Shown: positions 1 to 34,708 of the stretch, in pieces
Numbering within the stretch: position 1 is the stretch's first letter
How the letters are laid out: every line of letters begins with the position of its first letter
The notes under the pieces: model-generated
The model's database searches: none
What the model saw: the letters and a program-made list of their open reading frames with translations, nothing else
Told to the model about the DNA's origin: nothing
From: Candidatus Zixiibacteriota bacterium
GTDB lineage: Bacteria > Zixibacteria > MSB-5A5 > UM-FILTER-46-8
Assembly: GCA_026983835.1 (NCBI GenBank)
Contig: JALSTH010000047.1
Span: forward strand, 1-34,708
Reading direction: 5' to 3'
Length of the DNA stretch: 34,708 nucleotides
Made by a program: the position numbers and the translations under genes

Positions 1-1821
1 GATATATCCCCTCAGGGACTTTCGCGTTCTCCGATACTCCAATCCCCGGTGGGAGACAGTAATACGGATTATGAATATGTTGTAATCACCGATGAATCCT
101 TAGCGGAAAGTTATAAGCCTTTGGTGGAGTGGAAAACGAGGAAGGGCGTTTATGCCGGGATAGTTACAATTCAGGAGATAGATGCCGAATATTCAGGGTT
201 GGATTTGCAGGAAAAGATAAGGAATTACATTAAGGATGCTTATCAACATAACCTAAAATGGGTATTATTGGGCGGAGATGAGAATATCGTTCCGGTGAGA
301 TATGCATTCCAGATCGATACATCCCACAATCCCGATTTGGTGGAGCAGCAGATATGTGATTTATATTATTCGGATTTAACCGGCGATTGGGATACCGATG
401 GCGATGGAGTATATGGAGAACCTCTCAATGACAATCCCGATATTTATCCGGAAGTATATGTAGGCAGGGTCACCGCTGAAACACCCGAGGAAGTTAAAGC
501 CTATATAAATAAGTTATTGATCTATGAACAAAATCCGGGCAATGGAGATACTTCCTATTTATCCAAAGCGCTTTTTATAGCCGCCGACCAAATGGTAGAT
601 GACAATCAACAAATTGAGCTTGGGAATACGATGCCTTCCAATTTCTTTGTCGATACAACAAGCTGCGTGGAAAGGCAATCGGGTTATGATGAGGATCCTA
701 TCGGACCCACTGGGAGGCAAGTAATCGATAAAATGGGCGAAGGTTTCGGTTTTGTGTCCAACCTCAATCATGGCAGTCCTCAACATTATGCCGCCAAATC
801 GAGTTTATATAACAAATTCCCCAAATCCTATGTTATAAGTGATGTGCATTACGATGAGGATCACAATGCCCCGCTAACCGACCTTCCGGAGAATTCTAAA
901 TACGGTGTTCATTATTCCGTATCCTGTGATGTAGCCGCTATCGATATGGACCACAGCGATATTTGGGTGGGATATAGCTGGCCCACCAATAATTGCTTGG
1001 GGGAATCGTATATTGAGATTCCAAATAAAGCAGGAGTGGCGTTTTTGGGGAACAGCCGATGGGGATGGGTTCCAACTTCTTATATTTTGGAGGAAGCTTT
1101 CATCCGTTATGCTTTCGGTAATAATCCGATGGGCAGGCATATCGGTGGAGCGGAGGCATTAAGCAAAACCGATTATCCGGAATACCGCGATCTCGACTAT
1201 GGGCATAATCTTTTGGGCGATCCCGAGTTTATTATCTGGAAAGGCAATCCTTCCTCATTTTCCGTCGATTATCAGCCGGAGGTTTTATTATCCGGCAAAT
1301 TTTATCGCGTCGCCGTAAAATCGGACGGCACACCCGTTGAGGACGCCAAAGTTTGTTTATATAAAGAGAACGAATTCCTCGCTGTCGGTTACACCAACGG
1401 CTATGGCGAAGCTATTTTGGAGGTTTCGCCAAAAACATCCGGAGATATGAGCATTACCGTAACGAAGGACGGCTTTCTGCCATTTCTTGCGGAAACTGAA
1501 CTGATTCCCGAAACCGATGTGGGAGAAAGCGATAAATTACCAACGAAGTTTTCCTTAATCGGCAACTACCCAAATCCGTTTAATAAATCCACAATATTGG
1601 ATTTCACTTTGAATAAACTCTCGGATGTTGGGATTTCAATATATGATATCAGGGGTAGAATAGTAAGGACGGAAAGCCTCAAGGGATTAAGTGCCGGGGA
1701 ACATCTAATTAAATTCGATGCGGTTGATAATGATGGAAGGGAACTACCTTCCGGGTTTTATCTCTACCGCATTGCAACTGGGGATGAGAGCGCCGTAGGT
1801 AAAATGGTTCTGGTAAAATAG
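1..1821 (+). CDS. Secreted gingipain-type C25 cysteine protease with type IX sorting domain (5' partial)
   Basis: The frame is open to the first base of the window, so the true start lies upstream; the GTG at 49 is only the first start-like codon inside. The visible part is a peptidase C25 (gingipain) catalytic domain: it begins with the family pattern YVVITDESL, continues through the WVLLGGDENIVPVRY strand, and carries the expected catalytic His in NLNHGS (about residue 241 counted from 49) and Cys in SVSCDVA (about residue 293). After the protease come an Ig-like/carboxypeptidase-regulatory-like segment and a C-terminal type IX secretion sorting domain (NYPNPFN, then SGFYLYRI and a final KMVLVK). 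By family knowledge it is exported by the Sec system and then the Por system, and acts at the cell surface or outside. A terminator follows directly. Substrate unknown. Confidence 0.9.
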   Translation, partial: DISPQGLSRSPILQSPVGDSNTDYEYVVITDESLAESYKPLVEWKTRKGVYAGIVTIQEIDAEYSGLDLQEKIRNYIKDAYQHNLKWVLLGGDENIVPVRYAFQIDTSHNPDLVEQQICDLYYSDLTGDWDTDGDGVYGEPLNDNPDIYPEVYVGRVTAETPEEVKAYINKLLIYEQNPGNGDTSYLSKALFIAADQMVDDNQQIELGNTMPSNFFVDTTSCVERQSGYDEDPIGPTGRQVIDKMGEGFGFVSNLNHGSPQHYAAKSSLYNKFPKSYVISDVHYDEDHNAPLTDLPENSKYGVHYSVSCDVAAIDMDHSDIWVGYSWPTNNCLGESYIEIPNKAGVAFLGNSRWGWVPTSYILEEAFIRYAFGNNPMGRHIGGAEALSKTDYPEYRDLDYGHNLLGDPEFIIWKGNPSSFSVDYQPEVLLSGKFYRVAVKSDGTPVEDAKVCLYKENEFLAVGYTNGYGEAILEVSPKTSGDMSITVTKDGFLPFLAETELIPETDVGESDKLPTKFSLIGNYPNPFNKSTILDFTLNKLSDVGISIYDIRGRIVRTESLKGLSAGEHLIKFDAVDNDGRELPSGFYLYRIATGDESAVGKMVLVK

Positions 1822-1842
1822 AGATCCCCTTCCTGCCAGATG

Positions 1843-1868
1843 CCGGGGCATTATGCCCCGGTTTTTTT
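1843..1868 (+). terminator. Intrinsic terminator after the C25 protease
   Basis: An 8-bp GC-rich perfect stem (CCGGGGCA / TGCCCCGG) with a 3-base loop is followed by seven T residues. It starts 22 bases after the protease stop codon. Confidence 0.85.
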
Positions 1869-2061
1869 ATTCTCTCTCTCAAAAGAGAATTGGGCAAAAA
1901 GAAATCTAAAAAATTGGCATCACCCGTTCGGAGAGAATCGGGACATAATTATAACTTCATAAACTAAAAGATGTTAATAAAGAATTTTTCAAAAAAATTT
2001 CAATGGGCTTTAATTTTGTGAATTTTATTGCCGATGGAAAAACTAAAGGAGGTGATAAAGA

Positions 2062-2340
2062 ATGCCGCGTAAAACTACACGCAGAAATTATAATCCTAGG
2101 CCGAAGCTTTCGCTCCGGGAAAAAATTATCCGGGACTTCGGTTATGGTAAGGTAGTAACTACGGAAATGCTTCGGAAGAAATATGGTCGTTCCCATTCAC
2201 CAAGCTATATCGGAGTTATTTTAGCCAAATGTGAGAAGAGCAGGAGAAAATCCGCCTCGCCTTGGGTATTCACATGGAGGGTTGGTGAAGGACGCTATAA
2301 AATCATCCGTCCGTACAAAAGGAAGAACTGGAGGAGATAG
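2062..2340 (+). CDS. Small highly basic protein of unknown function
   Basis: This 92-residue protein is preceded by a near-perfect Shine-Dalgarno sequence (AAAGGAGGTGAT at 2045-2056, 5 bases before ATG) and followed by its own terminator, so it is very likely a real single-gene unit. It is extremely rich in Arg and Lys, especially at both ends (starts MPRKTTRRNY, ends KRKNWRR). The middle (VVTTEMLRKKYGRSHSPSYIG) looks as if it could form a helix-turn-helix or winged-helix fold and could bind nucleic acid, but I recognise no family. There is no signal peptide or membrane segment. A TAATTTTG match to the Bacteroidetes -7 element lies at 2011-2018, without a clear TTG partner upstream. Function not assigned. 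Confidence 0.7.
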   Translation: MPRKTTRRNYNPRPKLSLREKIIRDFGYGKVVTTEMLRKKYGRSHSPSYIGVILAKCEKSRRKSASPWVFTWRVGEGRYKIIRPYKRKNWRR

Positions 2341-2350
2341 TCCCTTTTGT

Positions 2351-2364
2351 GGAGTATGTACTCC
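2351..2364. repeat. Perfect short palindrome GGAGTA-TG-TACTCC
   Basis: A 6-bp perfect inverted repeat with a 2-base centre lies just after the small basic gene and before its terminator. It may be an extra 3'-end hairpin; function unknown. Confidence 0.4.
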
Positions 2365-2400
2365 GGACAGTAAATTAATTCCAACAACAATACTCAAATA

Positions 2401-2435
2401 ATCAACGTCCATCTACTCGGGCGTTGATTTTTTTT
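2401..2435 (+). terminator. Intrinsic terminator of the small basic gene
   Basis: A stem of ATCAACG paired with CGTTGAT, extended inside by CC/GG, is followed by eight T residues at 2428-2435. The T run abuts the stop codon of the convergent symporter gene on the other strand. Confidence 0.8.
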
Positions 2436-3834
2436 ACTCCTTTTTTATGTTTAACGACCGGCGATGGTTTTGTTTTCTTAAAAGGCGATCCGCCAAAAAT
2501 ATAATTAGGGAACATCCCAATCCGGGGTAAATCGTATCCACCCCGAACAGCGGTTTGGAGTTTGCGATATATCCCCCAATCATCCATATTACAACCATAC
2601 TTCCGCTCGCAACAATCGATACAAAAGCATAGTTCTTCCGCATTCGCCACTTATCCCCAAAGGAAGCCGACAAAGGTATCAATAAAGCAGCTGTCGATAT
2701 GCTCCCAAAATCATACCATATCTCAACAATCGAGCGCTTGAATATCGCTATCAATATGGCGATACTTCCTGAAATAATAAGACCTATACGGGTTAAAGTG
2801 GTAATATTCCCACCTATTAACTTATGAACAAAATCCTTACCTAATGTTTGCCCGGATATAAAAGTAAAAGTGTCAACTGTGGACATAACGGTGGCGAATA
2901 ATCCCAACAAAAATATTCCCTTAAATAAATCGGGCAGAACTTGAGCCGCCAAAACTTGATAGGATGTAGCCGGATCGGTTAGGTTGGGAACAATCGCTTT
3001 GGCATATAAGCCGGTTGAAGTCGTCATAAAGTCAAAAAGCATCCAAAAACCGATGGAGATAAAAATTCCCTTACGGGCGGTGCTTTCGGATTTGGCGGCG
3101 AAGCACCTCTGGTAAAAGGACGGATCCACCAAAGTCCCCAATGCTATAAAATACCAGACGAGGATATAGCTCAGCGGTTTTCCTCCGGTCAAAGTCAGAT
3201 TCTCGGGAGGAACATTGGAAGCGATAAAATCCAAACCGCCATAATCAACGAACAAATAAGAAACCATTATCCCAAAACCTAAAAACATCAATCCGAATTG
3301 TAATCTATCGGTAATAACATCGGAGCGCAGTCCCCCCGTGAATATATAGAAAACGGAGAAGAAAGCCCCTCCTATAATTCCCCAAACCAACGGAACCCCA
3401 AAAACGGTTTTCGCCAAAAATCCCACCTGCAAAACATAAGCGGCCGGGACTGTAGTGATAAAAACCAACAGAGCCCCGGCAAGAGATGTTTTTCTATCGT
3501 ATGCCTTTTCAAGTTGATCGGGGATAGTATATAGTTTTGTGCGCCTTGCTTTTTTGGCAATGAACAAGGCAAAAAGTATCGCCCCGATATAATACGGCAA
3601 ACCAAACACCACCCAATTTGATAAACCGTGTTTATAAGAATACTCGCCGACACCAAGAATTCCCCCATACCAACTGGAGACTAAGCTGGCGACGAAGCCG
3701 GGCAAGGAAAGCCTCCTGCCCATAACAAGGTATTCATCTACATCCTGCCTTCGAGCGAAAAGCTGGCGGAATCCTATCGCCACCAAAACAGCGAGATATC
3801 CGATAACCAGCGCAATATCAAGCGCGCTGTACAA
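2434..3834 (-). CDS. Sodium:solute symporter (SSS) family transporter, predicted thiamin or thiamin-precursor uptake
   Basis: A 466-residue polytopic inner-membrane protein with about 12-13 hydrophobic segments, typical of the SSS family (LVSSWYGGILGVGEYSYKHG near the N-terminus and LLGLFATVMSTVDTFTF further on). The start is TTG at 3834: an in-frame TAA directly precedes it, and any later start would remove the first membrane helix. It begins three bases after the TonB receptor's stop codon, so translation is probably coupled. Its operon sits behind a TPP riboswitch, so the cargo is inferred to be thiamin or a precursor. SSS-family members under TPP control (the ThiV type) have been predicted as thiamin-related transporters in comparative genomics. 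Family assignment is solid; the substrate is inference from context. Confidence 0.88.
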   Translation of the reverse strand: MYSALDIALVIGYLAVLVAIGFRQLFARRQDVDEYLVMGRRLSLPGFVASLVSSWYGGILGVGEYSYKHGLSNWVVFGLPYYIGAILFALFIAKKARRTKLYTIPDQLEKAYDRKTSLAGALLVFITTVPAAYVLQVGFLAKTVFGVPLVWGIIGGAFFSVFYIFTGGLRSDVITDRLQFGLMFLGFGIMVSYLFVDYGGLDFIASNVPPENLTLTGGKPLSYILVWYFIALGTLVDPSFYQRCFAAKSESTARKGIFISIGFWMLFDFMTTSTGLYAKAIVPNLTDPATSYQVLAAQVLPDLFKGIFLLGLFATVMSTVDTFTFISGQTLGKDFVHKLIGGNITTLTRIGLIISGSIAILIAIFKRSIVEIWYDFGSISTAALLIPLSASFGDKWRMRKNYAFVSIVASGSMVVIWMIGGYIANSKPLFGVDTIYPGLGCSLIIFLADRLLRKQNHRRSLNIKKE

Positions 3835-3837
3835 TTA

Positions 3838-6351
3838 TTACATCTCCAAAGTTAGGCTCGCATAGAAATTCCGCTCAGCACCGACAATATAGCGGGGTAG
3901 ATTATCATCCTCTTCGATATAACCGGAGGCGATATACTCCTTGTCAAACAGGTTGTTGACCCGAAATGCGAATCTCAAGGGAAGCCTTACCAAATTATCA
4001 AGAGCAATATCCGTAGACAAATTAACAATATGATAACCATCCAATTTTGCATCTTCATTCTCCGAATTATCGAGATACTGCCCGCCTACATAGCGGCCGG
4101 AGACAATCAGAGTAAAAGGATAATCCCGGTAGCTGATACTATAATTGGCAAGCATATCCGGAAATCCGCCAATCCTATTCCCGGAACGATCCAACACTAT
4201 CGGCTGCCAATTGTCCCAATCGAAACCATACTCCACATAATCCTCGAATTTGTCATCGTTTATCGAAAGGTTACCGTTGAAGGCAAACCTATGCGTTGTT
4301 TTCAAATTCGCGGAAATCTCAACACCTTGGTGAAGGGTTTTATGAGCGTTGCCGGAGATAGGATAACCATCCTCATCCAATTGCCCAGCATAAGGGATAA
4401 TCTCATCGGTAATCTGCATCCTATAGATATTCAAATCCAAATTAAAATCATTATCGCCCATCTTACCGCTATACGAACCGCCCAATTCGATATCGAGAAG
4501 TTTTTCCGGCTTTAACTCCTTTCCAATAAACTTGTAATGCCCTTCATCCCCAATAAAATTATCAGGCTTATAACCGGGATTAGACCAATAATCGGTTGGG
4601 TCGTAAACATCTTTAAAGGCTGGTTGGCGCTGAGCGGTCGAAAGATTGGCAAATACATTAACTTTTGGCGTCAATTTGAAATTCACGCCTAATCTCGGGG
4701 TAATGAAATCATAATCACGAGTAAAAAATACGCCGAACCGCTTATCATCCGTCAGCCTATAATGTTGGCGCCGATACTGTAAATCCAACATCCCGATAAT
4801 ATTTTCCGCCAAATTGTAATCCAAATGACTAAAAGCCGTAAATGAATTACTTATCCCCACATAATCATAATATCGAACTTCGGGGGATAAATCGGAAGGA
4901 TACTCAGCCGCCCATCGGACCTCACCATAATGCCTCCCCCGATGAAGTCTCATTTCACCGCCGACTGTCAACTTCGCTTTTCCCATCTTGCAGGCTATAT
5001 TAGGTATCCATCCCCAATCGTATTCATCAACGGTTCGACGCCTGATTAAATCCGTTTTCTTAAGGCGATATAAACCTGTCGTTGAATCGGGAATCGGATT
5101 TCCATTATTATCAACATCCTCGTAATAACCAGATGGAAATTCATCAGGTGAGCCGACCCAGACTTCGCCCAAATTGTATTCCTCGATATATTTCCCCTTT
5201 CGGGATTGGTCGTAATAGCCATCGCCGCTAAAATAATAAAGCGTGTTCGCTAAATTTAAATTGTCATTTAAACCGATATTATGTAAAATCTCATAATGGG
5301 GCTGATTAAAATGATCAGTTTCGCCGTCCCATTGGAGCGGATTATACCTTCTATCGATAGATAATTGTTCTTTAGTAATTCCCTTATAAGCCAAATGCGA
5401 TTTCTCCGGACCTCCATATAAATTTATTTTCAGAGATGATTTTTCGCCATATCGAGCCATACCGAAGAAATAAGCCCACATATCCGACCAAGAATTTTCG
5501 CGATATCCGTCAGTATGTAATTTGGAGAATCGTCCATAAAATACAAAGTTATCCTTAATCAATCCCGAATTCCCCGAAAATGTTAATTTGCGGGTATTAT
5601 AACTTCCGTATCCCGAAACTATTTTGAATTTCGGGAAAGGGGAATATTCCGACGAGATTAAATTAACCGACCCTCCCATCGCCGAGGCGCCATATAATGA
5701 ATTTCCCACTCCTCTTTGAATTTGAATATCCTCAATACTTTCGCTGAAATCCGGCAAGTCTATCCAATACACTTCGCTCGATTCCGCATCGTTTAAGGGA
5801 ATCCCATTAAGCATTACCGCAATCCTTTTTTGATCGAAGCCCCGCATTTTCAAATATGAATAACCTATACCATTTCCGGCATCGGAATATGCATAGAGGT
5901 TCGGGGTTTCCATTAACAGCATCGGCGTATCCTGCGCCCAATACCGTTGATCGATTTGCTTTCGGGTAATATTGGAAAAGGCAACAGGAGTTTCACCGCG
6001 GGATGCTCTGGTTAGAGTTACTACCACCCCCTGTCCCTTTAACAACCTGGGCTCCAATTTGAGAACGAGATAATCCGTTTTCGAAGCATCGACTTTTTTA
6101 TAAGCAATCCCATAGCCGATCACCTTAAGAATTAAAGTCTGTTCGCCGAGCGGGAAATCCCTAATATTGAACTTTCCATCCATATCGGTAATTACCGTTA
6201 TATTCGTTCCCTTAACACTAATGGCTACCCCCCCCAATGCTTCCCCGTTATCCTTGCTAATTATAACCCCCTTAAGTTCTACCCCAAAAGCAGTGCCGCA
6301 AAGCATTAGCATTGTAAACAAAAGCAACAACGATATTTTTCTTGAAGACAT
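3838..6351 (-). CDS. TonB-dependent outer-membrane receptor, TPP-riboswitch controlled
   Basis: An 837-residue outer-membrane receptor. Order of parts: a signal peptide (hydrophobic LLLLFTMLMLCGTAFG, cleavage near residue 23); a carboxypeptidase-regulatory-like beta-sandwich at about 24-100 (GVIISKDNGEALGGVAI, DMDGKFNI); a plug domain at about 110-230 (KMRGFDQKRIAVMLNGIPLND, then GVGNSLYGASAMGGSVNL); and a 22-stranded-type beta barrel to the end, with the usual FRVNNLFDKEY motif near the C-terminus. ATG at 6351 has the Shine-Dalgarno GGAGGT six bases upstream. It is the first gene after a TPP riboswitch and is followed at once by the SSS symporter, so it probably takes thiamin, a phosphate ester or a precursor across the outer membrane using TonB energy. 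The ligand is inferred from regulation only. Confidence 0.92.
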   Translation of the reverse strand: MSSRKISLLLLFTMLMLCGTAFGVELKGVIISKDNGEALGGVAISVKGTNITVITDMDGKFNIRDFPLGEQTLILKVIGYGIAYKKVDASKTDYLVLKLEPRLLKGQGVVVTLTRASRGETPVAFSNITRKQIDQRYWAQDTPMLLMETPNLYAYSDAGNGIGYSYLKMRGFDQKRIAVMLNGIPLNDAESSEVYWIDLPDFSESIEDIQIQRGVGNSLYGASAMGGSVNLISSEYSPFPKFKIVSGYGSYNTRKLTFSGNSGLIKDNFVFYGRFSKLHTDGYRENSWSDMWAYFFGMARYGEKSSLKINLYGGPEKSHLAYKGITKEQLSIDRRYNPLQWDGETDHFNQPHYEILHNIGLNDNLNLANTLYYFSGDGYYDQSRKGKYIEEYNLGEVWVGSPDEFPSGYYEDVDNNGNPIPDSTTGLYRLKKTDLIRRRTVDEYDWGWIPNIACKMGKAKLTVGGEMRLHRGRHYGEVRWAAEYPSDLSPEVRYYDYVGISNSFTAFSHLDYNLAENIIGMLDLQYRRQHYRLTDDKRFGVFFTRDYDFITPRLGVNFKLTPKVNVFANLSTAQRQPAFKDVYDPTDYWSNPGYKPDNFIGDEGHYKFIGKELKPEKLLDIELGGSYSGKMGDNDFNLDLNIYRMQITDEIIPYAGQLDEDGYPISGNAHKTLHQGVEISANLKTTHRFAFNGNLSINDDKFEDYVEYGFDWDNWQPIVLDRSGNRIGGFPDMLANYSISYRDYPFTLIVSGRYVGGQYLDNSENEDAKLDGYHIVNLSTDIALDNLVRLPLRFAFRVNNLFDKEYIASGYIEEDDNLPRYIVGAERNFYASLTLEM

Positions 6352-6372
6352 TTATAACCTCCGTGCAGAAAT

Positions 6373-6398
6373 AAAAAAGCCTCCCAGCGAGCAGAAGG
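6373..6398 (-). terminator. Probable riboswitch expression platform: attenuator hairpin
   Basis: Read on the minus strand, CCTTCTG can pair with TGGGAGG (7 pairs including G-U, loop CTCGC), followed by C and six T residues. It lies between the TPP aptamer and the receptor start, where a regulatory terminator would sit. The stem is modest, so this is a proposal. Confidence 0.5.
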
Positions 6399-6420
6399 TG
6401 GTTAAAAACAAGGAAACCAT

Positions 6421-6506
6421 CTTTCCCTACGCTGGCATTATCCAGATCAGGTTCCAAGGGTGTATTCTCAGGCTCGCAACCTGTAAGAGGATGCGAACCA
6501 CCCCAT
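6421..6506 (-). ncRNA. TPP (thiamin pyrophosphate) riboswitch, THI element
   Basis: The minus strand carries the THI-box core: GGGGTGG at the 5' side, CTGAGA (6471-6466), ACACCC closing the first arm, then ACCTGATCTGGATAATGCC and AGCGTAGGGAA. The variable P3 arm forms an 8-bp helix (GGTTCGCA with TGCGAGCC). These are the conserved bases that bind the pyrimidine and pyrophosphate ends of TPP. By established knowledge TPP binding turns expression off. The aptamer starts about 10 bases after the predicted transcription start and controls the TonB receptor and SSS symporter genes. Confidence 0.95.
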
Positions 6507-6521
6507 TTTATCTTATAGGAA

Positions 6522-6549
6522 AATATACTATTTCCTCACAGATTGTCAA
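6522..6549 (-). promoter_or_regulatory. Promoter of the TPP-regulated transport operon
   Basis: On the minus strand TTGACA (6549-6544), a 16-base spacer and TATATT (6527-6522) lie just upstream of the riboswitch. The same bases also fit the Bacteroidetes-type TTG-N19-TAnnTTT pattern (TATATTTT). The rest of the 361-base gap 6352-6712 holds the riboswitch, its attenuator, a small palindrome ACCAT-AATA-ATGGT near 6614-6627, and the Shine-Dalgarno of the next gene. Confidence 0.75.
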
Positions 6550-6712
6550 GGGATAAAGCATCAAATCATTTTGATATTGATTTTTTAATAATTTTTATTA
6601 TATTACTAAAAAGACCATAATAATGGTTTCGATTTATCTTCCGATTTAATGATGTCGTCAAGAAAGCAACCCTATTCAATAACCCAAAACCATCTACAAA
6701 TAAGGAGGCGGT

Positions 6713-9700
6713 TTGAAAGATTTTAAGAAAATTCCCCTAATTCGCTGTTCCACAAACGAGAAAAAACACTTTCCCTTCAAGCTTGGATTATCAATGCTAA
6801 TAATTCTATTGTTTGGGATCAATATTGGGTTAACCTACGGAAACCCCAACAAATTCAATGGAAACAATACAAAAACTCCGATTGTGCACCCTGAAAATGT
6901 TATGAATAATAAGCTTGCACAAAATGAATCATTTGATAAGTGGCGAGGCAATGTTCATTATGACCCTTGTACCCCAAGTGATACTATCCCCGAAAGGTTC
7001 GATTGGCGTGAACATAATGGGTGTACTCCTGTGAAAAACCAAATTGTTAATGGTATCTTCTGCGGAAGTTGTTGGGCATTTGCTATAATGGGAGCGATGG
7101 AAAGCGCTATCCTCATCGCTGATGGAGATACTGTGGATCTATCGGAACAATGGTTGGTCAGTTGCACCGATGCGGGCGATTGCGGCGGATGGAATGGGTG
7201 GTATGGTGCAGCCTTCAACTATTTGTTGCAGGATGGAGAGCCTGACTACTGCGGCGAAAGCGGTGCAGTGATGGAGGAAAGTTTTCCATATGAAGGATTG
7301 AATGTCCCCTGCGGATGCCCATACCCACACCCATACCATATCGATTCGTGGTCGTTTATTGGAAATGAAGGCGAAATTCCGTCGGTAGAACAGATTAAGC
7401 AAGCTATATTGGATCACGGCCCAATTACTTGCAGGGTAGTCTGGAATGACGCTTTCTATCATTATACGGGGGGAATTTTCGATGGCTGCGAGAATGGATA
7501 TTGTAACCATTCCGTTGTTTTAGTTGGATGGGATGATAATCAAGGAGAAAATGGGGTTTGGTTTCTGCGAAACGCATTGGGTCCTGATTGGGGTGAAGAT
7601 GGTTATATGCGAATCGAATACGGATGTTCTAATGTCGGTCTCGATGCTTGTTATGTAGAATACTCGCCGCGAACCGGTTTGGTTGTGTCTCCATTTAACA
7701 ACTTCGAATCAGAGGGACCTATGGGTGGTCCATTTGATCCAAACGAAATGGTATATAGGATAAAAAATATAAATGAAACGGGTATCGCCTATAGTATAAC
7801 TAATTCCCAATCGTGGGTAAGTATCTCAGACCCGAACGGTTATCTTGAGGGCGGCGATTCGTTGGATGTAATTATTTCAATAAATTCCAATGCTAATTCT
7901 ATGGGGAATGGAAACTACGCTGATACTATCAACTTCATAAACGAAACTGATCATCAAGGAGATACGCAAAGAGCGGTCAACCTGAGAATTGGTGTTGGAG
8001 TAATCTATGAATGGTCTATGGATACTGATCCGGGCTGGACAACTGAGGGCGATTGGGGATATGGACAACCTGTCGGGCAAGGCGGAGAACATGGGTTTCC
8101 TGACCCTACAAGCGGTTACACAGGACAAAATGTTTATGGCTATAATTTGAATGGGGATTATGATAATAATCTGCCAGAGATGTTCCTTACCAGCCAGCCT
8201 ATAGACTGTTCCGAACTTTCCAATACCGAATTAAGGTTTTGGAGGTGGTTAGGAGTAGAACAACCTCTATACGACCACGCTCGGATAGAGGTCAGCAACG
8301 ATAACTTGAACTGGACTACCATTTGGGAAAACAACAGTACAATAACCGATAGCGAATGGCAGAAATTCGACTACGACATTTCTGAAGTAGCCGATGGACA
8401 GCCCACCGTATTTCTGCGCTGGACTATGGGACCTACGGATAATTCTTGGCGATTCTGTGGATGGAATATCGATGATGTGCAAATAGTTGCAATAGATAAT
8501 TCTCAGCTTTTATCATTCACCTATCCTTACGGCCTCCCCGAATACATCAATCCGGAAGGTGGCACAACATTTCGAGTGATAGTGAATGGAGTTTCAGGCG
8601 ATCCTGCACCGGGGACAGGAGTTTTACATTATGATGATGGTTCGGGGTATGTCGAAATCCCAATGTCCGTAGTGGCACCTAATGTTTATGATGCAATATT
8701 TCCTGCATTCGATTGCGGAGACGAAATTCATTACTATATCACGGCGGAAACAGAAGACGGGATTATTGTAACCGATCCTTATAGCGCACCATTAAATTCT
8801 TATTCGGCTATCAGTGCAACAGGTTTCGTAGTCCTCTATGAGGATGATTTTTCTACGAATGAAGGTTGGACTGGATTAGGAGGTGACGCTGAATGGACTA
8901 TTGGTCCCGCAACCGGTGGTAGTGGTAACGATCAATATGGCGGACCGGACCCCGCAGAAGACCATTCCCCTTCTTCCGATAATTATGTTTTAGGGAATGA
9001 CTTAACTCCTGATTCGGGCGGAGATTATTCACCAAATATAGATACAACATATTGGATAACTTCCCCCGTTATCGATTGTTCCGATTATATAAATGTAAAC
9101 ATAAAGTTCTTCCGCTGGCTCGGGGTTGAACAAAACATTTATGACCACGCCTACATACAAGGCTATAATGGTTCATCCTGGGTGGATTTATTCGAGAATG
9201 GTTCCACAACTATTGATGAGAATGAGTGGAATCAAATATCATTTGATGTCTCATCAATAGCTAATGGAAATCCTGATTTTCAAATACGCTTTGGGTTGGG
9301 ACCGACTGACGGATCTTGGCAATACTGTGGATGGAATATTGACGATTTATCAATTACAGCTTATTCCTGTGCGCCTGATACAACAAACTTGACAATAAAA
9401 ATGATTCCCGATAATCCCCCAGTGGAGGTACCTCAAGGTGGTTCATTTACTTTTACGGGAATCCTTATCAATAGCGATGATACTCCGAAAACAGTCGATG
9501 TTTGGATAAATCTGGATGTCCCCGATTACGGCCCATATGGCCCCATACATAAATATGGGGGCATAACAATAAACCCCAATGACACTCTCAACTATGAAGA
9601 TATAACTCAGGATATACCGGGGAATGCGCCATTGGGTCTATATAAATACTTAGCGTATTGCGGCAACTACCCCTCGATTATTATAGATTCCGCTTGGTTT

Positions 9701-10048
9701 GAGTTTAACGTTATTCCCGGAACGGGGGGTAAAGCTGAAGACTGGAATCTTTCCGGCTGGTTTAACGAATCAGCGGAAGTACCGCTGGAAACAAACCTAT
9801 TCGATAATTATCCAAATCCATTTAACTCCTCTACAACTTTTAATTATTCTCTTTCCCAAAATGCGAATGTAGTGCTGGAAATTTATAATCTTTTGGGTAG
9901 GAAAATAGCGACTTTAGTAGATGGTTATCAACAGGCAGGATATAAAACTGTAAGGTGGAATGCCAAAGGTCTTGCTTCCGGTGTTTATTTTTATAGGCTA
10001 AAAACCGATGAGAAAATAATAACCAAACGAGCAATGCTCCTAAAATAG
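6713..10048 (+). CDS. Secreted papain-family (C1) cysteine protease with type IX sorting domain
   Basis: A 1111-residue secreted protease. The start is TTG at 6713, with GGAGG at 6704-6708 upstream; the hydrophobic signal segment is at about 25-42. The C1A papain domain spans about 92-320: CGSCWAF with the nucleophile Cys120, NHSVVLVGWDD with the catalytic His, and LRNALGPDWGEDGYMRI with the catalytic Asn region (the usual NSWG is NALG here). Next come an Ig-like BACON-type segment and two copies of a MAM/jellyroll-like module (about 445-595 and 715-885) sharing RWLGVEQ..YDHA and WRFCGWNIDD / WQYCGWNIDD. A CARDB-like segment and a C-terminal type IX sorting domain (NYPNPFNSST to ITKRAMLLK) follow. 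It probably degrades extracellular protein, with the repeated modules binding substrate or surface. Confidence 0.9.
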   Translation: MKDFKKIPLIRCSTNEKKHFPFKLGLSMLIILLFGINIGLTYGNPNKFNGNNTKTPIVHPENVMNNKLAQNESFDKWRGNVHYDPCTPSDTIPERFDWREHNGCTPVKNQIVNGIFCGSCWAFAIMGAMESAILIADGDTVDLSEQWLVSCTDAGDCGGWNGWYGAAFNYLLQDGEPDYCGESGAVMEESFPYEGLNVPCGCPYPHPYHIDSWSFIGNEGEIPSVEQIKQAILDHGPITCRVVWNDAFYHYTGGIFDGCENGYCNHSVVLVGWDDNQGENGVWFLRNALGPDWGEDGYMRIEYGCSNVGLDACYVEYSPRTGLVVSPFNNFESEGPMGGPFDPNEMVYRIKNINETGIAYSITNSQSWVSISDPNGYLEGGDSLDVIISINSNANSMGNGNYADTINFINETDHQGDTQRAVNLRIGVGVIYEWSMDTDPGWTTEGDWGYGQPVGQGGEHGFPDPTSGYTGQNVYGYNLNGDYDNNLPEMFLTSQPIDCSELSNTELRFWRWLGVEQPLYDHARIEVSNDNLNWTTIWENNSTITDSEWQKFDYDISEVADGQPTVFLRWTMGPTDNSWRFCGWNIDDVQIVAIDNSQLLSFTYPYGLPEYINPEGGTTFRVIVNGVSGDPAPGTGVLHYDDGSGYVEIPMSVVAPNVYDAIFPAFDCGDEIHYYITAETEDGIIVTDPYSAPLNSYSAISATGFVVLYEDDFSTNEGWTGLGGDAEWTIGPATGGSGNDQYGGPDPAEDHSPSSDNYVLGNDLTPDSGGDYSPNIDTTYWITSPVIDCSDYINVNIKFFRWLGVEQNIYDHAYIQGYNGSSWVDLFENGSTTIDENEWNQISFDVSSIANGNPDFQIRFGLGPTDGSWQYCGWNIDDLSITAYSCAPDTTNLTIKMIPDNPPVEVPQGGSFTFTGILINSDDTPKTVDVWINLDVPDYGPYGPIHKYGGITINPNDTLNYEDITQDIPGNAPLGLYKYLAYCGNYPSIIIDSAWFEFNVIPGTGGKAEDWNLSGWFNESAEVPLETNLFDNYPNPFNSSTTFNYSLSQNANVVLEIYNLLGRKIATLVDGYQQAGYKTVRWNAKGLASGVYFYRLKTDEKIITKRAMLLK

Positions 10049-10070
10049 CGTAATAACTACATTAAAACAA

Positions 10071-10105
10071 TTATGGGCGGTTTTTGTAAACCGCCCATAA
10101 CTTTT
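10071..10105. terminator. Strong hairpin between convergent genes
   Basis: A perfect 13-bp stem (TTATGGGCGGTTT with its complement at 10088-10100) has a 4-base loop. It is followed on the plus strand by CTTTT, and it serves the protease gene and possibly also the convergent nadE-like gene. Confidence 0.8.
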
Positions 10106-10132
10106 AATACGGATATTAGGAATTTAAATCGA

Positions 10133-11095
10133 TTACAGTTCAACAGGGACTGCTCGGAGATATTCAGTGTTGCGGTATTTTTGAGAGATATCCCTCTGAG
10201 CACGCTTTATCTGCTCCAAATCCAAATTCAAAGCCATAGCCACTTCCTCATCAGGGATTCTGTTCTCCATCGCATACCATATCAAATCCATTGTTTCAAA
10301 ATCAAGTCTAAAGAAAAACTCCTCCTGTGTTACCTCAGCTGAATATGTATCCGTAGTGGGCGTTCTCTTCAAAATCTCCTCTGGCACACCGAGATATTCG
10401 CCAAGTTGAAACACCTGCGTTTTGTACAGGTGGGCAATAGGCTTTACATCCGCACCACCATCACCGTATTTTACGAAAAAGCCCTGTTCGTGCTCGTTCT
10501 TATTCCCTGTCCCTATAACCGCATAGTTCCGTGTCTCAGCATAATAATATAAGGTCATCATCCGGGTGCGTTGTTTATAATTCGAGGCGGCGACTATTTG
10601 AAGGTAATTTTTGGGTGGAAGCCTTCGGGATATGGTTTCCCCGTTCGGGGCTTCAACCACAACCGAGAAAAAGTTCATTCCCCCTTTCTCCAACAGATTA
10701 TTCGGCAAAACAATTTTACATTTCCAACCGTCGATATATTCGGGTATCAGCTCACGAATGGCTTCATCTCGTTTACCATATACATCAGCACCTTCAAGGA
10801 TCGGGGTAATATCATCCACTTTGTATTCTATACCCAATTTCTTGGACAATTCTTCAGCCAAAGGGCTTGAGAGGAAGGAGGATTCCTTCTCGGGCATAGA
10901 TATCCCTATTACTTTATCGGGACCAAATGCCCTCGCGGATAAAACAGCTACAACACTCGAATCTATTCCCCCGGAAATCCCGACCACCGCACCATTCCGT
11001 TTGAAATTATAAATTACCTGTTCCCTTAAAAAAGAAACAATTCGTTCGGTTTCCTTACGGCAATCGATTTTTAGCGCATCCCTTGAAAAACTCAT
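10133..11095 (-). CDS. nadE: NAD+ synthetase-like ATP-dependent amide ligase (divergent NadE)
   Basis: A 320-residue protein of the ATP-pyrophosphatase NadE family. The pyrophosphate-binding loop SGGIDSS is at 41-47; GTGNKNEHEQGFFVKYGDGG and DVKPIAHLYKTQV are the conserved adenylate and nicotinate-dinucleotide region. NadE converts deamido-NAD+ to NAD+ using ammonia. No glutaminase domain is present, so it would use ammonia or a partner. ATG at 11095 has AAGGAG upstream. Two oddities: it is longer than the usual 245-275 residues, and the region that is normally PTADLWxGQxDExELG reads PTTDTYSAEVTQEEFFF. It sits 31 bases after an acyl/aryl adenylate-forming ligase in one operon. It may therefore be the housekeeping NAD synthetase or a paralogue making an amide in a specialised pathway; the sequence alone does not decide. 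Confidence 0.8.
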   Translation of the reverse strand: MSFSRDALKIDCRKETERIVSFLREQVIYNFKRNGAVVGISGGIDSSVVAVLSARAFGPDKVIGISMPEKESSFLSSPLAEELSKKLGIEYKVDDITPILEGADVYGKRDEAIRELIPEYIDGWKCKIVLPNNLLEKGGMNFFSVVVEAPNGETISRRLPPKNYLQIVAASNYKQRTRMMTLYYYAETRNYAVIGTGNKNEHEQGFFVKYGDGGADVKPIAHLYKTQVFQLGEYLGVPEEILKRTPTTDTYSAEVTQEEFFFRLDFETMDLIWYAMENRIPDEEVAMALNLDLEQIKRAQRDISQKYRNTEYLRAVPVEL

Positions 11096-11126
11096 AATAG
11101 CTCCTTTATTTTTATCTGGGGCATCT

Positions 11127-12695
11127 TTATTTCAATGATTCCACCAATTCGTTCTTAAGTTGCACCTTTTTAATCTTTCCGGCAGCAGTTTTCGCCAGCG
11201 CTTCACGAAACTCGATCCTGCGGGGAACTTTGTAATGAGGAAGGTTTTCCCTGCAACGCTTAAATATATCCATTACTGTCAGCTCCGCCCCGGGCCGAGG
11301 GACAACCAATGCTGCTACGACCTCTCCCAAAACATCATCCGGCTCACCGACAACAGCTACTTCATGAACTCTTCCATCCTCCATAATCACTTCCTCAATC
11401 TCTTTTGGGCTTATCCTGTGTGCGCCGGATTTTATAATATCCGACTTTCGGGAAATGATATAGAGATAACCATCCTCATCGATTGTTGCTAAATCCCCCG
11501 TATGTAACCCATCAGGTTTTAATACCTTCTCGGTTTCGGCTTTATTTCTCCAATAGCCCATCATTATATTATCGCCATTGGCGACTATCTCGCCGGTTTC
11601 ACCCGGAGAAATTTCTTTTCCATTATCGCCAACCACTTTCAACTCTACACCGGGAATCGCTTTCCCGATCGAGCCCGGCTTTTCAAGTAATTTTTCGGGT
11701 TCCAAGTAGGATAAACGGGCGGAGGCTTCCGTCTGTCCATACATTATATAAATTTTTATCCCCTGCAAAGCTCCCCTAAGTTCGCTTGCCAGCGAAGGGG
11801 ACATTGGACCTCCCGCCTGAGTTATATATCTCAATGATGAAAGGTCGAAGTTCTTTAGTCCGGCTTTGTGAGTCAGGATAGCGAAGGTCGATGGAACGCC
11901 GGCGAAACCGGTAACTTTCTCTTCTGACATACGAGATAAAACTTTCTGCGGATAAGCGAAGCGATTGTCAATCACCAAACTTCCCCCGCAGGCAATATGT
12001 GTCAACAATAAACTATTACCATAAGAATAATAAAATGGTAAAACGACCATTACCCTATCCTCGGGAGCCAGATGTAGATATTCAATTATCGATTCGGTAT
12101 TTGTCATAAGATTTTTGTGCGATAACATCACCCCCTTCGGATTGCCCGTAGTGCCGGAGGTATATATAATTTGCGCTAACTCCTCCACATTACGCATCGG
12201 TAATTGACAATCAGGTTTCTCCTTCAGGTATACATCCAAAAAACAACGATAGGCTATATTCTCCGGCGGCTTTCCCGTTGTTTTCCGATTCGGCGGATCT
12301 TCAGTTTCCCTATCATAAAAAACGAATTTCAAAGAGTCGCATTCGGGTACAACATCATCGACCATCGGCAAAAGAGGTCCTGATGTTATTATGCCCGTTG
12401 CTTCGCAATGATTTATGATATTCTTTAATTGCCTTTTTTTATTAGCGGTAGATTGTCCCACAACGACACCACCAGCCAGCAGAACTCCAAAATATGCCAT
12501 CACATAACTTATGGAGTTATCCAAATAGAGAATTACTCTACCGCCCGGTTTTAAGCCGGCATTCTTTATCGCAGAGGCGAACTTAAGGCAATTCTTCCAT
12601 AATTCGAAATAATTTATCCTTTCAAATTCGGTTATTACCGCCGTTTTAAGGGGATATTTATGAGCCGATATTTTCAAATAATCATAGAGCAACAT
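11127..12695 (-). CDS. AMP-forming acyl/aryl ligase (ANL superfamily)
   Basis: A 522-residue class I adenylate-forming enzyme. It activates a carboxylate with ATP to an acyl-AMP and passes it to CoA or a carrier protein. The phosphate-binding loop YTSGTTGNPKG is at 178-188; YGQTEAS is the A5 motif; GLHTGDLATIDEDGYLYI holds the ribose-binding Asp; the catalytic lysine is Lys507 in TAAGKIKK. Overall it looks like a medium/long-chain acyl-CoA or acyl-ACP ligase, but the substrate cannot be read. ATG at 12695 is preceded by GGAGGG. The next gene, 31 bases downstream, is the NadE-like synthetase, so the two are probably co-transcribed. A near-perfect palindrome 56 bases upstream of the start could be an operator. 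Confidence 0.88.
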   Translation of the reverse strand: MLLYDYLKISAHKYPLKTAVITEFERINYFELWKNCLKFASAIKNAGLKPGGRVILYLDNSISYVMAYFGVLLAGGVVVGQSTANKKRQLKNIINHCEATGIITSGPLLPMVDDVVPECDSLKFVFYDRETEDPPNRKTTGKPPENIAYRCFLDVYLKEKPDCQLPMRNVEELAQIIYTSGTTGNPKGVMLSHKNLMTNTESIIEYLHLAPEDRVMVVLPFYYSYGNSLLLTHIACGGSLVIDNRFAYPQKVLSRMSEEKVTGFAGVPSTFAILTHKAGLKNFDLSSLRYITQAGGPMSPSLASELRGALQGIKIYIMYGQTEASARLSYLEPEKLLEKPGSIGKAIPGVELKVVGDNGKEISPGETGEIVANGDNIMMGYWRNKAETEKVLKPDGLHTGDLATIDEDGYLYIISRKSDIIKSGAHRISPKEIEEVIMEDGRVHEVAVVGEPDDVLGEVVAALVVPRPGAELTVMDIFKRCRENLPHYKVPRRIEFREALAKTAAGKIKKVQLKNELVESLK

Positions 12696-12750
12696 TTTCC
12701 CTCCGCTTTCAGAAATTAGGATGTTATCAGAATGTTTGGCACACTTATAT

Positions 12751-12770
12751 TATCGGCTGGTCAGCTGATA
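12751..12770. repeat. Near-perfect 20-bp palindrome upstream of the ligase-nadE operon
   Basis: TATCGGCTG-GT-CAGCTGATA: arms of 9 bases with one mismatch. It lies 56 bases upstream of the ligase start on the minus strand, where a dimeric regulator could bind. No regulator gene is next to it. Confidence 0.45.
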
Positions 12771-12842
12771 TAAATCACACTTTACATAAAAAATGCTGCT
12801 GATTTTTCATTAGAGGATTATTGGAAAACGAGTTATCGCAAC

Positions 12843-12866
12843 TTGAATGATAAAGCGCTCATTCAA
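12843..12866. repeat. Inverted repeat at the 3' end of the bshB1-like gene
   Basis: TTGAATGA and TCATTCAA (8 perfect pairs, 8-base spacer) overlap the stop codon of the deacetylase gene. No T run follows, so it is a possible 3'-end stabilising hairpin rather than a classical terminator. Confidence 0.4.
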
Positions 12867-13557
12867 TTAAGCAGAATAAATTCTCAATCTTCATAGGCTC
12901 GCCTATGGAGAATCCCTGCCCGTATTTAACCCCGATATGATTGCCATAACCTCTCACCATAGACTCCAAAAACCACAAATAATCGTATTGCTTCGCCGGG
13001 TTTTGGAATTGTGATTTGTGTGCTTTGACCGCTTCTGTCCATATATCGAACTCATCCGTAATATCCACCACAAATGTGGGAGGGACTTCGGTTGGCAAGA
13101 GATAATGAAATATTGCGCTTACTTGATATGGCTCGCCTTGAATCGGCAATTTTTTCAGCATAGCATAATTTGCGGCATTTACCACAATTTTGCCAGCAGC
13201 CAAATGGTCCGGATGGCTTTGCTTTTTCCCGTGTCCCCCCCTCGGATATGGAGCAAGGATTACTCTCGGCTTGAATTTACGGATTAATTCGGCAATTTTT
13301 AATCTATATTTATAATTATCCTCAAGCCTGCAATCACCAAAATCCAAATCCACCACCAAATCAACACCCAAAATCTTAGCCGCTCTTACAGCTTCTTTCT
13401 TACGGAGTTCCGGAAAGCCTCCTGTTCCCATCTCTCCTTGAGTTAAATAAATAATGCCGGTCGAGTATCCCAATTTCTTCATCTTTACCAGAACGCCTCC
13501 GGTCCCGACTTCAGCATCATCAGGGTGTGCGCCGATAGAGATTATGTCAACTTCCAT
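12859..13557 (-). CDS. bshB1: PIG-L/LmbE-family deacetylase, BshB1-like (bacillithiol biosynthesis)
   Basis: A 232-residue zinc-dependent N-acetylglucosamine deacetylase. The zinc/catalytic motif AHPDD is at 10-14 and the second metal motif HPDH at 115-118. The LTQGEMGTGG stretch and the C-terminal YGNHIGVKYGQGFSIGEP are characteristic of the BshB1 branch, which removes the acetyl group from GlcNAc-malate to give GlcN-malate, the second step to bacillithiol. It is cytosolic, with no signal peptide. ATG at 13557 is preceded by GGAG. Small differences from the usual BshB1 (an insertion GGHGKKQ before HPDH) leave room for a related sugar deacetylase. No bshA or bshC is in the window. Confidence 0.8.
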   Translation of the reverse strand: MEVDIISIGAHPDDAEVGTGGVLVKMKKLGYSTGIIYLTQGEMGTGGFPELRKKEAVRAAKILGVDLVVDLDFGDCRLEDNYKYRLKIAELIRKFKPRVILAPYPRGGHGKKQSHPDHLAAGKIVVNAANYAMLKKLPIQGEPYQVSAIFHYLLPTEVPPTFVVDITDEFDIWTEAVKAHKSQFQNPAKQYDYLWFLESMVRGYGNHIGVKYGQGFSIGEPMKIENLFCLIE

Positions 13558-13640
13558 TTATACTCCATTTCATCAGGTTTCCAATCGCAACTTTAATATT
13601 TAATCAATCATAAAACACAAAAGTAGGAAAATCAATTTAA

Positions 13641-13670
13641 TAGATTTAACAAATCTATTGACTAAAGTCA
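13641..13670. repeat. Two adjacent inverted repeats in the pckA promoter
   Basis: TAGATTT-AAC-AAATCTA at 13641-13657 is followed at once by TGACT-AA-AGTCA at 13659-13670. Both arms are perfect, and the second overlaps the TTG of the predicted promoter. This is operator-like architecture; function unproven. Confidence 0.45.
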
Positions 13671-13687
13671 TTTTATTCATAGATTTA
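13658..13687 (+). promoter_or_regulatory. Predicted promoter of the PEP carboxykinase gene
   Basis: TTG at 13658-13660, a 19-base gap, then TAGATTTA at 13680-13687 fits the Bacteroidetes primary-sigma pattern TTG-N19-TAnnTTTG except for the last base. TTGACT also resembles a classical -35 box. Confidence 0.55.
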
Positions 13688-13709
13688 CTCCTACCATAAT
13701 TAACGAGAT

Positions 13710-13730
13710 ATCCTCCCACTAATGGAGGAT
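13710..13730 (+). promoter_or_regulatory. Leader hairpin containing a GGAGGA sequence upstream of pckA
   Basis: ATCCTCC and GGAGGAT form a perfect 7-bp stem with a 7-base loop in the predicted 5' leader. Four bases after the hidden GGAGGA is the minimal frame ATG-TTT-TAA (13734-13742). The real pckA start is 27 bases downstream of the hairpin. Confidence 0.4.
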
Positions 13731-13756
13731 TTAATGTTTTAATTTTGAGGATTACT

Positions 13757-15613
13757 ATGGGCAACTCAATTTATAATATAGAGGTCTATAAACAGTTTGC
13801 CGAAAGCCTAAAGCATTATTTGAACGGGCCAAACATCGAAAAAGTCAAATTAAAACAAATCAGGTCCCGGGCGATAAAAACAGGAATTAAGACAAAATTC
13901 GGTTCCTATGGGTGGCGCTCATCGGTATCATCCCGAATTGGTCCCAAAACCGTTTATCTGGGGAATGAAGCGGTTCGCATTCCAAACCCAACGCAGCTGC
14001 AAAAGAGCATAATTCAAAACTCGCCTGAGGAATTGACCAAAGTTCTACATCTTATGGAAAACCTACCGTTCATTCATATACGCCGCCAAATGGGAAACAA
14101 CAGCGAATTCAACCCGATCGTAAACCTTTATCTATCCGTCGCCGACCCCAAAAATTTCCGTATCGGATATATGTACGGCAATACGATGTTCAAACCATCC
14201 AATAGGCCGGGTCCGGAATTCACGATGATTCACATCCCCGAAGAACATCATCTAAATCAACAGGTCCTTGCTATTCCGGAGCATAATCTCAATATCTGTT
14301 TGGGTTCGGATTATATGGGGGAAGACAAAAAAGGGTTTTTGCGGCAAGCGATGTGGATGGCGGATAAACTTGGTATGTTGGGACTTCATGCGGGATCGAA
14401 ATTAGTTTATGTGCGCGATCCCAATGATGGAAAACTCAAAAGGTACGGCGTGTTGATATTCGGATTATCCGCAACCGGGAAATCCACTTGGTCCTGTCAT
14501 CAGCTTGGATTGGATCACAAAAAGGGAGAACGAACCGAAGCCATTCAGGATGATATTGTCTTCCTAAAAAAGGACGGTTCGGCATTGGGATCCGAGGCGA
14601 ATTTCTTCGTCAAAACCGATGTTCATCCAAAACTACAGGAAGCTATGTATAACGCTTTGGTGGATAAATCGGCTTTGATGGAAAATGTGATGATTGATGC
14701 GAACGGCAATCCTGATTTCCTCGATGAAAGTCTTTGCGGCAATGGCAGAGCGGTTATACAAAAAAGCAAATTGCGGATAAAGAGAGGGCGTAGATTGGTC
14801 AGCATTGAAGGCAAATCGATAAACCTTGAGCCTTTAACGGAATTGGATGGATTGATATTTGCCTTTATCACCCGCCGAAATACAATTATGTCCTTTGCGC
14901 AAAAACTGACTTCCGATCAAGCGGTATTGGCATATTTATGGGGGGAATCGTCACACAGCGCAGCTTCGGAACCGAGCAAGGCTGGTGAGTCGGTGCGGAC
15001 TGTCGGCACCGATCCGTTTATTATCGGTTCAAGGGCGAAAAAGGTTAATCATTTTATGGAGATAATCAAAACCCTTGAAGCGAATTTCCCGGGCAAAGTG
15101 CATTTCCGTCAATACAACACTGGTGGTATGGGAGAGATATTGGAAAAATACGAGGAGGATGGAGTAAAGAAAAAAAGGCTAATCCGTAAAGTAACCCGCG
15201 TTCCAATTGAGTTAATGGCTGCCATTCAAAGGGGCGATTTGCGGGGATCCAACAAATACAGCCCCGGACTTTTCGGAACTGAGGATATAGTCTCCTGCGA
15301 GGATGGGGATTTGTCTTTTTTCGATTTGCACAAACTATATTCCAACGAGCAGATTCAAAAGTATATCGATGAGATAGTGGAGGGAAGGGAGCGATTTACC
15401 GAGGAAATCGCCAATGAGGGGTTGGACCCTGAAGTTGTAAGGATTGCGGAAGAATCGTTCTCCATCAGTTCCCATTATCACAGTCGGTCGCGGATAACGG
15501 TCCCCGATACGGAGTATTTGAAAAAACGGGAAACTATGAAACAATATATACCGACATCCGCTCCCTCCTCGATTTTCGCCGAACCAAAAAACCGCCCGAA
15601 AAGATGGAGGTAG
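13757..15613 (+). CDS. pckA: Phosphoenolpyruvate carboxykinase (ATP), divergent long form
   Basis: A 618-residue PckA homologue: oxaloacetate + ATP gives PEP + CO2 + ADP, the gluconeogenic link, reversible in some anaerobes. I chose ATG at 13757 because GAGG lies 6 bases before it; a TTG at 13745 is also in frame. Numbered from this ATG, the metal-binding residues are kept: GEDKKG (Lys191-192), GLHAGS (His211) and IQDDI (Asp265-266). The nucleotide loop is GLSATGKST at 236-244, where the classical enzyme has GLSGTGKTT. KLTSDQAVLAYLWG matches the KLTPEQAMYHFLSG region. Length (about 80 residues over the E. coli type) and the altered loop mark a divergent subfamily. The leader has three inverted repeats, suggesting regulation. 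Confidence 0.85.
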   Translation: MGNSIYNIEVYKQFAESLKHYLNGPNIEKVKLKQIRSRAIKTGIKTKFGSYGWRSSVSSRIGPKTVYLGNEAVRIPNPTQLQKSIIQNSPEELTKVLHLMENLPFIHIRRQMGNNSEFNPIVNLYLSVADPKNFRIGYMYGNTMFKPSNRPGPEFTMIHIPEEHHLNQQVLAIPEHNLNICLGSDYMGEDKKGFLRQAMWMADKLGMLGLHAGSKLVYVRDPNDGKLKRYGVLIFGLSATGKSTWSCHQLGLDHKKGERTEAIQDDIVFLKKDGSALGSEANFFVKTDVHPKLQEAMYNALVDKSALMENVMIDANGNPDFLDESLCGNGRAVIQKSKLRIKRGRRLVSIEGKSINLEPLTELDGLIFAFITRRNTIMSFAQKLTSDQAVLAYLWGESSHSAASEPSKAGESVRTVGTDPFIIGSRAKKVNHFMEIIKTLEANFPGKVHFRQYNTGGMGEILEKYEEDGVKKKRLIRKVTRVPIELMAAIQRGDLRGSNKYSPGLFGTEDIVSCEDGDLSFFDLHKLYSNEQIQKYIDEIVEGRERFTEEIANEGLDPEVVRIAEESFSISSHYHSRSRITVPDTEYLKKRETMKQYIPTSAPSSIFAEPKNRPKRWR

Positions 15614-15754
15614 ATTTAATACAGAGAGATCTATATTATAACAAGAAATAATTTCTGTTAGGAAACCTGATATGTATTTTAATTACATTTATATATATTA
15701 AAGAATCCACAGAGAATATTTCTTAAAGCCTCAAAAGATAAAGGAAATATCAAA

Positions 15755-18370
15755 CTGTTAGATAATTTTTTCAAAGAAAAAGATTGGAAAATCGTAGATA
15801 TACAAAAAATACCTTCACGGTCGGGTGAGTATTTTGGCTTCGATGATCTTAATCTTTCATCAAAAACAACAAAATTCCTAAGGAATTCTGTATCCAATGG
15901 TATCTATAGACATCAAAAAGAGGCAATCAAAAGTTTTTTATTAGGTAATAATATTTGCCTGAGTACGGGAACCGCATCAGGGAAAAGTTTAGTATTCTAT
16001 ATAGGTGCAATTGAAAAATTAATTAACAATCCAAATTCCAGGATCATTGCCATTTATCCCCTAAAAGCATTAGCAAAGGAACAGGAACAACGCTGGAATA
16101 AAGCGCTAAAAGGAGCTAATCTTGATATTAGAGTAGGGCGAATAGATGGTCAAATTCCTGTATACGATCGTTTGGAAATTTTAGAAAAAAGCCACATACT
16201 AATATTAACGCCGGATATTATCCATGCTTGGTTATTGTATAATTTGAGTAGCAAACCAATAATTGATCTTCTCGCAAATATTTCTTTAATCATAATAGAT
16301 GAAATTCATAATTATACAGGCGTCTTCGGCAGCAATTCCGCTTATCTTTTTAGAAGAATACAGCATCTAATGTATCTATTAAATGCTTCTCCACAGTATA
16401 TAAGTGCATCAGCTACTATAGCTAAACCGGAAATACATTTAAAAAACCTATTAGGGATAGATTTTAGGATAATTGGAACAGATTTTGATAGCTCGCCCAG
16501 ACAAGAAATTAGCATTAAATTAGTTAAACCATTAAAAAACAAGGATCTATTGGCTAATTTATCCGATCTCATGAGATATGTCGCTAAAAATACCAATCAT
16601 AAATTTATTACTTTCGTTGATAGTAGGAAACAAACCGAATACATCGCCTCAATAATTTCACGCATTTCTACAAATGACAAGGAGGATGATGATTTTGGAG
16701 TTAATCATCTAAGAGAACTTAATATTTTACCGTATAGAGCAGGATATGAAGAAAATGATAGGATAACTATACAAGAGAGACTGACTAAAGGGATGCTAAC
16801 GGGCGTCGTAAGCACTAGCGCATTAGAACTTGGTATTGATATCCCGTATCTAACTCTTGGCGTTTTACTTGGGGTACCACATTCAGCTACAAGCCTCTAC
16901 CAAAGAATCGGGCGGATAGCCAGGCAATCTAAAGGTGAAGTAATAATTATAAACACAGGCGATATCTACAATGAGAGCATATTTAGAAATCCAAAACAAT
17001 TGTTGAATATGCCTCTTTCAGAGGGAGCATTGTATCTGAAAAATCCGCGAATCCAATATATACACACTTTATGTTTGGCGAGGCACGGAGGAGAACACGA
17101 TCAAATTTGTACATCGATAAATATGGACCAAATATCGGATTTTGAAAGCTCTATCGACTGGCCAAGTGGCTTTATGGGGCTCTGTAGATCAGAGCGCATT
17201 GGGGAGATCCCAACAGAGCTTCAAAATATGAAAGCACAAGCCGTCGATGACCCAAACCACACATTTCCATTAAGGGACACAGACATCCAGTTTCGGGTTA
17301 AATACAAAAAGGGGCCACATGAGGAATATAAAGGATCTTTATCCTATGGTCAATTAATGCGGGAAGCATACCCTGGTGCTATATATTATTATACTACAAA
17401 ATCATATAGAGTGTATCGCGTCCGGATCAGTTCCAGAATAGTAGAAGTACGAAAAGAAAAGAAATATATGTCTAAACCTTCGATGATTCCTACGCTCGTT
17501 TTCCCGAACCTAACTTTAGGTAATATTTTTATTAGTCAAAAATACGGTGACCTCATAGCGGCGGAATGCAACTTACAAATTAGGGAGGCTATTATTGGAT
17601 TTCAGGAATTCAGGGGTCCAAATAAAATAAACATAAAATATCCTTTAAATCGATCTTTGGGGCTTTATTTCGATCAGTCCAGATTTACCAGAAATTATTT
17701 TACCACCGGAATAATTCTCTCGCATCCAATCTTTAATAACCCAAATGTACACTGCGATATTATTGCCAATCTTTTGTTCGAGGCATTTTTAATGCTTATT
17801 CCTTTTGAAAGGCGTGATATAGATTTTGCATGTGATAAGTTCAGAGCCAATAAGGGGATAATTCATAAAGGAGATAAATTCATTTCTATTTATGACCAGG
17901 TATATGGAAGTCTAAGATTGTCCGGACACATATTAAGCGAATCTATATTGGAACAAACAATAGAAAAGGCTGTTGATTTATCTAAACACGAACGAAATTT
18001 AAACATTAATCGCAAAACGATTATGGCTATAGAAAAGCTATTAAATTCAGTATCTAGTGCTCCATCCGAATTATCATTCGAAAACGAGGGGAAACTTATG
18101 ATAGACATGGACCGCTACGCGAAGGTTATATTGCCTGGATCGAAGGGAATAGATATTGGGCATAACAATGAGGAATTTTTCGTTGAACTGGTCTTTTTCC
18201 ACCCTCGTATGAATGGATTGGCCTATACTGGAAGGCGTTTATCTCAAGAAAATCCAAAATATAACGATGTGAAAATCTCAATTCCAATAAGTTTACTGAA
18301 AGAGATACCTGGTGAAAGCAAAATCGGTTTATATGATTTTGAAACGGGCGAATTGAAAGAAATTGAATAA
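15755..18370 (+). CDS. DEAD/DEAH-box helicase, YprA/MrfA-like with degenerate DUF1998-type tail; start unresolved
   Basis: An ATP-dependent nucleic-acid helicase. No ATG, GTG or TTG occurs in this frame between the stop at 15680 and TTG 16172, but starting at 16172 would delete Walker A (GTASGKS, 15968-15988), which is encoded in the same open frame. I use CTG 15755, which has AAAGGA nine bases upstream. A second option is ATG 15672 with a -1 shift near 15690-15699. From 15755: Walker A 72-78, DEIH near 182, FVDSRKQTE near 285, STSALELGIDIPY near 353, QRIGRIARQSKGE near 384, and a C-terminal region (FISIYDQVYGSLRLSG) resembling DUF1998 without its cysteines. The gene looks AT-richer than its neighbours and has no obvious partner, suggesting horizontal transfer. 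A DNA repair or defence role is possible but not shown. Confidence 0.75.
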   Translation: MLDNFFKEKDWKIVDIQKIPSRSGEYFGFDDLNLSSKTTKFLRNSVSNGIYRHQKEAIKSFLLGNNICLSTGTASGKSLVFYIGAIEKLINNPNSRIIAIYPLKALAKEQEQRWNKALKGANLDIRVGRIDGQIPVYDRLEILEKSHILILTPDIIHAWLLYNLSSKPIIDLLANISLIIIDEIHNYTGVFGSNSAYLFRRIQHLMYLLNASPQYISASATIAKPEIHLKNLLGIDFRIIGTDFDSSPRQEISIKLVKPLKNKDLLANLSDLMRYVAKNTNHKFITFVDSRKQTEYIASIISRISTNDKEDDDFGVNHLRELNILPYRAGYEENDRITIQERLTKGMLTGVVSTSALELGIDIPYLTLGVLLGVPHSATSLYQRIGRIARQSKGEVIIINTGDIYNESIFRNPKQLLNMPLSEGALYLKNPRIQYIHTLCLARHGGEHDQICTSINMDQISDFESSIDWPSGFMGLCRSERIGEIPTELQNMKAQAVDDPNHTFPLRDTDIQFRVKYKKGPHEEYKGSLSYGQLMREAYPGAIYYYTTKSYRVYRVRISSRIVEVRKEKKYMSKPSMIPTLVFPNLTLGNIFISQKYGDLIAAECNLQIREAIIGFQEFRGPNKINIKYPLNRSLGLYFDQSRFTRNYFTTGIILSHPIFNNPNVHCDIIANLLFEAFLMLIPFERRDIDFACDKFRANKGIIHKGDKFISIYDQVYGSLRLSGHILSESILEQTIEKAVDLSKHERNLNINRKTIMAIEKLLNSVSSAPSELSFENEGKLMIDMDRYAKVILPGSKGIDIGHNNEEFFVELVFFHPRMNGLAYTGRRLSQENPKYNDVKISIPISLLKEIPGESKIGLYDFETGELKEIE

Positions 18371-18490
18371 CAGAATATCGAATAACATATTGGCTTTAAT
18401 TTAGATGATACATATTAGTTTTTAATACTTTAATACCATATTAATAAGTCAACAAATAAAAAAAATTTAATCAAACCCTTCGGAGGAGAA

Positions 18491-18970
18491 ATGAGGAGAA
18501 TTCTAACCATCCTAACCTTAATGACACTTTTGGCATTTACCTCAATCCCTATTTACGCCCAAACAACAAACAATGTCACCAACCATAAGACACCATTGAA
18601 AACTATTACAATAAACATTGAAGGGATGTCCTGTTTGGGATGTGCGAATAAAATCAGCAATTCGCTGAAATCCTTGGATGGGGTCAAGGATTGTAAGGTA
18701 AATATCGATGAGTCCAAAGCCACCGTCAAGATTGAAGATGGCAAAGTAACCAATGAACAATTGGTAAAAGCAGTAGTCAAAGCAGGCTATACCGCCCAAA
18801 TCGGCAAAATCCGTGCCGAAGGAGAACATAAAAGCAACGGAAACGGTTGCCCCGACAAAGGCGAAAAGATAAAGGGAAAACCAAACAAAACCGCCGTCAA
18901 ATCCTGTACGGATGGAAAGATTTGTAATCCCGAAACCGGGAATTGTAAAAAGAAAGCCGATAAAAAATAA
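18491..18970 (+). CDS. Exported heavy-metal-associated (HMA) domain protein, MerP-like
   Basis: A 159-residue protein with a signal peptide (cleavage likely after IYA at residue 23) and one HMA fold at about 37-105. The metal-binding motif is GMSCLGCANKI (Cys48, Cys51), as in MerP and CopZ-type metallochaperones that bind Hg, Cu or similar ions. The C-terminal 50 residues are Lys/Gly-rich and add four more cysteines (GCPDKG, SCTDGKIC, GNCKKK), an unusual extension that could bind metal or form disulfides. GGAGGAG lies directly upstream of ATG 18491. Neighbours are unrelated; no metal ATPase or regulator is in the window, so the metal is unknown. Confidence 0.82.
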   Translation: MRRILTILTLMTLLAFTSIPIYAQTTNNVTNHKTPLKTITINIEGMSCLGCANKISNSLKSLDGVKDCKVNIDESKATVKIEDGKVTNEQLVKAVVKAGYTAQIGKIRAEGEHKSNGNGCPDKGEKIKGKPNKTAVKSCTDGKICNPETGNCKKKADKK

Positions 18971-18988
18971 TTGCATATTCTACCAAAA

Positions 18989-19088
18989 TACCCTTTATCC
19001 CTCCCGGAAAACCGGAACATCGGGACAGCTCCGCCGTTTAATATTTCTAAGAAATCAAGCGGTATTATTTATAATAAAGGGATTTTTT
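18989..19088 (+). terminator. Structured 3' region ending in a T run
   Basis: CCCTTTAT (18991-18998) can pair with ATAAAGGG near 19074-19081, closing about 75 bases that hold two inner hairpins: TCCCG with CGGGA, and CCGC with GCGG enclosing ATTTC-TAA-GAAAT. Seven T residues follow. It may be an elaborate terminator for the HMA gene or a small structured RNA. Confidence 0.4.
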
Positions 19089-19090
19089 TA

Positions 19091-19120
19091 TTGACAGAAC
19101 TGTTGAGGAAATTAATTTAC
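19091..19120 (+). promoter_or_regulatory. Predicted promoter of the PorV/PorQ-like gene
   Basis: TTGACA at 19091-19096 is a perfect -35 box. TTG-N19-TAATTTAC also gives a partial match to the Bacteroidetes -7 element. It directly follows the T run of the preceding structure and would give a leader of only about 15-20 bases with no clear Shine-Dalgarno. Confidence 0.5.
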
Positions 19121-19141
19121 CTAAAAGCAAGCTGATTTTTT

Positions 19142-20128
19142 ATGTCGATACGGACTTCCCATTTTATATGTATTTTTATTGCCTTAATAGCAATCTCGTT
19201 AATGGTATCAACTGCCGAAGCCGCCAAGTACTCCGGCGAATTTTTGGAGTTAGGTGTATCGGCAAGGTCACTTGGAATGGGCGGAGCATATACCGCAATA
19301 GTCGAAGATGCTACCGCACCCTTTTATAACCCCGCAGGATTATCCTCATCAAAACAAAAATCATTAACCTTTATGCATACCGAAACCTTCGGTTCGTTAA
19401 TTAATCACGATTTCATCGGCGGGACATTACCTGTCAAAGGCAAAGATGCTGCCTTGGGACTGGCGCTGATACGCCTCGGCGGAGGGGATATAAAGATTAC
19501 TCAATTGTCGAATAACCCCGATTACGCCGGCATAAATCCCTACGATGGGAACATTTATACCGTCCTGAAAACAACAAGCCACGCCGACTATACCGCATTA
19601 GCTTCCTATGGGACTAAATGGAAAAAGGAAACCGCAATCGGAATAACCGCAAAAATCATTTATCGTAAACTAGCTGATGAAAATGCTTTTGGGATGGGGT
19701 TCGATTTAGGTCTTAAGACAAAGCTTTTCAAGAGGATACAGGTCGGAGCGGTTTTAAAGGATGCAAGTGCGACATTTCTTTCCTATTCGACAGGCACTAT
19801 CGAGTCGATTTACCCGAATTTGAAGTTAGGACTCGGATATGGATTTACCAAATCGAGATTCACCCTTTTATTGAGCGGAGACGCATCCATAAAGTTTGAG
19901 CATCGGGATAAATCCGCACAGCTTTCTTTAGGCGGCGCATCCTCCGATTTTATGTTTGGCGGCGAGATTAAATATAAGGATATTATAGCGGGAAGGATCG
20001 GTTCGTACAGAGGAGATTTCACTGCCGGAGCGGGGATAAGGTTAAAGAAGTTTGTTGTCGATGTTGCTTATTTAAGTAATAGCTATCTCGATAATACTTA
20101 TCGCCTTAATCTCACCGGAATATTTTAA
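19142..20128 (+). CDS. PorV/PorQ-family outer-membrane beta-barrel protein
   Basis: A 328-residue protein with a signal peptide (cleavage near TAEAA, residue 28) and the family hallmark ELGVSARSLGMGGAYTAIV followed by PFYNPAGL, then alternating amphipathic strands to the end, typical of the FadL-like PorV/PorQ/UPF0164 group. PorV is the outer-membrane shuttle that hands type IX cargo to the attachment machinery; many FCB genomes carry several paralogues with unclear roles. The presence of type IX cargo proteins in the same window fits, but no core por gene (porK-N, sov, porU) is nearby, so it may be a paralogue. The start ATG has no strong Shine-Dalgarno. Confidence 0.78.
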   Translation: MSIRTSHFICIFIALIAISLMVSTAEAAKYSGEFLELGVSARSLGMGGAYTAIVEDATAPFYNPAGLSSSKQKSLTFMHTETFGSLINHDFIGGTLPVKGKDAALGLALIRLGGGDIKITQLSNNPDYAGINPYDGNIYTVLKTTSHADYTALASYGTKWKKETAIGITAKIIYRKLADENAFGMGFDLGLKTKLFKRIQVGAVLKDASATFLSYSTGTIESIYPNLKLGLGYGFTKSRFTLLLSGDASIKFEHRDKSAQLSLGGASSDFMFGGEIKYKDIIAGRIGSYRGDFTAGAGIRLKKFVVDVAYLSNSYLDNTYRLNLTGIF

Positions 20129-20185
20129 CTTGTTTTTGGGGATTACTTTTCCTAATATGAATTTCAATCTATAATGGATTTAGGT

Positions 20186-20217
20186 CTATCGAAAATATCA
20201 AGGATAAAATGCGATAG
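20186..20217 (+). repeat. Nested hairpin in the leader of the prolyl-isomerase gene
   Basis: CTATCG / CGATAG enclose TATC-AAG-GATA about 60 bases upstream of the start codon. Function unknown. Confidence 0.3.
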
Positions 20218-20279
20218 CTCTGATTGTAGATTGGTAGTTAGTTAGCAAATAAATAAAGCAAAACATAAAGGAAATAAAT

Positions 20280-22046
20280 ATGAAACTACACAAAAATATC
20301 ACGCCTTTGATTATCATTTTATTGGGATTGTCGGCGATGATAATATCATCCTGTGGATCTACCTGGAATATCGAAGGCCGGCCTATAATAGCCTATGTCA
20401 ACGGGGAACCTATTTACTATGCTACCTACGATTCGGTAATGAAAGAGAAGCATATTATGAGTACCACCCCGGAAAAAGATAAAGAAATAAAGAAATCCAT
20501 TCTCGATGAGATGATTGAAAATGAATTGATCAGCCAACAGGTCGACTCCATTTATAACGACTTAAAATCAAATCCGGAATTTCAAAAGAAAAGGGATGAT
20601 TATTTATCAAAATCCGTCTTAAAACTGATGTATCAAAAGGAAATAGCGGATAATGTCTTCGTCAGTGATAACGACGCGAAAAAATATTATGACGAAAATA
20701 TCAACCGTTATACAAACCCGGAGCAGGTTCGCGCAAGCCATATTCTAATCAAGGTTGATATAGATTCCACCGAAGCTGCCAATAATCCAAAGAAATTGAA
20801 AATCGCGGAACGCAAAGCGAAAAAACTTGCCGATAAAATTTATAAGAAGGCTATCAACGGCGCTGATTTTGCGGAATTGGCAAAGAAATATTCAGATGAT
20901 CCCGGTTCGGCAGCCCGCGGCGGCGATTTAGGTTTTTTCACCCGTGGCAGGATGGTGAAAGAATTTGAAGATGTCGCTTTTTCAATGAAAGTTGGAGAAA
21001 TTTCAAAACCGATTAAGAGCAAATTCGGTTATCACATCATCAAGGTTACCGACCGTAAATCGAAAGAGGTAAAACCGTTCGACGATGCCCGTTTGGAGCA
21101 GATTAAACAGACTGAGAAGGCCCGCCTCGAAAGGGAAATGGCGCAATCATATGTGGACAGTATAAAAAATGCGGCGAAATTCGTTTTTAATACGGATATA
21201 TTAGCCAACGATGAGGATACGACTTATAAGGGCAGTGAGTGGGTGGCTACGGTTAATGATGTAGATACGATTTTATTCTCGACTTACAAAGAGCAAAAGC
21301 CGAAATATATGCGTTTTAAGGGACTTGACAGTCTTTCGATGGATGATAAAGAGGATATGATCAAGACGCTATCCTTAAACGACCTACTCGTCCAGATAGC
21401 CCGCAAAAAGGGATATTTCAACGACAGCACTGTAGTCGCTCAAGGGGATCAATATACCCGTTCCCAAGCAAAGCTCAGGGTCGATGATCTACGAACGGCT
21501 AAGGATTTCTCACCCAGCGATTCCGCATTACAGGCTTACTTCAACGAACATATCGATGAGTTCATTGTCGATAAACCTCTCCATGTCTATCACATCATTT
21601 TTACCGATTCGGCAATGGCGAAGGCTGTTTACGACTCAATTGAAGCCGGGGCGGATTTTGTGGAAATGGCGAAGCGCTATTATCCCGGGGAGCCTGAAAT
21701 TAGAGAAGTCGCTTATGACCTCGATTTCATTTCTGAAAGGGAAATGCCCAAAGCGTTCTGGGATGCGGCTAATTCTTTGAAGGTTGGCGAAGTATCCCCG
21801 CCGGTTAGGACGGAATGGGGATGGCATATCATCAAATTGGTCAGCCGTAAGCATTCAAAAACTTTCGAGCAGGTCAAGAATAGAATCAAAACCAAACTAC
21901 GAAAGGAAGCCGATCAAAAAGCCAATGACGAATACATTGCAAAACTTAAGAAAAACGCTAAGATAAAGATAAATAACAAACTGCTCGATGAATATGTTAT
22001 TACATACAAAGCGGAGCAACCGAAATTAGTCCCTGTTAAACAATAA
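20280..22046 (+). CDS. Lipoprotein SurA/PrsA-like peptidyl-prolyl isomerase with two parvulin domains
   Basis: A 588-residue periplasmic foldase. The N-terminus is a lipoprotein signal (IISSC, lipidated Cys25), then a SurA-N-like helical domain (about 35-140, beginning [11 protein letters not shown]). The first parvulin domain is at about 145-245 ([36 protein letters not shown] is the conserved core region), followed by a helical linker and a second parvulin domain at about 430-525 ([22 protein letters not shown]). Such proteins help outer-membrane proteins fold, which suits a genome rich in barrels and type IX cargo. ATG 20280 has AAAGGA seven bases upstream. The second domain is weaker in the catalytic region and may be a binding rather than an active domain. 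A strong terminator follows. Confidence 0.88.
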
Positions 22047-22065
22047 ATATACTGTAAGACACGGT

Positions 22066-22094
22066 AAAAAAAGCGGCTTACAGCCGCTTTTTTT
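22066..22094. terminator. Strong intrinsic terminator after the prolyl-isomerase gene
   Basis: A7-GCGGCT / AGCCGC-T7 around a 3-base loop. The stem is perfect and symmetric, so it could work in both directions. Confidence 0.88.
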
Positions 22095-22165
22095 ATTGGC
22101 AATATTTCCCACTTCGCCTTTATTAAACAAAAGACTAATTCCAAAATGAAGCATTAGCGCGAAAA

Positions 22166-22741
22166 ATGGCAATCAGTTATCGTCAGGAGCTATACCGCAA
22201 ACTTATACACTTATGTTCTTTATCAATACCTATAGGCTATCATTTATTCGGGAAGCATATCTCCATTACTGTTTTAATTTTTACTTTTTTAATCGCCGCT
22301 TACATCGACTTAACAAGAATATGGGGGCTACCCGGAAAAGCATTCTTCAAAAAATTAATCGGTCCCGTATTGAGAGACCACGAACATAAAGGGTTTAGCG
22401 GAGCATTTTACATACTTTTAGCAGGTTTGTTGGCGATTTGCTTTTTAGATATTCCCGAAGCCGCTGCCGTAATGGGGTTTGTAATTTTGGGTGATGTATC
22501 GGCGGCATTAATAGGAAGAAAATGGGGACACGTACGGCTGCCCGGGACTCACAAAACATTGGAAGGGAGTATTGCATTTTTCACAACATGTTTATTCGTC
22601 GTCGGGGTTGCACCCGGAATAAATACGGGATCGGGATTGGCAGGAGCCTTTACCGCCACCATAGCGGAGGCATATTCTATGAAATTGGATGACAATTTGG
22701 TGGTTGTTATTCTCGCGGGGATAGTAATGCTCTTATTTTAA
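22166..22741 (+). CDS. Diacylglycerol/polyprenol kinase-like membrane protein (SEC59/DGK1/VTE5 family)
   Basis: A 191-residue integral membrane protein with about six hydrophobic segments. Family marks are QELYRKLIHLCSL at the N-terminus, FVILGDVSAALIGRKWG in the middle, and HKTLEGSIAFF after it. In this family these form the CTP-binding, lipid-phosphorylating site related to phosphatidate cytidylyltransferase; members phosphorylate dolichol, phytol or diacylglycerol. In bacteria the lipid is usually unknown. The end (AEAYSMKLDDNLVVVILAG) carries the usual E...D.N segment. It stands alone between a terminator and a convergent peroxiredoxin gene. No convincing Shine-Dalgarno precedes ATG 22166. 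Confidence 0.78.
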   Translation: MAISYRQELYRKLIHLCSLSIPIGYHLFGKHISITVLIFTFLIAAYIDLTRIWGLPGKAFFKKLIGPVLRDHEHKGFSGAFYILLAGLLAICFLDIPEAAAVMGFVILGDVSAALIGRKWGHVRLPGTHKTLEGSIAFFTTCLFVVGVAPGINTGSGLAGAFTATIAEAYSMKLDDNLVVVILAGIVMLLF

Positions 22742-22762
22742 CATCGGAGGATGCAAATTGAA

Positions 22763-22790
22763 ATGGGACGAATAAACTAATCCGTCCCAT
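22763..22790. terminator. Hairpin between convergent kinase-like and peroxiredoxin genes
   Basis: ATGGGACG / CGTCCCAT form 8 perfect pairs around a 12-base loop, placed between two convergent genes. There is no good T run on either side, so termination is only a guess. Confidence 0.4.
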
Positions 22791-22835
22791 AGATTAAATA
22801 CTTTCGCTATCAAACGATTTTATATTCTATCACTA

Positions 22836-23537
22836 TTAAAATGCATTTTCCGGCTTCCAAACCTTCCACACTTTCCCAACCAAATCGGGTCCCGGCTTCA
22901 AGGTTGGCCTGCCGGGCTGCCAACCGGAAGGCGTAGCTTCTCCTGTTTTACGGACATATTGGAAAGCCTTCAACTGCCTGATTAATTCCGTTACATTTCT
23001 ACCCACAGGCGGAGTTAACACCTCCATTGCCTGAACAATGCCGTCGGGATCAATTATAAATCTTCCCCGAATATCAACTCCGGCATCTTCATCGTAAACC
23101 CCATATATAGTCCCGATTTTTCCACCCGCATCCGAAAGCATTGGAAATGGGATACCACCCTTTACCATTTTGGACAACTCTTCTTCCTGCCATATTAAGT
23201 GCGTAAACTCGCTGTTCGTACTTAAAGAGAGAACCTCAACATCCAGAGATTTTAGTTCATCATATTTCGACGCAACTGCGCTCAATTCGGTCGGTCAGAC
23301 AAAAGTAAAATCCCCGGGATAAAAGCATAGGACCAACCATTTCCCCCGAAAATCAGAGAGCTTGATCTTTTTGAAGCCTCCTTGATAAAAAGCGGTTGCC
23401 TCGAAATCCGGCGCTTCTTTTCCTACCCGTATAGACATCTTTACCTCCTTTGTTAAATTACCAGCCAAAGATAAGCTTCCGCCTAAACCGATAAAAGCGA
23501 TTACTGCAATTAGGCTTAAAATCCTTTTTACCAACAA
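22836..23537 (-). CDS. Selenocysteine-containing peroxiredoxin (PrxU-like), in-frame UGA at the active site
   Basis: A single AhpC/TSA-fold protein of 233 residues read through UGA at 23297-23295. The sequence around it is FYPGDFTFV-(UGA)[14 protein letters not shown]; in peroxiredoxins this position is the peroxidatic Cys (FTFVCPTE). Both sides stay in one frame and are fully family-like ([37 protein letters not shown]), so the UGA is best read as selenocysteine (residue 81). A SECIS-like hairpin follows. The role is peroxide reduction. The usual resolving-Cys site, VCPAGW in AhpC, is ATPSGW here; the only Cys is Cys71. Two starts look good: TTG 23537 with AGGAGGT, giving a signal-peptide-like N-terminus, and ATG 23438 with AAGGAGGT, giving a cytosolic form. 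No selA, selB, selC or selD is in the window. A point mutation or sequencing error is the alternative. Confidence 0.85.
23266..23285 (-). promoter_or_regulatory. Candidate bacterial SECIS hairpin
   Basis: On the minus strand, GCGC-AGTT-GCGT forms a 4-bp stem with loop AGUU, flanked by a 2x2 internal loop and a UU/AA pair. The loop begins 17 bases after the UGA. A G in the first two loop positions and this distance fit the loose rules known for bacterial SECIS elements, recognised by SelB. Alternative pairings of the same region exist. Confidence 0.6.
23436..23450 (-). promoter_or_regulatory. Internal ribosome binding site and second start in the peroxiredoxin gene
   Basis: AAGGAGGT (23450-23443) stands four bases before ATG 23438, inside the longer frame. 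Translation from here skips the 33-residue signal-like leader and gives [12 protein letters not shown], a normal peroxiredoxin N-terminus. Confidence 0.6.
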
Positions 23538-23706
23538 TCTCGCACCTCCTAAGGAAGTAATCCCTTGATTGATAAATCAATAAAAAGCAAATCTCGTAAT
23601 TTTTAATTAGGATAACAAAGCAAATTGTATAAGTCAATGAAATACTTATTATCGCAAGTATATTTAATATCCAAAAATTTTATATTTGATTTATCGGGGT
23701 TTTACA

Positions 23707-23735
23707 CAAAAAAGCCCATCTCAAAGGATGGGCTT
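23707..23735 (-). terminator. Intrinsic terminator of the hypothetical gene at 23764-24387
   Basis: On the minus strand, AAGCCCATC / GATGGGCTT (9 perfect pairs, 6-base loop) is followed by a T run. It separates the hypothetical gene from the peroxiredoxin gene. Confidence 0.85.
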
Positions 23736-23763
23736 AAACGGGGGAAATTATAATCGATTTCTT

Positions 23764-24387
23764 CTAAATCCCGCCGGAATTCTTCAACATCATAACCACA
23801 CTTTGAAGACTCATATTGATATTCGAGAGGACTTTACTATAGCGTTTAAGAAGCTCGGTATACTGCCAGCGCATCGAGAACGCCTTATCGGGGAATTCGA
23901 AAATCTCAAGGAGGACAGCTTTGTAAATTTCATCAATATATCGCAAAACGAAATAAGGATAATCGGGTATGTTGGGGTCGTGAATCTGTCCTTTGGATAG
24001 TTTATCTTTGTAAATTTCAATCTTTTCCAAAACAACGGTGCCGAAACACCAGGGGCTCATTATTGCGCTTAAATTAACAGAATCAGAGTAGTATTTATAA
24101 ATATTCAGTAAAAGTTGTTCAACTATAATCTTTTTAGCGCGAAGGTATGAAAGGGTTTCCTCATAATCGACAGGGCATTCTTTTATCTTTTTACGGAGGT
24201 CGGCAAGCGCTTTCTGTGCTTTAATTTCGGTTTTCTCCAAAAATCCATAGTAATCGCCAAAGTAAACCTTCACATTTTCATTAGTGGTATAAATATAATA
24301 ACCACTATCATCCCTGCCTATTTTGGGATCTTTAATCTTTTTTAGCTTGTCATCAGAGAATCCGGGTTTTATTCCATTGGTCAACAT
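23764..24387 (-). CDS. Hypothetical protein, mostly helical
   Basis: A 207-residue protein I do not recognise. ATG 24387 is preceded by GGAGGT with good spacing, and a clean terminator follows, so it is a real single-gene unit. It has no signal peptide or membrane span. The first 50 residues look beta-rich and aromatic (GYYIYTTNENVKVYFGDYYG); the remainder reads as a bundle of charged amphipathic helices (about 52-90 and 90-205), including EKTEIKAQKALADLRKKI. A perfect 22-bp palindrome lies 32 bases upstream of the start and may be its operator. No function is proposed. Confidence 0.75.
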   Translation of the reverse strand: MLTNGIKPGFSDDKLKKIKDPKIGRDDSGYYIYTTNENVKVYFGDYYGFLEKTEIKAQKALADLRKKIKECPVDYEETLSYLRAKKIIVEQLLLNIYKYYSDSVNLSAIMSPWCFGTVVLEKIEIYKDKLSKGQIHDPNIPDYPYFVLRYIDEIYKAVLLEIFEFPDKAFSMRWQYTELLKRYSKVLSNINMSLQSVVMMLKNSGGI

Positions 24388-24419
24388 TTCAGCACCTCCT
24401 CGCTTTCGGATTTAACCAT

Positions 24420-24441
24420 TTGCTGATAATATTATCAGCAA
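24420..24441. promoter_or_regulatory. Perfect 22-bp palindrome, candidate operator
   Basis: Each half-site is TTGCTGATAAT read inwards, with no spacer and no mismatch. It lies just upstream of the Shine-Dalgarno of the 207-residue hypothetical gene. A TTG-N19-TAACTATT promoter-like sequence on the minus strand ends immediately before it, so a bound repressor would cover the transcription start. The rest of the 261-base gap (24388-24648) shows only a weak AT-rich hairpin at 24575-24591. Confidence 0.55.
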
Positions 24442-24648
24442 TAGTTATGCCCGAAGGATCAACGAACAAGTCAATTATAGGGGGGATGTATCTCATATCG
24501 CCTAACTTTCTTATTTCTATTTATATAACAACGCTAAAAGGTTGCGAAGTTCCTTTTAATTGTATTCTCAACCGGTTATTTTTTAAATAACAAAACAGGC
24601 TTTTTAATGAAAATATGCAAATAACTTCATAATATTAGCAAGTCATTT

Positions 24649-25653
24649 TTACATTAAATTATATTTCACGAACCTATCCCCTATCGACATTAATCCCCAA
24701 ATTCCGCCGGTATGCATAAATAATACGCTTGAACCTTCGGGAATAATTCGCTTGCGGAGAACATCGAGCAAACCAAAAAATGCTTTCCCGGTATAAACCG
24801 GATCCAAAATCAAACCACCCCGATTAGCCATCTCCAAAATCATACTCAACTCTTCTCTCCTGCTCAAAGCATATCCATCACCGACATAACCATCGATAAT
24901 ATGTATATCCGAAGGACGGATTTTTAACCCGCTTACATACTTATCATTGAATTCGCGAAGGTAGCCGAAAATTCTATCGACAAAATAATCTGAAGTATAG
25001 CCAACATTTATCCCTATTATCTCGATATCATCCCTGAAATATTTCGCTCCCGCCAAAAGACCTCCATAAGTTCCCCCGGAACCAACGGCTGTAATAATAT
25101 AATCGATTCCGATTTCCATTTCCTCTAACTGCTTTTTTATTTCACCGTAGCAGTTGAAATAACCACACAAGCCGAGAGAACTGGAACCGCCTTCAGGAAT
25201 TATATACGGATTGAAACCTTCCCTTTTTAACCGATCGGAATATTCCTCCATAATCGCATCAATGTGAAAATATTCCTTATCGGAAACAAATTTTATCTCC
25301 GCACCGACAAGTTGGTCCAAGAGATAATTCCCCTGCGGTATATCCTGTTTCTCCCCTCTAAGGAACAGGATGGATTTTAGCCCGGTTATTGAGGCAAGCC
25401 TTGCGGTCGCCCTGCAATGATTCGATTGCAAGCCTCCGCAGGTCAACCAAGTGTCAGCACCCTTAGTTTTGGAATCAGCAAGGAAATATTCCAATTTACG
25501 AATTTTATTACCCTGCAAAACATTGCCGGTCAAATCATCTCTTTTGATATAAATTTTATACTCAGCCTTAATACTAAAAGGAAGATAATTCAACGGTTCA
25601 ATGGGCGTGGGTATTCGGGCAATATGTTCCCTTGCGGGCAGATTCAAAGTCAT
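24649..25653 (-). CDS. PLP-dependent D-cysteine desulfhydrase / ACC deaminase family protein
   Basis: A 334-residue fold-type II PLP enzyme. Lys50 in LQGNKIRKLEYF is the expected PLP lysine; GGLQSNHCRATA is the substrate and PLP contact loop; GSGGTYGGLLAG binds the cofactor phosphate; and LDPVYTGKAFFGL and FMHTGG close the family pattern. Members include DcyD, which breaks D-cysteine to pyruvate, H2S and ammonia, and ACC deaminase. DcyD is the likelier bacterial role, but close homologues differ in substrate. ATG 25653 overlaps the stop of the BatA-like gene by ATGA, so the two are translationally coupled although functionally unrelated on paper. Confidence 0.85.
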   Translation of the reverse strand: MTLNLPAREHIARIPTPIEPLNYLPFSIKAEYKIYIKRDDLTGNVLQGNKIRKLEYFLADSKTKGADTWLTCGGLQSNHCRATARLASITGLKSILFLRGEKQDIPQGNYLLDQLVGAEIKFVSDKEYFHIDAIMEEYSDRLKREGFNPYIIPEGGSSSLGLCGYFNCYGEIKKQLEEMEIGIDYIITAVGSGGTYGGLLAGAKYFRDDIEIIGINVGYTSDYFVDRIFGYLREFNDKYVSGLKIRPSDIHIIDGYVGDGYALSRREELSMILEMANRGGLILDPVYTGKAFFGLLDVLRKRIIPEGSSVLFMHTGGIWGLMSIGDRFVKYNLM

Positions 25654-27761
25654 AGGTGTTTAGCCCTCCCAACCTTAGCCATACGCCATCGACCGGCGAG
25701 AAGCATCTCAATTAAAAGCAAAGCCAAAACAAGAGTGAAAGATGCGGTGGTGAAATCATAGCCGATCCTGAAGTGTTCCAATGCTTTTGCAGTGTCATCA
25801 TCTTTGCTTATAACCCTGAATCTACCGAGCGGCATCATAGATGATATTATTTCCTCATCGGCGGGGCTGATTTCAGATTCCCTCGTGTCCACATTTACCG
25901 CAAAAGCTGCAACGATCGTATCGGCGGATTCCACAAAGTAAATCCCGGGATAGGATGCGGAATTAAAATTAACAATATTCCCTGATGGGCCCTCTTTCGG
26001 CTGGATATCGAAATGTTCTTTCGAGGGGGTAACCACCCCAACGGCAGTTCCGCTGAAATCCCGACCGATATTAATCTGCACGGACTCGTTTACCAAAAAT
26101 CCTTTCCCGAAATTTCCCTCGCCGGCTGCTAAATATTCCGCCATCCTCTGTATCAAGGGCAGGAATATGGAACTCGAGGAGATATCGGAATTATTCAACG
26201 AAAAAGAAGCGGTAGAAAATGCCAAATATCCACTCCCTGACTTGGCTGTAACTAATAGAGGCTTATCCCCCTTCAGTAAAGCGGGAGTCTGTATCCTCCC
26301 ATTAACCTTAATAGTATAAGCCGACCTAAAGGTTACATTCGGAAGCTCAAACTGCCTTCCGGATTGCATAGAGGCACGATAAACGGAAAATATCGGGTGG
26401 CTGATGTCCAAATCACCTAATTTGAAAAATGATCCCGCACCCGCCGCTAATTCCTCATCGATGGAAAAGGGAAATCCGATTGTAGAAAGATCATTGGATA
26501 GTTTTATTGCATCGATGCCGCGCGAAGATATAATAAAAACTCCTTTCCCTTTATCGACAAACGATTTTATTTTCTGTGCCAAAATGCTATTTGGTTTGTA
26601 ATCCACAAAGATGGCAGCGTCATAATCCCCGATGCCCATAGAAATTATTTTGGAGATGGCTTCTTTTTTCACCTCAATATGGCTCTTGATTATTCCCGGA
26701 GGAGAGGAGGCTAACTTTATCCTTTCAAGCAATTTGTCATCATCACCGGCAATTAAAAGCTTGATTGATTTTGGCACCTTAAAGGAGAAATACCTACGGT
26801 TATCAATAGGAATAGCATCCTCCTGAAGTTCGACATACCCATAATGTATTCCCGAAGTTCTAACGACCGCCGCTATATCGATCTCCCTATCCTCCAATGG
26901 CTTTAATGAAAATTCAGTTTCGGAGACCCGCGCGCCATCGAGATAAAGATCAAGTAGTTCCTTATTAATATGTTTATCAGTCCCATTTTTAACTGAAGCT
27001 GCAATCTCGAAACCCACCCCCGGCTGGATTATGCGCCCACCGAAGTTAACATCAGTTAAGCATAAATTCTCAACAACATCATCTCCTACCTCCACCAAAA
27101 GCACATTACCTCCAAAATTCTTCAATGCTCTTTTGATATCCTCGTTGAACCCCCAACCACATTTACTGAAATCGGAAATTATCACCAATTCGCGATTCAT
27201 ATTGTTTGCTTTTCCAAGTAAATTAACCCCGCTCATAATAGCCGATGAAGTCTCGGTTGTATCGGGAACCGCTTTAATTTCCGGGAGCAGGCGAAGAAAA
27301 TAATCCGGGTCCGGGGAAAGGAAGTCGTATTTCGGGTCCGACGATTTGGAAAACGGCAGTACCGCGATTTCATCCCCAAGCTTATTTTTTTCCAATATAT
27401 CGGAGACTTTTGAAACAGCCGTCTCAAAAAGGGTGCCGAAGGGGGTTCGCCGTGACATACTGTAAGAATCGTCCAAAAGGATAACTGTGGAAAAAGATCC
27501 ATAACCCGTGCCAGTTTTCCCCCTGTATATCGGATTCGAAAACCCCAAAACTATAAAAGCAATTATCAAGGTTCGTATAATTAATAGCAGAATCTCCTTC
27601 AAACGGATATAACGAAGCTTAGTCTGTTTCATCTTGTTGAGGAATTCCACCGAGGAGAACTCAACGATTTTTACCCGCCGACGGGAAAGTAGATGAAGAA
27701 TCAGTGGTATGCCGGCGGCAAATAGCCCGAACAGGGCTGCTGGATTTAAGAAGCTCCACAT
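25650..27761 (-). CDS. BatA-domain / von Willebrand A-like membrane protein
   Basis: A 703-residue protein anchored by membrane segments at both ends. The N-terminal BatA domain (MWSFLNPAALFGLFAAGIPLIL, then HLLSRRRVKIVEFSSVEFL) holds two helices. A vWA-like domain follows at about 90-210 with the metal-ion-dependent adhesion motif DDSYS (Asp97, Ser99, Ser101). A long periplasmic middle includes a glutamine-amidotransferase-like Rossmann segment (about 345-450, DYDAAIFVDYKP). The last helix is at about 678-695. This architecture (BatA-vWA-GATase-like) is widespread in FCB and Planctomycetes genomes and its role is unknown. The gene starts 68 bases after the TPR protein and ends overlapping the D-cysteine desulfhydrase-like gene. 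Neither moxR nor batB-E genes are nearby. Confidence 0.85.
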   Translation of the reverse strand: MWSFLNPAALFGLFAAGIPLILHLLSRRRVKIVEFSSVEFLNKMKQTKLRYIRLKEILLLIIRTLIIAFIVLGFSNPIYRGKTGTGYGSFSTVILLDDSYSMSRRTPFGTLFETAVSKVSDILEKNKLGDEIAVLPFSKSSDPKYDFLSPDPDYFLRLLPEIKAVPDTTETSSAIMSGVNLLGKANNMNRELVIISDFSKCGWGFNEDIKRALKNFGGNVLLVEVGDDVVENLCLTDVNFGGRIIQPGVGFEIAASVKNGTDKHINKELLDLYLDGARVSETEFSLKPLEDREIDIAAVVRTSGIHYGYVELQEDAIPIDNRRYFSFKVPKSIKLLIAGDDDKLLERIKLASSPPGIIKSHIEVKKEAISKIISMGIGDYDAAIFVDYKPNSILAQKIKSFVDKGKGVFIISSRGIDAIKLSNDLSTIGFPFSIDEELAAGAGSFFKLGDLDISHPIFSVYRASMQSGRQFELPNVTFRSAYTIKVNGRIQTPALLKGDKPLLVTAKSGSGYLAFSTASFSLNNSDISSSSIFLPLIQRMAEYLAAGEGNFGKGFLVNESVQINIGRDFSGTAVGVVTPSKEHFDIQPKEGPSGNIVNFNSASYPGIYFVESADTIVAAFAVNVDTRESEISPADEEIISSMMPLGRFRVISKDDDTAKALEHFRIGYDFTTASFTLVLALLLIEMLLAGRWRMAKVGRAKHL

Positions 27762-27829
27762 CGTATCAATTACCGAAATTGGAAATGTTCATCAGATTTG
27801 TTTTACAATCAACAGTAGATGTTGTTCCT

Positions 27830-29677
27830 TTATTTTAGCAGTCTCTTAGCTTCTTCTTTGTGATAAGCGGCGCTTTTTCCCTTAATAACAAGGCGATAAT
27901 ATTTACGAGCGCTTTTATGTTTGCCCATTAAATCATAAGCCTTTCCGATATCGAGATATGTGCGCCCGATGTAAAACTCACGATTCTCATCGCGCTTTAG
28001 CAAGGAGAACTGCACCATAGAGCTGTCAGGTTGATTGTTATACAGGAGCGCCTCACCATAAAGCAGGTGATACAACAAAACATCGGGAGATGATTGGAGT
28101 TTGTTGCGAGCAAAATATATCCCCAAATCCGCAAGGGAATCAGCTTCGCTTGTTTTACCTATTTTTCGCAAAGCGTCAGCCCAACCGAGATATATTTCCG
28201 AATATATGTCCCCCTCGGGAGCCCAACCAAGAGAAAGCCTGAAATTCTCCGCCGCTTTTCGATATTTACCATCCCCATAAAGCATCTGAGCTAATTTCAA
28301 ATACGCATAATTGTAAGTGCTGTCTATTTTAACGGATTTTCGATAATTCTCAAAAGCGGATTTATAATCGCCCAAGCTATATAAGGCATTGCCCAATAGG
28401 TAACGATACTGGGCGGTCTCGCCGAAGGTATTGATCAATTGGCGATATATCCGAGCGGCATCGGAATATCTGCCGAAATCGTAATAACAGCGTGCCAACA
28501 AAAGAGCATTATCGGCATCTTTGGGGTATCTTTTATGCAAATGCTCATACAAAGGAAGCGCCCGCTTATAATCATGCAAAGAATAATACTCCAATTCCGC
28601 ATAGTCGCCTATGTCGGAACTTTTCGCATCATAGCCATCGAGCATCCGCAACCAATCATCCTTTATCTCCTCGTATGATTCGCCGTATGATTCTTCTATT
28701 GCCGATTTCAAATCCGTAATATCGGTAGATGACAGATACAGCTTTTTGAATTTATCCAAATCGAGACCATCGAAAATGAACTTCGTAAAACTAGCGATAA
28801 AAGGCATATACTCATTCGGATTTCCTTTCCATTTCAATCGGGATTTGAAATAGTTTTGAGGATCGATATTTACGCCTTTCGCCCGAAGTTGCGAAGCGAA
28901 AAAATCAGGCTGGTCGAAATATCCCGCGATTCCCCAAACCAAAAACGGATGCGAATATCCCCAGTCGTAGTAAAACAGGAATGCCGAAAGTAAAGTTGCA
29001 GTTATCGTGGGGTTTTTATTGCTGTAAACGACCGCCATTCTTTTATAGGTGGGGTCGTAAGAAACGGGGAATACCCTGTCCCAATAAACATCGGGGTTGT
29101 AATCGTAATAAAATGTATATCCCAATTTGCCGGAGTATTTTATCATCATCCATTTCTTTAAAAATTTATCCACCTTTTCCAAATAAGCACTGTAATACGG
29201 CAGATGGTAATCGGCTATGGTCCCTTTTATATAAGAATACTTAAAATGAAAAGATTCATCTTGGGCCCACTTTATATCCGGGAGGCTTTTAGGGGGGGGG
29301 GACGAATTCTTATGCGCTGACATTTCCACCCTATATACACTCTTGTTTTTACCACCGATTTCAAACAGCAACTTATTATCATACTTCAAAAGAGCCTTAC
29401 GGGATGAGGTTATAATATTTGGCGGCAATGTGCTTATCTCGATTTGGGAATTGATACCATTATCGGTTTTGTCCAAAGTATAGAGGGTAATAGTTAAAGG
29501 ACCTGTGAAAAAATGATATGTTTTCGCTTCCTGCATCGGAACATTGTCCTTAAAAACCACAACCGATTTGTTTATCGCGGTATCCTGTTCGGCAACCTTG
29601 AATTCAAAATCTACACCGGCTGCGGCATAGGAATATAAAGCCAAGATTAAAATAACGACGATTTTTATAGTTTTCAT
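27830..29677 (-). CDS. Exported TPR-repeat protein with a degenerate peptidase-MA-like domain
   Basis: A 615-residue protein with a signal peptide (MKTIKIVVILILALYSYAAA). Residues about 140-350 resemble the peptidase-MA-like fold: YTFYYDYNPDVYWDR, a helix at ATLLSAFLFYYDWG where active members carry HExxH, then FLVWGIAGYFDQP where they have WLxEGLAEY. Both zinc ligands are missing, so it is probably not a protease. Residues about 355-615 contain five or more TPR repeats (ALPLYEHLHKRYPKDADNALLLA, and later ones), a protein-binding scaffold. ATG 29677 overlaps the endonuclease IV stop as ATGA. A run of ten C residues (29301-29292) inside the gene encodes SSPPPK. Confidence 0.8.
   Translation of the reverse strand: MKTIKIVVILILALYSYAAAGVDFEFKVAEQDTAINKSVVVFKDNVPMQEAKTYHFFTGPLTITLYTLDKTDNGINSQIEISTLPPNIITSSRKALLKYDNKLLFEIGGKNKSVYRVEMSAHKNSSPPPKSLPDIKWAQDESFHFKYSYIKGTIADYHLPYYSAYLEKVDKFLKKWMMIKYSGKLGYTFYYDYNPDVYWDRVFPVSYDPTYKRMAVVYSNKNPTITATLLSAFLFYYDWGYSHPFLVWGIAGYFDQPDFFASQLRAKGVNIDPQNYFKSRLKWKGNPNEYMPFIASFTKFIFDGLDLDKFKKLYLSSTDITDLKSAIEESYGESYEEIKDDWLRMLDGYDAKSSDIGDYAELEYYSLHDYKRALPLYEHLHKRYPKDADNALLLARCYYDFGRYSDAARIYRQLINTFGETAQYRYLLGNALYSLGDYKSAFENYRKSVKIDSTYNYAYLKLAQMLYGDGKYRKAAENFRLSLGWAPEGDIYSEIYLGWADALRKIGKTSEADSLADLGIYFARNKLQSSPDVLLYHLLYGEALLYNNQPDSSMVQFSLLKRDENREFYIGRTYLDIGKAYDLMGKHKSARKYYRLVIKGKSAAYHKEEAKRLLK
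29292..29301 (-). repeat. C10 homopolymer inside the TPR-protein gene
   Basis: Ten consecutive C on the coding strand (G on the plus strand) fall in codons for Ser-Pro-Pro-Pro near residue 127-130. Slippage by one base would stop translation early. Such tracts are typical of phase-variable genes but also of assembly errors. Confidence 0.7.
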
Positions 29678-30519
29678 TTTTTTATCAAGTTCCTTAATTT
29701 AGCGAGGTTTACCCTGTCCATTTCTCCATCTTCCCCTTTGGGCGTTTCTAAAATGAAAGGGAGATTTTTTAATCTCTTGTCATTTAAGAAAAATCCAAAC
29801 GGGGCTTCACCTATAAAACCCAAGCCGATATGTTCATGACGATCTACTTTACTTCCCAAATCCTTTTTGGAGTCATTCATATGAATGACTTTTAGTTTTT
29901 CTATTCCGATAGTCTCATCGAATTGTTTCATAGTCCTGTCATACGACTTTTTGTCCCTGATATCATAACCGGCGGCAAAGATATGGCAGGTGTCAAGACA
30001 AACCCCCAATCGATCTCCCTGCTCAACTTTATTGATGATATATGCCAGTTGTTCAAATTCATAGCCGAGATTGGTCCCCTGTCCGGCGGTCGTTTCGAGC
30101 GTTATAGAGACCTTATAATCGGGAGTTTTGGAATGAAGGAAATCAATCGATTCCACAATCGTATCCAACCCCTTTTGCTCTCCAACTCCGGTATGACTTC
30201 CGGGATGCATAACAAGATGGGGGATATCCAAAACTTCACACCGCCGTAATTCCTCCGAAAAAGCTTCCCGGGATTTCTCCAACAAATCCGCCTTTGGTGA
30301 ACCGAGATTTATCAAATATGAATCGTGAGCAACTACCGCCATATCGGTTTCATCTTTTATTTTCAGAAATTTATCAATCTCATCACTTTTCAACTCCCTT
30401 GCCTTCCATTGATTGGAGCTTTTCGTGAATATCTGGATAGCAGTGCAATTGAAATACACACCAGCTTTAATGGCATTATATACACCGCCGGAGATAGACA
30501 TATGTGCGCCTAAAAGCAT
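29674..30519 (-). CDS. nfo: Endonuclease IV (AP endonuclease)
   Basis: A 281-residue zinc-dependent AP endonuclease that cuts DNA 5' to abasic sites in base-excision repair. All metal ligands of the family are visible: GAHMSISGG, VVAHDSY, VMHPGSHTG, ITLETTAGQG, VCLDTCHIFAAG, IHMNDSK with DRHEHIG, and ILETPKG. I chose ATG 30519 because GGAG lies six bases before it; an in-frame TTG at 30531 is less likely because that GGAG lies within its first codons. It is cytosolic. The downstream TPR gene overlaps its stop by ATGA, so the two are co-translated without an obvious functional link. Confidence 0.95.
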   Translation of the reverse strand: MLLGAHMSISGGVYNAIKAGVYFNCTAIQIFTKSSNQWKARELKSDEIDKFLKIKDETDMAVVAHDSYLINLGSPKADLLEKSREAFSEELRRCEVLDIPHLVMHPGSHTGVGEQKGLDTIVESIDFLHSKTPDYKVSITLETTAGQGTNLGYEFEQLAYIINKVEQGDRLGVCLDTCHIFAAGYDIRDKKSYDRTMKQFDETIGIEKLKVIHMNDSKKDLGSKVDRHEHIGLGFIGEAPFGFFLNDKRLKNLPFILETPKGEDGEMDRVNLAKLRNLIKK

Positions 30520-30587
30520 ACCATTCTCCAAAAAAAGTTCGAGTATCGTCTGCTTATAATAGCAGATACGAATATTTATTTCAAGGA

Positions 30588-31997
30588 TTATTCAGATAGT
30601 TTTACGGTATATCGCTTTACGCTCTTCAAGTATTCCCGAGCCAACGCAGAGGGGGGAATTACTCTGAAGTTATTTTCGCGTAAAAGCTTCAGGACTCGAG
30701 CATAACCTTCGAACCATCCGGGGTAATCATTGCGATATGCGGTTCGTATATGCCATAAAAATCCGATAGTCCCGCGAAGTTTTTTAGTGTCCGTTATCAA
30801 TCCCTCGAGAATATCATCAACTGTTCCTCTGCCCATTTCCGAAAAAAGGGCGCCATCCATTACGGTAAAAGGTATCTCCACCAAAGGAAGATAATCATCG
30901 TTCTCGAAATCATATACACAAAACGGCAATCCTGTTCCACCTCTATAACCTATTACTGATGAATAGCCCAATGAGGAATCATACGAAAAACCAGCTTCGA
31001 ACAATCGCCGAAAGGAATCGGATATATTCAGCCTTAAATAATGTCCCCTATTCCCTGATATTTGAACTCCGATTTTTTTGATAAAATCCGCCCTCTCCAA
31101 AGCAACATCCCCTCCCGCTGATAAACTATTGTATGAACTGTGAAGTCCGATTTCAAATCCCCTATCGCATAGGGAGCTTATAAGATCCATAAAAGCCTTT
31201 TCCCCGATATCATATTTGGGATCATAAGGGGAGCGATTGAGAGGATTAGCAAAATAAAAGGTGCTGCGAAACCCCTGCGATTCCTCGCTGTCTGCATATT
31301 TGTTGAAATTCCAAAAGGGATTGGGGCGCCCGAGAATTCGACTACCGATGGAATCCGCTAAGCCCCGCAAACCCCGAATGACACCGAATCCGCCGACAAA
31401 CAATAGTTTTACGGAACCCTTTACCGAGCGAACAGGTTGATCCACATCATGAGATAATATCGCCGTGGGGGTTCTAATATCCTCGCAGGACACCCCAAAT
31501 TCCAAAAGCGCTTCTCTAAAATCTTCCAAGAGATAATCGACAACAGGAGAGCGTAAGCTGCCGCTTTTATATAAGACGGATTCGGAGTATGGGAATCTAT
31601 TATGTTTATCCAGTTTTGGGGAATAATATTCTTCACTTCTCGAAATTATGTAAAATATCTCGGCAAATATATCGAAATTAAATGTAATGGCCTCGCCGTC
31701 TCGCCCATATATCGAATCGAGGTTTACATCGAATTCAGCGGAACTTAAAATCAGCTTTTCCTTAACCTTATACCAAAAAGGAGGCAAATCGCCTTTCAAC
31801 AATCCCTCATCATAGGGAACGAAAATGTTTTTTTTCGAGGTAGCTTTGTTGGATTCGCCATAATATATATGCGCATCTTTTTCGCGCCGAACAAATTTCA
31901 CTCCCAAATTCGTCCCTATAAAACTCAACGCATATTCTAATCTCTTTCGATGTTTTATTTTCGCGGGAATACAAATTGATACCATATTTTCGCTCAT
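30588..31997 (-). CDS. Polysaccharide deacetylase-family protein
   Basis: A 469-residue protein with an N-terminal domain of about 180 residues found in front of some NodB-type deacetylases (FNFDIFAEIFYIISRSEEY), then a deacetylase-like barrel at about 185-450. The first metal motif is ILSHDVDQP (the Asp pair), and the His-containing segment is GFEIGLHSSYN; LWHIRTAYRNDYPGW lies near the end. Such proteins remove N-acetyl groups from cell-surface or exported polysaccharides. ATG 31997 overlaps the stop of the acyltransferase upstream as ATGA; a second Met is at residue 5. With the acyltransferase and methyltransferase it forms a compact envelope-polymer-modification set. No signal peptide is evident. 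Confidence 0.82.
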   Translation of the reverse strand: MSENMVSICIPAKIKHRKRLEYALSFIGTNLGVKFVRREKDAHIYYGESNKATSKKNIFVPYDEGLLKGDLPPFWYKVKEKLILSSAEFDVNLDSIYGRDGEAITFNFDIFAEIFYIISRSEEYYSPKLDKHNRFPYSESVLYKSGSLRSPVVDYLLEDFREALLEFGVSCEDIRTPTAILSHDVDQPVRSVKGSVKLLFVGGFGVIRGLRGLADSIGSRILGRPNPFWNFNKYADSEESQGFRSTFYFANPLNRSPYDPKYDIGEKAFMDLISSLCDRGFEIGLHSSYNSLSAGGDVALERADFIKKIGVQISGNRGHYLRLNISDSFRRLFEAGFSYDSSLGYSSVIGYRGGTGLPFCVYDFENDDYLPLVEIPFTVMDGALFSEMGRGTVDDILEGLITDTKKLRGTIGFLWHIRTAYRNDYPGWFEGYARVLKLLRENNFRVIPPSALAREYLKSVKRYTVKLSE

Positions 31998-32968
31998 CTG
32001 TTTTTCACCCGCTGAAGAAAACGGTATAGCTTCGCCTTGGCATTGAATGCGATATCCTGCACATAATAACCGACCCTATCTCCGCCGAAGGATTCTTTGA
32101 ACCGACCGACTCCGGGCAAATTCACACCCATAAAATCAAACTCGTTGAAACCTTCTTCGGACAATCTCAATAATACATCGAAAGAAAGTTTAGGGGTAAT
32201 TCCATACCTATAATAATTCGGATCGGTTGCCAAAAGCCAACTATAAGCAATTCCATTAAATTTAAGTACAGCGGTTCCCGCTCCATATTTCCCACCCTTC
32301 GATGCCAAATAAATCGACATCCATCCCCGTTTATGAAAATACTCCAAAGAACGAAGCAAAGCCGTCTCGCTAACAGAGGTTCGCACATTCGTCCTTTTTA
32401 GGGTTTCTTTCAACAATGACAGCAATACATCCTGTTTAAAATCCTCGCTGATGATAATATCGGATTTGTTGGCTTTGTTTATCTTATTTCTCACATCCTT
32501 TTTTAATCTGCTTTTAACCCTTTCCACCGAGGTTAAATCGATTATGCTCGTATATCGAGGATAAGAAATATAACCGCTTTTAATTTCAGGGTTTGCAATA
32601 TTTACTCGAGGGAAATTAGAGATATAAAGCCTATCACTATGTTCCCTCGCACCTTTAATAATACTATTACTTATCTCCGCTTTTCCAATAGCGATGGAAT
32701 CCCTATGAGCGATAACCATTCCGTTATAAGGCGTAAAAATCGGCGGTTCAAAAATCCGCACATTAAAACGCCTCGTTATCACTCCTGCCAATCCGCCGAT
32801 TATTTTATCCTCGTATTCACCAATTAAAATTATAGGCTCAGCACCGGAGACATCAGCCATCATAATAATCCAGTCGGAACGACTGAATAGATTGTATGGC
32901 GCTTCGGAATCCAGGAATTTATCCCAATTCCCGTATTCACCCAGGCTGATTTTCTTAATTTCCAACAT
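31994..32968 (-). CDS. FemAB-like / GNAT-fold acyltransferase
   Basis: A 324-residue protein with two GNAT-like halves as in FemAB-type enzymes. Residues about 1-140 form the first half (YNLFSRSDWIIMMADVSG, IIGGLAGVITRR). The second half has the conserved KDVRNKINKA helix, a long FKQDVLLSLLKETLKRT segment, YGAGTAVLKFNGIAYSWL and the closing GVGRFKESFGG. This ending is typical of the BioF2/FemAB-like group that adds acyl or aminoacyl groups to peptidoglycan or exported sugars. It lies 17 bases after the methyltransferase gene and overlaps the polysaccharide deacetylase, so one transcript is likely. The donor and acceptor are unknown. Confidence 0.78.
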   Translation of the reverse strand: MLEIKKISLGEYGNWDKFLDSEAPYNLFSRSDWIIMMADVSGAEPIILIGEYEDKIIGGLAGVITRRFNVRIFEPPIFTPYNGMVIAHRDSIAIGKAEISNSIIKGAREHSDRLYISNFPRVNIANPEIKSGYISYPRYTSIIDLTSVERVKSRLKKDVRNKINKANKSDIIISEDFKQDVLLSLLKETLKRTNVRTSVSETALLRSLEYFHKRGWMSIYLASKGGKYGAGTAVLKFNGIAYSWLLATDPNYYRYGITPKLSFDVLLRLSEEGFNEFDFMGVNLPGVGRFKESFGGDRVGYYVQDIAFNAKAKLYRFLQRVKNR

Positions 32969-32985
32969 ACTGATAAACCGAAATG

Positions 32986-33699
32986 TTAACCCTTTTTGAC
33001 CCCCATCATTAGAATGTATTCAGCTTTCTTTGTTATATAATTTGCGGGTGAATCGAATATGCGCCAAAGCCGATAAGGTAAAAACGAGAGCAGGATATTA
33101 AGCCGACAAACATCCAATCCCTTATTAGCAAAGACAAACCATTTGATTTCCTCAAGCCCGCTTGATTGAAAGATTTCCCCCAACTTATTCTCATCAAAAC
33201 TTTGCAGATGGGCATAGGCGGGAGTCAATTTATTACAATGGATACATTGATGATAAACGATGCGCTCCTTATAGGGAGTTACTACTATCGCCAACCCCCC
33301 GGGTCGAAGTATATAATTCGCCTCGGAAAGCATCGCTCCCGACTTTTCACAATGCTCCAATATCGATGAGAGTATTACCGCATCGAAACTATTCTTCGCA
33401 AAGGGAAGATGATAACCATCCGCCAAAACAGGATATATTTTATTGATATGATTTAATCCAAATAAATTCCTATATGATAAATCCACGGGAAAGAGGGTAA
33501 AACCACGCTGCGCAATCGATTTTACCAATTTCCCGGATCCGCTTCCGATATCTAATACAACTCCCCCCGTTAACGATTTCAAAACACTTAAAATCGCCTC
33601 CCCACGCCGCCTTTCCACTTCCACCCGCCCCTTACTCATCTCCTGATTATAATCGAAATAATCACCATCACGGCGATAATGCTCAATATAATCTTTCAA
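32986..33699 (-). CDS. Class I SAM-dependent methyltransferase
   Basis: A 237-residue methyltransferase. Motif I VLDIGSGSGKLVKSI at about 48-62 binds SAM; the acidic VDLS follows about 20 residues later; LADGYHLPFAKNSFDAVILSSILEHCE is the motif II-III region (quoted loosely), with the Leu-rich LRPGGLAIVVTPY after it. An IHCNKLTPAYAHLQSF segment with two cysteines (HQCIHC) is typical of methyltransferases in sugar and envelope clusters. The start is TTG 33699, eight bases after the stop of the propeller gene and following AGGTGGT; an internal Met at residue 21 is the alternative. The substrate is not known; it is grouped with the acyltransferase and deacetylase. Confidence 0.85.
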   Translation of the reverse strand: MKDYIEHYRRDGDYFDYNQEMSKGRVEVERRRGEAILSVLKSLTGGVVLDIGSGSGKLVKSIAQRGFTLFPVDLSYRNLFGLNHINKIYPVLADGYHLPFAKNSFDAVILSSILEHCEKSGAMLSEANYILRPGGLAIVVTPYKERIVYHQCIHCNKLTPAYAHLQSFDENKLGEIFQSSGLEEIKWFVFANKGLDVCRLNILLSFLPYRLWRIFDSPANYITKKAEYILMMGVKKG

Positions 33700-33706
33700 C
33701 TACCAC

Positions 33707-34708
33707 CTACTTAATAAGAACGAATTTCCCTGTCGAGGAAAACTCATTATCAGCGGTTGTGATGTAATAGATATAAACTCCGCCAGCGCAGGATTTTCCC
33801 GAACTATTGCGATAATCCCAAGAGGTTGTCCCCCCCTTCGTTCCACCTGTAAACTCGATGATTTTCTCCCCAGCGATATTATAGATGGAGATTTTGGCGC
33901 CGTAAGGAACCCGCGAAAAATAAACTTTATCGGAAAAACGAGGACCGGCCGGATTTGGGTAAACCCCTATTTGGGAGAGGTTTCCGCTCGGTTTTTCAAA
34001 ACCTGTATCGAAACGAGAGATACCACCGCCGGTCCCTATCCAAAGTAAACCGGAGGATTGTTCCATATTCAACGATAATACATTATCATTGACCAAATAG
34101 CTGTTTTCGGTTGTATAAGCAGTCCAGCTGTCGTTGTCAGGAGACAGTTTCAATAATCCGCTTCCGGTCCCAATCCATTTATTTCCCAACCCATCTATTT
34201 CGATTGCTTTGACCGCGGGACCATATCCAAAAGGAAGCGAAAGGCTATCCAACCAATCGAATTCCGGATCGTAGAAATACAGTCCGCCCTCGGTTCCTAT
34301 CCATATATAACCGGATTCATCGATATCGGAGTCGAGAATAGTGCTGGAGTATAATCCATCCGATTTATCGAAATGTATCCAGCTGTCATCGGTTTTATCC
34401 TGAATATCCGTCCCATAATCGAGCAAATCGAAACCTTGTTCAGTTGAAAACAAAGCCTTATGCCCCCGAATTTTTATGCGCAAAAAGGTATTCGACTGCA
34501 GTCCGTTATCGGAAAGCTGAATCTCATCCCAAGTGGAATCAGGAGAAAGAACGAAAACTGCGTGTGGGTCTTCGGCAAGGTAAATCCCCATCCAGATATT
34601 GTTTTCATCGTCCACAGCCAGCCCGGTCCCGACTACATAGCCTTCATTACTTCCAAGACCGATCAATGGGCTGTTATTATTATTGTAATTTGTCCAACTC
34701 GAATCATA
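33707..34708 (-). CDS. Secreted beta-propeller protein with type IX sorting domain (5' partial)
   Basis: The frame is open to the window edge, so the start lies beyond 34708; the TTG at 34666 is only the first start-like codon inside. It shows repeated two-component-regulator-type propeller blades: GLAVDDENNIWMGIY, DIDESGYIWIGTEGGLYFY, EIDGLGNKWIGTGSGLLKL and QSSGLLWIGTGGGISRF. The C-terminus is a type IX sorting domain (IGVYPNPAGP, GAKISIYNIAGEKI, GGVYIYYI, final KFVLIK). Blades of this type also occur in PorZ, an outer-membrane type IX component, but the visible part is too short to claim that. It is the first visible gene of the minus-strand envelope set. Confidence 0.85.
   Translation of the reverse strand, partial: YDSSWTNYNNNNSPLIGLGSNEGYVVGTGLAVDDENNIWMGIYLAEDPHAVFVLSPDSTWDEIQLSDNGLQSNTFLRIKIRGHKALFSTEQGFDLLDYGTDIQDKTDDSWIHFDKSDGLYSSTILDSDIDESGYIWIGTEGGLYFYDPEFDWLDSLSLPFGYGPAVKAIEIDGLGNKWIGTGSGLLKLSPDNDSWTAYTTENSYLVNDNVLSLNMEQSSGLLWIGTGGGISRFDTGFEKPSGNLSQIGVYPNPAGPRFSDKVYFSRVPYGAKISIYNIAGEKIIEFTGGTKGGTTSWDYRNSSGKSCAGGVYIYYITTADNEFSSTGKFVLIK

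Follow-up and report, generated by a model that had tools for sequence, protein, structure and literature searches.

Among the described systems close to the locus reported here, OMthi and PnuT of Bacteroides thetaiotaomicron have been studied by gene deletion, and mutants without biosynthesis and either transporter were outcompeted at low thiamin (PMC5613172). In Caldithrix abyssi, a locus comprising a TPP riboswitch, a TonB receptor, a sodium:solute symporter, and TPK (Cabys_3975-3977) was reported in 2017, and its receptor was compared to BT2390 (PMC5317091). Besides the Caldithrix locus, no description of a TonB receptor and a sodium:solute symporter (SSS) together with a TPP riboswitch was found in the literature searched. 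The module is already known from C. abyssi, which belongs to another phylum, and the present locus is a further case.

This locus occupies the minus strand at positions 2434–6549 of the window, i.e., the whole stretch of 34,708 nucleotides that was analysed, from a Candidatus Zixiibacteriota bacterium. It very probably belongs to a vitamin B1 auxotroph and forms an operon, repressed by TPP, through which intact thiamin or thiamin phosphate is imported. The preliminary description had placed a promoter, a riboswitch, a receptor, and an SSS symporter in one operon, and this arrangement was confirmed by a near-consensus promoter, a match to RF00059, and Pfam matches. The promoter (6522–6549, minus strand) is of the sigma-70 type, TTGACA-16-TATATT, with 11 of 12 matches, and is the top site of the region. 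Since the region holds 14 promoter-like sites in total, close to the 12.7 obtained from shuffles, the promoter call rests on the quality and position of this site. The TPP riboswitch aptamer, or THI element (6406–6515, minus strand), comes next. In a covariance-model search, it scored 58.5 bits against the RF00059 gathering cut-off of 54.3 (E 3.6e-9) over the full model (positions 1–105), and it is the sole TPP match in the 2.53 Mb draft genome, which is 94.7% complete. The THI element had been called complete, which holds for its conserved core and fails for the P1 helix: four of its five pairs are non-standard, and the helix is not formed by standard pairs. P1 is a usual, not a defining, part of the TPP riboswitch (RF00059), and the aptamer was filed as TPP despite the missing P1 because of its score and conserved core. 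A short P1 likewise occurs in G003, G012, G019, G031, and G048, all near relatives; the other aptamers parsed mostly have 4–7 P1 pairs (41 aptamers were parsed by script and the rest left unparsed). Aptamers without or nearly without P1 are those of the window (6406–6515) and of L086, L087, L095, L089, and L205, which represent the window family and nearby Zixibacteria families, and intrinsic terminators come after them nonetheless. Tandem TPP riboswitches on one strand were seen in G070, G074, G088, and G092 and at L151:3305-3567; these pairs precede the same import module wherever the module position on the contig is known.

An intrinsic terminator (6372–6398, minus strand) is located between the aptamer and the receptor start. 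Its stem, CCTTCT...GGGAGG (6398–6380), is followed by CTTTTTT. It is probably a transcription attenuator, such as had been proposed as a possibility. Six relatives (G003, G012, G019, G031, G048, and G057) also have terminators at the equivalent place past the aptamer; their sequences differ, which supports attenuation by termination as the likely mode of control. A candidate antiterminator, a 9-bp match between GGGGUGGUU and AACCACCUU found by eye and by script, was rejected, being equalled in 466 of 2000 shuffles. Antiterminator duplex energies in eight leaders were no better than those of shuffles, and the value for the window genome (G000) reflects an earlier T run, not the terminator.

The first gene of the operon (3838–6351, minus strand) encodes a TonB-dependent outer-membrane receptor of 837 aa. 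Pfam matches to PF00593 (1.4e-28), PF07715 (1.6e-15), and PF13715 (1.1e-14) were obtained, and the protein has plug and β-barrel domains preceded by an N-terminal CarboxypepD_reg-like domain. It shows length-wide homology (29% identity, E 2e-105) to the receptor of the TPP-receptor-PnuC-TPK operon of Bacteroides finegoldii. In the same comparison, BtuB and CirA gave no match, and FhuA, FepA, and SusC gave E values of 0.01 or worse. The plug/barrel architecture, the full-length homology, and the TPP riboswitch directly upstream all agree with membership in the OMthi family.

The second gene (2434–3834, minus strand) encodes a sodium:solute symporter of the SSS family (466 aa; PF00474, 7.3e-32). 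The coupled TTG start assigned to it earlier stands: the receptor stop codon TAA (3840–3838) is followed by another TAA and then by the symporter TTG at 3834, which begins 3 nt past the receptor stop, and a likely ribosome-binding site, GGAG (3843–3847, minus strand), lies inside the receptor gene end, 9 nt before the TTG. Just 3′ of the operon, a hairpin (2400–2429; strand not assigned, T run on the plus strand) is a possible two-way terminator. On either side of the operon (49–1821 and 6713–10048) lie genes for peptidases of the C25 and papain (C1) families that carry sorting tails for type IX secretion. Farther along the window, a protein encoded at 12859–13557 scores above the threshold set for BshB1, a bacillithiol deacetylase, and this suggests that the lineage may make bacillithiol.

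The symporter is 68% identical to that of its nearest named relative, a candidate division Zixibacteria genome. It falls below the curated NCBIfam cut-offs for both PutP (89.5 vs 515.5 bits) and PanF (84.2 vs 328 bits). A phylogeny against these two proteins, which had been called for, placed the module symporters in one clade (99% SH-aLRT) separate from PutP and PanF. With its SSS-family assignment and TPP-riboswitch control, the symporter agrees with the description of ThiV/SSSP. Thiamin is a cation, and HMP and HET are neutral. By profile, the closest solved relatives of the symporter are choline transporters. In CHT1, the choline site includes W62, Y91, and E73 (PMC11589582). These positions align with W55, Y81, and E64 of the symporter, which are conserved in 77–78 of 78 module symporters, whereas two other cage positions of CHT1 differ (W141 is P130, and W254 is D/E237). 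The partial retention of CHT1-type residues would suit a cationic cargo.

Symporter orthologs were identified in 70 of 98 related genomes with at least 41% identity; paralogs are far less similar (25–30%). In 55 of the 59 ortholog genomes of this set that were compared for position, a TPP riboswitch lies 2.4–3.3 kb upstream of the symporter on the same strand, a gap that leaves room for one receptor gene. The riboswitch, the receptor, and the symporter occur together at 52 of 58 informative loci, a count that ignores kinship; the informative loci are those of the 80 named loci with enough upstream DNA. The triad loci span Zixibacteria, KSB1, Ignavibacteria, Calditrichaeota, Eisenbacteria, and other members of the FCB group. 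TPK is inserted between the receptor and the symporter at 14 loci in several phyla, and at the KSB1 locus L107, ThiL lies in the operon under the same TPP riboswitch, in a genome without TPK. Three Eisenbacteria loci (L148, L160, and L171) have the reversed order, symporter before receptor, still under a TPP riboswitch. Very long GC-rich ORFs at these three loci had the appearance of symporter-receptor fusions, but the symporter part proved to be out of frame on translation. A locus on a Persicobacter plasmid (L188), in which an SSS gene is located 2.7 kb past a TPP-receptor pair, was left uncounted as its protein is only a 26.7% match outside the module clade. TPK adjoins the symporter on the opposite strand at L087 (G012), L088 (G057), and L089 (G031), and at L073 (G008) it follows immediately on the same strand.

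In the six remaining informative relatives, the symporter is placed apart from the riboswitch; five of these six genomes have a TPP riboswitch before a receptor of the same family at another locus. This separation, together with the diversity of SSS substrates, would fit a receptor that brings in thiamin and a symporter with a different substrate that came to be in the same operon by coincidence. Such a chance association is very unlikely, given that the symporter adjoins the receptor in nearly all relatives, that in several phyla the TPK gene has been placed between them, that the pair stays under TPP control even in reversed order, and that PnuT/PnuC was not found in the 94.7% complete draft of the window genome. 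The unlinked symporters do count against the main reading, as do the aptamer without P1 and the lack of an antiterminator above shuffle level. Rather than a symporter firmly within a clade of different known substrate whose relatives lack TPP regulation, the opposite was found, and both the triad count and a receptor homologous to OMthi support the reading of the locus as a vitamin B1 uptake module.

The thiamin genes of the genome were checked as the preliminary description had advised. ThiC, ThiD, TPK, and PnuT/PnuC were not found in the draft, the top match for ThiD reaching 20.6 bits where the cut-off is 205; since the draft is 94.7% complete, a gene that is apparently missing may be unsequenced. 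A divergent ThiE/TenI-like gene (L082:4932-5555, contig 19) reaches 98 bits against the thiE cut-off of 145. Its neighbours encode an IscR-like regulator, a NifS-type cysteine desulfurase, and MnmA, which are not thiamin genes. A good match to ThiL is present away from the window locus. Among the genomes compared, ThiC occurs in none of the 70 with the module and in 19 of the 28 without it (shared ancestry is not corrected for), and a good ThiE occurs in 1 of the 70. This gene content, from which nearly all of the B1 biosynthetic genes have apparently been lost, speaks for vitamin B1 auxotrophy.

A module for import of HMP or of the thiazole HET, both precursors, instead of intact thiamin would resemble the TPP-controlled SSS protein ThiV of SAR11, which is linked to HMP uptake (PMC11452348), and the divergent ThiE-like gene might be taken to serve it. 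This reading is very unlikely. With ThiC, ThiD, TPK, and PnuT/PnuC missing and the ThiE match poor, neither HMP nor HET is likely to be the cargo, and the organism itself can probably make use of neither one. Moreover, TPK, which acts on whole thiamin, sits in the operon of many relatives, and the conserved aromatic and acidic positions of the symporter suit a cation, not the neutral HMP or HET. The missing ThiC, ThiD, and good ThiE, combined with the co-operonic TPK of many relatives, favour intact thiamin or its monophosphate. The cargo had been left open; the evidence narrows it towards these two forms.

The last step differs among the genomes that share the module. TPK is present in 53 of the 70 and ThiL above its cut-off in 10; none has both, and seven have neither. 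This distribution suggests that thiamin monophosphate could be the main cargo of the ThiL-only lineages, including the window genome, with ThiL converting it directly to TPP. The window genome, in which ThiL is present and TPK was not found, and locus L107 would both fit such an import. We nevertheless regard it as unlikely, since an unrecognised thiamin kinase would do equally well, the seven genomes with neither enzyme are left aside by it, and the occurrence of the same symporter clade in TPK lineages would require a switch of cargo within the clade. For the ThiL group, the choice is between import of the monophosphate and a thiamin kinase that has escaped recognition. The stricter proposition, that in ThiL-only lineages the symporter imports thiamin monophosphate directly under a TPP riboswitch working without P1, appears improbable; if true, a sodium symporter would here be carrying a vitamin in phosphorylated form. 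For the main reading, intact thiamin or thiamin phosphate as the cargo, the missing TPK is a point against, as it leaves the conversion of thiamin to the monophosphate unexplained if the cargo is plain thiamin.

On the main reading, the operon would work as follows. At low TPP, transcription would pass through the leader and both genes would be expressed. The TonB-dependent receptor would then carry the vitamin over the outer membrane, and the symporter, presumably coupled to Na+, would carry it over the inner membrane. Once TPP is bound to the aptamer, the leader transcript would stop at the intrinsic terminator. ThiL is proposed for the final step in this organism, turning thiamin monophosphate into TPP, because TPK was not found. 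The module is a likely B1 import route for a large set of uncultured phyla without ThiC. It also identifies a distinct SSS clade whose cargo is open to direct assay, and the split between TPK and ThiL among genomes with the same module should make it possible to test clearly whether the imported form is thiamin or the monophosphate.

The locus shares with the Bacteroidetes OMthi-PnuT-Tnr3 operon (BT2390, BT2396-2397) a TPP riboswitch, a homologous receptor, and uptake over two membranes (PMC5613172). Yet, the inner-membrane step is assigned to PnuT in Bacteroidetes and to an SSS protein in the window. ThiV/SSSP of SAR11, Methylobacillus, and algae resemble the symporter in their SSS family, TPP-riboswitch control, and link to B1 vitamers, a likeness at the level of description; in the parts of the sources consulted, no TonB receptor partner is described for ThiV/SSSP, and the SAR11 cargo is HMP (PMC11452348, PMC4260697). 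The Caldithrix abyssi locus is similar in its regulatory RNA, receptor family, sodium:solute symporter, and proposed role (PMC5317091). The difference lies in the kinase: TPK belongs to the Cabys locus, whereas the window and its nearest relatives are without TPK and have ThiL elsewhere in the genome.

Follow-up and report, generated by a model that had tools for sequence, protein, structure and literature searches.

We conclude with high confidence that the window, by which we mean the whole 34,708-nucleotide stretch of DNA analysed, carries prxU, a gene for a selenocysteine peroxiredoxin of the Prx1/AhpC class whose in-frame UGA would be read by means of SelB and a SECIS element, and whose catalytic cycle most likely follows a 1-Sec mode of resolution. 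The UGA at the catalytic position is real, and was rightly interpreted in the original prediction, but it is no surprise; its interest lies rather in the absence of a resolving Cys and in the possibility of two starts.

The prxU reading frame and its internal UGA

22836..23438, reverse strand: prxU core frame, ATG 23438 to stop codon; 200 residues with an AhpC/TSA domain and a 1-cysPrx_C arm (Pfam, NF040737, AF2/PDB fold)
23295..23297, reverse strand: in-frame UGA at the peroxidatic position, predicted to be read as selenocysteine; this codon is TGA in 38 other loci and encodes Cys in distant homologues

The frame that runs from 23537 to 22836 on the reverse strand contains a single stop before its end, the TGA at 23297-23295, which is preceded by FTFV and followed by PTE, that is, it stands at the peroxidatic position of an AhpC-type peroxiredoxin. 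It specifies residue 81 counted from TTG 23537, or residue 48 counted from ATG 23438. Codon usage is coding-like in the same frame on both sides of the UGA (about +0.27 bits per codon each), and the other two frames downstream of it hold 8-11 stops. The flanks and the codon statistics thus confirm what had been claimed from the sequence at the outset, namely that one UGA interrupts an otherwise intact frame at the catalytic Cys of FTFVCPTE and that the coding signal is intact, in the same frame, on either side. The start originally given, 23537, stands as one of two likely starts, but ATG 23438 is a candidate too.

Against the PrxU equivalog of NCBIfam, NF040737, the protein scores 381.6 bits (cut-off 270), while its score against the AhpC equivalog TIGR03137, 198.8 bits, does not reach the cut-off of 272; the Pfam matches are to PF00578 (130.6 bits) and PF10417 (37 bits). 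With the NF040737 family, whose NCBIfam title is 'thioredoxin-dependent peroxiredoxin', it shares a Sec in the peroxidatic place and the TxxU motif (here T-F-V-U). Profile positions 29-232 of 233 are matched, compared with 2-232 in most relatives; positions 1-28, which correspond to the Cys-bearing tail of most relatives, are missing here and also in G126, G036 and G009, and the cut-off is passed regardless. A confident AF2 model (mean pLDDT 88.5) matches the crystal structures of human Prx2-4 and Salmonella AhpC (TM about 0.83-0.87). With these typical 2-Cys enzymes the window protein has the fold, the motif and the C-terminal arm in common, but it has Sec in place of the peroxidatic Cys and Thr in place of the resolving Cys.

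PrxU takes its name from the Eubacterium acidaminophilum protein (Sohling et al. 2001, as cited in PMC13188914 and PMC8533274), and Sec-peroxiredoxins with a TXXU motif, the first of which is attributed to that study (PMC13188914), have long been known; Sargasso Sea data yielded 43 such genes (PMC1088965). The surveyed proteins (TXXU; PMC1088965, PMC1794560, PMC13188914) share with ours the AhpC/TSA fold family and an in-frame UGA with a bacterial SECIS after it; they were filed under COG1225 (Sargasso Sea) or PF00578, and their likeness to the Prx1/AhpC-type window protein is at the level of fold family and motif. Given this long record of TXXU proteins, the predicted PrxU is an addition to an already described selenoprotein family.

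Conservation of the UGA

Searching 58 genomes (the window's own and its relatives) recovered 17 further homologues at 57-79% identity with one internal TGA each, and a codon alignment places that TGA at the identical position in all 17. The same codon is TGA in four loci from MAGs titled Aggregatilineales, Calditrichaceae, Ignavibacterium and 'bacterium'. With a phylum-wide search included and the window excluded, TGA occupies the peroxidatic codon in a total of 38 loci (57-79% identity), from separate assemblies, and in none of them does TAA or TAG stand at the site; such a recurrence goes far beyond chance and can take the place of read mapping as a check on the base. TGC or TGT is present in three homologues at 57-62% identity and in all those below about 50%, and the TGA aligns with the peroxidatic Cys of every Cys homologue. 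Two of the three closest Cys-type homologues (L049, L050) belong to small assemblies in which no SelB match passes the threshold applied; the assembly of the third (L048) has SelB. In the part that follows the UGA, pN/pS is 0.15-0.22 and synonymous sites are close to saturated, and in comparisons with near relatives purifying selection is as strong after the UGA as before it.

The PrxU family scores above its cut-off in 52 of the 133 genomes of the phylum (about 40%), with one TGA in each match, the position of which was verified codon by codon for the fetched loci only. Alignment to the AhpC and PrxU families, proposed originally as a check, therefore puts the TGA at the position of the peroxidatic Cys in a protein that passes the PrxU model, and relatives, in which another stop codon was to have counted against selenocysteine, show TGA and never another stop. 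The assignment to the PrxU type is thus supported, but the expectation that an FCB-type genome would extend the known set needs toning down: the gene hardly does so, since UGA-containing PrxU is common in the phylum and occurs already in MAGs titled Calditrichaceae and Ignavibacterium. The 'FCB-type' label had as its sole basis genes of the window, such as one for a PorV/PorQ-family protein.

The SECIS element and the selenocysteine machinery

23266..23285, reverse strand: SECIS hairpin; family stem of eight pairs and loop AGUU, with two mismatched pairs in the window copy (family covariation and covariance model)

Counting from the UGA, alignment columns 13-20 pair with columns 25-32, and the loop starts 17 nt after the UGA. 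Across 21 aligned sequences the apical loop is AGUU in 12 and GGUC in 9, the latter being the apical loop of the E. coli fdhF SECIS. Pairing is observed in 87.5% of cells, compared with 76% in shuffles, and two-sided changes are seen in 20 cells, compared with 7 in shuffles (0/500); slid controls fail. Pair 18-27, which joins two third-codon positions, is kept in 21/21 sequences as GC, AU, CG or GU, and is broken in the Cys homologues L048-L050.

The copy in the window is weaker than the family. Mismatches occur at two of the eight family pairs, and the 48-mer at its minimum energy adopts a different hairpin (-8.5 kcal/mol, versus about -4.2 kcal/mol for the SECIS; z -1.7), although the apical stem and loop, GCGC-AGUU-GCGU, are kept. 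A covariance model trained without the window finds its hairpin at 46.4 bits, a score to which conserved coding sequence contributes much. Scanning the window with Rfam at gathering thresholds gave no SECIS family. On the alignment, then, a bacterial SECIS with covariation just after the UGA can be taken as established for the family, and for the window through the family rather than by its own copy alone. Of the AGUU hairpin first noticed 17 bases after the UGA, the position and loop hold up, but the stem in this copy is weak and has a competitor. Because of the two stem mismatches and the more stable competing fold, read-through in this host may be less efficient than in its relatives.

The window's own genome has selA, selB, selD and a tRNA-Sec with anticodon UCA (selC), the complete set that the original prediction had proposed to look for, and the absence of selB or selC, which it had named as an argument against selenocysteine, is not what we find. 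The genes selD, selA and selB adjoin on one contig (G000:C65:47992-52259), and selD itself carries a UGA, in the motif SCSGU. SelB is nearly universal among the relatives examined, and its co-occurrence with prxU is for that reason not discriminating here. In the mechanism that we propose, SelB with Sec-tRNA would read the prxU UGA as selenocysteine, guided by the hairpin 17 nt downstream within the coding region.

Other explanations for the UGA

The assembly from which the window is taken is a draft of 134 contigs, and one base parts TGA from TGC or TGT, which might suggest a sequencing or assembly error at an ordinary Cys codon, or a pseudogene. We regard this as very improbable, and as ruled out by the homologues, given the TGA that 38 other loci share at this codon, the selection that persists downstream and the covariation of the hairpin. 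In-frame read-through in both prxU and selD could also be taken to mean that UGA has been reassigned to a normal amino acid. Such a reassignment has a close to negligible chance of being correct: UGA is an ordinary stop for the window's long ORFs, which are full length under table 11 (verified for window ORFs only), the read-through occurs only where known selenoprotein families (PrxU and SelD) have their Sec, and the genome has all of the Sec machinery, tRNA-Sec(UCA) included. Thus homologues and machinery lead us to reject it.

The weakened hairpin raises another explanation, in which the gene is real but its read-through in this host is weak or lost, so that mostly a short fragment is made from a copy on its way out. 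The two mismatched pairs and the competing fold fit this account. However, purifying selection downstream of the UGA is undiminished against near relatives, SelD retains its UGA intact, and the apical stem and loop persist in the window copy, and we consider this explanation very unlikely. The reading that we retain is a prxU translated through its UGA into a selenocysteine peroxiredoxin.

Loss of the resolving Cys

22932..22934, reverse strand: Thr codon (in EATPSGW) at the site of the C-terminal resolving Cys of typical 2-Cys peroxiredoxins (alignment)

Where the typical 2-Cys family (TIGR03137) has its resolving Cys, in EVCPAGW, the window protein reads EATPSGW. Among 38 scorable Sec copies, the window included, 20 have Cys at this position, 15 have Thr and 3 have Met; judged by this alignment, the C-terminal resolving Cys has been lost in about half of the clade. 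The window protein contains a single Cys, placed ten residues ahead of the Sec (Cys-38 in short-form numbering).

We infer that Sec is incorporated in the cell and that the product has peroxidase activity. The selenolate would attack H2O2 or an organic hydroperoxide, giving a selenenic acid whose resolution would fall to an external thiol, either thioredoxin or one of low molecular weight such as bacillithiol. Such a 1-Sec cycle is the simplest account and the most likely one, because the resolving Cys is replaced by Thr and the only Cys lies ten residues upstream of the Sec, an argument that is drawn solely from the absence of Cys residues. The window also encodes a homologue of the bacillithiol deacetylase BshB1 (12859-13557, reverse strand), which hints that the host makes bacillithiol, and bacillithiol is thus a candidate reductant besides thioredoxin.

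Two internal candidates for a resolving Cys were considered. A Cys in the N-terminal tail of most relatives is found together with the C-terminal Cys in 18 copies and without it in 16 (counting L015, with its GTG start), while the window copy and L018 have neither; since the tail Cys thus occurs both with and without the C-terminal Cys, there is no clean trade-off, and we reject it as a simple substitute. Nor do we favour the Cys ten residues before the Sec, because it is frequent in ordinary Cys-type AhpC too.

Two possible starts

23439..23537, reverse strand: upstream in-frame segment, signal-peptide-like, which tentatively replaces the Cys-bearing tail; from TTG 23537 or 23534
23444..23450, reverse strand: internal Shine-Dalgarno AAGGAGG before ATG 23438 (-12.9 kcal/mol with the anti-SD)

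Ahead of the core and in frame with it, 34 of 39 Sec copies encode a tail of about 45 residues, which has a CxxP motif close to its beginning (M...GCAKPTG or M...SCVEPAxG) and is covered by the NCBIfam profile. This conserved tail, together with a second, internal start and its Shine-Dalgarno, is seen in loci L010-L017, L019-L024, L044, L046, L047 and L126-L152. The core-start Shine-Dalgarno reaches -6.9 kcal/mol or better in all 32 tailed genes scored, compared with 28% of Met codons inside the core that reach -6 kcal/mol. Its mean is -9.8, versus -6.1 on synonymous recoding of the same peptide (0/400; z -8.3, a value that overstates independence because the sequences are related). This pattern suggests two isoforms from two starts in the relatives' prxU, though the internal site might also be what is left of an older, short gene that later gained a tail. 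In L014 the core start reads ATG TAG GCA CAA GTG, with a TAG right after the core ATG that ends the tail frame; its core would use another start such as GTG, or the base is an error.

The window copy, which is without the Cys-bearing tail, differs from NF040737 in having a hydrophobic signal-peptide-like segment in that place, as well as in its missing C-terminal resolving Cys. The segment has a hydropathy maximum of 2.4 over 17 residues, no stop and a weak coding score (+0.12 bits per codon); its TTG start has a Shine-Dalgarno of -11.5 kcal/mol, and it is followed by the ATG with AAAGGAGG. In this single genome, prxU may yield exported and cytosolic forms, export being a possibility that is tempered by the weak coding signal and by the analysis covering one genome of the genus. 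Our tentative proposal, which we think less likely to be right than wrong, is that two selenoperoxiredoxins arise from one prxU with two in-frame starts: in most of the clade its long form would bear the conserved-Cys tail, and here a signal peptide would replace that tail, so that the long form would be exported and the short form cytosolic, both without a resolving Cys. A partial literature search found no report of a two-start or exported bacterial Sec-peroxiredoxin.

Genomic context

23609..23637, reverse strand: promoter-like site TTGACT-17-TATCCT upstream of prxU (consensus match only)
22763..22790, reverse strand: terminator-like hairpin downstream of prxU (consensus match only)

Flanked by these promoter-like and terminator-like sites of its own, prxU appears to be monocistronic in the window. 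Just 5' of the promoter-like -35 hexamer we noticed by eye an inverted repeat, ATACTT-GCGATAAT-AAGTAT (23642-23661, reverse strand), a possible operator of a peroxide-responsive regulator. In one relative (G031) prxU lies among FUR, AhpC, desulfoferrodoxin, ferritin, rubrerythrin and flavodiiron genes, a neighbourhood that fits oxygen and peroxide defence.

Elsewhere in the window are a TPP riboswitch (6406-6515, reverse strand; Rfam RF00059, 58.5 bits) and a gene for a heavy-metal-associated domain protein (18491-18970, forward strand) with a weak match to the UxxU metal-binding selenoprotein family (54.5 bits, cut-off 95). Looking for a Sec formate dehydrogenase by way of the molybdopterin-dinucleotide-binding domain turned up one match, with no UGA in the matched stretch.

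Implications

With this gene, a phylum already rich in PrxU enzymes gains a further, well-supported one, and its clade can serve for comparative study of how Sec peroxiredoxins lose their resolving Cys. Should the two-start architecture hold, current annotation covers one of the two proteins made from prxU.
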